From the NCBI GenBank assembly GCA_902609645.1, contig CACLSS010000004.1, positions 1 through 57,898 on the forward strand: a DNA stretch of 57,898 bases. The letters run 5' to 3'. Both the position numbers and the translations under genes were made by a program. Position 1 is the stretch's first letter, and each line of letters begins with the position of its first letter. This document shows, one piece after another, positions 1 to 57,898 of this stretch. The notes below the pieces were generated by a model. That model saw only the letters and a program-made list of their open reading frames with translations, was not told the origin of the DNA and made no database searches. The stretch is from an uncultured Pelagibacteraceae bacterium. GTDB taxonomy: Bacteria; Pseudomonadota; Alphaproteobacteria; Pelagibacterales; Pelagibacteraceae.

Positions 1-2
1 AG

Positions 3-125
3 AAAATTCTTAAAGATATTAAAGAGATAAAAGTAGTTGAGTTCGACCACAAAGATGTTGTGAGACATCCTCTTGTATCTAAAATTATACAAGCATATCA
101 AAAAAAATTTGATGATCAAAATTGA
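3..125 (+). CDS. phoH: PhoH-family ATPase, C-terminal fragment
   Basis: The frame is open from the left edge of the window to TGA at 123-125, giving about 40 residues. They include [15 protein letters not shown] and end in IIQAYQKKF, which matches the usual C-terminus of PhoH-like ATPases (DVVRH.LV..I..AY). PhoH-family proteins are cytoplasmic P-loop ATPases linked to RNA metabolism. The P-loop lies outside the window. The downstream ybeY start overlaps the end of this gene by 14 bases, and phoH-ybeY is a conserved pair, which supports the call. It is partial because of the window edge, not because the gene is broken. Confidence 0.8.
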
Positions 126-570
126 GGTGTTGATTAAAGATAAGAATTGGAAAAAATACTTATCAAATCCTACTAGATATTTAAATATTCAGGCTAAGAA
201 AATAAATTTAAAAAAATATTTTAGATCAAAACTTATAAATATATCGATTCTGCTAACAGGAAATAACGATATAAAATTTTTGAATAAAAAATTCAGAAAA
301 AAAAATAAAACAACTGATATTTTATCATTTCCAAGTTATGATCAAAATACAATAAGGACAAAATTAAAATATCAAAAAAATTTATACCTTGGGGATATTG
401 CGGTTAATTTATACAAAATTGATAGAGAAAAAAATAAATTTAAAAGTGAATTTGATAAACTTTGGGTTCATGGTCTTGTTCATTTAATGGGTTATAAACA
501 TTATAAAAATAAGGATTTTTTTAAAATGAAAAAAATTGAAGACAAAATAATTAAACAATTAAAATGTTAA
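112..570 (+). CDS. ybeY: Endoribonuclease YbeY (16S rRNA maturation factor)
   Basis: This is a single-strand endoribonuclease family protein acting in 16S rRNA 3'-end maturation and ribosome quality control. The zinc-binding signature [11 protein letters not shown] is near the C-terminus, matching the family pattern H-G-x-L-H-L-x-G-Y-D-H with Asp replaced by Lys. The central TDILSFP block is also typical. An in-frame TTG at 73 would extend the protein, but ATG 112 gives the family-like start [13 protein letters not shown] (152 residues) and only a 14-base overlap with phoH. The next gene, lnt, starts inside its last codons. It is very AT-rich and lysine-rich, like its neighbours. Confidence 0.93.
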
Positions 571-2120
571 ATTTCTTCAATAAAAGGATTTTTATTCTTT
601 TTATTTTTCCTTTTATTTTAGGTGGTATAACTGTCCTAGGATTTATGCCATTTAATTTATTTTTTTTGAATGCCATATCTCTTTCTGTTTTATTTTACTT
701 AATTTTCTATGTTAAAAAGAAAACTCTTAGTTCATACAGAAAAAAACCATTTTTAAAAAATTTATTTTTTCTTAGTTCATCTTACGGATTTGGTTTTTTT
801 CTATTTAGCCTTTACTGGATAACCTTCTCGTTAACTTTCGATGAAACATTTCAATTTTTGATACCTTTCGCTCTTATTTTAATTCCATTATTTCTTTCAT
901 TATTTTTTTCATTGCCAATTGTATTAATAGGATATTTTATTGAATTAAAAATATCTTCAATTGTTCTAATAACTATTTTGTTTTCTACAGTTGACTTTTT
1001 AAGAAGTTTTGTTCTTGGAGGATTTCCATGGAATATTTGGGCTTACAGTTTCTCTTGGTCAAAGGAAAGTTTGCAAATATTATCTCATATTGGCATTTTT
1101 TCCTTTAATTTAATTTTAATTACTTTATTTTTTTTACCAGCCGCCATGTTTTTAAGAGGCAAATTAAAATACTTTTTCGTCAGTTTCTTCATAATTTTAT
1201 TTTTTTCAAATTATTTTTATGGCTCATACAAAATAAATAGTAAAAATTATAATCAAGGAGAAAATAAAATAACTTTTAAAATTGTTACTGCTGGAATGAA
1301 TTTAAATGAGTTTAAGGATCAGAATTTAGTAATATCAAAATTAATTAAAATAAGTGAGCCAAAAGAGAAACAAAAAACAATTTTTGTTTGGCCTGAAGGT
1401 GTAATATTAGACGACAGCCTCATTAAAAAAAGCAAGTTCAAAGAACTAATAAAAAGTAATTTTTCAAAAAATCATATCATTATTCTTGGTGCAAACACTA
1501 AAGAAATTAGCGACAAAGATACAAAATACTACAATAGTTTAATTCTTATAGATAATGACATCAATATAATTGGTGAATACAATAAACTAAAATTGGTTCC
1601 ATTTGGTGAATTCCTTCCATTTGAAAGAGTTTTAAGAAAAATTGGATTTAAAAAAGTGACTACTGGCTATAACTCCTTTTCAAAAGGAAACAAAAAGTCG
1701 ATTATTACAATAAATTTTGACAAAAAAGAAATAAATTTACTTCCGCTTATTTGTTACGAAATTATTTTTCCAAGTTTAATACAAAAAAAAAATAATCACT
1801 TCAATTTTATAATAAATATTTCTGAGGATGCCTGGTTTGGAGAAAGTATAGGACCACATCAGCATTTTGCAAAAGCAATTTTCAGATCTATTGAGAGTAG
1901 AAGTTTTACAATAAGATCCGCAAATCAAGGCATAAGTGCATTTATAAGTCCTGAAGGCAAAATTATAAAAACATTAAAATCTACTGAGTCTGGAAATATT
2001 GAGATAGATTTACCTATTTTAAAATCAAAAAATACCGGTATGAATAAAGATTTAATATTTGCTTTACTTTTAATATCATATGCTATTACTTTCTTAATAT
2101 TAAAAAAATTTAAACTTTAA
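564..2120 (+). CDS. lnt: Apolipoprotein N-acyltransferase
   Basis: An inner-membrane enzyme that N-acylates the diacylglyceryl-cysteine of lipoproteins, the last step of lipoprotein maturation. The 518-residue length is normal. The N-terminal 200 residues hold several hydrophobic segments. A nitrilase-like periplasmic domain follows, with the catalytic triad visible: Glu278 in WPEGV, Lys in [11 protein letters not shown] (about 341), and Cys397 in [11 protein letters not shown]-terminal membrane helix ends the protein. The ATG overlaps the ybeY stop by 7 bases and its own stop shares a base with the metK ATG, so ybeY-lnt-metK look cotranscribed. The window also encodes lipoproteins (near 45149 and 54678) that would be substrates. 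Confidence 0.95.
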
Positions 2121-3283
2121 TGAACTCAAAAAATTATTTATTTACAAGCGAGTCAGTTTCTGAAGGTCATCCAGACAAAGTTTGTGACCGTATTTCTGAT
2201 ATGGTTGTGGATACTTATATTTCCAAGGATCCATTTGCTCGTGTAGCTTGTGAAACATTAACCACGACTAACAAAGTAATTCTTGCGGGCGAGGTAAGAG
2301 GACCAGAAACTTCAAAAGAGGATTTAATAAGTAAAGTAAGAGAATGCATTAAAGATATTGGTTATGAGCAGAAAGGTTTTCACTGGAAGAATTGTAACAT
2401 AGATGTTCATCTTCATTCACAATCATCAGATATAGCTATGGGAGTTGACTCTAAAGGAAACAAGGACGAAGGAGCTGGGGATCAGGGAATAATGTTTGGA
2501 TATGCGTGTAATGAGACAGAAGTATTGATGCCTGCACCAATATATTACTCACATAAAATTTTAGAATTAATGGCTTTAGACAGAAAAAAAGGTATTGCTA
2601 AGGATTTGGAACCTGATTCAAAAAGTCAAGTTACTATGCTCTATGAAAATGGAAAACCAACTAAAGTAAAATCTGTAGTAATTTCAACACAACACTCATC
2701 AAAAATAGACCAAAAAAAAGTAAAAGAAATAGTCAGACCATACTTAGAAAAATCAATACCAAAAAAATTATTATCTGAATTAAAAGAAGAAGAATTTTAC
2801 GTTAATCCAACAGGTCAATTTATAATTGGTGGACCTGATGGAGACAGCGGTCTTACTGGTAGAAAAATTATTGTTGATACTTACGGTGGAGCTGCACCCC
2901 ATGGAGGCGGAGCATTCTCAGGCAAAGACCCTAGTAAAGTTGACAGATCAGCAGCTTACGCTGCAAGATATGTTGCAAAAAATGTAGTAGCATCAAAAAT
3001 TGCTGATAAGTGTTTAATTCAGTTAGCTTATGCGATTGGAGTTTCAAAACCACTATCAATTTACGTAAACCTTTTTGATGGAAATGAAGAAAAATCAAAA
3101 AAAGTTGAAAAACTTATAAAAAATAATTTTGATTTAAGCCCACGTGGAATTAGAGAAATGCTATCTTTAAATAAACCTATTTATGAGCGCACTTCTGCCT
3201 ATGGTCATTTTGGGAGAAAACCTGGGTCTGATGGTTCATTTTCTTGGGAAAAAACAGATAAAATTGAAGTTTTTAAAAAGTAG
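2120..3283 (+). CDS. metK: S-adenosylmethionine synthetase
   Basis: Makes S-adenosylmethionine from methionine and ATP in the cytoplasm. The 387-residue length is typical. Landmarks: [16 protein letters not shown] near the N-terminus, [12 protein letters not shown] (about 120-131), [21 protein letters not shown] (about 236-256) and the loop [16 protein letters not shown]. The start codon overlaps the lnt stop by one base. There is therefore no room for a SAM or SAM/SAH riboswitch in front of it, unlike some alphaproteobacterial metK genes. SAM made here is the methyl donor for UbiE, and its product SAH is removed by AhcY, both also in this window. The gene is followed by a 98-bp gap before nusA. 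Confidence 0.98.
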
Positions 3284-3286
3284 TTA

Positions 3287-3315
3287 TTGAAAATATCGGA
3301 AAATTCTATTAAAAA
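3287..3315 (+). promoter_or_regulatory. Candidate sigma-70 promoter of the nusA operon
   Basis: TTGAAA at 3287-3292 and TAAAAA at 3310-3315 are separated by 17 bases, in the only sizeable gap upstream of nusA. The -10 match is only fair. The predicted transcript would begin near 3322 and run through the hairpin at 3339-3365 before reaching nusA. This is a motif match only. Confidence 0.35.
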
Positions 3316-3338
3316 ACTCATAAGTTACCTGGAAGGAC

Positions 3339-3365
3339 AAAATGGGCTTTTGCCCATTTTTTTTT
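3339..3365 (+). terminator. Intrinsic terminator or attenuator in the nusA leader
   Basis: AAAATGGGC (3339-3347) pairs perfectly with GCCCATTTT (3352-3360) across a TTTT loop, and the run of T continues to 3365. This is a textbook rho-independent terminator shape. It lies after metK and only 16 bases before the nusA ATG. It may end the ybeY-lnt-metK transcript, act as a leader attenuator for nusA-infB, or both. The position close to the operon start fits attenuation, since NusA itself modulates termination; that role is inference. Confidence 0.75.
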
Positions 3366-3381
3366 AGTAGAGGCAAAAAAT

Positions 3382-4935
3382 ATGTTGAACAGAGGATTAG
3401 ATAAACAAGAGCTACTGAGAATTGTTGACTCTGTAGCGAACGAAAAATCGATTGATAAAGAACTTATCCTAAGCTCTATGGAGTCTGCTATTCAAAAAGC
3501 AGCATACAGTAAATTTGGATTTGATAATGAAATTGAAGCTATTATAGACAGAGAAAAAGGAAGTATTAAAATTCAAAAAGTACTTCGTATTGTTGAAAAA
3601 GTAGAAGACGCATCAAAAGAAATATTATTAAAAGACGCGATATCTATAGATAAAAAAAATGAAAGTTTAAAAGTTGGTGATAAAATTTACGAAGAATTAC
3701 CTCAAGTTGATTTTGGTCGCATAGCAGCACAAAGTGCAAAACAAGTAATCTCACAAAGAGTAAAAGAAGCAGAAAAGACAAGGCAGTTTAATGATTTCAT
3801 AGAAAAACAGGGACAAATTTTAAGCGGTATAATTAAAAGATTAGAATACGGGAATGTAATTGTTGATTTAGGTAGAGCAGAAGGAATTATAAGAAAAGAG
3901 GAATTAATTCAAAGGGAAATTTTAAAAAATGGAGATAGAGTCAAGGCTTATTGCTACGAAGTAAAAAGGGATAATAAAGGGCATCAAGTTTTTTTATCAA
4001 GAGCTCATCCTCAATTTTTAGCTAGATTATTTTTTCAGGAAGTCCCTGAGATATATGAAGGAGTTATAGAAATAAAAACTGTTTCAAGAGATCCAGGGAG
4101 TAGAGCCAAAATTTGTGTTCATTCAAAAGATTCATCTTTAGATCCTGTTGGAGCTTGTGTAGGTATGAGGGGAAGCAGAGTTCAAACTGTAGTTAATGAG
4201 TTACAGGGTGAAAAAATTGACATAATAAAGTGGACAGAAGATTTACCAACACTCGTTGCTGAATCTTTATCTCCGGCTGAAATTCAAAAAGTATTAATAG
4301 ACGAACAAAATAAAAGAATTGATGTTATCTTAACTGAAGAAAACTTAAGTAAAGCTATCGGAAGAAGAGGGCAAAATGTGAGACTTGCGTCCAAATTAAT
4401 TAATTATGAGATAGATATTTTGACTGATAAAGAAGACTCTGAAAGAAGGCAGGCAGAGTTTAAAGAAAGAAGTCAAAATTTCATAAAAAACTTAGAGGTG
4501 GACGAAACCCTTGGTCAACTTCTTGTTTCAGAGAATTTTCAAACCATTGAAGAAATTGCGCAATCAAAGACAGATGATATTTCAAAGATAGAAGGCATTG
4601 AAGACTCTACAGCGGGTGAATTGATCACTAGAGCTAAAGAGTATCTAGAAAAAGAAAAGTTAGAGATATCAAGTAAATTAAAAGAACTTGGTGTAGAAGA
4701 TTCTCTAATTAATTTAAAAGGTATGACACAAGGTATGTTGGTAGTTTTAGGAGAACAAAATATTAAAAAACTAAAAGATTTTGCAGAGCTTTCTTCGGAT
4801 GAGATTATAGGTGGAATGGATGAAATAAAAGGAAAACGTATTAAAATAGATGGTTATCTTGAAGATTTTGCACTGACAAGAGAAGAGGCTGATAATTTGA
4901 TAATGGCTGCTAGAAACATTGTATTTAAGGATTGA
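3382..4935 (+). CDS. nusA: Transcription termination/antitermination factor NusA
   Basis: An RNA polymerase-bound elongation factor affecting pausing, termination and antitermination. Order in the 517 residues: N-terminal polymerase-binding domain, S1 domain (about 135-200, with GNVIVDLGRAEGII), two KH domains (about 225-345, with ACVGMRGSRVQTVVNEL and AIGRRGQNVRLAS), and two C-terminal helix-hairpin-helix acidic repeats (about 370-515). The length and domain set are normal for alphaproteobacteria. In most relatives rimP directly precedes nusA. Here it is missing and nusA heads the operon behind a hairpin leader. infB follows after one base. Confidence 0.97.
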   Translation: MLNRGLDKQELLRIVDSVANEKSIDKELILSSMESAIQKAAYSKFGFDNEIEAIIDREKGSIKIQKVLRIVEKVEDASKEILLKDAISIDKKNESLKVGDKIYEELPQVDFGRIAAQSAKQVISQRVKEAEKTRQFNDFIEKQGQILSGIIKRLEYGNVIVDLGRAEGIIRKEELIQREILKNGDRVKAYCYEVKRDNKGHQVFLSRAHPQFLARLFFQEVPEIYEGVIEIKTVSRDPGSRAKICVHSKDSSLDPVGACVGMRGSRVQTVVNELQGEKIDIIKWTEDLPTLVAESLSPAEIQKVLIDEQNKRIDVILTEENLSKAIGRRGQNVRLASKLINYEIDILTDKEDSERRQAEFKERSQNFIKNLEVDETLGQLLVSENFQTIEEIAQSKTDDISKIEGIEDSTAGELITRAKEYLEKEKLEISSKLKELGVEDSLINLKGMTQGMLVVLGEQNIKKLKDFAELSSDEIIGGMDEIKGKRIKIDGYLEDFALTREEADNLIMAARNIVFKD

Positions 4936-4936
4936 A

Positions 4937-7135
4937 ATGGTAGAAAACAAAAAGAAAAGAACACTTACAATCTCAACTTCTTTTGATAAAAAAAAATTAG
5001 GAGAACCAAGTTTTCGACCAGGAGAAAAAAAAGTTTACATTCCAGAAAAAAAAAAGAGCACTAGAAATTTTCAAAAAAATAAAAATTTTATAAATCCAGG
5101 TAGTCAAAAAATTGTTATAAATAAAAAAAATTTTGCAAGAAAGTTTGCAGAACAACAAGCTACTAAAAGATTTATTCAACCAGACCAAAAAAAATTTGAA
5201 AAAAATAGAGAAAAACCACTTGATAAAAAATTTCCACAAAGGAGAGAACATAAACTAACTATTTCAAGAGCTATGGATGTAGAGGAATTTGAGATCAAAC
5301 AAAGAAGTTTAGCATCAGTTAAAAGAGCGAGACTTAAGGAGAAGAAAAATCTTAAAACTGGTGATGATACAAAAAAAGGATTTAAAAAAGTAATAAGAGA
5401 TGTAAAAATACCTAAGCAAATCACTATTCAAGAGCTTTCTAATAGAATGGCAGAGCAGTCTTCAAATATTATAAAATTTCTTCTAAATACCGGGGTTAAA
5501 GCAACGATTAACCACTCTATAGACAAAGATACTGCAGAGTATATCGTTAAAGAATTCGGACACACAGCTGTGGTAGACCAAACAGCAACCGAAAGTCTTA
5601 AAAAAAAGGATAGTGTTGACGAGTCTGAATTATACCCTCGTCCTCCAATAGTTACTATTATGGGCCATGTTGATCATGGGAAAACATCTCTTTTAGATGC
5701 TTTAAGAAGCACTAATGTTGTTTCAGGAGAACATGGAGGAATAACCCAACATATTGGAGCTTATCAAGTTTATAGCGAAGATAAAAAATTAATAACTTTT
5801 ATAGACACGCCCGGACACGCTGCTTTTACAGAAATGAGAGCTAGAGGATCAAGAGTTACAGATATTGTGATTTTAGTAATAGCAGCCGATGACGGTGTAA
5901 AACCACAAACAGTCGAAGCTATCCAACATGCAAAAGCAGCAAACGTTCCAATAATAGTTGCAATTAATAAATCTGATTTACCAAATTCTCAGATTGGAAA
6001 AATAAAAGACGAATTAATGAGATATGAGTTAGTAGCTGAAAGTTTAGGAGGTGAAACTCTTTTTGTCGAAGTTTCTGCAAAAAATAAAACAAATTTAGAC
6101 AAACTTAAAGAAACTATTCTTCTTCAGTCAGAAATTTTAGATCTAAAAGCTCAAAACACTGGGAATTCAGAAGGTATAGTTCTAGAAGCAAAAATCGACA
6201 AAGGCAAAGGACCAGTTTCAACAATTTTAATAACCAGCGGGAATTTAAAAAAGGGAGATTTTTTTGTATGTGGTAACACATGGGGAAAAATTCGAGCGAT
6301 GATTGATTTCAATGGAAAAATAATAAATCAAGCTTCACCTTCAACTCCTGTTGAAATATTAGGAATGAATGAGTCAGCAAACGCAGGAGATGAATTTACA
6401 GTGGTTAATACTGAGGAAGAGGCAAAACAAATAAACTTATTTAGAAAAACAGGTACCAAAGAAAAAAGTATTTTAGCTTCGCAAGATAAAACAAATATTT
6501 TTGAGAATCAAAATACAAAAAAAGAACTCAATATAATTTTAAAATCTGATGTAAGAGGGTCTAGCGAAGCGCTTAAAAATGCAATTACTAAGATCGAACA
6601 CTCGGAAGTTAAGCCAAATATAATTTTATCTGACATTGGAATGATTAATGAGACAGATGTTTCCTTAGCTAAAGCATCAAATGCAATTATTATCGGATTT
6701 AATATTAAACCTAACAGAGAAGCTAAGAATTCAGCTGAACAGCAAAAAATTAGAATCGAATTCTTTAATATCATATACAAAGCCATCGAGTTTGTTGAAA
6801 AGTCTCTTTCAGGTTTATTAGAGCCAGAAAAAAAAGAAATAATTCAAGGTACAGCAGAAGTATTACAAATTTTCAAACTTTCAAAATCAGGAAAAGTTGC
6901 TGGTTCAAAAGTTATAGAAGGTGAAATTACAAGTACATCAAAAGCTAGGATAATTCGTGACGGTGCGGTTATCCATGATGGAAATATTTCAAGTATATTT
7001 CGTGAAAAGAATGCAGTGAAAGAGGTTAAAAACGGTTTAGAATGTGGAATATCATTTAAAAATTACGGGGACTTTAAAGTAAACGATAAAATTGAAGCTT
7101 ATAAAATAAATATAATACAAAGAGAATTAAAATAA
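4937..7135 (+). CDS. infB: Translation initiation factor IF-2
   Basis: A GTPase that brings initiator tRNA to the 30S subunit and promotes subunit joining. The 732-residue protein has a lysine-rich disordered N-terminus (about 1-150), an IF2_N segment, then the G domain with [14 protein letters not shown] (about 242-255), DTPGHAAFT and NKSD. The beta-barrel domains II-IV follow. It is on the short side for proteobacteria because the N-terminal extension is compact. An upstream in-frame start at 4919 would overlap nusA; ATG 4937 gives the family start [12 protein letters not shown] and sits one base after the nusA stop. Its stop overlaps the rbfA ATG. Confidence 0.97.
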
Positions 7136-7506
7136 TGAATAGAAGACTTGGCAGTTCCAGTTTAAACCACAGACATCTAAGAGTTGGTGAACTAGTGAAG
7201 CAAAATTTAGGTCAGATTTTTTTAAGAAATGAGGCAAAAATACCATCACTAAATACTAAGCTGGTTACAGTCACAGAGGTAAGAATGAGTTCAGATTTGA
7301 AATCAGCAAGAGCTTATATTATTCCTTTAGGGGGAAAAGAGACAAAAAAAACAGTAAATATCTTGACTGAGTTTTCTCATCTTGTTAGAAAAGCATTGTC
7401 AAAAAAACTAGACATAAAGTTTCTTCCCAAATTACACTTTGTTGGAGATGAGTCATTTGATTATGCTGAACGTATTGAAAAATTGATAAAAAAAAATAAC
7501 GAATAA
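7135..7506 (+). CDS. rbfA: Ribosome-binding factor A
   Basis: A small KH-fold 30S maturation and cold-adaptation factor. The 123-residue length is typical. The RVGELVKQNLGQIF segment near the N-terminus and the VTEVRMSSDLKSARAYI strand are family hallmarks. The ATG shares a base with the infB stop. The TAA stop (7504-7506) is immediately followed by the rpsO ATG (7507), so truB, which normally sits between rbfA and rpsO, is not here. Confidence 0.94.
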   Translation: MNRRLGSSSLNHRHLRVGELVKQNLGQIFLRNEAKIPSLNTKLVTVTEVRMSSDLKSARAYIIPLGGKETKKTVNILTEFSHLVRKALSKKLDIKFLPKLHFVGDESFDYAERIEKLIKKNNE

Positions 7507-7764
7507 ATGAAATTAAAAAAAGACATAATCAAATCACTAGCAACAAGCAGTAAAGACGTAGGATCAACTGCAGTTCAAATAGGTCTACTTAGTGAAAAAA
7601 TAAATAGACTCTCAGAACATTTTAAAAATTTTAAAAAAGATAAACATTCTGCAAGAGGACTTACCAAGTCAGTAAATCAAAGGAAAAGACTTTTAAGCTA
7701 TTTGAGCAAGAACGATCCAGAAAAATATAACGAAATTTTGAAAAAATTAAATTTAAGAAAATAG
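7507..7764 (+). CDS. rpsO: 30S ribosomal protein S15
   Basis: Primary 16S rRNA-binding protein of the 30S platform, 85 residues (usual 88-89). Recognised by STAVQIGLLSEKINRLSEHF and the C-terminal RKRLLSYLSKNDPEKYNEIL. It abuts both neighbours exactly: the ATG follows the rbfA stop and the TAG is followed directly by the pnp ATG. The conserved rpsO-pnp pairing is kept, but there is no room for a separate promoter or the leader structures through which PNPase autoregulates in Escherichia coli. Confidence 0.96.
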   Translation: MKLKKDIIKSLATSSKDVGSTAVQIGLLSEKINRLSEHFKNFKKDKHSARGLTKSVNQRKRLLSYLSKNDPEKYNEILKKLNLRK

Positions 7765-9834
7765 ATGTTTAAAGTATTTAAAGAAGAAATAGATTTTGGT
7801 GGAAAAAAATTAACCTTGGAAACCGGAAAGATTGCCCGACAAGCAGACGGTGCAATTATTGCTACCATGGGAGAAACAGTAGTTATAGCTACTGTTGTTG
7901 GAGCAAAAAAAGTTAATCCTGAGACAGATTATTTTCCATTATCTGTAAACTACCAAGAAAAATATTATGCAGCAGGTAAAATACCAGGAGGATATTTTAA
8001 AAGGGAAGCAAGACCAACAGAGTCCGAAACTTTAATTTCAAGATTAATTGATAGACCAATTAGACCATTATTCCCCGAAAGTTTTAGAAATGAAGTTCAA
8101 GTTCTACCAACCGTTCTATCTTATGATAATGAAAATGAAGCAGATATTTTATCAATAATTGCATCATCTGCGGCACTGTCAATTTCAGGATTACCATTTA
8201 AAGGACCCGTTGGCGCATCAAGAGTCGGCTTCATTGATGGCAAATGCGTTCTTAATCCAACAAAAAAAGGATTAGAAAATTCAAAACTTGATTTAGTTGT
8301 AGCAGGAACAAAAGATGCAGTTTTAATGGTTGAGTCAGAAGCATCTGGGCTGACAGAAAAGGAAATGTTGGATGCAGTCAAATTTGGTCATGAAAGTTTC
8401 ATTTCAGTTATAAAAGGTATAGAAAAATTATCTAAAAAGTCTTCAAAAGAAAAGTGGAAGATAGAAGAAAAAGATTTTAGTAAAGTATCGAAAAAAATTG
8501 AAAAAGAGCTTACAAAAGATTTAGAAAAAGCGTTTTCAGAAAAAGATAAAAAAACCAGATCAGAATTAATAAGTCAGGCTGGAGAGAAATGTAAAAGTTT
8601 GTTTGAAGGAGACGAAACTCTTTTAGAACATGAAATAATGTTACAACTTAAAAAACTTGAAAAAAATATTGTTAGAACAAGGATTTTAAAAAATAAAAAA
8701 AGAATTGATGGTAGAGGTTTGTCTGATGTAAGGCCTATTAAATGTGAAGTTGGAGTTTTACCAAGAACACATGGATCAGCGTTATTTACAAGAGGAGAAA
8801 CACAAGCTCTGGTTACTACAACTTTAGGAACTACTGATGACGAACAAAGAATAGAAAGTTTGGAAGGTTTAAAGAGACAAAGATTTATGCTTCATTATAA
8901 TTTTCCTCCCTTCTCAGTTGGCGAAACTGGGAGAATTGGAACTGGAAGAAGAGAAGTTGGACATGGAAAATTAGCCTGGAGAGCTCTAAATTCCTCTCTT
9001 CCTAAAAAAGAAAACTTTCCATACACACTTAGAATTGTCTCGGAAATTACCGAGTCAAATGGATCTTCTTCAATGGCTACAGTTTGCGGATCTTCACTTG
9101 CATTAATGGATGCTGCAGTTCCAATAGCAGAGCCAGTAGCTGGAATAGCAATGGGATTAATAAAAGAAAAAGATGATTTTTCAATTCTATCAGACATTTT
9201 AGGTGACGAAGATCATCTCGGTGATATGGATTTTAAAGTTGCAGGTACAAAAGATGGAATTACATCATTACAAATGGATATCAAGATTACAGGTATTACA
9301 TTTGAAATTATGGAAAAAGCACTTGATCAAGCAAAAGATGGAAGAGTTCATATTTTAAATGAAATGAACAAAACTATTAAGTCTTCAAGAAAAGAAGTTG
9401 GAAAACACACACCAAAAATGGAAACTATTAAAGTTGACAAAAAAGATATCGCAACCGTTATTGGTAAAGGTGGAGCGACTATTAGAGAAATTGTCGAAAA
9501 ATCTGGAGCAAAAGTAGACGTTAAAGATACAGGCGAAGTTACAGTAGCAGCTGCTAATGAAGAAACTAGAAAGATTGCAGTGCAAATGATTAATGATCTT
9601 GTTGCAAAACCTGAGATGGGAAAAACATATAAAGGTAAAGTGGTAAAAATCATGGAATTTGGAGCCTTTGTAAACTTTTTAGGTAAACAAGATGGTCTTG
9701 TTCATATTTCACAGTTAGCAGCTAAAAGAGTTCAAAAAGTAACTGATGTTGTCAAAGAAGGTGATGAAGTTTCTGTAAAAGTTATAGGATTTGATAGAGG
9801 AAAAGTTAAACTCTCAATAAAAGAAGCTTCTTAG
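7765..9834 (+). CDS. pnp: Polyribonucleotide nucleotidyltransferase (PNPase)
   Basis: A phosphorolytic 3'-5' exoribonuclease, usually trimeric and part of the degradosome. The 689 residues comprise two RNase PH-like domains (about 1-215 and 300-545) with an alpha-helical linker between them. A KH domain (about 555-610, [13 protein letters not shown]) and a C-terminal S1 domain (about 618-688) follow. [16 protein letters not shown] and [13 protein letters not shown] are conserved second-core motifs. The length is close to the family norm of about 700. Its TAG overlaps the TAA of the convergent GNAT-like gene (9831-9834), with no terminator between them. Confidence 0.97.
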
Positions 9835-10349
9835 ACTTTATATTCAAAATTTTGAGTTTTTTCATTAACACTTAACTCTCGAGCTCCATTTCTTAAGTGA
9901 AAATTACGCGCCATTTCTGTAAGAGGAGACAAAGTAACCAATCTATTTAAATGATTTGATTTTTTTATTTTTTTAAACGCTTCTTTAACAATTAATTTTC
10001 CCCCACCTTTTTTCTTTGACCATACTGTATATGCAATTGCTATTTTTCCGACATTATCATTTCGCCAAGATGCACTTTGTAAATGGGCATCCTTAGTCAT
10101 CAAGTCAAATTCTTCAATTGTTTTTGGAATTTCGTTTGTGAAACCAAAACACATTATTGCACATATTTCTTTTTTATACTTTACGCCAAATATTTTCCTA
10201 CCATGACTGGTTCTAAATTTTACATCTAACTCAGGTCTGATTGGATCCTCTTTAGTGTTACAGGTTTCAAGCTCAACAAGCTCGGCTCCTTTTATCCAAT
10301 CAAAAAAGTTTTCAAATTTTTCTTTAATTCTTTTATTTAATTTAGACAT
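9831..10349 (-). CDS. GNAT-fold hypothetical protein
   Basis: I do not recognise a named family with certainty. The 172 residues end in a segment resembling an acetyl-CoA-binding GNAT fold: a beta strand [12 protein letters not shown], a glycine-rich turn with helix [15 protein letters not shown], then [21 protein letters not shown], whose tail resembles motif B of N-acetyltransferases. The [10 protein letters not shown] stretch also recalls the GNAT-like C-terminal part of malonyl-CoA decarboxylases. There is no signal peptide or membrane segment. It lies 15 bp downstream of fabI on the same strand and may be cotranscribed with the fab genes. The substrate is unknown. Confidence 0.6.
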
Positions 10350-10364
10350 TTTTGATTAATATTA

Positions 10365-11150
10365 TTATGTAATGTTTTTAGGATCAGGCATCCCTGCTTT
10401 ATTGTAACCAGCATCAACATAATGTATTTCACCAGTAACACCAGCAGCAAGATCACTTAATAAGTAAAGGGCAGATTTTCCTACATCGTCAATATCAACA
10501 TTTCTTTTTAAAAATGAGTGATCGGAACTCCATTTGTATAAAAACTTTGCGTCACCAATTGCCGATGCTGCTAAAGTTTTAATTGGCCCAGCACTGATCG
10601 CATTTACTCTAATTCCTTTTATACCTAAGTCTCTTGAAATATATTTCACACTTGACTCTAAAGCAGCTTTACAAACACCCATCACATTGTAGTTGGGTAT
10701 TACTTTAGTGGACTCGTAAGTCAAAGTCAGCATACTCGATCCGCTTTTCATTATTTTTGATGCCTCTTTAGCTATTTCAGTGAATGAAAAACACGACACC
10801 AACATACTTTTTGTAAAATTTTCTCTTGAAGTATCAATATACTGACCTGATAGTTCTGCTCTATCTGAAAATGCAATCGCATGAACAACAAAATCAATTT
10901 GTTCCCACTTTTTCTTTATCTCCCCAAATGTTTTTTTAATATCATCTTTGTTTTCTACATTACAATCTAAAAGGAATTTTGAATTAACGGATTCAGCTAG
11001 AGGCGCAACTCTTTTTTTTAGTGCATCTCCAAGATATGTAAAAGCAAGCTCAGCTCCATTTTCTGAAAGTTTTTTTGCTATACCCCAAGCTATGGATCGT
11101 TCATTAGCAACACCCATTATTAAACCTTTTTTACCCTTAACTAAATCCAT
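10365..11150 (-). CDS. fabI: Enoyl-[acyl-carrier-protein] reductase (NADH)
   Basis: Catalyses the last reduction of each type II fatty-acid elongation round. It is an SDR-fold protein of 261 residues with the FabI-type cofactor loop GVANERSIAWGIAK, VHAIAFSDRAELSG, and the active-site spacing Tyr-x6-Lys in YNVMGVCK. ISAGPIKTLAASAIGDA is diagnostic of FabI rather than other SDRs. It follows fabB with a 2-bp gap. The irr / fabA-fabB-fabI arrangement is a conserved alphaproteobacterial cluster. Confidence 0.96.
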   Translation of the reverse strand: MDLVKGKKGLIMGVANERSIAWGIAKKLSENGAELAFTYLGDALKKRVAPLAESVNSKFLLDCNVENKDDIKKTFGEIKKKWEQIDFVVHAIAFSDRAELSGQYIDTSRENFTKSMLVSCFSFTEIAKEASKIMKSGSSMLTLTYESTKVIPNYNVMGVCKAALESSVKYISRDLGIKGIRVNAISAGPIKTLAASAIGDAKFLYKWSSDHSFLKRNVDIDDVGKSALYLLSDLAAGVTGEIHYVDAGYNKAGMPDPKNIT

Positions 11151-11152
11151 TC

Positions 11153-12364
11153 TTAAACCTTTTCAAAAATCAAAGTTGCGTTTGTTCCACCAAAACCAAA
11201 GCTATTCGACATTACGGAATTCAATTTCACATCTTTCTCAACCCTTGTAACAATTGGAAATTTCTTAGCTTCATCATCCATCTCATTTACATTTGCTGAA
11301 GCAGCAATAAAATTATTTTTCATCATTATTAGTGAATAAATTGCTTCATGAACTGAAGCTGCACCCAACGGGTGTCCAGATAGAGATTTGGTTGAGCTTA
11401 TTTTTGGCACGTTATCTTTGAAAGCGCCTTTTATAGCTTTTAACTCTGTTATATCCCCCACAGGTGTTGAGGTTCCATGAGCATTTATATAATCGACTTT
11501 ATTACGAGTTGTCTTTAATGCTAAGTTCATACACCTAGTCGCTCCCTCACCTGATGGCGCAACCATATCATAACCATCAGAAGTAGCTCCATAACCAGTG
11601 AGTTCAGCATAAATTTTTGCTCCTCTCGATTTTGCATGTTCTAATTCTTCTAAAACCAAAACTCCTGCTCCCCCAGCTATTACAAAACCGTCTCTAGTTT
11701 TATCGTAAGGTCTAGATGCTTTTTGTGGAGAGTCATTATATTTAGAAGATAACGCTGTCATCGCATCAAACATTGCAGTCATCGCAAAATGTATTTCATC
11801 ACTACCACCGGCAAATATAACTTTTTGTTTTCCAAACTGAATAAGTTCCATTGCATTTCCGATACAATGCCCACTAGTCGCACAAGCGGAGCTAATTGTA
11901 TAGTTAACACCTTTTATTTTAAAAGGAACAGCCAGGGTTGCAGACGCAGTACTCGCCATTGTTCTTGGTACAATAAATGGACCCATTTTTTTTGGATTTT
12001 TTTCTCTTGTTTTGTCCGCAGCTAAAATTACATTTTCTATAGAGGGACCCCCTGATCCCATTACCATACCAGAATTAACATTACTGACATCTTTGTCCTC
12101 CAAACCTGAGTCACTAATAGCCTCTTTCATTGCTACATAGTTATATGCCGATCCATTTCCCATAAACCTTAAAGCTTTTCTATCAACATAATCAGCAAGT
12201 TTAATATTTGGTTTTCCATGGACGTGGCTTTTTAAATTATGTTCTTTATATTCTTCTGCAAAAGAAATCCCTGATTTATTATTTATAAGAGAGTCGTAAA
12301 CCTCTTTTTGGTTATTACCAAGACAAGAAACAATCCCAATACCTGTTACAACAACTCTCTTCAT
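11153..12364 (-). CDS. fabB: Beta-ketoacyl-ACP synthase I
   Basis: A condensing enzyme of unsaturated fatty-acid synthesis, 403 residues, thiolase fold. The catalytic triad is visible: Cys in SSACATSGHCIG, His in NAHGTSTPVGD and His in SLSGHPLGAASVHEA. FGGTNATLIFEKV closes the protein. The ATG overlaps the fabA TGA by 4 bases. Linkage to fabA favours FabB over FabF. It supplies elongation past the cis-unsaturated C10 intermediate made by FabA. Confidence 0.95.
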   Translation of the reverse strand: MKRVVVTGIGIVSCLGNNQKEVYDSLINNKSGISFAEEYKEHNLKSHVHGKPNIKLADYVDRKALRFMGNGSAYNYVAMKEAISDSGLEDKDVSNVNSGMVMGSGGPSIENVILAADKTREKNPKKMGPFIVPRTMASTASATLAVPFKIKGVNYTISSACATSGHCIGNAMELIQFGKQKVIFAGGSDEIHFAMTAMFDAMTALSSKYNDSPQKASRPYDKTRDGFVIAGGAGVLVLEELEHAKSRGAKIYAELTGYGATSDGYDMVAPSGEGATRCMNLALKTTRNKVDYINAHGTSTPVGDITELKAIKGAFKDNVPKISSTKSLSGHPLGAASVHEAIYSLIMMKNNFIAASANVNEMDDEAKKFPIVTRVEKDVKLNSVMSNSFGFGGTNATLIFEKV

Positions 12365-12867
12365 TGTTTGTAAACCCCAACTTTTAAATTTTCTGCAGTA
12401 TATATTTGTTTATCATCAGCTTTTAAAATACCGTCAGCAAATCCAACAGTTCCACCTTCTGTTTTTAAAACTTTTTTCATATTAACTTCGTAAGTTGCTA
12501 TTTTAACTTTTTTTATAACTTCTCCTGTAAATCTAACAGAATTTACACCTAAAGCACGCCCTTTACCGGGTTCACCTATCCATCCTAAGTAAAATCCAAC
12601 TAATTGCCACATTGCGTCTAATCCAAGACATCCAGGCATCACAGGATCACTCTTAAAATGACAATCAAAGAACCACATATTATCTTTAATATCCAACTCA
12701 GCTTTTATTATACCTTTTTTAAATTTTCCTTCACCTGATTGAATTTGTGTAATTCTGTCAAACATCAACATTGGTGGTGATGGTAAACGTGCATTCCCTT
12801 CACCAAAAAGGGCACCATTTGCACAGTCAATTAATTCGTTATAGTTGTAATTATTTTTTTGTTTCAT
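12361..12867 (-). CDS. fabA: 3-hydroxydecanoyl-ACP dehydratase/isomerase
   Basis: Introduces the double bond of anaerobic-type unsaturated fatty-acid synthesis. It is a hot-dog fold protein with the catalytic His in WFFDCHFKSDPVMPGCLGLDAMWQL and the downstream Asp in the same block, as expected for FabA. ATG 12867 gives 168 residues starting MKQKNNYNYNELI. A TTG at 12882 would add five residues and is less likely. It is the first gene of the fabA-fabB-fabI operon and is divergent from irr across a 71-bp region that must carry both promoters. Confidence 0.95.
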   Translation of the reverse strand: MKQKNNYNYNELIDCANGALFGEGNARLPSPPMLMFDRITQIQSGEGKFKKGIIKAELDIKDNMWFFDCHFKSDPVMPGCLGLDAMWQLVGFYLGWIGEPGKGRALGVNSVRFTGEVIKKVKIATYEVNMKKVLKTEGGTVGFADGILKADDKQIYTAENLKVGVYKQ

Positions 12868-12938
12868 TTTGAAAGCTAACAATTGCTTGAGTTTTTGGCA
12901 ATATCATATATAAAATTGAAAAATTATAAAGCAAGTTA
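12868..12938. promoter_or_regulatory. Divergent fabA/irr promoter region
   Basis: The 71 bp between the fabA and irr start codons contains inverted TTGCTT (12883-12888) and AAGCAA (12929-12934) elements flanking an AT-rich centre with TATATA (12907-12912). Read on the plus strand, TTGCTT with an 18-base spacer to TATATA could be the irr promoter. The mirror elements could serve fabA. I see no good Irr box here. Assignment of individual promoter elements is weak. Confidence 0.35.
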
Positions 12939-13361
12939 ATGGATAAAATGAATAGTAAAAACAAGACTTTTATAGATAAACTTAGATCCTCAGGTCTCAG
13001 ACCCACAAATCAAAGAGTAGAAATAAGCAAATTTCTCTTCGATAGAAAAAAAACATTTCATTTCACAGTTGAAGAGTTAAAAAATTCTATGAATTCAAAA
13101 AGATCGAAAAAAATTTCTACAGCTACTTTTTATAACACTGTGCACGCACTTAAAAGTGCCGGGTATTTGAAAGAATTCTCTTTGGAGAATAATACTTCAT
13201 ATTACGATACTAATATTACATCTCATCATCACTTTTTTGATAATGGGAAAGTAATTGATATTAAGAGCGACAAAATTACCTTTCAAAAACTTCCAGAGGC
13301 TCCAAAAGGTAAGAAAATCAAAAACGTTGAAGTTGTAATAAGATTAGAAAATAATAATTAA
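12939..13361 (+). CDS. irr: Fur-family iron response regulator Irr
   Basis: A Fur-superfamily repressor of alphaproteobacteria that senses iron through haem availability. The 140-residue protein has a winged-helix N-terminus (LRSSGLRPTNQRVEISKFLF, then STATFYNTVHALKSAGYL). It carries the Irr-specific segment YYDTNITSHHHFFDNG with three consecutive histidines at 96-98, which in Irr proteins take part in haem and metal sensing. The Fur zinc motif set (CxxC pairs) is absent. No Cys-Pro haem regulatory motif is seen, as in many non-Bradyrhizobium Irr. It is divergent from fabA and 79 bp upstream of katG, whose promoter contains an Irr-box-like sequence. Confidence 0.9.
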   Translation: MDKMNSKNKTFIDKLRSSGLRPTNQRVEISKFLFDRKKTFHFTVEELKNSMNSKRSKKISTATFYNTVHALKSAGYLKEFSLENNTSYYDTNITSHHHFFDNGKVIDIKSDKITFQKLPEAPKGKKIKNVEVVIRLENNN

Positions 13362-13385
13362 TCCAAAAAAAAAGATCTTGTTGTA

Positions 13386-15612
<2,227 letters not shown>

Positions 15613-15613
15613 A

Positions 15614-15868
15614 ATGACAGAATTAACATCAGGTATATTTAACGCTTCAAAAAAAGTCTACGCTTCAAATAGAGGATCTATATTAAGAACAATTGTTTAC
15701 ACAATTGGTCACTTTGCAATTGCAATCACTGTATTAATGTTGGTTGCAGATGTATCTTTCTACATAGCATTAACAGATGCAATTGTTGAGCCACTTGCAA
15801 ATTCTGTATGGTATTTTCTTTTAGATAAGTTTTGGGCCTCAAAAGTAATGAAAAAATCTAAAAACTAG
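15614..15868 (+). CDS. DUF2061 small membrane protein
   Basis: An 84-residue protein with two hydrophobic segments (about 28-50 and 52-70). The pattern RTIVYTIGHFAIAITVLM...VEPLANSVWYFLLDKFW fits DUF2061 inner-membrane proteins, whose function is not established. It starts one base after the katG stop, so it is likely cotranscribed with katG. The linkage may mean only that it uses the same transcript. Its TAG overlaps the stop of the convergent SH3 gene (15865-15868). Confidence 0.75.
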   Translation: MTELTSGIFNASKKVYASNRGSILRTIVYTIGHFAIAITVLMLVADVSFYIALTDAIVEPLANSVWYFLLDKFWASKVMKKSKN

Positions 15869-16317
15869 AGTCTTCCTCTCAAATTTTGTTTTGCAACCCA
15901 GCCTGAGTAGCCACCAGTTTTAATTTTGCACCAGTCTTTTTTACATTTTTTTACCAAACATAATCTTCCAATTTCTAATTTTACTAATGGCTTAGAATAA
16001 ATAGACGGCTTTTGAAAAACAATTAATTCATCTAAAATACTTAGTGCCGCCTTTTTTTTAGAAAGCTGGGATATATGTATCCAACCAGAATTATTTTCAT
16101 GATCTAAAACTTTCCTAAAATTTCCTGATTTATCTTTAATTAAAATTGGTAAGAATTTTTTATTATAGACTAATTTAATCGGGTAATTTAGTGATGGTCC
16201 CTGCCTTAAATTTACTTTATCATTTCTTAACGTAAGATAATATCCCTCATCCGCAAAACTTATTGAGCCTATTAATATAATAAAATAAAAAAAGAGTATT
16301 TTATTTATGTAAAACAT
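15865..16317 (-). CDS. Secreted bacterial SH3-domain protein
   Basis: A 150-residue protein with an N-terminal signal peptide (about 1-22, cleavage likely after ISFA). Two SH3-like repeats follow: YYLTLRNDKVNLRQGPSLNYPI...SGWIHISQL (about 26-85), then a shorter one ending CKIKTGGYSGWVAKQNL. The NLRQGPS and GW[IV] motifs mark the bacterial SH3_3/SH3_4 family (COG3807 type), usually periplasmic and thought to bind cell wall or protein partners. The exact role is unknown. The start lies inside the end of the MoeB-like gene (17-base overlap), so the two are coupled. Confidence 0.82.
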   Translation of the reverse strand: MFYINKILFFYFIILIGSISFADEGYYLTLRNDKVNLRQGPSLNYPIKLVYNKKFLPILIKDKSGNFRKVLDHENNSGWIHISQLSKKKAALSILDELIVFQKPSIYSKPLVKLEIGRLCLVKKCKKDWCKIKTGGYSGWVAKQNLRGRL

Positions 16318-17059
16318 GTAAATGGTTTTTACAATTTGAATTTTTATTTAATTTTACTTTTCTAAAGCTGAGATCCAATGAATTAAATATCATTATTTCA
16401 TTCCTCAAAGGCTTTCCGATATTTAAAATCGATTTGATAACCTCATTTGCTTGGATAGATCCAGCTATTCCCGCAAGAGTAGACATAATTCCATCAGTCT
16501 CACAATTTTGCTCTAAGGAAGGTATATTTGGCATGAAGCATCTAAGACAAGGTCCATCTTTTTTAAAATCAAAGCTAAAAATATGTCCATCGTACTTACT
16601 AATAGCCGAAGAAATTAAAATTTTTTTATATTTGATGCAATAATCATTAATTAATAATCTTGATTTAAAATTATCCGTACCATCACAAATGTAATCATAG
16701 TTTTTTGCAATAGAGTGGATATTTTCTTTATTAATTTTTTTAAGGTAAGTTTTAATTATAATCTTTCTATTAATTTTTCTAATAAATTTTTTTGATATCG
16801 TAGCTTTAAATTTACCTAAATCGTTTTTTGTAAAAAGTACTTGTCTGCTTAAATTTGAAATTTCAATTTTATCATTATCAACAATTCCTAGGTTTCCAGC
16901 CCCTGAGTAAGCTAAATAAAGTAATAATGGGCAACCTAATCCACCAGCTCCTATGATCAAAATTTTGGAATTAAAAATTTTTTTTTGCCCTGAAATTCCT
17001 ATATTTTTTAAAATTAATTGGCGGGAATATTTTTTAAGTTCAGAAGTATTTAATTCCAT
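16301..17059 (-). CDS. MoeB/ThiF-family adenylyltransferase
   Basis: An E1-like enzyme that adenylates the C-terminal Gly-Gly of a ubiquitin-like sulfur carrier (MoaD or ThiS). The 252-residue length is typical. The N-terminus YSRQLILKNIGISGQKKI, the nucleotide loop GAGGLGCP, the Arg in LSRQVLF, and DGTDNFKSRLLINDYC are all conserved. A zinc CxxC pair is present in CLRCF, but the second pair near the C-terminus reads CKNH rather than CxxC. Neither moaD nor thiS is adjacent, so I cannot decide between molybdopterin and thiamine synthesis. It lies 2 bp after coaBC in the same orientation. Confidence 0.85.
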   Translation of the reverse strand: MELNTSELKKYSRQLILKNIGISGQKKIFNSKILIIGAGGLGCPLLLYLAYSGAGNLGIVDNDKIEISNLSRQVLFTKNDLGKFKATISKKFIRKINRKIIIKTYLKKINKENIHSIAKNYDYICDGTDNFKSRLLINDYCIKYKKILISSAISKYDGHIFSFDFKKDGPCLRCFMPNIPSLEQNCETDGIMSTLAGIAGSIQANEVIKSILNIGKPLRNEIMIFNSLDLSFRKVKLNKNSNCKNHLHVLHK

Positions 17060-17061
17060 TA

Positions 17062-18288
17062 CTAATTTAGTCTTTTTTTAATATCCAAGAAAGAATTAAC
17101 GATTTTTTTTGCTATGATAGAAGCTACAAATTTTTTGGAATTTTTTTTAATTTTTTGTGTTTCACCATTTCTATCAATTACAATTACTTCATTAAACTCT
17201 GAGTTAAAACCAATTTCTTTAATTGATACATCGTTCGCAATTATTATGTCGCAGTATTTCTCTCGCATTTTTTCAATTGAATTTTTTAAAAGATTTTCTG
17301 TTTCTGCAGAAAAACCAACTAAAAGCTTTGGCTTAAATCTATTATTTTTTCCTAAGAATTCAAGTATATCAGGATTTTTTTCTAGTTTGATTTCACTCAA
17401 ATTCAATTTTTTTTTAAGTTTTTGTTTATTTTTTAAAAGTGGTGTGAAATCTGATACAGCTGCTGTACATACCGCAATATCGGTAGGAAGATTTTTTTTT
17501 ACTTCACTCAGCATTTGCTTTCCAGAAATTACTTTTTTTACTTTGATTTCTTTTGAATAATTTATATTTGTAGGTCCAGATATTAAAGTCGTTTTAATTC
17601 CTAATCTAGATAACTCTAGAGCGATTTCATATCCTTGTTTTCCACTAGACTCATTAGAAATATATCTTACTGGATCAATATACTCTCGTGTAGGACCAGT
17701 AGTCACTGTTGCCTTTATATTTTTCTTTTTTAAATAATCTTTTTGTTTAAAATATTTTTCTAGATATGAAACTATTTGTCTAGGACTAGACATCTTTCCT
17801 TTTCCGTATTCTCCACACGCCATCTCACCATCTATTGGACCAATAAATTTGTATCCATAACTGTATAATTTATTTAAATTTCTTTGAGTTGCCTTGTGTT
17901 CCCACATTCTTACATTCATAGCTGGGACAAGAAAAGTTTCCTTATCGGAAGCAAGAATAACTGTTGTGGCCAAATCATCAGCTGAACCTCTCGAGAGTTT
18001 CGACATAAAGTTAGCAGTTGAAGGCAGAGCAACAATTACATCAGCCCATCTCGAAAGGCTAATATGATCCATTTTACCATTATTTTTTTCTCCGAATGTA
18101 TCCTCAAAAACTCTATTTTTTGACAAAGATGAAATAGACAAAGATGTCACAAATTTTTTTCCTGTTTTTGTTAAAATTACTTTAATTGAACAGCTTTTTC
18201 TTTGTAACAACCTAATCAAATCTAAAGATTTATAGGCAGAAATTCCCCCACCGATAACTAACAATATTTTTTTGTTTTTTAAATCCAT
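17062..18288 (-). CDS. coaBC: Bifunctional phosphopantothenoylcysteine decarboxylase/synthase
   Basis: Performs two steps of coenzyme A synthesis: CTP-dependent ligation of cysteine to 4'-phosphopantothenate (CoaB) and FMN-dependent decarboxylation (CoaC). The 408 residues hold an N-terminal flavoprotein domain with GGGISAYKSLDLIRLL, the His in DHISLSRWADV, PAMNVRMWEH and the Cys in MACGEYGKGKM. The C-terminal synthase domain begins near 190 with TTGPTREYIDPVRYISN. The length is normal. It is 6 bp downstream of ubiB. Confidence 0.96.
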   Translation of the reverse strand: MDLKNKKILLVIGGGISAYKSLDLIRLLQRKSCSIKVILTKTGKKFVTSLSISSLSKNRVFEDTFGEKNNGKMDHISLSRWADVIVALPSTANFMSKLSRGSADDLATTVILASDKETFLVPAMNVRMWEHKATQRNLNKLYSYGYKFIGPIDGEMACGEYGKGKMSSPRQIVSYLEKYFKQKDYLKKKNIKATVTTGPTREYIDPVRYISNESSGKQGYEIALELSRLGIKTTLISGPTNINYSKEIKVKKVISGKQMLSEVKKNLPTDIAVCTAAVSDFTPLLKNKQKLKKKLNLSEIKLEKNPDILEFLGKNNRFKPKLLVGFSAETENLLKNSIEKMREKYCDIIIANDVSIKEIGFNSEFNEVIVIDRNGETQKIKKNSKKFVASIIAKKIVNSFLDIKKRLN

Positions 18289-18294
18289 TTATAA

Positions 18295-19860
18295 TTAAAA
18301 TACTATATAAACAACTAATACAATACTTAAAAAAATTATAAGCATATTATTTCTTAAATTTTTAAGTTTTAATTCCTCTAGTTCAAAATTTCTTCCATTT
18401 AAGGCACTTAGGTTTAACTTTCCTTCGGCAATCATTTGCAATGTAGTATTTGCATTGTCCATAACTTTTGGCAAATCAGGTATTCGGTCTAATATATCTT
18501 TTGATATCTCTAGTGTTTTTTTAATTGTAGACTCAGGTCCTTTAACACTTTTAATCCAATTTTCTAAAACTGGTCTTGAAACTTCCCAAATATTTGTATC
18601 TGGATCTAATTTTCTAGCAACACCTTCAACCACTACCATCGTTTTTTGAAGCAGTAACAGTTGCGTTTGTGTATGCATATTAAATTTTTCAGTAATTTCA
18701 AATAATTGCCCTAATAAATTACCACCAGAGATATCTTTTATTGATTGTCCAAATATTGGTTCACCAATCGATCTAAGCGCTTGGGCTAAATCATCTTTTG
18801 AAGTATTTGGGGGAACAAGTCCTGCTAAAAAATGTATCTCAGCTACTTTGATATAATCTCTCTCGATAAAACCAAAAAGAATTTCAGCTAGGTATTTTCT
18901 GTTATTTTTATCTAATCTTCCCATAATGCCAAAATCAACTGGCATGATGTTTCCATTTTTATCAACAAAAAGATTTCCTTGATGCATGTCTGCATGAAAA
19001 AAACCATCTCTTACTGCTTGTTTTAGAAATAACTGGATTAGATTTCTAGAAACTTTTTTATGGTCTATATTTAATGCTTTGAGTTGCTCAACTTCTCGAA
19101 TTGAAACACCATCTATTCTATCTAAAGTTAAAATTCTTTTAGATGTATAATTCCAATAAATTTTAGGAACAATTATACCTTTGTCATTAATAGTATTATC
19201 TCTTAACTCACCAGCAGCAGCAGCTTCAAATCTTAAATCCATTTCAACATTTGTTATTTCTTTTAGAAGACTAATAACTTCAACTAACTTTAATCTTTTA
19301 GTCTTTTTAAAAATACTTTCGATTAAAAATGCTAAAAACATCAAAGCATCAAGTTCTTCGTTAACAAGAGAATGTATATTTGGCCTCAAAATTTTTATAG
19401 CAAGATCTTTCTCTTTATCGTCAATCTTAATTTTTGCAAAGTGTACCTGGGCGATCGATGCTGCTGCAATTGGCTTGCTTAAAGACAAGATATTTTTAAA
19501 TGATTTTGATCCTATTTCTCTCTCTATAATGCTTTTAGCTTTTTCAGTATCAAATGCGGGAAGTTTATCTTGAAGTTTCTCTAAATCTCCAGCAATTTTA
19601 TCACCAATTATATCAGGTCTTGTCGCTAAAAATTGACCAAGTTTAATAAATGTTGTCCCCATATCCTCTAAAGACTCACACAGTTTTTCGCCAGGCGATG
19701 TACCTAAATTTTTTTCATTTTTATCTGATCCTACCGCAAATACTTTGAATAAAATTTTTAGACTAAAAGGCACAGGTTTAAGTTGGTCCAAGGTTTCAAT
19801 TGCCCCAGATATTGATAGCTTTCTTAAGATTTTAAATAAATTATAAATTTTTTTAATCAT
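18295..19860 (-). CDS. ubiB: Ubiquinone biosynthesis atypical kinase UbiB
   Basis: An ABC1/ADCK-family protein required for ubiquinone synthesis. It shows the KxGQ signature (TFIKLGQFLATRPD), the alanine-rich loop AAASIAQVHFAKI replacing a kinase P-loop, and the catalytic loop GFFHADMHQGNLF with the metal-binding PVDFGIMGRL. The last residues form a hydrophobic helix (about 500-521), as in UbiB, anchoring it to the membrane. ATG 19860 gives 521 residues beginning MIKKIYNLF. An ATG at 19875 would overlap ubiE by 13 bases. It sits between ubiE and coaBC in one operon. Confidence 0.95.
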   Translation of the reverse strand: MIKKIYNLFKILRKLSISGAIETLDQLKPVPFSLKILFKVFAVGSDKNEKNLGTSPGEKLCESLEDMGTTFIKLGQFLATRPDIIGDKIAGDLEKLQDKLPAFDTEKAKSIIEREIGSKSFKNILSLSKPIAAASIAQVHFAKIKIDDKEKDLAIKILRPNIHSLVNEELDALMFLAFLIESIFKKTKRLKLVEVISLLKEITNVEMDLRFEAAAAGELRDNTINDKGIIVPKIYWNYTSKRILTLDRIDGVSIREVEQLKALNIDHKKVSRNLIQLFLKQAVRDGFFHADMHQGNLFVDKNGNIMPVDFGIMGRLDKNNRKYLAEILFGFIERDYIKVAEIHFLAGLVPPNTSKDDLAQALRSIGEPIFGQSIKDISGGNLLGQLFEITEKFNMHTQTQLLLLQKTMVVVEGVARKLDPDTNIWEVSRPVLENWIKSVKGPESTIKKTLEISKDILDRIPDLPKVMDNANTTLQMIAEGKLNLSALNGRNFELEELKLKNLRNNMLIIFLSIVLVVYIVF

Positions 19861-19862
19861 TC

Positions 19863-20567
19863 TTATATTTTCCATCCTGAATGGATTGCTGCAATCCCAC
19901 CCGATAGGTCTCTATACTCTGTATTTTCAAAACCAGTTGATTTAATTAGGCTTAATAACTCATCTTGACTATAAAAATCATTTATACTTTTTATTAAATA
20001 ATCATACGGTTCAGATTTACCAACTATGTATTTACCTAAATGAGGAATTAATTTCGAGTATCTTTCATAAATTATAGATAGAACTTCATTATTCACTTTT
20101 GAAAATTCTAAACATAAAAATCTACCTCCAGTTTTTAAAACCCTTTTGCTTTCTTTGAGCGCAACATTAATATTTGAAAAATTTCTCATACCAAAACTTA
20201 CAACATATATATCAAAGGTTTCATCTTTAAACGGCAATTTTTCTGCAGAAGAACAGAACCATTTTACATTTTTAAATTTTTCTAATTTTTTCTTTCCTAT
20301 CTCAAGCATATTTTTATTTGGTTCGACGCATTTTACAATCCCGGTAAAATTAGTTCTTCTTAAAAAAGCTTTAGCTATATCACCAGTACCAGAAGCAATA
20401 TCGATTGCGTGATCATTTTTACCAGGGTTCATCCAATCTATAAGTTTATTTTTCCAAATTCTATGAGCTCCAAAAGACATTATGTCGTTCATTAGGTCGT
20501 ATTTACTGAAGACATCGTCGAAGACTTTTGTTACATTTGTTCCTTTCGACTGATTAATATTTTTCAT
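19863..20567 (-). CDS. ubiE: Ubiquinone/menaquinone C-methyltransferase UbiE
   Basis: A SAM-dependent C-methyltransferase of the quinone ring, 234 residues. Family motifs: VFDDVFSKYDLMNDIMSFGAHRIWK, the SAM loop AIDIASGTGDIA, FSSAEKLPF-like acidic region (CSSAEKLPFKDETFD), and SFGMRNFSNI. The C-terminus GGIAAIHSGWK is typical. It is the first gene of the ubiE-ubiB-coaBC operon and is divergent from mutM across only 17 bp. Confidence 0.96.
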   Translation of the reverse strand: MKNINQSKGTNVTKVFDDVFSKYDLMNDIMSFGAHRIWKNKLIDWMNPGKNDHAIDIASGTGDIAKAFLRRTNFTGIVKCVEPNKNMLEIGKKKLEKFKNVKWFCSSAEKLPFKDETFDIYVVSFGMRNFSNINVALKESKRVLKTGGRFLCLEFSKVNNEVLSIIYERYSKLIPHLGKYIVGKSEPYDYLIKSINDFYSQDELLSLIKSTGFENTEYRDLSGGIAAIHSGWKI

Positions 20568-20584
20568 TTTTTACACTAAGTTAT

Positions 20585-21451
20585 ATGCCAGAATTACCCG
20601 AAGTTGAAGTTGTTAGAAGATCGCTACAATCATTTATTAATGGCCTTAAAATTAAAAAAGTGAGGATTTTTAATAGAAATTTAAGGTATAAAATAAAAAG
20701 AAATTTCGAGAGAATTATTGAGCATAAAAAAATAATATTTATCAAAAGAAGATCAAAGTTCTTACTTCTTGGTCTAGAAAATAATTTTACTATTTTAATA
20801 CATCTTGGTATGACAGGAAAAATATTTATTTCAAAAGAAAAATTCAAAAATACTTTAAAAACAAGTTTTTATTTTGAAAGTGAAATGAATAAAAAACATA
20901 ATCATTTTATTATCCAATTTAATAACAAAGTTAATTTAATTTATAATGATGTGAGAAAATTTGGATTTATAAAATTAATTTTTCCTAATCAAGAACATAT
21001 AAATAAACATCTTCAAAATTTAGGACCAGAACCTTTAAATTCAGCATTTAACCACATTTACTTAAATAAAAAAATTCGAAATATCAAAAAAAACGCCAAA
21101 AGCCTTTTAATGGATCAAAAAATAGTATCAGGTTTAGGAAACATTTATGTTAATGAGATATTAAATTTAAGTTCGGTTAATCCAAAAAAAATATCTAAAA
21201 ATTTAAGCCTTGTAGAAACAAAAAAGATTATCCGAAATACAAAGAAAACTTTAAAAAAGGCAATTTCACTAGGAGGGTCAAGTATAAGAGATTTTAAGAG
21301 TGTTTCTGGAAATAATGGTAATTTCCAACAGAATTTTATGGTTTATAACAGAGGTGATCAGATGTGTAAAAAGCCAGGTTGTAGAGGATTAATTAAAAAA
21401 ATATACATTTCTAATCGTTCGACATTTTATTGCTTAAAATGTCAAAAATAG
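20585..21451 (+). CDS. mutM: Formamidopyrimidine-DNA glycosylase
   Basis: A base-excision repair enzyme removing 8-oxoguanine and formamidopyrimidine lesions. The N-terminus PELPEVEVVRRSL carries the catalytic Pro and Glu after Met removal. The helix-two-turn-helix region KSLLMDQKIVSGLGNIYVNEIL and a C-terminal zinc finger (CxxxxC near 263, then CLKC at the end) are intact. The length of 288 is normal. It is the first plus-strand gene after the ubi operon. rpsT follows after 44 bp with its own promoter. Confidence 0.96.
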   Translation: MPELPEVEVVRRSLQSFINGLKIKKVRIFNRNLRYKIKRNFERIIEHKKIIFIKRRSKFLLLGLENNFTILIHLGMTGKIFISKEKFKNTLKTSFYFESEMNKKHNHFIIQFNNKVNLIYNDVRKFGFIKLIFPNQEHINKHLQNLGPEPLNSAFNHIYLNKKIRNIKKNAKSLLMDQKIVSGLGNIYVNEILNLSSVNPKKISKNLSLVETKKIIRNTKKTLKKAISLGGSSIRDFKSVSGNNGNFQQNFMVYNRGDQMCKKPGCRGLIKKIYISNRSTFYCLKCQK

Positions 21452-21458
21452 TTAAATG

Positions 21459-21487
21459 TTGACCTCATTATTCTTAAGATATATATC
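21459..21487 (+). promoter_or_regulatory. Strong sigma-70-like promoter of rpsT, leaderless or nearly so
   Basis: TTGACC (21459-21464) and TATATC (21482-21487) are separated by exactly 17 bases, five of six and five of six matches to consensus. Transcription would start near 21494, while the rpsT ATG is at 21496. No Shine-Dalgarno sequence precedes the ATG. The rpsT message may therefore be leaderless; this is an inference from spacing. Confidence 0.55.
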
Positions 21488-21495
21488 TGCCATGA

Positions 21496-21762
21496 ATGCC
21501 AAATACCAAATCAGCAATAAGAAGAGTTAAAAGGGTTAAAAGACAATCATTGGTCAATAAATTAAGGCGAAGCAGATACAAATTAGCAATTAAAAAAATC
21601 AATAAGTTGATCGAAAAAAAAGATATTAAAGAAATAAATAAGTTTTTCCCAACTTTTCAATCTGAATTAATGAAAATCGCTAAAACTGGGGTTGTAAAAA
21701 AAGAGAATGCATCAAGAAAAATAGCGAGAGTTTCTAAAAAAATAAAAAAAATCAATAAGTAG
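21496..21762 (+). CDS. rpsT: 30S ribosomal protein S20
   Basis: A 16S rRNA-binding protein, 88 residues, strongly basic. The N-terminus MPNTKSAIRRVKRVKRQSLVNK and the later GVVKKENASRKIARVSKKI match S20. The in-frame ATG at 21496 is used; an ATG at 21492 is out of frame. rpsT followed by dnaA is a common alphaproteobacterial order. Confidence 0.95.
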   Translation: MPNTKSAIRRVKRVKRQSLVNKLRRSRYKLAIKKINKLIEKKDIKEINKFFPTFQSELMKIAKTGVVKKENASRKIARVSKKIKKINK

Positions 21763-22008
21763 TTGTAATCAATTTCTAGTTGTCTAACTTTTCAAAAAAG
21801 TTTGATCAAACTTTCAATGAGAAACTATATATAGAAATTTATTATTTCAAGTTGAATTCTATTTTTATTATTTTCGACCACAGCGATAATTTTTTTTGGA
21901 TTTCATCCTCAACGATCATTCTACAACTTCACTCGGTTTTTTTTTTAATATTCATAAAAAAAAGTTGAATTAAAAAATAATATTAATTAAAAAAGAAAAT
22001 CTTTTATT
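21763..22008. other. Non-coding AT-rich region upstream of dnaA
   Basis: 246 bp without a credible gene; the 62-codon frame at 21780-21968 has no family features. It holds an 18-bp perfect palindrome (21797-21814), the short palindrome CTATATATAG (21825-21834), a direct repeat AAGTTGAATT at 21849-21858 and 21962-21971, and T/A runs. I find no sequence close to the DnaA box TTATCCACA. It could be the dnaA leader and promoter or part of an origin; nothing here decides this. Confidence 0.5.
21797..21814. repeat. 18-bp perfect palindrome upstream of dnaA
   Basis: AAAGTTTGATCAAACTTT is its own reverse complement over all 18 bases. It is 35 bp after rpsT and 195 bp before dnaA. There is no T-run directly behind it, so it does not look like an intrinsic terminator. 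A dimeric regulator's operator or an origin element are both possible. Confidence 0.8.
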
Positions 22009-23394
22009 ATGGAAAAATCATCTAAAATTGAAAAAAACTTAGTTTCAGAAGAAAATATTTTAAATTGGAATTCTGTTCAAGACAGCTTTCAAAAAGCATT
22101 TGGTAGTGAGATTTATTCAAGTTGGCTCAAAAATATATCTTTATTAAAGGAGTTTAATCATTATGTTATTTTAGGAGTGCAAACTAGATTTTTTAGGGAT
22201 TGGATTACATCCAGATATGCAGACAAAATTTTAAATGAGTTGCAAAAACACAAAATAAGTATAAATCGAATTGAATTTAAAATAGAGGGTGAAAGGTCTA
22301 GTAGTAAAACTATATCTCAAAAACCAGACATTAATAAAATCTCAGATATTAAAGACGGGGTTTTGAATTATAATCGACTAAATCCTAACCTGAGTTTTGA
22401 AAATTTTATAGTTGGAAAAAGTAATAATCTAGCCTTTCTGTCTGCGAAAAAAATAACCTCAGAACTTTCGAGGTATAATCCACTATTTATTTATGGTGGT
22501 GTTGGATTAGGAAAAACACACCTTATCAATGCTATAGGTCTCACACTAAAAGATAGTTCTAATGTGATGTTTATTTCTGCTGAGAGATTTATGTATCAAT
22601 TTATTAAATCAATAAAGAAAAATGAAATGGTTAATTTTAAAGATTTTTTTAGAAAGGCTAATGTTTTTATTATCGATGATATACAATTTATAAGAGGAAA
22701 AGAGGGTCTGCAGGAGGAATTTTTTCATACTTTTAATAGTTTATTCGACAAAAGTGCTCAGATAATAATTTCCTCGGATCGTCCACCAAATAGATTGGAC
22801 AGAGTTCAAGATAGAATAAAATCCAGATTATCTGGAGGACTAGTCGTAGATATTGGAGTACCAGATTATGATTTAAAAAAGAAAATCTTAAAAAAGAAAA
22901 TTATTGAGTTTCAAAATTCTTTTCACGAATATCCAAATTTAAATGAAGAAATAATTGATTATATGGCTAAAGAGCAAAATTTAAATATTAGAGAATTAAT
23001 TGGAATATTTAATAGAGTGGTTGCATTTAGCAAAATGAGTAAAAAACCTCTAAATGTGAATGATTGCAAAATAATTCTAAAAGACGTTCATAATAATAAC
23101 AAAGTCATTAGTATCGATAAAATTCAAAATGTTACCTCAAATTTCTTTAGCATAAATCTTCAAGAGATGCTTTCACAAAGAAGATCGAGACCTTTGGCTA
23201 GACCAAGGCAAATAGCTATGTATTTAGCAAAAAAATTAACCACAAGATCTTTACCTGAAATAGGTAGAAAATTTGCAAACAGGGATCATACAACTGTAAT
23301 TCATGCTGTTAAAACGATAGAAAAATTATCTCAAGACAATAGTTTAATGAAAAAAAATATTGATGAAATAACATCGATAATTTTGAGTGATTAG
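22009..23394 (+). CDS. dnaA: Chromosomal replication initiator DnaA
   Basis: An AAA+ initiator that binds and opens the origin. The 461 residues show domain I (about 17-90, WNSVQDSFQKAFG...YSSWLKNI), a short linker, and the AAA+ domain. That domain has Walker A GGVGLGKTHLINAI (about 162), Walker B FIIDDIQFIRGKEG and sensor motifs. The C-terminal DNA-binding domain carries PRQIAMYLAKKLTTRSLPEIG and the signature FANRDHTTVIHAVKTIE. Full length and intact. dnaN follows after one base. Confidence 0.97.
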   Translation: MEKSSKIEKNLVSEENILNWNSVQDSFQKAFGSEIYSSWLKNISLLKEFNHYVILGVQTRFFRDWITSRYADKILNELQKHKISINRIEFKIEGERSSSKTISQKPDINKISDIKDGVLNYNRLNPNLSFENFIVGKSNNLAFLSAKKITSELSRYNPLFIYGGVGLGKTHLINAIGLTLKDSSNVMFISAERFMYQFIKSIKKNEMVNFKDFFRKANVFIIDDIQFIRGKEGLQEEFFHTFNSLFDKSAQIIISSDRPPNRLDRVQDRIKSRLSGGLVVDIGVPDYDLKKKILKKKIIEFQNSFHEYPNLNEEIIDYMAKEQNLNIRELIGIFNRVVAFSKMSKKPLNVNDCKIILKDVHNNNKVISIDKIQNVTSNFFSINLQEMLSQRRSRPLARPRQIAMYLAKKLTTRSLPEIGRKFANRDHTTVIHAVKTIEKLSQDNSLMKKNIDEITSIILSD

Positions 23395-23395
23395 A

Positions 23396-24511
23396 ATGCA
23401 ATTTCAAATAAATCGTGACGTTTTACTCAAGTCACTCGCGATAGCACATAACATAATCGAAAGAAAAAACACTTTACCAATACTCTCAAATGTTCTTCTT
23501 GAAATCAAAAATAGTAAACTTAATATAATTGCAACGGATTTAGATCTTTTATTTCTTGATGAAATATCTGACTTTAAAATAGAAAAAGAGGGAAGCACAA
23601 CAACTTCAGCAACCGTATTATATGATATACTAAAAAAATTACCCGCAAATACAGAAATTTCTTTTGCTTTACAAAATGAAAATAAATTAAATATTTCTGC
23701 AAATAAATCAAAGTTCAATCTTCTTTGCTTACCGGTTGATAACTTTCCGAATTTAAATGAAAGTTTTTCTACAGATGGTTTAAATATAAACGGTACAAAA
23801 TTCTTAAGTCTTTTAAATAAAACGAAAATCTCGATGTCTAACGATGAAACAAGACACTATTTGAATGGTATTTATATACACCTTACAGAATCTGAGAAAA
23901 AATCTTATCTCACAGGCGTCGCAACTGATAGTCATAGACTTTCATCTAGCAGTATTTCATTAAATAAAGCTGATAATTTTAAACCATTTATTTTACCAAA
24001 AAAGACAGTTTTTCAACTTTGTAATTTAATCCAAGATAATAATGATGATGTAGTTCTCAAATCTAGTGAAACTAAAATTCAGTTTCAAATAGGTAAGTCT
24101 AAAATTATTTCAAAAGTAATTGACGGAAAATTTCCAGATTATAAAAAGGTAGTCCCACAAAATAATAAAAAAATATTGAGAGTTGATACGAAGGATTTTA
24201 TTAATTCAGTTGAAAGAGTAATAACAGTATCTATTGACAGAAAAGAGGGAGTTAAAATTGCCCTTAAAAAAGATCAAATTGAATTATTCGTGAATAGCTC
24301 TTCCTCTGGTGAAGGCAAAGAGAATTTAAAAGCCAGTTATAACTCCGAAGATTTAACGGTTGGATTTAATTCTAGATACCTTTTGGATATTGCATCTGAA
24401 ATTAAAGACCAAAAATTAATAATGAATTTAAACGATTCAGTTTCACCTGTATTAATACAAGATAACTCTGATACAAATAGTTATTTTGTTATAATGCCCA
24501 TGAAAATATGA
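23396..24511 (+). CDS. dnaN: DNA polymerase III beta subunit (sliding clamp)
   Basis: The ring-shaped processivity clamp. 371 residues from ATG 23396, which is one base after the dnaA stop; a start at 23387 would overlap dnaA. The N-terminus MQFQINRDVLLKSLAIAHNIIERKNTLPILSNVLLE and the C-terminal SPVLIQD...YFVIMPMKI are typical, and the three-domain length is normal. recF, which commonly follows dnaN, is absent: the next gene is gyrB after 130 bp. Confidence 0.96.
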   Translation: MQFQINRDVLLKSLAIAHNIIERKNTLPILSNVLLEIKNSKLNIIATDLDLLFLDEISDFKIEKEGSTTTSATVLYDILKKLPANTEISFALQNENKLNISANKSKFNLLCLPVDNFPNLNESFSTDGLNINGTKFLSLLNKTKISMSNDETRHYLNGIYIHLTESEKKSYLTGVATDSHRLSSSSISLNKADNFKPFILPKKTVFQLCNLIQDNNDDVVLKSSETKIQFQIGKSKIISKVIDGKFPDYKKVVPQNNKKILRVDTKDFINSVERVITVSIDRKEGVKIALKKDQIELFVNSSSSGEGKENLKASYNSEDLTVGFNSRYLLDIASEIKDQKLIMNLNDSVSPVLIQDNSDTNSYFVIMPMKI

Positions 24512-24620
24512 TATTTAAACTTTTAGCAAAAAAAAATAATTTGTCCTAAATTATCCTTGTCAATCAATGATAATTTAATCTCTCATTAAAGCGTGATTTT
24601 ATATAACAATTGAAAGATGA

Positions 24621-26690
<2,070 letters not shown>

Positions 26691-26695
26691 GCAAT

Positions 26696-27973
26696 ATGAA
26701 ACTATCTGATCTTCTTAAATTTGAGGAGGATTTACGTTTAGAAAAAAAGACAGTAGTCATTCTTAGATGGATAGCTCTTATTGGTCAACTTTTAACAATT
26801 TATTTTGTTCACTTTTTTGTTGGTTTTAATTTACCTTTAATTTTTTGTTCTTTAACAATATTTTGTGGCGGTCTTACAAATATATTTATACAATTTAATT
26901 TTAAAAAAAATCAGTTAAGCAATATAGAATCTACAATTCTTTTGTTTTACGATGTTATTCAATTGGCAGTTTTAATTTATTTAACGGGTGGTGTTACTAA
27001 TCCATTTATAATTTTTCTTATTGTACCAGCACTAATAAGCTCTACTTTATTAAATCTAGCGAGCACTCTTTTCTTGTCAATTATAACTATCATGTCTTTA
27101 ATACTTTTAACTTTTAACTATTTCCCTTTACCAAGTGAAGGGAATTTACATTTTCATGTTCCTGATTATTATATTTTTTCTATTCCCTCTGCTTTAGTTA
27201 TAGCCTTAATTTTTCTTAATTATTTTGGTTTTCGTTTTGGTTATGAAGCAAGAAGAAGAGGTAATGCTTTAAATAGATTAGAACTTGTGCTTGCTAAAGA
27301 ACAAGAGTTAGAGTCAATTGGTCACCAAGCAGCCGCAGCAGCGCACTCTTTGGGAACACCATTATCAACTATAACTGTAATTGCTAAGGAACTTAAAAAA
27401 GAAATGGTTGATAATAATGAATTTAAAGATGATGTAGATACTATTTTAGAACAAGCTAAAAAATGTGGCGACATACTTAAAAAAATATCTCAGAATCAAA
27501 TAGTAGACGATGAATACGTTAAAAATACTACGCTTCAGGATTTACTTTTTGAAATAACCAAATCTTTTGAAAGTATAACTGAGAAGAATATAAATTTAAA
27601 TTTAGAAAACGCAAAAAAAAGAATTTCGATCAAAAGATCTGCAGAATTAACATACGGAATACGTAATTTTGTTGGAAATGCTGTAAAATTTTCAAAAAAA
27701 AATATAAACATTAATTTGGTAGGTCATAATCAAACAACAACTTTACAGATTTCTGACGATGGCCCAGGATTTCCAGACGATATTTATAAAATTATAGGGG
27801 AACCTTACATTTCTACCAAATCTAAAAAACTTAAATCAAAAGCAGGCTTAGGATTAGGAACATTTATAGGAAAAACTTTATTGGAAAGAAAAAAAGCCAA
27901 CATAGAATTTTTGAAATCTAGTAATGGTGGCGCACTAGTTGAAATTTCATGGAATAACAAAGATTTTGTTTGA
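26696..27973 (+). CDS. regB: Redox sensor histidine kinase RegB/PrrB/ActS
   Basis: The membrane sensor kinase of the RegB/RegA redox system. Six hydrophobic segments lie in residues about 20-185. The ubiquinone-interacting heptapeptide GGxxNPF is present as GGVTNPF (98-104). The H-box reads GHQAAAAAHSLGTPLSTI with the phosphorylated His217. The conserved redox-active cysteine of the RegB dimer region is Cys257 in AKKCGDIL. The catalytic domain has DDGPGFPDDI and GLGLGTFIG. Length 425. No senC/prrC lies nearby. It begins 5 bp after gyrB, and the cognate regA is separated from it by the polyamine operon. Confidence 0.93.
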   Translation: MKLSDLLKFEEDLRLEKKTVVILRWIALIGQLLTIYFVHFFVGFNLPLIFCSLTIFCGGLTNIFIQFNFKKNQLSNIESTILLFYDVIQLAVLIYLTGGVTNPFIIFLIVPALISSTLLNLASTLFLSIITIMSLILLTFNYFPLPSEGNLHFHVPDYYIFSIPSALVIALIFLNYFGFRFGYEARRRGNALNRLELVLAKEQELESIGHQAAAAAHSLGTPLSTITVIAKELKKEMVDNNEFKDDVDTILEQAKKCGDILKKISQNQIVDDEYVKNTTLQDLLFEITKSFESITEKNINLNLENAKKRISIKRSAELTYGIRNFVGNAVKFSKKNININLVGHNQTTTLQISDDGPGFPDDIYKIIGEPYISTKSKKLKSKAGLGLGTFIGKTLLERKKANIEFLKSSNGGALVEISWNNKDFV

Positions 27974-27979
27974 AATTAG

Positions 27980-29032
27980 CTATCTAGGTTGTTGTTGTGT
28001 TAAACAATGAATTGTTCCAAATCCCCAAACAAGTACTGAACAATCAATTGGAATAACCTTTCTATTTTTGAAATGTTTTTTGAATATCTTTAAAACTGCT
28101 TTATCATTTGAATCATTAAAAATTGGAACTAAAACGATTTTATTTGCAATATAAAAATTTAGGTAACTTGCAGGTACCCTTATACCTTTAATTAATTTTG
28201 GTTTTGGCATAGGCAAATAAATAATCTTAATTTTTTTATTTTCCTCACTTTTAAATTTTTTTATTATTTTAATATTTTCTTCTAAATCCTTGAAGTTTTT
28301 ATCTTTTTTATTATTTTCCCTAGCAATGAATATTTTATTTTTTCCAACAAATCTGGCAATATCATCAATATGCCCATGTGTATCATCACCATAAATTCCT
28401 TTATTTAACCAAATTATTTTTTTAACACCAAAATATTTATTAAATATATGATAATAGTCTGACTCAGTAAGACCTTTATTTCTTTGTTGAACTTTACTGA
28501 GTAAACATTGTTTTGTAGTTAAAAGATAACCACTACCATTAACATCAATTGATCCACCTTCGAGAACAATTTCTTTATTTTTATATTTTGGATTTATCAA
28601 ATGTGTTTTAGTGATTTTTTTGACTTTAATATATGCTTTATTATCCTTTTTGAAATTCTTGTATTTTGACCAAGCATTAAATTTCCAGTTTGTGAGAAAC
28701 TTCCTACCTTTATTATCTTTAATGAATATTGGTAAAAAGTCTCTAGTCCAAGCCCTATCAGTTTTGCAAATAATAAAATTAATATTAGTTAATTCAGTTT
28801 CAAGAATTCTTAAAAAGAAAGTTGCTTTATTTTTTTCAGATTTATCTTTAACTAAAATATTAACTAACTGTACTCTTGATAATTCACTTATTATTTTCCC
28901 AAATATAAATGGTATGTGGTCAAATTTACCCGGCCAATCGTCCTTATTATGCGGCCAGGCAATCCATGTAGATTTTTGAGGTTCCCACTCAGCTGGCATC
29001 CTTAGTGTGCCTTTATAAGTGATCTTAGGCAT
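27980..29032 (-). CDS. aguA: Agmatine deiminase
   Basis: Hydrolyses agmatine to N-carbamoylputrescine and ammonia. It belongs to the guanidino-modifying superfamily; 350 residues. The N-terminus RMPAEWEPQKSTWIAWPHN, the block TDRAWTRDFLPIF, EGGSIDVNGSGYLLTT, and GIYGDDTHGHIDDIARF are conserved. The catalytic Cys343 lies in FGTIHCLTQQQP, seven residues from the end. It is the last gene of the polyamine operon, with its start overlapping aguB by 8 bases. It is convergent with regB with 6 bp between stops. Confidence 0.94.
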   Translation of the reverse strand: MPKITYKGTLRMPAEWEPQKSTWIAWPHNKDDWPGKFDHIPFIFGKIISELSRVQLVNILVKDKSEKNKATFFLRILETELTNINFIICKTDRAWTRDFLPIFIKDNKGRKFLTNWKFNAWSKYKNFKKDNKAYIKVKKITKTHLINPKYKNKEIVLEGGSIDVNGSGYLLTTKQCLLSKVQQRNKGLTESDYYHIFNKYFGVKKIIWLNKGIYGDDTHGHIDDIARFVGKNKIFIARENNKKDKNFKDLEENIKIIKKFKSEENKKIKIIYLPMPKPKLIKGIRVPASYLNFYIANKIVLVPIFNDSNDKAVLKIFKKHFKNRKVIPIDCSVLVWGFGTIHCLTQQQPR

Positions 29033-29900
29033 CCTTAGGGTTATTTAATATACCTTTGTAATAGTCGATTCTTCTATCTCTAAAAAAAGGCCAATGACGG
29101 CGAACATTCTCAACTTGTTTAAAATCTATATCACAAATAACAGTTTTTTCCCCAAGTTTAGCTTCAGCAATTATATTTCCACTCGGATCAAAAACAATTG
29201 TATTTCCCCAGAATTCTAATTTTTTAGAACCTTGTTTTTCAACACCAACTCTGTTGACTGCAGCAACATAAACACCATTTGCAATTGCGTGCGATCTTTG
29301 TACTGATATCCATGAATTGAGTTGAGACTTCCCATACCTCTTTTTTTCTTTTGGATGCCAACCTATAGCTGTAGGATAAAAAAGTATTTCTGCACCTTGT
29401 AAGGATGTAAGTCTAGCTGCTTCAGGAAACCATTGATCCCAACAAATTAAAGTGCCAAGATTACCTTGATTAGTTTTAAAAGATTTAAATCCAAGATCAC
29501 CAGGCGTAAAATAAAATTTTTCATAATATTGCGGATCATCTGGTATATGCATTTTTCTATATTTACCAACCAGTTTCCCCTTCTCATTTATAAGCACAAG
29601 GCTATTATGATAAATACCTGAAGTTTTTTTTTCAAAAATAGGTAAAATTATTATTATTTTAAGCTCTTTAGCTAATGAACAGAAAGTATTGGTTGTTTTT
29701 CCTGGAATTTTTTCAGCCAGGTTAAAATTTGAATGTTTTTCTTGCTGACAAAAATAATTTGATAAAAATAATTCTGGCAAACATATAACCTTTGCTTTTT
29801 TTTTATACGCTTCTTTAATTTTTTTAATAGCAGAACTCATGTTCTTTTTTTGGTCAGATGACATTTTCATCTGTATTAGAGCTATTCTTGTTTTTGCCAT
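29025..29900 (-). CDS. aguB: N-carbamoylputrescine amidase
   Basis: A nitrilase-superfamily enzyme converting N-carbamoylputrescine to putrescine, CO2 and ammonia. The Glu-Lys-Cys triad is visible: CLPELFLSNYF, YRKMHIPDDP and LICWDQWFPEAARL. VYVAAVNRVG and FWGNTIVFDPSG are subgroup-typical. ATG 29900 gives 291 residues starting MAKTRIALIQMKM. The longer frame to 29975 runs into the upstream gene and is rejected. It is 4 bp after the deoxyhypusine-synthase-like gene and paired with aguA. Confidence 0.93.
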   Translation of the reverse strand: MAKTRIALIQMKMSSDQKKNMSSAIKKIKEAYKKKAKVICLPELFLSNYFCQQEKHSNFNLAEKIPGKTTNTFCSLAKELKIIIILPIFEKKTSGIYHNSLVLINEKGKLVGKYRKMHIPDDPQYYEKFYFTPGDLGFKSFKTNQGNLGTLICWDQWFPEAARLTSLQGAEILFYPTAIGWHPKEKKRYGKSQLNSWISVQRSHAIANGVYVAAVNRVGVEKQGSKKLEFWGNTIVFDPSGNIIAEAKLGEKTVICDIDFKQVENVRRHWPFFRDRRIDYYKGILNNPKDA

Positions 29901-29904
29901 TATG

Positions 29905-30948
29905 TTAAAATAATTTTTGGAAATTTCTTCTTTCTCTAGTTTTCCAATTTTCACGATGATAAGCATCACTTGCAATTAATGGAAGTACACTTGTTGCTTC
30001 AGCAAATACCATTTGTTCTTTCGTAGTATCTACTTTACCCCAAGAGCTTGCTTCCTTTAATGTGGAACTACTACACGCTCCGTCTCTGGTGTCTGCTACA
30101 GTAATCTGTATTGCATATTTGTGCATATCAACTTTCTTTCCTAAAAGTTCTGCACAAACAACAGTATCTTGAACAAAGTTTTTTGGAACACCCCCACCAA
30201 TCATGAATAATCCTGATGTTTTAGATTTCAATTTAATTTCGGTAAGTTCTCTAAATTCTCTTACAGAGTCAATTGTAATATGTTTTTTTGGGTTTTGCTC
30301 CTGGTGCATTACAAGGCCAAATCCTGCTGAACTATCGGTAAAAGCTGGACAAAAAATAGGAACATTATGATCGTAAGCTAATTCTATTAAAGAATTTTTC
30401 TTTTTAGCATTTTTCTTTAAATATTTTCCAATTTCTCTAATAAATTCTCTAGAAGTATATGACTTTGTAGGTAAACTATTTGCTATATCACATATTGTTT
30501 TGTCACATGCCTGTAGTTGTTCTTCATCAATATATGTGTCGTAAATTCTATCTATGTAATTTTCTCTTAAAACCTTATCATCTTGGAATTGGTTACCTTG
30601 ATAGTGTTTAAACCCAAGTGACTCAAAGAAATCCATGTCTATTATTGAAGCTCCAGTGGCTACTATTGCGTCAACCATATTGTATTTAACTAAATCTGAG
30701 TAAAGGTTCATACAACCTGCTGCAGATGTTGATCCTGCAATCGTTAAAAATATTGCACAATCTTTATCATTTATCATTTCATTATAAATTTCCGCGGCTT
30801 TTGCAGTGTCCCTTGAGGTAAAGGACATCTTTTTCATAGACTCAATAATTTTTCTGGAGTCAAATGAAGTTATATCTATATGTTCGACTTCAGACTTTAA
30901 TAGTGATTTTTTGTTATGTCCAAGAGACGGACCATTTTTTTTACTCAT
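29905..30948 (-). CDS. Deoxyhypusine-synthase-like protein, probable homospermidine synthase
   Basis: 347 residues of the NAD-dependent deoxyhypusine synthase fold. The substrate-imine lysine of that family aligns with Lys305 in EASSWGKVD. Other blocks are IFLTIAGSTSAAGCMN, VATGASIIDMDF, FCPAFTDSSAGFG and MIGGGVPKNF. Bacteria lack eIF5A, so it cannot make hypusine. Bacterial members have been linked to homospermidine formation from putrescine, which fits its place among three putrescine-forming genes. The exact aminobutyl acceptor is inferred. The ATG shares a base with the end of the decarboxylase gene. Confidence 0.85.
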   Translation of the reverse strand: MSKKNGPSLGHNKKSLLKSEVEHIDITSFDSRKIIESMKKMSFTSRDTAKAAEIYNEMINDKDCAIFLTIAGSTSAAGCMNLYSDLVKYNMVDAIVATGASIIDMDFFESLGFKHYQGNQFQDDKVLRENYIDRIYDTYIDEEQLQACDKTICDIANSLPTKSYTSREFIREIGKYLKKNAKKKNSLIELAYDHNVPIFCPAFTDSSAGFGLVMHQEQNPKKHITIDSVREFRELTEIKLKSKTSGLFMIGGGVPKNFVQDTVVCAELLGKKVDMHKYAIQITVADTRDGACSSSTLKEASSWGKVDTTKEQMVFAEATSVLPLIASDAYHRENWKTRERRNFQKLF

Positions 30949-32126
30949 TACGCAACTAAGAAGTCAATATTTTCTTCTCGATCATACATCGAAAGAATTG
31001 GCTTATCATTTAATTGGTAATTTGCGTCAGAGAAAAAACCGTTAAATTTTGTTCTAAAAGTTGTACCATAAGCTCCTAATTGTCCAAGCTCAATATAATC
31101 ACCTTCTTTTATATTATTTGGTAATAAGAACGGTCCCTTCATATAATCAAGACTATCACATGTTGGTCCATAAAAATTAAATGCTGTTTTTTTCTTTGAA
31201 ACTACTCTACCGTTTGTAATCATTCTTGCTGGTAACACAAAATTTGGCACACCTGCATCAAATAAAGATCCGTAGGTTCCATCATTTATATAAAGTTTAT
31301 TTTTTTTCTTTAAAAGAACTTTTGCTATAGTTGAACCAGCTTCTGCTACTATTGCCCGTCCTGGTTCGCAAAATATTTCTGGTGTTTTCTCCAGTTTTAA
31401 GTTTTTTAAAGACTCTTTAATTACATCTAAGTAATTATCTAATGGTTCAGGTATTAAATCAGGATAGATAGCTGGAAAACCACCACCCACATTAATCACA
31501 TCAGGAACAATTTTTGTTTTTTTAATAATTTTGCCAATTTCATTTATTCCTTTTGCAAAAGAAATTTTATGCATACATTGAGATCCAACATGGAAACTTA
31601 ATCCAACTCTTTTTGCATGCGCTTTACAAAGTCTCAATAAACCTAATGCTTCACTTGATGTTGCACCGAACTTTCTTGATAAATCTATTTCTGCATGTTC
31701 ATTTGAAATACTTACTCTTACGTATAAGTTTAAATCTTTTGCATTATTTGTTTCATCAAGAATTTTAAGTAATTCGTCTTTTGTATCTAAGGCAAAATCC
31801 TTAACATTATATTTTGTGTATGCCTCTTTTATACTTTCTCTGCTTTTTACAGTATGCATAAAATATACTTTTGCTTTAGTATTTATTTTTCTAACTAATT
31901 TTACTTCATTAATTGAAGCAACATCAAAATTTTGAATTCCGCTATCATTTATGATTTTTAAAACTTTTTCGTCAGGATTAGTTTTTACAGCGTAAAGTAC
32001 TTTACCAGGGAATTTATTTTTAAAAAATTCTACCGATTTCTTTATTGAGTTGGGTCTAATACAGTAGACCGGTTCCTCTGGTTTCAATGTGTTAACTAGC
32101 TCGTTAACGTCACTAAATTTTTGCAT
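30948..32126 (-). CDS. Ornithine/lysine-type decarboxylase, PLP-dependent
   Basis: An alanine-racemase-fold decarboxylase making putrescine (or cadaverine). The PLP lysine is in VLYAVKTNPDEKVL. Other landmarks: HVGSQCMH, GGGFPA, CEPGRAIVAEAG, DGTYGSLFDAG and the active-site Cys in YGPTCDSLDYM, the motif of eukaryotic-type ornithine decarboxylase. ATG 32126 gives 392 residues; a TTG at 32159 is less likely. Ornithine versus lysine preference cannot be read from sequence with confidence. It is the first gene of the operon odc-like / DHS-like / aguB / aguA and is divergent from regA across 159 bp. Confidence 0.9.
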   Translation of the reverse strand: MQKFSDVNELVNTLKPEEPVYCIRPNSIKKSVEFFKNKFPGKVLYAVKTNPDEKVLKIINDSGIQNFDVASINEVKLVRKINTKAKVYFMHTVKSRESIKEAYTKYNVKDFALDTKDELLKILDETNNAKDLNLYVRVSISNEHAEIDLSRKFGATSSEALGLLRLCKAHAKRVGLSFHVGSQCMHKISFAKGINEIGKIIKKTKIVPDVINVGGGFPAIYPDLIPEPLDNYLDVIKESLKNLKLEKTPEIFCEPGRAIVAEAGSTIAKVLLKKKNKLYINDGTYGSLFDAGVPNFVLPARMITNGRVVSKKKTAFNFYGPTCDSLDYMKGPFLLPNNIKEGDYIELGQLGAYGTTFRTKFNGFFSDANYQLNDKPILSMYDREENIDFLVA

Positions 32127-32285
32127 TACTAAAATGTGTTCCCTCGTTTTATTACACAATAAACTTTTAAAAAATTAATAAAAAAGCTTTCTAAATTTGG
32201 TATTTAACGTTTTTTCAATCTATGTAAAGAAAATAATTCAATATTGTCGCATTGTAATATTTGTCATGGTGACTATATGTGACTT
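32127..32285. promoter_or_regulatory. Divergent control region of the polyamine operon and regA
   Basis: 159 bp without a gene. Near regA it contains TGTCGCA (32245-32251), GTCATGGTGAC (32263-32273, an inverted repeat with a 3-base centre) and a direct repeat GTGACT (32269-32274 and 32279-32284) that runs up to the regA ATG. No clear Shine-Dalgarno precedes regA. RegA-type sites are loosely defined, so autoregulation is only a suggestion. Confidence 0.4.
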
Positions 32286-32858
32286 ATGAAAAGGTCAATT
32301 GAAACACCTCCAGGTTTTAAAATAACTGACTTTGAGGACAAATCTTTGCTCATAGTGGACGACGATGATCCACTTAGAGACAGGCTTTCTAGAGCCATGG
32401 AGAAGAAAGGATTTGTGGTCAGAAACTCAAAAACCGTTGAAAATGCTATTAAAATGGTCAAAGCTCAGGCACCAAAATTTGCTCTAGTGGACCTTAGATT
32501 AGAGGATGGTAACGGTCTGGACGTTGTTCAGGAGATAAATAAGGCTAAGAAAGATAGCCGTATAGTAATGCTAACAGGCTATGGAAATCTACCCACAGCA
32601 GTAGCTGCAGTGAAAGCAGGAGCTATAGATTACATGGCTAAGCCAGTTGATGCTGATGACGTGGAGGCGGCTCTATTAGCGGCCCCAGATTCGAAAGCAA
32701 AACCCCCTGAAAATCCTATGTCAGCTGATAGGGTCAAGTGGGAGCATATCCATAGGGTATTCGAGTTATGTAATAGAAACGTTTCAGAGACTGCAAGAAG
32801 ACTAAAAATGCATAGAAGAACCCTTCAAAGAATACTTTCTAAAAGATCACCGAACTAA
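32286..32858 (+). CDS. regA: Redox response regulator RegA/PrrA/ActR
   Basis: The cognate regulator of RegB. 190 residues: a receiver domain with acidic pocket VDDDD (24-28), phospho-acceptor Asp69 in FALVDLRLEDG, Thr in MLTGYG and Lys in MAKPVD. A proline linker follows, then a Fis-type helix-turn-helix with the almost invariant RegA block DRVKWEHIHRVFELCNRN and SETARRLKMHRRTLQRIL. In many alphaproteobacteria it controls respiration and carbon or nitrogen redox sinks. It is convergent with bioY, 4 bp between stops. It lies 4.3 kb from regB. Confidence 0.95.
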   Translation: MKRSIETPPGFKITDFEDKSLLIVDDDDPLRDRLSRAMEKKGFVVRNSKTVENAIKMVKAQAPKFALVDLRLEDGNGLDVVQEINKAKKDSRIVMLTGYGNLPTAVAAVKAGAIDYMAKPVDADDVEAALLAAPDSKAKPPENPMSADRVKWEHIHRVFELCNRNVSETARRLKMHRRTLQRILSKRSPN

Positions 32859-32862
32859 AATA

Positions 32863-33411
32863 TTAGAATTTCTTAAATTTGAATAACGCCGGAATAATTA
32901 AAGCTAAAAGAACAACTTTAAATAGCTCAGCTAATAGGAATGGTTGGGCACCAAGCTTAAATATTGGTTTATCCCATCCAATTAATGAACCTAACCAAAT
33001 CATTCCTAATAAATAAATAAAACTTACAGAAAAAATAAGCTTAATAAGATTTTTAAAAAAATTATCCGTATATTTAAAGATACCAGCTAAATAAACTGCC
33101 ACTAGGAAACCAATTAAATAACCCATCGTTGGTCCAGTAAAGTAAATTATACCTATCCCTTTTTCAGGCGTTCCAGCAAAAACAGGTAAACCAACTATAC
33201 CTTGAATTAAATAAAGTGAAACCGTGAAAAGACCTAATTTCCAACCAAGAGAAATTCCCAAAAGCAAAACAACGAAAGTTTGCATTGTCATAGGCACTGG
33301 ATAAAAAGGAATTTTTACTTTTGCAGATACTGCTAGAATTATTGTCCCGCATATTGCAATAAATAAATTTTTTATTATTGAAGTTTCTTTTAAATTTTTA
33401 ATTAACTCCAT
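32863..33411 (-). CDS. bioY: Biotin transporter S-component BioY
   Basis: An integral membrane substrate-binding subunit of the ECF type, 182 residues with about six hydrophobic segments. Family markers are KIPFYPVPMTMQTFVVLLLG, YLIQGIVGLPVFAG and GPTMGYLIGF. No bioM or bioN lies nearby, so it either works alone, as has been shown for some BioY proteins, or uses a shared energising module elsewhere. It is 31 bp downstream of the ABC ATPase gene, which is not an ECF ATPase. Confidence 0.93.
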   Translation of the reverse strand: MELIKNLKETSIIKNLFIAICGTIILAVSAKVKIPFYPVPMTMQTFVVLLLGISLGWKLGLFTVSLYLIQGIVGLPVFAGTPEKGIGIIYFTGPTMGYLIGFLVAVYLAGIFKYTDNFFKNLIKLIFSVSFIYLLGMIWLGSLIGWDKPIFKLGAQPFLLAELFKVVLLALIIPALFKFKKF

Positions 33412-33442
33412 TGCATATTATTACTTCTATTTTTGAAAAAAT

Positions 33443-34369
33443 CTACTTATTTGTTACCTGTAAGAATATATCTTCTAAATCACCCTCATCGGTAGAAATA
33501 TCAAGTATTTCTACATTATTTTTTACTTCCTCAATAATTTGATCGAATTTAATTTTATTTTTGTCATAGCTTGCAGTAATTTGTCCATTACTTTTGGCAA
33601 ATTTAACGCCATCTAATTTAATTTTTTCAAAGTTTTTTGAATCCTTAACTTTAAATTTAATGATTTTACTTTCAATTCTTTCAAGCATTTTTTGAGTAGT
33701 ATCTAATGCCACCAAATTACCTTTGTTTATTATTGCAATCCTATCGCACATTTCTTGGGCCTCGTTCAAATTATGTGTTGTTAATACAATTGTAATACCA
33801 AGCTTATTAAGTTCTTTTACATTTCCCCATAAGTTTTGTCTAAGCTCAACATCTACCCCTGCAGTCGGTTCATCTAAAAATAAAATAGGAGGTTGGTGCA
33901 CCATTGCTTTTGCTATTAGTAATCTTCTTTTCATACCTCCCGACAAACTTCTTGTGTATGCATTGGCTTGTTTATCTAGCGATACGGTTTCTAAAATTGA
34001 ATCTGTAATTCTATCTTTTTTCTTAACGCCATAAAATCCAGCCTGAAGTTCAAGTAGTTTTTTTGGACTAAAAAAAGGATCAAAATTAACTTCTTGTGGT
34101 ACAATTCCTATGCAAGCTCTTACTTGTCTAGGATTTTTATCAAGATCATATCCCCATACAGTTACTTTACCTGATGATTTCATTACAGTTCCAGCTAAAA
34201 TATTTATAAATGTAGTTTTTCCAGCTCCGTTTGGACCTAAAAGACCAAAAATCTCTCCTTGCTTTACTTCTAAACTTAAATTTTTTAGTGCCAAAACTTC
34301 TTGTTTTAGTTTATTACTTTTTGAATAAATTTTAGTTAAATTTTCAGAAGATAATGCGATTTTGTTCAT
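33443..34369 (-). CDS. ABC-2 type transporter ATP-binding protein
   Basis: A cytoplasmic ATPase subunit, 308 residues. Walker A is GLLGPNGAGKTTFI (about 44), the signature motif is SRSLSGGMKRR-like (TRSLSGGMKRRLL), Walker B is ILFLDEPTAGVD, and the H-loop is LTTHNL. The C-terminal extension (about 230-308) is typical of ABC-2 exporters of the YadG/drug or polysaccharide type. No permease gene is adjacent, so the cargo is unknown. It is divergent from polA, with a 19-bp palindrome between the starts. Confidence 0.9.
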   Translation of the reverse strand: MNKIALSSENLTKIYSKSNKLKQEVLALKNLSLEVKQGEIFGLLGPNGAGKTTFINILAGTVMKSSGKVTVWGYDLDKNPRQVRACIGIVPQEVNFDPFFSPKKLLELQAGFYGVKKKDRITDSILETVSLDKQANAYTRSLSGGMKRRLLIAKAMVHQPPILFLDEPTAGVDVELRQNLWGNVKELNKLGITIVLTTHNLNEAQEMCDRIAIINKGNLVALDTTQKMLERIESKIIKFKVKDSKNFEKIKLDGVKFAKSNGQITASYDKNKIKFDQIIEEVKNNVEILDISTDEGDLEDIFLQVTNK

Positions 34370-34373
34370 AATA

Positions 34374-34392
34374 TAATGTTATTATAACATTA
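34374..34392. repeat. 19-bp palindrome between ABC ATPase and polA starts
   Basis: TAATGTTATTATAACATTA has two 9-base arms in perfect inverted symmetry around a central T. It lies in the 48-bp divergent gap, 5 bp from the ABC ATPase start and 26 bp from the polA start. This is the place where an operator or overlapping promoters would be. The binding protein is unknown. Confidence 0.8.
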
Positions 34393-34417
34393 AAAAAATT
34401 AAGATATCATTACAAAG

Positions 34418-37186
34418 ATGAGCGCAATAAAAAAAACAGATCATTTTTATTTAGTAGATGGATCTGGTTATATTTTTAGAGCTTATTATGCTCTTCCACC
34501 TTTATCTAGGAAAAGTGATGGTTTACCCACAGGAGCTGTTAGTGGTTTTAGCAGTATGCTCTTCAAACTTTTAGAAGAGGTTAGGTCAGATGACTCAAAG
34601 AATAAGCCCACACATTTTGCAGTAATATTTGACTCTGCAAGAAAAAATTTTAGAAATGAAATATACAAAGATTATAAAGCAAATAGGTCAGAAGCACCTG
34701 ATGATTTAGCACCACAATTTGAATATATAAGAAAAGCAGTTAAAGCTTTTAATCTACCTTCAATTGATCAAATTAATTACGAGGCAGATGATTTGATAGC
34801 AACATATGCTAAACAAATAATTAGTCTTGGTGCAAAAGTTACAATTATTTCTTCGGATAAAGACTTAATGCAGCTCGTATCAAACAAAATCAGGTTATTC
34901 GATCCAATGAAAAATAAAGTTATTGGAGAAAAAGAAGTAATAGAGAAATTTGGTGTAAAACCTACCCAGGTAATTGACGTCCAATCATTAGCAGGGGACT
35001 CTTCAGATAATATTCCGGGTGTTCCAGGAATTGGGATTAAAACAGCATCTGAATTAATAAATAAATTTAAAACATTGGAAAATCTACTTAAGAAAGCAGG
35101 AGAGATACCTCAAAAAAAAAGAAAAGAAACTTTAATAAATAATAAAGACTTAGCTTTAATAAGCAAAAAATTAGTAACCTTAAAAGATGATGTCCCAACA
35201 AAAAATAAAATCGATACTTTTGATATTAAAAAAATCGATAAAAATAAACTTTATGAGTTTTTGAGAGAAATGGAATTTAATAGACTTTTAAGTCAAGCAA
35301 TAAGTTTTTATGGAGAACCTGAAGGAAAAGTAATCCAAGAAAATACCAAATCGATCTCAAAAAAAATTGATGTTACAAAGTATAAAACTATAAACAAAAT
35401 TACTGATTTAGATAAACTAATAAAAAACCTTGAGGATAAATCATTAATATCTGTAGATACCGAGACATCATCATTAAACCCTCTAGATGCAGATCTTGTA
35501 GGTATATCGGTATGTTATTCTCCAAACGAGGCTTATTATATTCCTGTCAAACATAAAACAGAAAACTGTTTAAATAAAAAAGTAGTCATAGAAAAAGTAA
35601 AAAAAATTCTTGAAGACAAAAGTATAAAAAAAATTGGTCAAAATATTAAATTTGATAATTTAATTTTAAAAAAAGAGGGTATTAATATTAATCCGATTGA
35701 GGATACCATGTTGTTATCCTACACACTAGATGCAGGCCTAAACCGCCATAATTTAGATACGTTATCTGAAATTCATCTAGATCACAAAACTATCTCTTAC
35801 AAAGATTTAGTTGGGTCTGGGAAAAATAAATTGATTTTTGAAGAAGTAGATTTAAAAAAAACAACTGAATATGCAGGTGAAGATGCAGATGTGACTTTTA
35901 GATTATTTGATATTTTAAAAAGTCGATTGGATGAACAAAAATTAAACATAATTTATGAAACCTTCGAAAAACCACTGGTTCAGATTCTTTCACAGATAGA
36001 AATGAATGGTATTAAAATTAATACTGATTATCTAAAAAAATTATCGAAAAATTTTGCAAATAAAATAAAAAAAATTGAAAAAGAAATCTTTTTAATAGCA
36101 AAAAAAGAATTCAATATAGGCTCCCCAAAACAACTGGGGGAAATAATATACAATGAACTAAAAATCACTAATTTAAAAAAAACAAAGAAAGGTAGTCTAG
36201 CCACAAATGCAAATATTCTTGAAGATTTAGCTTTTAAAGGACATAAATTCCCTAGATTAGTTCTAGACTGGCGTCAATTATCGAAATTAAAAAACACATA
36301 TACTGACGCACTTCAAGATCATGTTAATTCAAAAACTAAAAGAGTTCATACTTCATTTTTATTAGCCGCGACTAATACAGGAAGATTAGCCTCAAGTGAT
36401 CCAAATTTACAAAATATACCAATTAAAACAGACGATGGGAGAGAAATTAGAAAAGCTTTTATAGCTGAAAAAAATAATATTTTAATTTCAGCTGATTATA
36501 ATCAAATTGAAATGAGAATTTTAGCAGATTTAGCAGAGGTAAAAGAACTTCAAAAAGCTTTTTTAAACAAAGAAGATATTCATGCGCTTACCGCAAGCCA
36601 AGTATTTAACTTACCCATAAAAAAGGTAGATGAAAATTTGAGAAGGAAAGCAAAAACTATAAATTTTGGCATTATCTATGGAATTACTCAATACGGTCTT
36701 GCAAAACAAATTTCTGTATCGAATCAGGAAGCTTTAGATTTTATTAATTCATATTTTAAAAAGTTTCCCGAAATTAAAGATTACATGGATAAAACAATTA
36801 AGTTTTGTAGAAAAAATGGATATGTAAATAATATTTTTGGTAGACGAATACACCTAAGGGGTATAAATGACAAAAATTTTAGCGTTAGAAGTTTTCAAGA
36901 GAGAGCTGCTATTAATGCACCAATTCAAAGTTCAGCTGCCGATATCATAAGACTTGCAATGATTAAAATTGATGACTTAATTAATTCAAACAAAATGTAC
37001 AAAGCAAAAATGCTTCTTCAAATACATGACGAACTAGTTTTTGAATGTCAAAAATCGAATCAAAAACTTGTTGAAAAAATTGTAAAAAAAACAATGGAGT
37101 CAGTCTCGAGTTCCGAGTACCATATGTTCAAAATCCCACTAGATGTAAACGTCAATTCTGGTGATAATTGGGATGAAGCTCACTAA
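34418..37186 (+). CDS. polA: DNA polymerase I
   Basis: A repair and Okazaki-fragment-processing polymerase, 922 residues (normal). Domains: 5'-nuclease (about 8-270, with YKANRSEAPDDLAPQ, GDSSDNIPGVPGIGIKTA); 3'-5' exonuclease (about 330-520) with intact acidic motif VDTETSSLNP; polymerase domain with motif A SADYNQIEMRILA (about 690), motif B RRKAKTINFGIIYG (about 740) and motif C QIHDELVFE (about 868). Both nuclease activities appear retained. It is divergent from an ABC ATPase gene and followed by chvI after 53 bp. Confidence 0.97.
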   Translation: MSAIKKTDHFYLVDGSGYIFRAYYALPPLSRKSDGLPTGAVSGFSSMLFKLLEEVRSDDSKNKPTHFAVIFDSARKNFRNEIYKDYKANRSEAPDDLAPQFEYIRKAVKAFNLPSIDQINYEADDLIATYAKQIISLGAKVTIISSDKDLMQLVSNKIRLFDPMKNKVIGEKEVIEKFGVKPTQVIDVQSLAGDSSDNIPGVPGIGIKTASELINKFKTLENLLKKAGEIPQKKRKETLINNKDLALISKKLVTLKDDVPTKNKIDTFDIKKIDKNKLYEFLREMEFNRLLSQAISFYGEPEGKVIQENTKSISKKIDVTKYKTINKITDLDKLIKNLEDKSLISVDTETSSLNPLDADLVGISVCYSPNEAYYIPVKHKTENCLNKKVVIEKVKKILEDKSIKKIGQNIKFDNLILKKEGININPIEDTMLLSYTLDAGLNRHNLDTLSEIHLDHKTISYKDLVGSGKNKLIFEEVDLKKTTEYAGEDADVTFRLFDILKSRLDEQKLNIIYETFEKPLVQILSQIEMNGIKINTDYLKKLSKNFANKIKKIEKEIFLIAKKEFNIGSPKQLGEIIYNELKITNLKKTKKGSLATNANILEDLAFKGHKFPRLVLDWRQLSKLKNTYTDALQDHVNSKTKRVHTSFLLAATNTGRLASSDPNLQNIPIKTDDGREIRKAFIAEKNNILISADYNQIEMRILADLAEVKELQKAFLNKEDIHALTASQVFNLPIKKVDENLRRKAKTINFGIIYGITQYGLAKQISVSNQEALDFINSYFKKFPEIKDYMDKTIKFCRKNGYVNNIFGRRIHLRGINDKNFSVRSFQERAAINAPIQSSAADIIRLAMIKIDDLINSNKMYKAKMLLQIHDELVFECQKSNQKLVEKIVKKTMESVSSSEYHMFKIPLDVNVNSGDNWDEAH

Positions 37187-37205
37187 AATTTAAATTGCCT
37201 AAATT

Positions 37206-37233
37206 TTGACAATTTAATTTAAACTATTAGGAT
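37206..37233 (+). promoter_or_regulatory. Possible chvI promoter
   Basis: TTGACA (37206-37211) with a 16-base spacer to TAGGAT (37228-37233), four of six matches at the -10. The predicted transcript would start right at the chvI ATG (37240). The -35 is excellent and the -10 poor, so this is tentative. Confidence 0.3.
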
Positions 37234-37239
37234 ATTATT

Positions 37240-37938
37240 ATGTCTAAAACTATAGCACTTGTTGATGATGACAGAAATATATTGACCAGTCTAAGCATAG
37301 CTCTAGAGAGAGAAGGATTTAAAGTTCAAACATATATTGATGGAGAAAGCGCCCTAGTTGGCTTATCTAGAAATCCTCCTGACTTAGCAGTAGTTGATAT
37401 AAAAATGCCTAGAATGGATGGAGAGGAACTACTTAAAAGGATAAAAAAAAAGATGTCTATTCCAATTATATTTCTCACATCAAAAGACGAAGAGGTTGAC
37501 GAGTTACTTGGTTTAAAACTCGGTGCAGATGATTTTATAAAAAAATCGGGAGGTTTTTCAATCAAGGTATTAGTTGAAAGAATTAGAGTTCAACTAAGAA
37601 AAAAAAGCACTTCACAAGATGAAACTAAAAACTTAATAGTACATGGAAAATTAAAATTAGACCCTAGTCAACTGGAGTGTCAGTGGAATGGAACAAACCT
37701 TCCTGAAAAATTAACAACTACAGAATTTTTAATAGTTAAAGAGTTAGCTCAAAGACCTGGTGTTATTAAAGAGAGAGCGCACCTTATGGATATAGCTTAT
37801 AAAGAAAATACTGATATAGAAGATAGAACAATAGATAGTCATATAAAAAGAATTAGAAAGAAGTTCAAAAAGGTAGATGAAAAATTCTCATCAATTGAAA
37901 CCCGTTATGGAAGCGGATATAGATGGAATATTAATTAA
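37240..37938 (+). CDS. chvI: Two-component response regulator ChvI
   Basis: An OmpR-family regulator, 232 residues. The receiver has DDD near 8-10, the phospho-acceptor Asp in [21 protein letters not shown] and the conserved Lys in FIKKSGG. The C-terminal winged helix includes [28 protein letters not shown] and RYGSGYRW. The pattern [15 protein letters not shown] is typical of ChvI. In alphaproteobacteria ChvG/ChvI responds to acid and envelope stress. The stop shares a base with the chvG ATG. Confidence 0.92.
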
Positions 37939-39476
37939 TGAATTTAGTTAAAAGTTCGTCATCTATTTTAAGAAAGTTCTTGATATTTAACTCTGTTGTA
38001 TTCTTAGTATTAGGCTTATTCACTTTTTTTTATCTTAATGCTATTCAACCAAACTTAGTAAAACAAAGAGTAGAAAAACATACAGTTATAATAAACAATA
38101 CTTCCAACCACATTGAAAGATTAAAAATAAATTTTGAAGAAAAGGACTTAAAAAATTTTTTAATATCAACAAGGTTTTTATTTCAAAATCTAGAAAGAGT
38201 TCAATTTTTTAATATTGAAGGAGAATTAATTGGAGATACGAACATCATCGATTTGGATCAGAATGTTTTTGTTAGATCAGACGCAGTTATTCAGGAAAAT
38301 ATTGATGCTAATTCTAATATCTTTGAAAAAGATTTGTCTTCAGAAAAATCACCTCAAAAGAAAGAAAATATCAGTAATTTGATTTCAAATAAAAAAAATG
38401 AAGAACCAATTGTTATTGAAATAAAGGAAAATAATAATTTTTTTATAAAGACTTTAAACGGTCTCAAGATTGATAGTAAAGTTTTAGGTTATATACAGGT
38501 TACAGAACAAGCTAATGAAATTTTAACAGCCGTTGAAGAAAGACGAAATTTTATTCTTAGAACAGTAATAGCTATAGCTATAGCAATATTTGTATTCTCG
38601 ATATTTTTAAATAAATATATTCTTACTCCAATCGCTGCCTTAGTTGGTTATACAGAAGCTATAAAATCTAAAGACGATTCATCAGGCAAAATAGAGAAAT
38701 TTTTAGAGAGAACCGATGAACTTGGTTTGCTTTCAAGATCTTTAAATAATATGACAACTGACTTACAACAAAGGACTAGAAGAGCAGAAAATTCCTCAGC
38801 TGATTTGGCACACGAAATTAGAAATCCATTAGCTTCATTAAAGGGTGCATCAGAACTTTTAGAAAATTCTTCAGACAGAAGCGAAAGAGAAAAATTAATT
38901 AAGATTTTAAGTCATGATGTAGAAAGAATTGATAGATTGATTACAGATTATTCACAAATGCTTAAAGACGAAGCTTCTTTATCGAGAGAAAAAATGAAAA
39001 AAATTGATTTACAAGTTTTGGTTAAAAATGTGGTTGATGAATTTGAGAGCAATTCAAAGGTAATAGAAAAAAATATAAAATTTAAAATTATTAAAGAAAA
39101 ACCTAATGGTTACGACTTTCAACTTTTTGGTATAGATAATAGATTAGAACAAATATTAGCAAATCTTTTAGACAATGCTCTGTCTTTTAGTCCAAACAAA
39201 GGTCAAGTTTCAATCTATATAAAAGGAAAAAAGGACACTGTTTCTTTTAATGTAAAAGATCAAGGCCCGGGTTTTAGCGAAACAAATACTGATAAGATAT
39301 TTAAAAGATTTTATAGCAATAGACCTGAGAAATTTGGTGAACATTCGGGTTTGGGATTAAATATTGTAAAGAGCATAGTTGAAATGCATGGAGGAAATGT
39401 TCAGGCTTCAAATAGGACTGATAATCAAAGAGGGGCTCAAATTGAAGTAGTACTTCCCAAAAAATATAATCAATAG
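37938..39476 (+). CDS. chvG: Two-component sensor histidine kinase ChvG
   Basis: The membrane kinase partner of ChvI, 512 residues. Two transmembrane helices (about 14-34 and 200-222) frame a periplasmic sensor domain of about 165 residues. A HAMP linker follows, then the H-box SADLAHEIRNPLASLKGA (His near 293) and the ATPase domain with NLLDNALSF, DQGPGFSETN and SGLGLNIVKSIVEMHGG. In many alphaproteobacteria hprK and PTS genes follow. Here ahcY is next, after 45 bp. Confidence 0.92.
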   Translation: MNLVKSSSSILRKFLIFNSVVFLVLGLFTFFYLNAIQPNLVKQRVEKHTVIINNTSNHIERLKINFEEKDLKNFLISTRFLFQNLERVQFFNIEGELIGDTNIIDLDQNVFVRSDAVIQENIDANSNIFEKDLSSEKSPQKKENISNLISNKKNEEPIVIEIKENNNFFIKTLNGLKIDSKVLGYIQVTEQANEILTAVEERRNFILRTVIAIAIAIFVFSIFLNKYILTPIAALVGYTEAIKSKDDSSGKIEKFLERTDELGLLSRSLNNMTTDLQQRTRRAENSSADLAHEIRNPLASLKGASELLENSSDRSEREKLIKILSHDVERIDRLITDYSQMLKDEASLSREKMKKIDLQVLVKNVVDEFESNSKVIEKNIKFKIIKEKPNGYDFQLFGIDNRLEQILANLLDNALSFSPNKGQVSIYIKGKKDTVSFNVKDQGPGFSETNTDKIFKRFYSNRPEKFGEHSGLGLNIVKSIVEMHGGNVQASNRTDNQRGAQIEVVLPKKYNQ

Positions 39477-39521
39477 TGACTACTTGATTACTATAAATTA
39501 AATTGTTACAAGATTTTATAA

Positions 39522-40811
39522 ATGAGCCAAGATTTTAAAGTAAAAGATATAAATTTAGCTGACTTTGGTAGAAAAGAAATTTCAATAGCAGAGTCCGAGA
39601 TGCCAGGCCTAATGGCATTAAGAAAAGAATATAAAGGTAAGAAACCTTTGAATGGAGCAAACATTCTTGGCTGTCTTCATATGACAATCCAAACAGCTGT
39701 TTTGATAGAAACACTTGTTGAACTTGGTGCAAGTGTGAGATGGTCTTCTTGTAATATTTTCTCAACACAAGATCATGCTGCTGCTGCAATTGCAAAAGCG
39801 GGAGTACCAGTTTATGCATGGAAAGGTGAAACGGAAAAAGAGTATTGGTGGTGCATTAAACAAACTATCGAAGGTGATAAAAGTTGGAAACCAAACATGA
39901 TTTTAGATGATGGTGGTGATCTTACCGGACTAATGCACAAGGATTATAAAGACCTACTTAAAAATATTAAAGGAGTATCGGAAGAAACTACAACTGGAGT
40001 TTTAGCATTAAAAAAAATGGAGTCCAATAAAACATTGCTAATCCCCGCTATAAATGTAAACGACTCAGTAACAAAATCTAAATTTGATAATTTATACGGC
40101 TGTCGAGAAAGTTTAGTAGATGGAATTAAAAGAGCAACAGATGTAATGATGTCTGGTAAAGTTGCTATAGTTGCTGGTTTTGGTGATGTTGGTAAAGGAA
40201 GTGCGGCATCTCTTAGACAATCAGGCGCAAGAGTTATGGTTACAGAAACAGATCCTATTTGTGCACTCCAAGCTGCAATGGAAGGTTATGAAGTTGTATT
40301 AATGGATGAGGCTATTAAGGAAGCAGACATAGTTGTAACTGCCACAGGAAATAAAGATATTGTAACTGCCGATCACATGAGAGAAATGAAAGACAGAGCA
40401 ATATTATGCAATATTGGTCATTTCGATAATGAAATTCAAGTTGATGCTTTAAAGAATTACAAATGGACTGAAATAAAACCACAAGTACATGAAATAGAAC
40501 TACCAAGTAAAAAAAGAATTATTTTATTAGCTGAAGGAAGATTAGTAAATCTTGGCTGTGCAACTGGGCACCCAAGCTTTGTTATGAGCGCTTCATTTAC
40601 AAATCAGATTATAGCTCAAATTGAATTGTGGAATAACTCAAAAAATTACGAAAAGAAAGTTTATGTATTACCGAAGCACTTAGACGAAAAAGTTGCGACA
40701 TTACACTTAGGAAAAGTTGGTGCCAAATTAACAAAAATGTCTAAGGAACAAGCAGACTATATTAGCGTTAAACCATCAGGACCATTTAAACCGGATACTT
40801 ACCGCTACTAA
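39522..40811 (+). CDS. ahcY: S-adenosylhomocysteine hydrolase
   Basis: Converts SAH to adenosine and homocysteine, relieving inhibition of methyltransferases. NAD-dependent, 429 residues. Landmarks: [54 protein letters not shown], the NAD loop [15 protein letters not shown], and the C-terminal [13 protein letters not shown]. Normal length. The chvG-ahcY-tsaE order is conserved in alphaproteobacteria apart from the missing hprK/PTS genes. It completes the methyl cycle with MetK. Confidence 0.97.
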
Positions 40812-40822
40812 AATAGTAGCCA

Positions 40823-41278
40823 ATGTTGAAATATTATTTATCTCAAATAGATACTATATCTAAAAAAATTTCATTATCTTTATCAAAAACTGACTGTATA
40901 TTTTTATACGGTGAATTAGGATCTGGAAAAACTACTTTTGTAAGAAGTTTGGTTCATCAGTTACAGAAAAAAAATAGAATTAAAAAAACAGAAGTTGTAA
41001 GTCCAACTTTCAGCCTACTCCATGAATACGAGATAAAAAACCTAAAAGTAATGCATTATGATTTATATCGGTTAAAAAAAAGCAAAGAACTAGAGAAACT
41101 CGGTATATTTCAAGAAAATGATAAAGTGATAACAATAATTGAGTGGCCAGAGATAATTAAGAAAACAATTGCTAATAGACTTGAAATTACTTTTTATCAT
41201 CAGGAAGAACAGGATAGTAGAAAATTGCAATTAAAAGGTTACGGAAAATGGAAAAAATTTAAATTAAATGCAATATAA
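40823..41278 (+). CDS. tsaE: tRNA threonylcarbamoyladenosine biosynthesis ATPase TsaE
   Basis: An ATPase that cycles the TsaBD complex forming t6A37 in ANN-decoding tRNAs. 151 residues with Walker A GELGSGKTTFVRSL, switch-like VSPTFSLLHEYE and HYDLYRLKK. Family length. It starts 11 bp after ahcY. The downstream amgK start overlaps its end by 11 bases, so the three genes tsaE-amgK-murU are translationally linked. Confidence 0.94.
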   Translation: MLKYYLSQIDTISKKISLSLSKTDCIFLYGELGSGKTTFVRSLVHQLQKKNRIKKTEVVSPTFSLLHEYEIKNLKVMHYDLYRLKKSKELEKLGIFQENDKVITIIEWPEIIKKTIANRLEITFYHQEEQDSRKLQLKGYGKWKKFKLNAI

Positions 41279-42230
41279 ATTAAAAAAAATAAGAAGTGAT
41301 GCATCTTTTAGAGAATTTTTTAGGCTCAAAAAAGGGAATAAAACATCAATTATAGTTACAGCAATAAAAGAAAGATTTCGAAATTTAATTGCATATTCTG
41401 CAATAAACAGATTTCTAAGAGGCAAAGGCATTCATACTCCCAAAACAATTAGCCAACATTTTAATGAAGGTATAATGGAAATTGAAGATTTCGGTGATAA
41501 TACACTCTTCCATTCTATTAGAAAATCAAAAAATATTTTCCCTTATTATAAAAAAAGCATAAATGTAATTTTAAAATTACAAAAAATAAAACCAATTAAT
41601 AAAATTAAAATTAAATTGAATCGAAATTTAAAATTAAACAATTATAATATACAAAATTTACAAAAGGAATCTGATTTATTTTTGAATTGGTACCTTCCAG
41701 GAGTCTTAGGTAAAAGAAAATCTAAAAAATTTAAAACACAAATAAAAATAGAATTAAATAAATTATATAAGCAAATTTATTTCAAAAATAAGTTTATAGT
41801 CCACAGAGACTTTCATGTTTCAAATATTATGCCTGTGAAAAATAAATTGGGAATTATTGATGCTCAAGATGTTATTTTAGGAAACCCTATGTACGACGTG
41901 GTCTCTTTAATTGATGATGTTAGAATACAAATACCATTATCAATAAAAAATAAAGTATTTCAGTATTATTTTAAAAAGAGTTCTTTGACGAAAAATATTT
42001 ACTATTTAAAAAATGATTTTGATATTTTATCAATTCAAAGAAATCTAAAAATACTTGGAATCTTTTATAGACTTTATAAAAGAGACAAAAAGCCTCAATA
42101 TCTAAAATATTTACCTTATACTTGGAAACTTATTGAGTTAAGAATGAAAAGTAAAATTTTTAAAAATTTAGAAAAAATTTTACTAAATGCAGTAAGTAAA
42201 AAGCTTCGAAAAAAAAGAAATTTTAAATGA
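41268..42230 (+). CDS. amgK: Probable anomeric MurNAc/GlcNAc kinase (AmgK type)
   Basis: An aminoglycoside-phosphotransferase-fold kinase, 320 residues. The catalytic loop is VHRDFHVSNIM and the metal-binding loop is LGIIDAQDVILGNPMYDVVSLIDD. IEDFGDNTLF is characteristic of the AmgK subgroup. Together with MurU it forms the anabolic peptidoglycan recycling route MurNAc to MurNAc-1-P to UDP-MurNAc. The position between tsaE and murU is the classical context and supports this over other APH-fold kinases. Confidence 0.85.
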   Translation: MQYKLKKIRSDASFREFFRLKKGNKTSIIVTAIKERFRNLIAYSAINRFLRGKGIHTPKTISQHFNEGIMEIEDFGDNTLFHSIRKSKNIFPYYKKSINVILKLQKIKPINKIKIKLNRNLKLNNYNIQNLQKESDLFLNWYLPGVLGKRKSKKFKTQIKIELNKLYKQIYFKNKFIVHRDFHVSNIMPVKNKLGIIDAQDVILGNPMYDVVSLIDDVRIQIPLSIKNKVFQYYFKKSSLTKNIYYLKNDFDILSIQRNLKILGIFYRLYKRDKKPQYLKYLPYTWKLIELRMKSKIFKNLEKILLNAVSKKLRKKRNFK

Positions 42231-42916
42231 AAATAAAAAAAGCAATTATACTTGGAGCTGGTTTTGGAAAAAGGATGTACCCGATTACAAAAAAAATTCC
42301 AAAACCACTCGTAAAAATCAAAAACAAAACTATACTTGAAAATAGTATAAATTTTTTAATTTCACTTGGAGTAAAACATATTGTTATAAATACACATTAT
42401 CTTCATAATAAAATTTCTAGCTTTGTAAAAAACAAAAAATTCTCCTGCAAAATAGATTTAGTTTTTGAAAAAAAGAAAATATTAAATACTGGTGGAGGAA
42501 TCTTAAATTCTTCAAAAAAATTTAAAAAACAAGCCTTCTTTGTATTAAATCCAGATACACTCTGGAGAAAAGAATACAAGAAAGAGTTTAAAAATTTAAT
42601 AAAAATTTACCAAAAAAATAATAAACCAGCTATGCTTTTAATTTCAAAAAATAAAAGTTTCGATAAATCATTCAAAGGAGATTTTAATTTGAATTCTAGA
42701 AAACAGGTTTTGAGGCAAAAAAATAATAAACTTATTTTCACAGGTGCTCAAATCCTTACAAGATCAGTTTTTAAATCGAAAAAAATAAAGCCATTTTCTA
42801 TGAATAAAGTATGGGATAATTTAATTAAAAAAAAAGAATTAGTAGGTATTGTAAGTAAACAAAAATTTTTACATATCAATAACTATAAGATTTACAGGAA
42901 GTTAATTAAGTATTAG
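42227..42916 (+). CDS. murU: Probable MurNAc-1-phosphate uridylyltransferase (MurU type)
   Basis: A nucleotidyltransferase of 229 residues. The nucleotide-binding N-terminus is AIILGAGFGKRMYPIT...PKPLVKI. VNTHYLHNKI-type (VINTHYLHNKISSF), NTGGGILNS and the metal-binding FFVLNPDTLW motifs are clear. The family resembles mannose-1-P guanylyltransferases, but linkage with amgK (4-base overlap) points to MurU. Its TAG lies 8 bases past the convergent gpmA stop, an 11-base 3' overlap. Confidence 0.85.
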   Translation: MKIKKAIILGAGFGKRMYPITKKIPKPLVKIKNKTILENSINFLISLGVKHIVINTHYLHNKISSFVKNKKFSCKIDLVFEKKKILNTGGGILNSSKKFKKQAFFVLNPDTLWRKEYKKEFKNLIKIYQKNNKPAMLLISKNKSFDKSFKGDFNLNSRKQVLRQKNNKLIFTGAQILTRSVFKSKKIKPFSMNKVWDNLIKKKELVGIVSKQKFLHINNYKIYRKLIKY

Positions 42917-43619
42917 TTATTATATCTTTTTTTCTAGACTGATCTAAATATCTTTTACCCAAAATTTTACCTGAATTATCAAAGTCTATTACTAGAGGAT
43001 TGCCGGTTGGTATTTCAAGTAAATTTATATTTTTATCAGAAATATTAAAAATTTTTTTACCTAAAGCTCTTATTGTGTTCCCGTGAGCTGATATAATAAT
43101 ATTTTTTTCACTTTTAATGTATTTTTCTATATTTTTTTCATAGAAGGGCACAACACGATTGTAAGTATCTTTTAAAGACTCGGTATCAGGTATTTTTTTT
43201 AATTCTTTATATAATTTATCATTGCGAGAACTATACTCAGAGTCCTTTTCTAGTGATGGCGGAGGGATATTCCACGATCTTCTGTACTTTCTAAATTGTT
43301 CTTCACCCAATTTCTTTTTAATTTCAGCTTTATTTAGACCTGTTAGAGCACCATAGTGTCTCTCATTTAATTCCCAATTTTTTGTGTATTTATATTTTTT
43401 TCCAAGAACCTCTAAAATTATCTCAAGAGTATTTATTGCTCTTTTAAGATAAGAGGTAAAGCACATATCAAAATCTATATTTAATTCTTTAATTAACTTT
43501 CCTGATTTTTCAGCTTCATCAACCCCTTTTTCTGAAAGATCGACATCTACCCATCCTGTAAAACGATTTTCCGCATTCCAGGTACTTTGTCCATGTCTGA
43601 TTGCTATGAGTTTTCCCAT
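42906..43619 (-). CDS. gpmA: 2,3-bisphosphoglycerate-dependent phosphoglycerate mutase
   Basis: Interconverts 3- and 2-phosphoglycerate in glycolysis and gluconeogenesis. 237 residues. The phospho-His is in IAIRHGQSTWNAENRFTGW; other blocks are LNERHYGALTGLNK and the second catalytic His in IISAHGNTIRALGK. Dimeric dPGM type, normal length. It is a single minus-strand gene between two plus-strand groups. Confidence 0.95.
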   Translation of the reverse strand: MGKLIAIRHGQSTWNAENRFTGWVDVDLSEKGVDEAEKSGKLIKELNIDFDMCFTSYLKRAINTLEIILEVLGKKYKYTKNWELNERHYGALTGLNKAEIKKKLGEEQFRKYRRSWNIPPPSLEKDSEYSSRNDKLYKELKKIPDTESLKDTYNRVVPFYEKNIEKYIKSEKNIIISAHGNTIRALGKKIFNISDKNINLLEIPTGNPLVIDFDNSGKILGKRYLDQSRKKDIITNT

Positions 43620-43654
43620 TGAATATAATATATTTAATATATTAAATTATTAAA

Positions 43655-43969
43655 ATGAAGGGTATTAAATTCTTTTACATAACTTGTCCTAAAAAAAAAG
43701 AAGCTCATAAAATAGCTTCTTTTCTTGTAAAAAAGGAATTAGTTGCTTGTGCAAATATAATTAATAATGTCGATTCAGTCTTTACTTGGAAAGGAAAAGT
43801 AACAAACGCAAAAGAAATCCTGATAGTAGGAAAGACTATGAACAAAAATGTTCAAAAGATTATTAAAAATGTTAAAAAATTACACAGCTATGAAGTTCCC
43901 TGCGTTATCTTTTTTGATATAAAAAACGGAAATACAGACTTTTTAAAATGGATTATAAAATCCGTATAG
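43655..43969 (+). CDS. cutA: CutA-like divalent cation tolerance protein
   Basis: A trimeric PII-like small protein of uncertain function, named for copper tolerance. 104 residues: AHKIASFLVKKELVACANII, FTWKGKV, LIVGKTM and SYEVPCVIFFDIKNGNTDFLKWI all fit CutA1. It begins 35 bp after the gpmA start on the opposite strand. The next gene starts 22 bases before its stop. Confidence 0.9.
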   Translation: MKGIKFFYITCPKKKEAHKIASFLVKKELVACANIINNVDSVFTWKGKVTNAKEILIVGKTMNKNVQKIIKNVKKLHSYEVPCVIFFDIKNGNTDFLKWIIKSV

Positions 43970-44346
43970 TTCGTTATTTATACAATTTTTCCCTGACAGG
44001 TTTATTAATTTTATACCTCTTTCCCGGAAGTTTAATTGGTTATTTTCTATATGGAGATTTGGGAAAGCAACCAGATATGATTCCAAATCCAATTGGAACA
44101 TCAATTAATCATGCACTTGCCTTTTTTTATTTAACAACTATCGGATTAATAAGTCATATAAATCAAACTAGTTTTAATAAGATCTTAATTTTTCTTGTTA
44201 CATTGTCATTATTTTTAGAATTATCACATCTATTTATACCCAATAGGTCTTTTGAGTCCCTAGATCTTTTTGCAAATTTACTTGGAACATTTTTAGCTAT
44301 TGTTATAATATTTTTATATAAAAAGTTTAAATATGGAAAAATTTGA
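43948..44346 (+). CDS. VanZ-like membrane protein
   Basis: A 132-residue membrane protein with four predicted helices (about 10-35, 52-72, 80-95, 105-125). GKQPDMIPNPIGTSINHALAFF and LELSHLFIPNRSFESLDLFANLLGT match the VanZ-like family, whose role here is unknown; VanZ itself affects teicoplanin resistance. It overlaps cutA by 22 bases and the zeta-like gene by 14, so it is part of a tight chain of small genes. Confidence 0.8.
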   Translation: MDYKIRIVRYLYNFSLTGLLILYLFPGSLIGYFLYGDLGKQPDMIPNPIGTSINHALAFFYLTTIGLISHINQTSFNKILIFLVTLSLFLELSHLFIPNRSFESLDLFANLLGTFLAIVIIFLYKKFKYGKI

Positions 44347-44641
44347 CGAGAGAAAAAAATCCTTTGAAAAAAAATTTGCCCATGATGAGGAATTAAAATT
44401 TAAAGTTGCTTCAAGAAGAAATAAATACCTTGGTCAATGGGCATCTAAGAAACTTGGTTATGATGAGAATAAGGAAAAAGAGTATATTCAATCTGTAATC
44501 AAAGCTGACTTCCAAGAGGCTGGAGATGAGGATGTATTTAGAAAAATTCAGGCGGATTTAAAAGGCCATAATATTTCTGATGACGATATTAGAAATAAGA
44601 TGAAAGAATTTAATGAAAAAGCTAAGTCTGAGTTTATTTAG
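44333..44641 (+). CDS. DUF1476 protein, F1-ATPase zeta subunit type
   Basis: 102 residues, all helical and charged. FDERKKSFEKKFAHDEELKFKVASRRNK, LGQWASKKLG and ADFQEAGDEDVFRKI are the DUF1476 hallmarks. In Paracoccus this family is the zeta subunit that inhibits ATP hydrolysis by F1-ATPase. The inhibitory N-terminal region appears conserved, but inhibitory strength varies between species, so activity here is inferred. It supports the alphaproteobacterial assignment. It overlaps both neighbours. Confidence 0.88.
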   Translation: MEKFDERKKSFEKKFAHDEELKFKVASRRNKYLGQWASKKLGYDENKEKEYIQSVIKADFQEAGDEDVFRKIQADLKGHNISDDDIRNKMKEFNEKAKSEFI

Positions 44642-45128
44642 CATTATTTTATTTTTATCAATAATTACTTCAGCGATCTCATTTGAAAAAATAATTATAG
44701 GAAAAGCAAACATTACTGATGGCGATACTATAAAAATTAATGATCAAAAAATTAGACTTTTTGGTATTGATGCACCTGAGACAAAACAATTTTGTAAAGA
44801 AGTTTATTTAAGTTTTTTAATATTTAATTTTAAAAGAGATTACAAGTGTGGGGAAAAATCGACCAATGCTTTAAAGAAAAAAATAAAAGATAAAAAAATA
44901 AGATGTTTGATACAAGATAACAAAGATAGATATAGTCGAAATATTGGTATCTGTTATTTAAAAAAACAAGATATTAATTCTTGGTTAGTAAAGAATGGAT
45001 ACGCGATAGCTTATAGAAGATACTCAAAAAAATATATTATAGACGAGAAATATGCAGAAGACAATAAACTCGGCATTTGGCAGGGGACTTTTATGGAACC
45101 TGAAAAATGGAGAAGAATTATGAATTAA
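44613..45128 (+). CDS. Secreted thermonuclease-like (SNase) protein
   Basis: 171 residues with a signal peptide (about 1-23). The SNase fold motifs are visible: ITDGDTIKINDQKIRLFGIDAPE (Asp-Gly-Asp-Thr and the Arg in RLFGID), CGEKSTNAL, DRYSRNIGICYL and LVKNGYAIAYRRYSKKY...LGIWQG. Probably a periplasmic or secreted nuclease; catalytic Arg and Glu positions look conserved. The start overlaps the zeta-like gene by 29 bases. Confidence 0.85.
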   Translation: MKKLSLSLFSIILFLSIITSAISFEKIIIGKANITDGDTIKINDQKIRLFGIDAPETKQFCKEVYLSFLIFNFKRDYKCGEKSTNALKKKIKDKKIRCLIQDNKDRYSRNIGICYLKKQDINSWLVKNGYAIAYRRYSKKYIIDEKYAEDNKLGIWQGTFMEPEKWRRIMN

Positions 45129-45143
45129 ATTCTTATATAAATT

Positions 45144-45153
45144 GGGAGGTGAT
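45144..45153 (+). promoter_or_regulatory. Strong Shine-Dalgarno overlapping the GTG start of the lipoprotein gene
   Basis: GGGAGGTGAT contains GGAGGTGA, a full-length anti-SD match, very unusual in this window where most genes lack one. The best in-frame start, GTG 45149, lies inside it. No ATG, GTG or TTG in frame follows at normal spacing. Confidence 0.45.
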
Positions 45154-45754
45154 TCACTTTTTAAAAACAAAATTTTTTTTCTTAATCATTTTTATTTTAT
45201 TCGCTGCTTGTTCATCTGTTCCAAAAAATACAAAAAATAGCTGCGCGATTTTTGAAGAACGTTATCTCTGGTATAAGCATACTAAGGCTGTAGAAAAAAA
45301 ATGGGGTGTGCCTGTTTACATACAATTAGCATTTGTAAAAAAGGAAAGTGATTTTAATTGGCTTGCAAAACCTGAGCGAATTAAACTTTTTAAAGTTATA
45401 CCTTATAAACGTAAATCTAGCTCATTTGGTTACTCTCAAGCAATTAAAGGTACTTGGGAGCAGTATAAAAGAGAGACTGGAAACAAATTAGCGACAAGAG
45501 CCAGATTTAAAGATTCGGTTGATTTTATCGGATGGTATGTAAGTAAGACACACAAGATTTTAAAAATACCTAAGAACGATGCTTACAGACAATATCTTGC
45601 TTATTACAAGGGCTGGGGTGATTACAAAAATTACTCTAAAGATAAAAAGGCAATCATTTATGCAAAGTCCGCAAAGGACACAGCATCTAATTACAGAAAG
45701 CAGCTAACAATGTGTAAAGATAAACTAAATAGAAAAAAATATATTATTTACTAA
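45149..45754 (+). CDS. Lipoprotein with SLT-type lysozyme-like domain
   Basis: From GTG 45149 the protein is 201 residues with a clean lipoprotein signal, MIHFLKTKFFFLIIFILFAA then Cys (lipobox FAAC). The upstream ATG 45107 would add an acidic N-terminus unlike a signal peptide. The mature part has VEKKWGVPVYIQLAFVKKESDF with the likely catalytic Glu, SSSFGYSQAIKGTWEQYKRETG and AYYKGWGDY, which fit small SLT/lysozyme-fold transglycosylase-like proteins of alphaproteobacteria. Cell-wall cleavage is inferred. The 3' end overlaps the convergent RND gene by 11 bases. Confidence 0.75.
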   Translation: MIHFLKTKFFFLIIFILFAACSSVPKNTKNSCAIFEERYLWYKHTKAVEKKWGVPVYIQLAFVKKESDFNWLAKPERIKLFKVIPYKRKSSSFGYSQAIKGTWEQYKRETGNKLATRARFKDSVDFIGWYVSKTHKILKIPKNDAYRQYLAYYKGWGDYKNYSKDKKAIIYAKSAKDTASNYRKQLTMCKDKLNRKKYIIY

Positions 45755-48700
45755 ACTCTTTGCTTAATTGAATATCTATTTCATCCATTCTCTTAGAATT
45801 TTTACAAAGCAATAAATAAAATACTGGAGTAGTGAATAAAGTTAAAAAGGTACTAATCAACATTCCACCAAATATAGTACATCCCACAGCCAATCTTATC
45901 CCTTCACCTGCACCTGGCCCTATGTTTCCAACTATTAAAGGCACCATAGCAATCAGGGTTGATAAACTGGTCATCATAATGGGCCTAAACCTTCTTTTAC
46001 AAGATTCGACAATTGCATTTTCGACTGTTTTACCTGAAACACGAAGTTGATTTGCCCAGTCTACAATTAAGATACTGTTTTTGGTTGCAATACCGATAAG
46101 AACAATCAAAGCAATTTGTGAAAAAATATTAATTGTACTTCCAAACAATAATATAAATATTAAACCACCAAGAGCTGCTAATGGAACCGTTAACATTACA
46201 ACAAAAGGTTGCCTCCAAGCATTAAAAGTACCTGCCATCACAAGATAAGCACTCACTAACGCCAGAGCAAAAATTATTAATAGTTCACCGGAAGCCTCTT
46301 TAAGATCTAAAGATTTACCTTTGTAAAAAATACCAGCAGTCGGTGCTTTATCATCTATTGTTTGCTCAATAAACTTTAGAGCCTCATTGAGAGTATATCC
46401 ACCTACTAACCTAGCTGTAATAGTTACAGATTTGGATCTTTGATATCGGGTTAATAATTTAGGTGAACCTTTTTCTTCAAAACTTACTACGTTAGCCAGA
46501 GAAATTAATTTTCCTGTTGTTTCAGATCTTACAAATATTTTGCTAAGTGTCTCTGTGTTTCTTCTATCTTTAATGTCAGCCTGCAAAATTATCGGATATT
46601 CTTTTCCAGATTCATTTAGTGTAGTAACACTTTTACCTGAATATAATGTTTCAATTGATTTTCCAATTGATTGATTTGACAAACCTAAATCTTTTGATTT
46701 ATTTTCATCAATAACAAGTTTTACTTCAGGTTTATTTTTTGTGTAATCAGAAGTTATATCAGCAAGACCTCTATTGTTTCTTAATTCTCCCATCACTTTA
46801 TTTTGCCACTCATATAAAGTTTCATATGATGGACCTGTCATTGTAACTACAACTGGTTTTTGATAATTGCTAACTCTCACTGAATTAGGTGTAAGAGGAA
46901 AGGCCATAGTTCCTGGAACAGTAACTATTTTTCCAATAGCTTTTCTAACAATTTTTTGAGCACTATCTTTTCTGTCACTCCAGTTATCAAGCAATGCTAT
47001 GATAATAAAACTGTTGTAAGATTGAGACGATCTCCCAAACCCTGGAACCCTCATTATTAGTTTTTGATAGGGTTCATTTTCATCTTGAAGTAATGGTATT
47101 AATCTTTTCTCAACTTTTTCTGCTTTATCTACTGTGTATTCAAAGGATGATGACTCGTCAGTTTTTCCAAAAACCAAATAAACACCTCTGTCTGGATTTT
47201 GCTCTAATAAAGTTTTTGGCGCAAAGCTAAAAAGAAAAACAGCCAGACCAACAACAAAAATCATAAACCAAACTATAGTTTTTGGTTTTTTGATCCAATA
47301 ACCTAAAGTATCAGAGTAAAATTCTTCAAATGAGTTGAATATTCTTTCAAATTTTAAAACAATTTTAGATTTCGATTTTTTCTTATTAAGTAATTTTGAA
47401 CCAAGCATCGGTGCTATCGAAAGAGCTGTGAAAGTGCTTATGACAATTGCAATAGAAAGTGTAATGGCCATTTCTCTGAACAATGTTCCGCTAATCCCCC
47501 CGATAAATAATAATGGAGCAAATGTTGCTAATAGAATTATACTTGTGGAGATAATTGCAAAAATTACGTTTTTCGAACCAGTTGCGGCAGCATTAAGAGG
47601 ACTATCACCTTGTTCTATACGATGATAAATAGACTCTGTCATTACAACGCTATCATCTGTAACGATTGCTACACTTAATATTATTGCAAGAAGAGTAAAA
47701 ACATTGATCGTTAGACCGAACATCCATAAACCTAAACATGCTCCTATTAAACTTACTGGTAAAGTTACGGCTGGCACTATAGTTGCTCTTATGTTTCCTA
47801 AAAAAAGGTAAATGATTCCTACAACTAAAGCTAAAGCTAAGATTATAGATTGATAACACATCTGAATAGCTTCTTTTATATATGTAGCTCTATCGAAACT
47901 TACTGATAATTTAAGACCGTCCGGTAGTGTCCGACTTACTTCTTGTATTTTTTCTCTTATATTATTAGAAAGTGTAACTGTGCTCTCATTTGTTCTAGCA
48001 TATATACCTATACCTACGGTATTTGCATTTAAAACATCTGGACTTTGAGCTTTAAATAATGTTTTTTCAGATACAGGTCCATAACGAACATCTCCTAGGT
48101 CACTCAGAGTTATAGTTTTGCCTTTAATTTTCTTAATGGGTAGTTTTTTAATAGAATTAATATCCGTATAAGTTTTCCCCAAATCTAGAGTAAGGTCAAC
48201 ATTGTTTGCTTCAATAGTTCCTGCAGGAACAGCAATATTATTTTTTCTTATAGAGTTTTCAACTTCCCTTATATCTAAATCATTAGCACTAAGTTTGACC
48301 GGATTGAGATATACCCGTACAGCTTTTTCATTTATTCCACCAACAATAACTCGTCCAGTTCCAGGAACAGAACTAAAAGCATCTACTAAGTTTCTTTTAA
48401 CATAGTCACCTATTTCTAACGAGTCCCAAGTTGTACTACTCACTGATAACCACATGCTTGTTGAAAAGCCTGCGGAAGCTTTTCTTACTTCAGGCGCTTT
48501 ACTATCTTCAGGTAAATTATCAATTACTCTTGCTATTCTTTCTCTTATGTCATTAGCAGCATCATCAATATCAATACTACTAAAAAATTCTATTTTTATT
48601 GTGCTTCTTCCAATTTCAGAAAGCGTGTCTATTGACTTAATTCCTTCAGCACCCCCAACAGCTAATTCAATTGGCTCAGAAATTTCTGATGCAATAATAG

Positions 48701-48875
48701 TAGGACTTGCACCTGTATATTTTGTGGAGATAACAACTTCAGGTGGTTGAAGATTTTTTGGAAGTTCTCTCGTACTTAGTTCAAAAAATGTATAAAGACC
48801 AAAAACAACAAGCAGTAAAGAAAACACTGCACTTAAAACTGGTCTCCTTATATTAAGCAAACAAAAATTATGCAT
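45744..48875 (-). CDS. RND-family efflux pump inner-membrane subunit
   Basis: A proton-driven AcrB/MexF-like transporter, 1043 residues, 12 membrane helices in two halves, each followed by a large periplasmic loop. Proton-relay residues are present: the Asp pair in VAIVTDDSVVMTE (helix 4) and Lys in GIATKNSILIVDWA (helix 10). It is the last gene of the msrA-sseA-adaptor-RND operon, 5 bp after the adaptor gene. No outer-membrane channel gene is in the window. Substrates cannot be inferred. Confidence 0.93.
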   Translation of the reverse strand: MHNFCLLNIRRPVLSAVFSLLLVVFGLYTFFELSTRELPKNLQPPEVVISTKYTGASPTIIASEISEPIELAVGGAEGIKSIDTLSEIGRSTIKIEFFSSIDIDDAANDIRERIARVIDNLPEDSKAPEVRKASAGFSTSMWLSVSSTTWDSLEIGDYVKRNLVDAFSSVPGTGRVIVGGINEKAVRVYLNPVKLSANDLDIREVENSIRKNNIAVPAGTIEANNVDLTLDLGKTYTDINSIKKLPIKKIKGKTITLSDLGDVRYGPVSEKTLFKAQSPDVLNANTVGIGIYARTNESTVTLSNNIREKIQEVSRTLPDGLKLSVSFDRATYIKEAIQMCYQSIILALALVVGIIYLFLGNIRATIVPAVTLPVSLIGACLGLWMFGLTINVFTLLAIILSVAIVTDDSVVMTESIYHRIEQGDSPLNAAATGSKNVIFAIISTSIILLATFAPLLFIGGISGTLFREMAITLSIAIVISTFTALSIAPMLGSKLLNKKKSKSKIVLKFERIFNSFEEFYSDTLGYWIKKPKTIVWFMIFVVGLAVFLFSFAPKTLLEQNPDRGVYLVFGKTDESSSFEYTVDKAEKVEKRLIPLLQDENEPYQKLIMRVPGFGRSSQSYNSFIIIALLDNWSDRKDSAQKIVRKAIGKIVTVPGTMAFPLTPNSVRVSNYQKPVVVTMTGPSYETLYEWQNKVMGELRNNRGLADITSDYTKNKPEVKLVIDENKSKDLGLSNQSIGKSIETLYSGKSVTTLNESGKEYPIILQADIKDRRNTETLSKIFVRSETTGKLISLANVVSFEEKGSPKLLTRYQRSKSVTITARLVGGYTLNEALKFIEQTIDDKAPTAGIFYKGKSLDLKEASGELLIIFALALVSAYLVMAGTFNAWRQPFVVMLTVPLAALGGLIFILLFGSTINIFSQIALIVLIGIATKNSILIVDWANQLRVSGKTVENAIVESCKRRFRPIMMTSLSTLIAMVPLIVGNIGPGAGEGIRLAVGCTIFGGMLISTFLTLFTTPVFYLLLCKNSKRMDEIDIQLSKEFSK

Positions 48876-48880
48876 TTTAT

Positions 48881-49744
48881 CTATTTTGTTAGAGGCCTAA
48901 CAGTCATTCCGTCAGCAAGTCTTGCTAAACCTTCTTTAACAACTTTTTCATTAGCATTGAGACCCTCTAAAATTTCAAGATTACCATCTTTTCTTATTCC
49001 TGTTACTACTTCAGTCTTTTTAATCTTGTTATTATCTAAAATTTTATAAACGAATTTTTTTTCATCTTCAAAAATAATACTAGTATCTGCTACAGAAAGA
49101 GCTTCTTTTTGGTCATAAAAAAGTTCAATATCTAAAAGCGATCCAGGAAGTATTTCAAGGCCAGAATTCTTAATTTGTGCTCTCGCTAAAATACTTCGTG
49201 TTTGCGCGTCGACCCTTGAAGCATGAGAAATAATTACTCCATTGTACAATTTATCTTTATATGCTAGGAATTTTGCGTTTACTTTAAGACCTTTTTTTAA
49301 AATAGCGGCATAAACTTCTGGTATTTGTAAATCACAAAGTATTCTCTTAGAGTCATCAAGAGTTACTATTATTGAGTTTGTCCCAAGAATTGATGAACTT
49401 ATACCCCTTGTTCCAATAGTGCCGGCAAAAGGAGCTGTAATAGTTTTATTTTGAAGCTTTGCAATAACTGCACCTTTTTTAACAGCTCTAAATTTTATAT
49501 CCTCTAGTAGCTCACTTTTATTAATTTTAAATGAAGTTGTTTTGCTACTTAAAGCAGTACAGTAGCTTTCTATTGTTTTACTAAAACCTTTTTCTGAAAC
49601 AATTTCTACTACTACTCCTGGGGGCGGACGTTTCATGAATTTCTTTTTGAAGTAAACCCCCATTGCCGTTCTACCACCGATCACAGTAGCGACTATGATG
49701 AAAAATATTATTATCCCTATAGTTACTTTTTTAGATCTTTTCAT
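48881..49744 (-). CDS. RND periplasmic adaptor (membrane fusion protein), short form
   Basis: 287 residues from ATG 49744 (4-base ATGA overlap with sseA); an upstream start at 49765 would add seven residues. One N-terminal anchor helix (about 7-25) is followed by split lipoyl sequences. The first half ends in KKGAVIAKLQ and runs straight into the second half, NKTITAPFAGTIGTRGIS. The long alpha-helical hairpin that normally separates them in AcrA/MexA-type adaptors is missing. The beta-barrel and membrane-proximal domains (about 140-285) look complete. Usual adaptors are about 350-400 residues. Confidence 0.85.
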   Translation of the reverse strand: MKRSKKVTIGIIIFFIIVATVIGGRTAMGVYFKKKFMKRPPPGVVVEIVSEKGFSKTIESYCTALSSKTTSFKINKSELLEDIKFRAVKKGAVIAKLQNKTITAPFAGTIGTRGISSSILGTNSIIVTLDDSKRILCDLQIPEVYAAILKKGLKVNAKFLAYKDKLYNGVIISHASRVDAQTRSILARAQIKNSGLEILPGSLLDIELFYDQKEALSVADTSIIFEDEKKFVYKILDNNKIKKTEVVTGIRKDGNLEILEGLNANEKVVKEGLARLADGMTVRPLTK

Positions 49745-50580
49745 TCTTTTCCATATTCTGACCAAGAGCCATCATAAATCATTGCATTTTTATCACTTAT
49801 TAAAGAATAAGCCATACCTAAAACACAGGCTGTCATTCCGGAACCACACGTAAAGACCATGGGTTTAGAAATATCAATGTCATTTTTGTTAAAAATATTA
49901 ATTAATTCTGACTTAGATTTGAATGTATTTGTATTTTTATCAATACATTCTTGGAAAGGAATATTTTTTGAACCAATTATGCATCCTTTCTTTAGACCAG
50001 GTCTTGGTTCTTCAGCTTTACCTTCAAACCGATCACGACTCCTTGCATCAACTGTTTGAAAAGATTGATTTTTAATATTCTCATCAATTTGTAATTTGTT
50101 TTTTATAAATTCTGACATTTCATTAACAGAATATTTTGTGGTAGGATTTAATTTATCAATACTACTAAATTTTCCAAGATCTTGGTTTATTTTATTATCA
50201 GTAGTTCGGTTTTCTTTTAACCATTTTTTCATACCTCCATCTAAAACTGAAACTTTTTTGTGCCCAAAATACTTAAGAGAAAACCAAAGTCTACATGAAC
50301 TATAAATATCACTATTATCATAAACAATTATGTGATCATTATTTTGGATACCAAAAGACCACAACATTCTTGTCCAATAGTCAGAGTTTGACATCATGTG
50401 TGGATATGGTGAATCATTGTCTGAATGTTTATCTACATCCCAAAACATTGCTCCAGGAATATGTTTATTTTCATATTCTTTAATTGCATTTCTTTTGGTG
50501 GATGGCATGTGCCAGGAAGCATCAAATATTTTCACAGCATTTAAATTTTTTTCGAGCCATTCTGTTGAAACTAAATTCAT
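49741..50580 (-). CDS. sseA: 3-mercaptopyruvate sulfurtransferase-like protein
   Basis: A two-domain rhodanese-fold protein, 279 residues. The active-site loop CGSGMTACVLG matches the CGSGVT signature of mercaptopyruvate sulfurtransferases rather than the CRKGVT type of thiosulfate sulfurtransferases. VDARSRDRFEG, EPRPGLKKGCIIGSKNIPF and YDGSWSEYG are conserved. It likely transfers sulfur from 3-mercaptopyruvate to thiols or cyanide. It overlaps msrA upstream and the adaptor gene downstream by 4 bases each. Confidence 0.92.
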   Translation of the reverse strand: MNLVSTEWLEKNLNAVKIFDASWHMPSTKRNAIKEYENKHIPGAMFWDVDKHSDNDSPYPHMMSNSDYWTRMLWSFGIQNNDHIIVYDNSDIYSSCRLWFSLKYFGHKKVSVLDGGMKKWLKENRTTDNKINQDLGKFSSIDKLNPTTKYSVNEMSEFIKNKLQIDENIKNQSFQTVDARSRDRFEGKAEEPRPGLKKGCIIGSKNIPFQECIDKNTNTFKSKSELINIFNKNDIDISKPMVFTCGSGMTACVLGMAYSLISDKNAMIYDGSWSEYGKE

Positions 50581-51029
50581 AATATACCTTTTCTTTTTAA
50601 GTAATACTGATGATAATCTTCAGCAGGCTGATAAAGTTTTTCTTCTGAAATATTAGTTACTACTTTTCCATTGAATTTTTTGTTGAATTCCTCTTTTATT
50701 TTTTCTGCAATTCTTTTTTGATTTTCGTCTTTGTAAAATATTTCCGATCTATATTGTGTCCCTATATCTGGTCCCTGCCTATTTAATTGTGTCGGGTCAT
50801 GAATTTTAAAAAAAAACCTTACTAGCTCCTCATATGAAACCTCATTTTCATCAAAATCAACTTTTATAGTTTCTGCATGATTTGTAGATCCTGAACATAC
50901 TTTTTCGTAGGTTGTGTTTGGATCGTCACCTCCGCAATAACCAACCTCAGCCTTTTTTACACCTTTAATTTTTTCAAATTCTAATTGTGGGCTCCAGAAA
51001 CATCCAAGAGAAAAATAAGCAGTTTTCAT
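50577..51029 (-). CDS. msrA: Peptide methionine-(S)-sulfoxide reductase
   Basis: Repairs oxidised methionine in proteins. 150 residues with catalytic Cys10 in SLGCFWSPQ, VGYCGGDDPNTTYEKVCSG, HAETIKVDFD and DIGTQYRSEIFY. It lacks an N-terminal signal peptide and is on the short side of the family. It is the first gene of the operon msrA-sseA-adaptor-RND and is divergent from the EamA transporter. Confidence 0.95.
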   Translation of the reverse strand: MKTAYFSLGCFWSPQLEFEKIKGVKKAEVGYCGGDDPNTTYEKVCSGSTNHAETIKVDFDENEVSYEELVRFFFKIHDPTQLNRQGPDIGTQYRSEIFYKDENQKRIAEKIKEEFNKKFNGKVVTNISEEKLYQPAEDYHQYYLKRKGIL

Positions 51030-51064
51030 TGTTTTAAAATTCTAATATGTTATTTCAATTAATT

Positions 51065-51072
51065 AAAGGTGG
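51065..51072 (+). promoter_or_regulatory. Ribosome binding site deciding the EamA transporter start
   Basis: AAAGGTGG lies five bases before ATG 51078. This selects the ATG over the in-frame GTG at 51069, which overlaps the site itself. Confidence 0.75.
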
Positions 51073-51077
51073 TAAAA

Positions 51078-51962
51078 ATGCTCTCAAAATCCCAATTAGC
51101 AATTATTTATATGATAGCTAGCGTAGCATGCTTCAGTATTATGGATATTATTGTAAAATATTTGAAAGATGCACCTTTTGGCCAAGTCCTTTTTATGCGA
51201 TTTGCGTTTGGGATGATTCCAATAGTCCTTCTAATCCCTCGCGAAAAATTTTCTACTTTTTATAAAACTAAAAGACCAGGACTTCATGCTTGGAGAGCAA
51301 TATGGGGAGCAATAGCAATCGTTGCTTTATTTATTGGCATTAGAAATGTACCACTGGCTGATTGTATATCTTTAACTTTTTTAGGCCCTGTTTTCGTTAC
51401 TATATTATCTGCACTTTTTTTAGGTGAAAAAATTAGAATGACTAGAATTTCTGCAATTATTCTTGGGATAATTGGTGGGTTAATTATTATAAAACCAACA
51501 TTTCACCAATTTAATTTATTTTATTTTATGCCTTTAATCTTTGCTTTTGGTTTTGCCCAAGTAGCTTTATCAATAAAATCCTTATCCAAAACTGAACCAA
51601 ATTATTTAATAGCTTTTTATTTCTCTCTACTATCAATGTTAATTGGTCTTGCTACTATAGTGAATGGGTGGATATGGCCATCTTTGTATGAAGCTTTTTT
51701 ATTTGTAGTATTAGGTTTGGCAGGTGGTTACGCTAATATTTTACTCACACAGTCTTTAAGAATGGCAGATACAGGTCTTGTTACTCCTATTAAATACTTG
51801 TCGTTAGTTTTTGCTGCTACAGCTGGATATTTTATATTTGGAGAAGAATTAAAATTAACTACTTTAGTTGGAGCGGGATTTATAGTTGTTGGCACATATA
51901 TAATTTTTAGAAGAGAACAATTTTTAAAGAAACAGGTAGTTCCTCCAAGATATGAAACCTAA
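51078..51962 (+). CDS. EamA/DMT-family transporter
   Basis: An inner-membrane drug/metabolite transporter of about 294 residues with ten predicted helices in two EamA repeats. First repeat: SVACFSIMDIIVKYLKDAP, then LADCISLTFLGPVFVTILSALFLGEK. Second repeat: KYLSLVFAATAGYFIFGEELKLTTLVGAGFIVVGTYII. The substrate is unknown; relatives export metabolites or amino acids. It ends with an 11-base overlap into the glycosylase gene. Confidence 0.9.
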   Translation: MLSKSQLAIIYMIASVACFSIMDIIVKYLKDAPFGQVLFMRFAFGMIPIVLLIPREKFSTFYKTKRPGLHAWRAIWGAIAIVALFIGIRNVPLADCISLTFLGPVFVTILSALFLGEKIRMTRISAIILGIIGGLIIIKPTFHQFNLFYFMPLIFAFGFAQVALSIKSLSKTEPNYLIAFYFSLLSMLIGLATIVNGWIWPSLYEAFLFVVLGLAGGYANILLTQSLRMADTGLVTPIKYLSLVFAATAGYFIFGEELKLTTLVGAGFIVVGTYIIFRREQFLKKQVVPPRYET

Positions 51963-52569
51963 ATGGTGGAACAAAGGTAAAAAATATCTCTGTAAGAGAG
52001 ATAAAGTCATGAAAAGACTTTTAAAGAACTATAAGGGACATTTAACAACAAGAAATAATTTTTTTTATTCATTAGCAAGATCAATTATTTCACAACAAAT
52101 ATCGGTATCCGCGGCAGACGCAGTATTTAAAAAGTTTGAAATTAAATGTAAATGCAAAATAAAACCATTAACTGTATCAAGGCTTACAATTAGAGATCTA
52201 AGAAAATGCGGGCTTAGCAGAATGAAGGCACTAGGTATTAAAAGTTTGGCCGATAAAATTTTAGATAAATCATTTAATCCAAAATTAATTAAAAAAATGT
52301 CAGATGAAGATGCGATTAACTATTTATCTTCTCTCAGACAAATAGGGAGATGGTCTAGTGAGATGGTATTAATATTTTTTTATAACAGACAAAATATATG
52401 GCCTGTTCAGGATATTGGACTATTGAGAGCAATTTCAAACAATTACAAAAAGCGATACCTACCACCCAGTTCTTTTGTGAATAAACTGCAAAAGAAGTTT
52501 TCACCATATTGTACTCTCGCTGTAATGGCATTGTGGTATTCAGTAGACAATGAACCGGTACAGTATTAA
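51952..52569 (+). CDS. DNA-3-methyladenine glycosylase II-type (AlkA-like) protein
   Basis: A HhH-GPD superfamily base-excision repair enzyme, 205 residues. SLARSIISQQISVSAADAVFKKF and the hairpin LRQIGRWSSEMVLIF are followed by the catalytic Asp in WPVQDIGLLRAI. There is no iron-sulfur cysteine cluster, which argues against Nth/MutY. It probably removes alkylated purines. The compact length lacks the N-terminal domain of E. coli AlkA. Coupled to the EamA gene. Confidence 0.88.
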   Translation: MKPKWWNKGKKYLCKRDKVMKRLLKNYKGHLTTRNNFFYSLARSIISQQISVSAADAVFKKFEIKCKCKIKPLTVSRLTIRDLRKCGLSRMKALGIKSLADKILDKSFNPKLIKKMSDEDAINYLSSLRQIGRWSSEMVLIFFYNRQNIWPVQDIGLLRAISNNYKKRYLPPSSFVNKLQKKFSPYCTLAVMALWYSVDNEPVQY

Positions 52570-52578
52570 ATTTAGATA

Positions 52579-53115
52579 ATGGAAGAAAAATTATACATTG
52601 GATGGGATGAGTACACAAAGATAATAGAAAAGCTTTGTATTCAAATTGACAAGAGTGGATATCAACCAACTGTACTTATTGGCATTATGAGAGGAGCAGG
52701 TTTAGCGATCGATTTAATGAGTCGAATATTTAAACTTAAAACAGCTTATGTAACAGTGAGTAGTTATCATGGTGCAAAAATTCAAGATCAACAAGGTGAC
52801 ATTACCTTTGCAAGACACATTAGTACAATTGCTGAAAAAAATGATTTTAATAGACCTCTACTTGTAGATGATCTTAGCGATACAGGTTTAACAATGAATA
52901 AAACGATAGAATGGTTAAAAAGATATGACCCTATAAAAGATTATATAAAAGATATTAAAACCGCATGTCTCTGGAAGAAAAAAAAATCTACTTTTAATCC
53001 TGATTTTTGTGCTGTCCATTTAAAAAGTAATCCCTGGTTACTTCAATGTTTCGAGTCTCCCTGGGAAGAATTAACAATTGAAGACTTAAAGAAAAAACAT
53101 AAAAAAAAGGGTTAG
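52579..53115 (+). CDS. Purine-type phosphoribosyltransferase
   Basis: 178 residues of the type I PRTase fold. The PRPP-binding motif is RPLLVDDLSDTGLTM and the pyrophosphate loop lies in VLIGIMRGAGLAID. The C-terminus (NPWLLQCFESPWEE) resembles xanthine/hypoxanthine-type enzymes (Gpt/XGPRT-like). Its partner across the terminator is a purine permease on the opposite strand, which supports purine salvage. The base specificity is not readable. Confidence 0.85.
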   Translation: MEEKLYIGWDEYTKIIEKLCIQIDKSGYQPTVLIGIMRGAGLAIDLMSRIFKLKTAYVTVSSYHGAKIQDQQGDITFARHISTIAEKNDFNRPLLVDDLSDTGLTMNKTIEWLKRYDPIKDYIKDIKTACLWKKKKSTFNPDFCAVHLKSNPWLLQCFESPWEELTIEDLKKKHKKKG

Positions 53116-53140
53116 ATTTTCATCCAACCCTTCTTTTTTT
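53101..53140. terminator. Bidirectional intrinsic terminator
   Basis: AAGGGTTAGAT (53107-53117) pairs with ATCCAACCCTT (53122-53132) with one mismatch across a four-base loop. T-runs follow on the plus side (53134-53140) and, read on the minus strand, opposite the A-run at 53101-53106. The stem begins inside the last codons of the phosphoribosyltransferase. It can terminate both convergent genes. Confidence 0.85.
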
Positions 53141-53154
53141 AACTATTTTTATTT

Positions 53155-54510
53155 TTAAACTGAAAAACTTAATACACTCAAAACCGCAACTATCCAAATA
53201 GCAGGCGAAGTTTTTGAGGCGTTTCCACTTAATAGTTTAATTAATGCATAAGCTATGAAGCTCAAGGCGATTCCGTTACTTATAGAATATGTGAGCGGCA
53301 TGGTTATCATTGCAATTACTGCTGGAGCAGACTCTGCAATATCGTCCCATTCAATGTCAGTAATATTTCTAACAAACAATACTGCAACGTATACCAAGGC
53401 GGCCCCATCTATTTCCTTTGGCAATGATGTTGCTAAAGGTGCAAAACCTAGACAAAGAAGAAATAATACTCCAATGACTAATGAAGTCATTCCTGTTCTT
53501 CCGCCAGCCTTCACTCCAGCTCCCGACTCTACGTAACTTGTGACCGTCGTGGTTCCCAATAAGGCACCAGCCACTGTACCACCTGAATCTGCAAGCATCG
53601 CTCGATCAATATCTTCAACCCGATTCCCTTTAACTTTTCCAGATACGTTAGCGACACTCGTGAGGGTCCCAGCCGTATCGAAAAAATCTATGAAGAAGAG
53701 TGTGAATATGACTGTTAAGCCACCTCCAGATAGAACTTTACCTGTACTAAAGCCTTCTATAGCATCAAAAAGATAACTCATTGATGGAGGAGCAGAAAAT
53801 ATACCATTGAACTTTGCTAATGATGCTCCGCCCTCAATATTACTCCCCGTCCAGCTCCACATCGGAAGCCATGCAAGAACTGAAAAGACAAGAATACCGA
53901 TAATAATATTTCCTTTCACTTTCATTTTTTCCAAAACAATCATAGTTATTAAAGCAAGACATCCAAGTAACACTAGAGGGTTTTTAATATCTCCTAACGT
54001 CACGAGGGTCACAGGATGGTCCCCAACTATTCCCATGATTTCTAGGCCGATGATACTCAAGAAGAGCCCAATACCCGCACCTATTCCAAGTTTTAAACTT
54101 CTAGGTATGGCATTGATAATGTAAGCTCTAATGGGAGTCAAGGAGACCAGAAGAAACAGTATTCCTGCAAGCAAAACAGTAGCAAGAGCTTCCGCAGGAG
54201 TATATTTCAATCCTCCGACCACCCCGAAGGCCACAAATGCGTTGATTCCCATACCGGGAGCCAAGCCGATCGGCCAACTTTTTCCATAAAAGGCCATTAT
54301 AAAGCAAGCAATCGATGTCGCTACAATGGTAGCCGTGAAGACCCCACCGAAGTCAAAAAACCCTTTCTCAGTCCCAGCAAACTCACCACTTAGGATGAAA
54401 GGATTTAGAAACATAATATATGCCATCGTCAAGAACGTCGTAGTTCCTGCGATAACTTCAGTATTAAAGCTTGTCTTATGCTTTTTATACTCAAAATATT
54501 TATCTAACAT
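53155..54510 (-). CDS. NCS2/AzgA-family purine (guanine/hypoxanthine/adenine) permease
   Basis: A proton-coupled inner-membrane transporter, 451 residues, about 12-14 helices. Family markers: GTTTFLTMAYIMFLNP, APGMGINAFVAFGVV, IDFFDTAGTLTSVANVSG and DSGGTVAGALLGTTTVTSYVESGAG. It belongs to the AzgA/GhxP branch rather than the uracil/xanthine branch. The gene is visibly GC-richer than its neighbours (sampled lines reach 47-55% against about 30%). It is paired convergently with a purine phosphoribosyltransferase, so uptake and salvage would work together. Confidence 0.93.
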   Translation of the reverse strand: MLDKYFEYKKHKTSFNTEVIAGTTTFLTMAYIMFLNPFILSGEFAGTEKGFFDFGGVFTATIVATSIACFIMAFYGKSWPIGLAPGMGINAFVAFGVVGGLKYTPAEALATVLLAGILFLLVSLTPIRAYIINAIPRSLKLGIGAGIGLFLSIIGLEIMGIVGDHPVTLVTLGDIKNPLVLLGCLALITMIVLEKMKVKGNIIIGILVFSVLAWLPMWSWTGSNIEGGASLAKFNGIFSAPPSMSYLFDAIEGFSTGKVLSGGGLTVIFTLFFIDFFDTAGTLTSVANVSGKVKGNRVEDIDRAMLADSGGTVAGALLGTTTVTSYVESGAGVKAGGRTGMTSLVIGVLFLLCLGFAPLATSLPKEIDGAALVYVAVLFVRNITDIEWDDIAESAPAVIAMITMPLTYSISNGIALSFIAYALIKLLSGNASKTSPAIWIVAVLSVLSFSV

Positions 54511-54513
54511 TTT

Positions 54514-54520
54514 TTTCCTT
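54514..54520 (-). promoter_or_regulatory. Ribosome binding site of the purine permease
   Basis: On the minus strand AAGGAAA precedes the ATG at 54510 with normal spacing. It confirms the chosen start. Further upstream, ATTAAGT and ACTTAAT (54554-54560 and 54571-54577) form a weak 7-bp inverted repeat. No purine riboswitch aptamer is recognisable in this 167-bp gap. Confidence 0.6.
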
Positions 54521-54677
54521 TCTTAGATTGTATTATGAATTTATTTAAAAATTATTAAGTGATTCTTTAGACTTAATCTAATTAAATCAAAATAATCCAA
54601 AAATGATTTGGTATTTATATATATTGTAAGTTGTATTCTGTTTATAATTTTTAGTGTATTCTATAAAAAGTTGAATC

Positions 54678-54980
54678 ATGAAAAAAAGTTATTTTTTAAT
54701 TGTTTTTTTAATATTTTTTGTTTTTCAAGGCTGTAAAACTGTAAGTACTAAAGTTGATAAAACGATTTCAAAAGAAGAACAAAAGTTAAGTAAATTTCTT
54801 AATAAAACAGTTGAAGAATTAAAAATAGAATTTGGTGAACCAGATATTATAGAAACTACTGATAAAAAAAATAAACATTTTGTTTATCTTAAATCTAAAC
54901 TTAAAATTAAATGTGAGAGAAGATTTGAAATAAATCCTCAAAATTTAGTTGTAGGCTTCAGTAGCAAGAATTGCTTTTAA
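54678..54980 (+). CDS. Small lipoprotein, SmpA/OmlA-like fold suspected
   Basis: A 100-residue precursor with a lipoprotein signal peptide (MKKSYFLIVFLIFFVFQGC, lipobox FQGC at about 16-19). The mature part has a helix LSKFLNKTVEELKIEFGEPD followed by short beta strands ending VVGFSSKNCF, with two cysteines that could form a disulfide. The pattern resembles small outer-membrane lipoproteins with a BamE/SmpA-like fold. Function unknown. TATAAT at 54643-54648 may belong to its promoter. Confidence 0.7.
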   Translation: MKKSYFLIVFLIFFVFQGCKTVSTKVDKTISKEEQKLSKFLNKTVEELKIEFGEPDIIETTDKKNKHFVYLKSKLKIKCERRFEINPQNLVVGFSSKNCF

Positions 54981-55011
54981 AAAGCAACAAATGCATTGAT
55001 ACCCATCTATT

Positions 55012-57108
55012 TTATCTGAGAATACCTGCTGTTTTGAGTATAAAAGTAAATTCTTCTGCTAGTTCTTTAATAGCATTATCACGTCCAGAAAGCCCTCCGT
55101 GCGAACTAGGTTTGGTTCTGCATTTTAAAAGATGAACATTTTTAACTAAGCTTCTATCTTGCAATCTAGCAAAATACTTCACAGCCTCGCTGTAAAGTAC
55201 GCGTGTATCAAATAAAGAACTTGTAATATACATATTAGGATAAGCTACATCTGATCTAATATTATCGTAAGGACTATAACTTCTAATATATTCAAAATTT
55301 TCTTTGCTATCATGTGGCGATGTCCAAAGCTGTTCTTCTCCTGGCGTTAAGGGTAGCGATCTATTAAGCATGGTATCTAATACTGTACAGAACGGCACTA
55401 GTAATAACATTGAGAAAAATAATTCTGGAGCCATGTTTGCAGCTGCAGCTCCAGTAGTTCCTCCTGCACTTCCAGAATAAGTACAAATACCACCTTTGTA
55501 AGTATATTTTTTTTCTATTAAATGTTTACATGCAGCAACAACATCGTGAAAGGTATTTTTTTTCTTTAATTTTAAAGCTCCTGTGTGATGTGCTTCACCT
55601 AGTTCTTTACCGCCTCTAACGTGAGCAATAGCATAAACAAAACCTCGATCAACCAAACAAAATTTTGAACTACTCCAACCACAAGAAATAGAATGTCCAT
55701 AAGCTCCATAGAAATACAAAACTAATTTATTTTTTCCATCAAGCTTTGTATCTTTTCTTCTAACTAAGCTAATTGGAACATTTGCACCATCATGAGATTT
55801 TGCAGTTATTCTTTCTACAATATATTTTTCTGGATCGTGTCCAGAAGGTATCTCAACTTGTTTTTGTAATTTTTTTGATTTTTTTTCAATATCATATTCG
55901 TAAATTTGTCCGGGGGTTTTCATCGACTCCCAGGACACTCTTATTTTAGATGTATTTGTATCTTTTTGTAAAAAAGACATCCCAATACTTCCTATCACAT
56001 CATCTGAAATTTTTATTTCTTCTTCTAAATTTGTTTTAATATTTCTCACATACAATTTATAGATCGCATTCGATTGCTCACCACGTAAAATATAATTATC
56101 TAAAAAGTCCAAACCACCAATAATGGTCGATTTTTTAGCTGGGATGAATTCTTCTTTTTTTTTTATATTATCAATCCTGCATCTAAGTATCTTATAGTCC
56201 TCAGCATCTTCATTTGTATGAATGTAAATATAACCATCTTTCCAAAAATCAATTGAGTATCTTACTTCATTCTTTCTTTTTTGAAATAAAATGGGTTTTG
56301 GATCATCTTCATTAGCAGAAAAAAAATGCTCTTCATAAGTCATATGATTGCCGGTTGATATAATGAAATATTTTTCATCAGAACTTAGACTAATGGAGCA
56401 CGTAAAAGTATCATCTGGCTCAGAGTAAATTAATTGATCATCTTTTACATGCTTTCCTAATGTGTGTTTATAAATACTTGTAGGTCTATGAAATTTATCA
56501 AGTTTAGAATAAAAAAAACTTTTTGAGTCTAAACTCCATGTTATAGACCCGCCTGTATCAGGTATTATATCATTTAATTCCTTTTCTGAATTCAGATCTC
56601 TTAAGTAAATGGTATAATATTCTGATCCTTGTAAATCTAAACTATAAGCAAGGTAATTATCACAATGAGAAACGGCAGTAGATCCTGTAGAGAAAAAATC
56701 AGCTTTTAATCTTTTCTTCTCAGCATCGCCATCCCAAAAAATCTCCTCAGGTTTTGAACCATCAATTAATTGTCTTAATTTTTTACCGTAGTCTCCTTTC
56801 TTTTCTGTTTTAGACCAGTAGTAAAATTTCTTATCTTTAAATTTTAGAGACGTATCGTCTAATTTAATTTTACCTTTAATTTCAGAAAAAAGTTTATTTT
56901 GAAGATTTTTTACGTCCTTAAAGTAACTTTCTGTTCTTTCGTTATTTTCATCGATGTATTTTCTGACCTCCGGAAGCACTTTTGATGGGTCTTTTAAAAC
57001 CTCTAAAATATTATGTTGATCAACATAAGCATATTCATCTTTATGAACTATTGACCCGTGGTAAGTTTTAACATTCTCTATTTTTTTAAGTTTTGTTATA
57101 TTGTTCAT
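55012..57108 (-). CDS. ptrB: Oligopeptidase B (protease II)
   Basis: A serine peptidase of the prolyl oligopeptidase family (S9A) cleaving short peptides after basic residues. 698 residues. An N-terminal beta-propeller (about 70-420) precedes an alpha/beta-hydrolase domain. The catalytic Ser is in YSGSAGGTTGAAAA, Asp in TSSLFDTRVLYSEA and His in SSHGGLSGRDNAI. Normal length. The ATG is directly back-to-back with that of the DnaJ-like gene, so its promoter must lie inside that gene. Confidence 0.94.
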   Translation of the reverse strand: MNNITKLKKIENVKTYHGSIVHKDEYAYVDQHNILEVLKDPSKVLPEVRKYIDENNERTESYFKDVKNLQNKLFSEIKGKIKLDDTSLKFKDKKFYYWSKTEKKGDYGKKLRQLIDGSKPEEIFWDGDAEKKRLKADFFSTGSTAVSHCDNYLAYSLDLQGSEYYTIYLRDLNSEKELNDIIPDTGGSITWSLDSKSFFYSKLDKFHRPTSIYKHTLGKHVKDDQLIYSEPDDTFTCSISLSSDEKYFIISTGNHMTYEEHFFSANEDDPKPILFQKRKNEVRYSIDFWKDGYIYIHTNEDAEDYKILRCRIDNIKKKEEFIPAKKSTIIGGLDFLDNYILRGEQSNAIYKLYVRNIKTNLEEEIKISDDVIGSIGMSFLQKDTNTSKIRVSWESMKTPGQIYEYDIEKKSKKLQKQVEIPSGHDPEKYIVERITAKSHDGANVPISLVRRKDTKLDGKNKLVLYFYGAYGHSISCGWSSSKFCLVDRGFVYAIAHVRGGKELGEAHHTGALKLKKKNTFHDVVAACKHLIEKKYTYKGGICTYSGSAGGTTGAAAANMAPELFFSMLLLVPFCTVLDTMLNRSLPLTPGEEQLWTSPHDSKENFEYIRSYSPYDNIRSDVAYPNMYITSSLFDTRVLYSEAVKYFARLQDRSLVKNVHLLKCRTKPSSHGGLSGRDNAIKELAEEFTFILKTAGILR

Positions 57109-57621
57109 ATGAATTTTTTTTTACTAATAGGAATATCACTAGTAGTACTATATCTTTTATTGAATTTTTTTGCTAAAGCAAGTAGCAAAAAAATCGCAAA
57201 GGGTATTAGATATATAATCTTTACTTTTGGAATTCTCTTAGCATTGGCTCTGCTTTTTTTGGGCCGCTATGCCTTTAGTATACCAATCTTACTTTTTTTG
57301 GTTCCGCTTATAAAGTTAAAGGGTATTGGAGGACTCTTTCAACTTTTTCAATTATGGAGATTAATAAATTATTTACGTCAAACAGGAAGATATTCTTTTA
57401 AATCTGGAGCTAATTATTCAAAAGCATCATCAAATATTTCTATAGATGACGCATATAATATTTTAGGCTGTAAAAAAGGTTGCACAAAATCTGAGGTACT
57501 CTCAAAATATAAAAAAATTATGGCTAAACTTCATCCTGATAGAAACGATACTGATACAACAAAGCTTGCTCAAATGGTTTCAGAAGCAAAAGAAACTATT
57601 TTAAAAAACGATTTTAATTAA
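57109..57621 (+). CDS. Membrane-anchored DnaJ-domain protein (Pam18/TIM14-like)
   Basis: 170 residues from ATG 57109. An upstream in-frame start at 57058 would lie inside ptrB and is not needed. Three hydrophobic segments occupy about 1-75. A C-terminal J domain (about 112-168) begins ISIDDAYNILGCKKGCTKSEV and carries the HPD motif in MAKLHPDRND. This layout matches alphaproteobacterial proteins related to mitochondrial Pam18. A DnaK co-chaperone role at the membrane is likely but the client is unknown. The stop overlaps the convergent gene by 4 bases. Confidence 0.88.
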   Translation: MNFFLLIGISLVVLYLLLNFFAKASSKKIAKGIRYIIFTFGILLALALLFLGRYAFSIPILLFLVPLIKLKGIGGLFQLFQLWRLINYLRQTGRYSFKSGANYSKASSNISIDDAYNILGCKKGCTKSEVLSKYKKIMAKLHPDRNDTDTTKLAQMVSEAKETILKNDFN

Positions 57622-57898
57622 TTAATAAGCTTTAAAGACTCAGACAAGACCTTATGATAAGAAACGTAGTCTTTACCTTTGGTATCATGGGTGGTTTTAC
57701 CTTTTTCTACCCCCTCAGGTTCAACAGTAGTTATCAACTTACTGTACGAGCTGTATACTAATGGTGAGTCACAAAATATCATAAGTGCTTTTATTTTAAG
57801 TGCAACGGCTATATGCCCCCAACCAGTATCGTTTCCTATATATAAATTACAGTTTTTTATAATCGGCAGAGTTTCTTTTATACTCATTTTCTCAAACG
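57618..57898 (-). CDS. Glycosyltransferase family 9 (heptosyltransferase-like), C-terminal part
   Basis: The frame is open through the right edge of the window, so this is a 5'-truncated view; the ATG at 57887 is internal. The visible 93 residues have SIKETLPIIKNCNLYIGNDTGWGHIAVAL, the acceptor/donor-site block of ADP-heptose:LPS heptosyltransferase-type enzymes (IGNDTG..H.A). It suggests lipopolysaccharide or related glycan assembly. The specific sugar is unknown. Confidence 0.8.
   Translation of the reverse strand, partial: FEKMSIKETLPIIKNCNLYIGNDTGWGHIAVALKIKALMIFCDSPLVYSSYSKLITTVEPEGVEKGKTTHDTKGKDYVSYHKVLSESLKLIN

Follow-up and report, generated by a model that had tools for sequence, protein, structure and literature searches.

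The gap between rpsT and dnaA in an uncultured member of the Pelagibacteraceae is, judging by its comparison with relatives, probably a control region of dnaA with an NrdR-type box, CTATATATAG, as its chief conserved feature. The window (the whole stretch of 57,898 nucleotides, or 57.9 kb, that was analyzed) is contig C4 of a source draft of 898 kb in 37 contigs, and the closest named relatives of its DnaA (67-68% identity) belong to Pelagibacteraceae, SAR11. The local gene order is mutM, rpsT, the gap, dnaA, dnaN, gyrB, and a regB-like kinase gene. The gap (positions 21763-22008; 246 bp, 79% A+T) is flanked on the plus strand by rpsT (30S ribosomal protein S20; 21496-21762; TIGR00029, 71.8 bits) and dnaA (22009-23394; TIGR00362, 460.8 bits). 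The gyrB gene (24642-26690) encodes 682 aa; an 803-position proteobacterial model matches it in two stretches, the best of which ends at position 569, and a 639-position gyrB model covers it end to end at a score slightly under the cut-off. The sequences named in the original prediction, namely an 18-bp palindrome, CTATATATAG, and two copies of AAGTTGAATT 113 bp apart, were all present in the A+T-rich gap between rpsT and dnaA, and no DnaA box (TTATCCACA, with at most one mismatch) was found there, as had been stated. A scan of the window against Rfam gave nothing at the gathering score, a promoter scan of 21500-22100 returned 3 matches vs. 3.7 expected by chance, and a word search of the main text of the 2009 Pelagibacter structured-RNA paper (PMC2704228) found neither dnaA nor rpsT nor S20.

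The comparison covered 61 genomes, 37 from the window's family (f1) and 24 from a sister family (f2), with the window's own genome designated G000. The set of rpsT-dnaA gaps comprised 43 loci, the window's own among them, after two (L045 and L049) that had no rpsT upstream were removed from 45; it leaves out L013, which begins within dnaA, and loci outside or far from SAR11. The same-genus alignment contained 24 loci, 10 of them near ones including the window (clade A) and 14 further away (clade B), and it showed conserved islands amid drifting A+T-rich sequence. The five best 10-column blocks were TAGTTG at the rpsT stop, the GTTG of the first AAGTTGAATT copy, an ACGAT block, CTATATATAG, and CAATTTCTAG. 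The mean information per column over these loci was 1.41 bits for CTATATATAG and 0.36 bits for the palindrome, compared with 0.69 bits for the whole alignment, and conservation thus reversed the ranking obtained from the sequence alone, placing CTATATATAG above the palindrome.

The CTATATATAG dyad (21825-21834, no strand assigned), a candidate NrdR box located by alignments and a core scan, belongs to a family of symmetric variants (CTATATATAG, CTAAATCTAG, CAATATTTAG, CTACATGTAG, and CAACATGTTG) that is described by C-W-A-N-A-T-N-T-W-G. The strict core CWANATNTWG occurs in 34 of the 43 gaps, vs. 1.3 ± 1.1 (maximum 6 in 500) under a Markov null, and five further gaps carry a one-mismatch core at the aligned place. 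The central AT and the two end bases (C and G, at a nine-base spacing), i.e., the palindromic core of an NrdR box, are retained in 39 of the 43. The strict core was absent in the L032, L036, L037, and L040 gaps, and none of 16 dnaA gaps of the sister family contained it. Among 441 orthologous pairs between 529 kb of G026 and the complete G032 genome, only dnaA has the core in both upstream gaps, and the same was true of 243 pairs between 260 kb of G029 and G032. Between G026 and G029 (248 genes), four genes had the core in both: dnaA, gcrA, the divergent neighbor of gcrA, and a response regulator gene (PF00072; L222 in G026, start 17176, minus strand), upstream of which the core dyad was observed in each of these two genomes. 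Because the bare core is common (152 matches in the window's own genome vs. 129 for the reversed pattern), the case is built on conservation and context, not on the match.

CWANATNTWG resembles the NrdR box consensus. Passages of PMC9110341 place the conserved G-C pairs of a box pair at 9/18 and 40/49, that is, 9 bp within a box and 31 bp between boxes, and describe kinking of the DNA at AT steps and contacts made through D15, R17, and arginines including 26-29. Passages of another report put 16-bp NrdR boxes usually 15-16 bp apart, with 14-17 and 24-27 tolerated, and give a 530- to 1000-fold weaker binding of Escherichia coli NrdR when there is one box (PMC12051234). An nrdR gene (TIGR00244 over its cut-off) was present in 54 of the 61 genomes, including the window's. 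In the one SAR11 NrdR protein that was read, that of G002, the Zn-ribbon and the ATP-cone were both recognizable, and D15, R17, and R26-R29 were present. The second zinc motif of this protein (P0003) is C-N-C followed by NGG in place of a second CxxC; PMC9110341 gives two CxxC motifs. The conservation, the box geometry, the common box at other genes described below, and the presence of nrdR in the genome can be read off by sequence comparison.

An NrdR box at dnaA was not reported among the matches listed in our literature search, and an earlier prediction in Rodionov and Gelfand (2005) is possible; the accessible parts of PMC12176259, PMC2892513, PMC4898720, PMC5343134, and PMC4989314 do not mention one. 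A portion of PMC4898720 describes nrdR genes clustered with dnaA and other replication genes; this concerns gene neighborhood and not a box. NrdR ChIP-seq exists for a chlamydia, as far as the available text of PMC4989314 goes. Among the matches listed, no paper connected NrdR with GcrA in the way proposed here, and the sole match listed for NrdR and Pelagibacter concerns copper transport.

The same box is found at the gene for ribonucleotide reductase (RNR), at gcrA, which encodes a cell-cycle regulator, and at the HU gene. A CAACATGTAG/ACACAACATGTAGTTGT-type box lies 45-48 nt before the ATG of the RNR gene in all 26 loci of the window's family that were examined, its own genome included (56 genomes of both families had a match, and one sister-family locus was viewed beside these), and these RNR boxes serve as a positive control for the NrdR reading. 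For gcrA, 54 genomes had a match, and the best 30 loci were sampled. Of the 12 loci from the sister family, 10 carried a pair of strict boxes at a spacing of exactly 31 bp, and the other two were within one mismatch; in the window's family, the strict core was present in 15 of 18 loci (absent in L328, L341, and L344, the last perhaps mis-anchored), and over these 15 the partner at -31 averaged 6.67 of 8 positions, the top of all offsets. Such a pair, the published arrangement, is shown by gcrA and also, if one mismatch is allowed, by the G032 RNR gene. A box that matches 7 or all 8 core positions stands at -96 to -100 before the HU gene in 28 of 29 loci of the window's family (L421-L449), strictly in 15, and some of these loci have a second box 31 bp on. 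The HU sample consisted of the best 30 loci of 61 (29 from f1, 1 from f2), and the window's own genome had only a weak family match (G000:C8:8737-9009).

Whole-genome searches for the 31-bp pair (at most one mismatch) returned the gcrA site as the sole match in G000, G004, G026, and G029, the RNR site as the sole match in G032, five matches including gcrA and HU in G034, and none in G033, vs. 0 or 1 match for the reversed control in each of these seven genomes. Over the 24 sister-family genomes there were 91 matches vs. 12 for the reversed control; over the 37 genomes of the window's family the excess was modest (40 vs. 22), and one real site per genome would account for most of it. In the sister family, 31-bp box pairs (L406, 2460-2500; L407, 2511-2551; L409, 2516-2556) stand ahead of an operon with a DsbA-like gene and smc, and ahead of two small ORFs (71 and 75 aa; no Pfam match in L409) that are followed by amino-acid ABC transporter genes. 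A further sister-family pair near rsmG was rejected, as it sits within coding sequence. In G026, G029, and G032, a search of the 1100 bp upstream of smc did not find the smc-operon box, and smc is therefore excluded from the regulon predicted for the window's family, for which RNR, gcrA, hup, and dnaA are our best reading.

Within this predicted regulon, we hold the putative sites at RNR and gcrA to be likelier than the dnaA site, which we grade as somewhat better than even because there is a single strict box, because a single box loses affinity in E. coli, and because the sister-family gaps have no strict core. The box lies 156-253 nt before the dnaA start, farther than at the other box-bearing genes. 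In the same-genus dnaA gaps there is one strict box, and no constant high-scoring partner was found at 30-33 (or 40-43) bp. A partner matching about 5 of 8 positions was found at -30 in the dnaA gaps of other genera (z 3.1); that of clade A at -30 carries less weight (z 2.0), and nothing stood out clearly in clade B. Two gaps from other genera (L028 and L033) have two strict boxes, CTATATATAG/CAAAATATAG and CTACATTTAG/CTAAATATTG, 20 bp apart vs. the usual 31.

The central TTGATY of the palindrome precedes the TATATA or TATATG of the next element, CTATATATAG, by a constant 18 bp in 8 of 10 clade-A loci, and the palindrome may for this reason cover a -35 element. One could accordingly read CTATATATAG as a -10 element that serves the main promoter of dnaA and is retained on that account. 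This is unlikely in our view, because the hexamer becomes TAAATC, CATATT, or CAAATA in clade B and the dyad positions mostly remain, no TTGAC-like hexamer was seen by eye at the right upstream distance in that clade, and the core is also found with symmetric changes (CTACATGTAG and CAACATGTTG). A -10 element and an NrdR-type box can both hold for CTATATATAG, since NrdR boxes frequently overlap the RNA polymerase site (PMC9110341, in part).

The perfect 18-bp palindrome AAAGTTTGATCAAACTTT (21797-21814, no strand assigned), which was followed through alignments and shuffles, had been offered as a possible dnaA operator. When the gap was shuffled by dinucleotides, 38 of 2000 shuffles produced a perfect palindrome of at least 18 bp, and the 57.9-kb window contains three such palindromes vs. 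a mean of 1.25 in 20 shuffles; measured against the gap, the palindrome is a mild outlier, and against the window it is ordinary, i.e., near chance. Its conservation across relatives was not borne out: the exact 18-mer was found in only 2 of the 61 genomes (G000 and G004, at dnaA in both), and symmetry of at least 18 bp in the DNA exists at this place in 2 of 10 clade-A loci. The idea of a dnaA operator therefore stands for the gap, through CTATATATAG and the GTTG repeats, but not for the 18-mer, which is poorly conserved and near chance. We find it distinctly improbable that the palindrome is itself an operator, or that it terminates rpsT. A hairpin is suggested by 9 or 10 pairs about the center (G-U allowed) in 6 of 10 clade-A loci, by the folding of the window's 36-nt palindrome segment at -6.2 kcal/mol vs. 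-1.5 ± 1.5 in shuffles, and by that of the L010 segment at -7.3 vs. -1.8 kcal/mol; the other six motif-bearing loci, however, fold weakly (-1.3 to -4.1 kcal/mol) and close to their own shuffles, and the region is unconserved in clade B. A search for intrinsic terminators (a G+C-rich hairpin followed by a T run) found none, and the palindrome hairpin is almost wholly A-T. Most likely the palindrome is incidental, lying perhaps over a -35 element or acting as a weak rpsT terminator.

A second set of conserved sites, as the alignments indicate, is the GTTG repeats; the features described next are given on the plus strand. Two tandem 17-bp near-repeats, ATCAATAAGTAGTTGTA and ATCAATTTCTAGTTGTC (21752-21785), extend across and behind the rpsT stop; each is one mismatch from CWANATNTWG in the window, and all 24 same-genus loci keep the stop-codon TAGTTG without change. 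In the first AAGTTGAATT copy (21849-21858), GTTG starts at a distance of 26 bp from the box's C, and 23 of the 24 loci keep this spacing (27 in L021). This copy is followed by TTTCGACCACAGCGATAA (21872-21889), the first conserved TTTC..C...CGATnAT block, and by TTTCATCCTCAACGATCATTCTACAACTT (21901-21929), which combines the second such block with an inverted GTTG element (TACAACT); the alignment has two copies of the block in clade A and one in clade B. At the place of the second AAGTTGAATT copy (21962-21971), much of clade B has TTGAA and, after 14-15 bp by eye, a TATAAA-like hexamer, possibly a dnaA-proximal promoter in that clade. An exact 10-mer direct repeat, long A/T runs excluded, is ordinary for such sequence (358 of 2000 dinucleotide shuffles), and the two AAGTTGAATT copies are members of the conserved GTTG array. 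RNA pairing of AAGUUG with CAACUU was considered and rejected, as the flanking A/G and C/T seem by eye not to covary across the gap loci, and the GTTG elements are consequently read as DNA sites.

Could these be low-affinity sites through which DnaA regulates its own gene? Four or more copies of RGTTGWA or its reverse within 250 bp were found only at dnaA, both in the 57.9-kb window and in the 260 kb of G029, and the gaps at the putative origin described below hold TGTTGATAA-like forms that have GTTGA in common with the repeats. We nevertheless doubt it, because AGTTGAATT is unlike a DnaA box in its GATAA half, 42 of the 43 dnaA gaps are without a DnaA box (at most one mismatch), and no window with at least four copies, dnaA included, exists in 529 kb of G026 or in G032.

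The gap had also been put forward as an unconventional origin element, and it is indeed A+T-rich, bears repeats, and adjoins dnaA. By comparison with relatives, the rpsT-dnaA gap is most likely not a replication origin, and we regard an unconventional origin beside dnaA as very improbable. Among alphaproteobacteria, the experimentally known origin, that of Caulobacter, has hemE on one side and a COG1806 gene on the other (PMC1914354, part of the text); the flanks of the dnaA gap are rpsT and dnaA, and its relatives keep a hemE/COG1806-type locus elsewhere. This hemE/Kinase-PPPase gap is intact in relatives (Kinase-PPPase and URO-D were confirmed in G032). The sample was the best 30 loci of 50 genomes with a match, of which 29 were used since L326 is cut at a contig end; the gap measured 269-282 bp in all 29 (27 from f1, 2 from f2). 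DnaA boxes (at most one mismatch) were present in 25 of these 29 gaps vs. 1 of 43 dnaA gaps, with none in the window's own and no cluster of them, and the first ten hemE gaps held 17 boxes vs. 0.74 in shuffles. Across these loci (L297-L325), the length is nearly constant, the sequence drifts, and the boxes are of the TGT..ATAA type. We consider the hemE/Kinase-PPPase gap a candidate for a compact SAR11 origin. The window's own draft contains only the last 31 positions of hemE (C18:15558-15650), so that for the window's genome the placement of the origin at hemE is by inference.

Genome-scale signals were coarser. The hemE gap lies 62.5 kb from dnaA in G032 and 85.4 kb in G026. The G032 GC-skew minimum (97.9 kb) is 31 kb from the hemE gap and 32 kb from dnaA, and in G026 the breakpoint (286 kb) stands 169 kb away from dnaA and 255 kb away from the hemE gap; skew thus does not favor hemE and failed to tell the two loci apart. 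The breakpoints, at 98 vs. 129 kb for dnaA in G032 (interval -60 to 264), 286 vs. 117 kb in G026 (238 to 330; TA skew 52 to 448), and 20 vs. 119 kb in the first 260 kb of G029 (8 to 192), fall at neither dnaA nor hemE, and most of these bootstrap intervals are wide and include dnaA. Against an origin at dnaA, the three pairs of G026/G032 inversion junctions nearest to it had midpoints, by eye, at 41.8, 67.0, and 69.5 kb, with the hemE gap at 67.0 kb; the farther junctions had midpoints of about 108 and about 118 kb by hand, and as these differ, the inversion axis is coarse.

SAR11 bacteria rank among Earth's most abundant cells and are reported to lack CtrA. The NrdR-type box common to RNR, gcrA, HU, and dnaA offers a concrete hypothesis, in which nucleotide supply sets replication capacity. 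Whenever dATP is high compared with ATP, for example during slowed DNA synthesis, NrdR in its dATP/ATP form would bind its boxes; this binding would change, in concert, the transcription of dnaA, gcrA, and the genes for RNR and HU, and initiation capacity would thereby follow the nucleotide pool. For dnaA, we infer both the occupancy of the box by NrdR and the sign of its effect. Passages of a Caulobacter study describe a delay of S phase entry by raised dNTP, with a matching soft-agar phenotype of an nrdR deletion, and an unchanged DnaA level in a dgt mutant (PMC12186491). More broadly, NrdR, a dATP/ATP sensor, may have turned in SAR11 into a replication-cycle regulator of nucleotide supply (RNR), the initiator (dnaA), the S-phase regulator (gcrA), the nucleoid protein (HU), and, in the sister family, possibly the smc operon, tying initiation directly to the nucleotide pool, a proposal that we advance tentatively and rate a little short of an even chance. 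We regard the gap as a genuine and conserved control region of dnaA, and if binding is shown, dnaA would be a new target of a known regulator family; the box in this gap hints at a coupling of nucleotide supply to the initiation of replication. The comparison also points to hemE for the group's origin, and it removes a misleading candidate beside dnaA.

Among known systems, the closest is the NrdR operator of RNR genes, with which the SAR11 sites have in common the C-N8-G dyad with an AT center, the motif at the SAR11 RNR gene, the presence of nrdR, and the 31-bp pair at gcrA; dnaA differs from it in having one strict box, far upstream, and in that the target is the replication initiator. The functional single NrdR box of Pseudomonas aeruginosa topA, as described in a portion of PMC4409342, is likewise one box at a DNA-metabolism gene other than RNR, but the gene is another one and NrdR activates it there. 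Relatives within SAR11 have the alphaproteobacterial oriC locus at hemE/COG1806, which bears DnaA boxes and is nearly constant in length there; it differs in place from the dnaA gap, being 63-85 kb away in the two genomes measured. In the Caulobacter circuit of CtrA, GcrA, CcrM, and DnaA, the regulated cell-cycle genes include dnaA and gcrA, as they would here; Pelagibacter is reported to have no ctrA ortholog (PMC2877005, in the part available for both statements), and in SAR11 it is instead an NrdR-type box that dnaA, gcrA, RNR, and HU appear to have in common.
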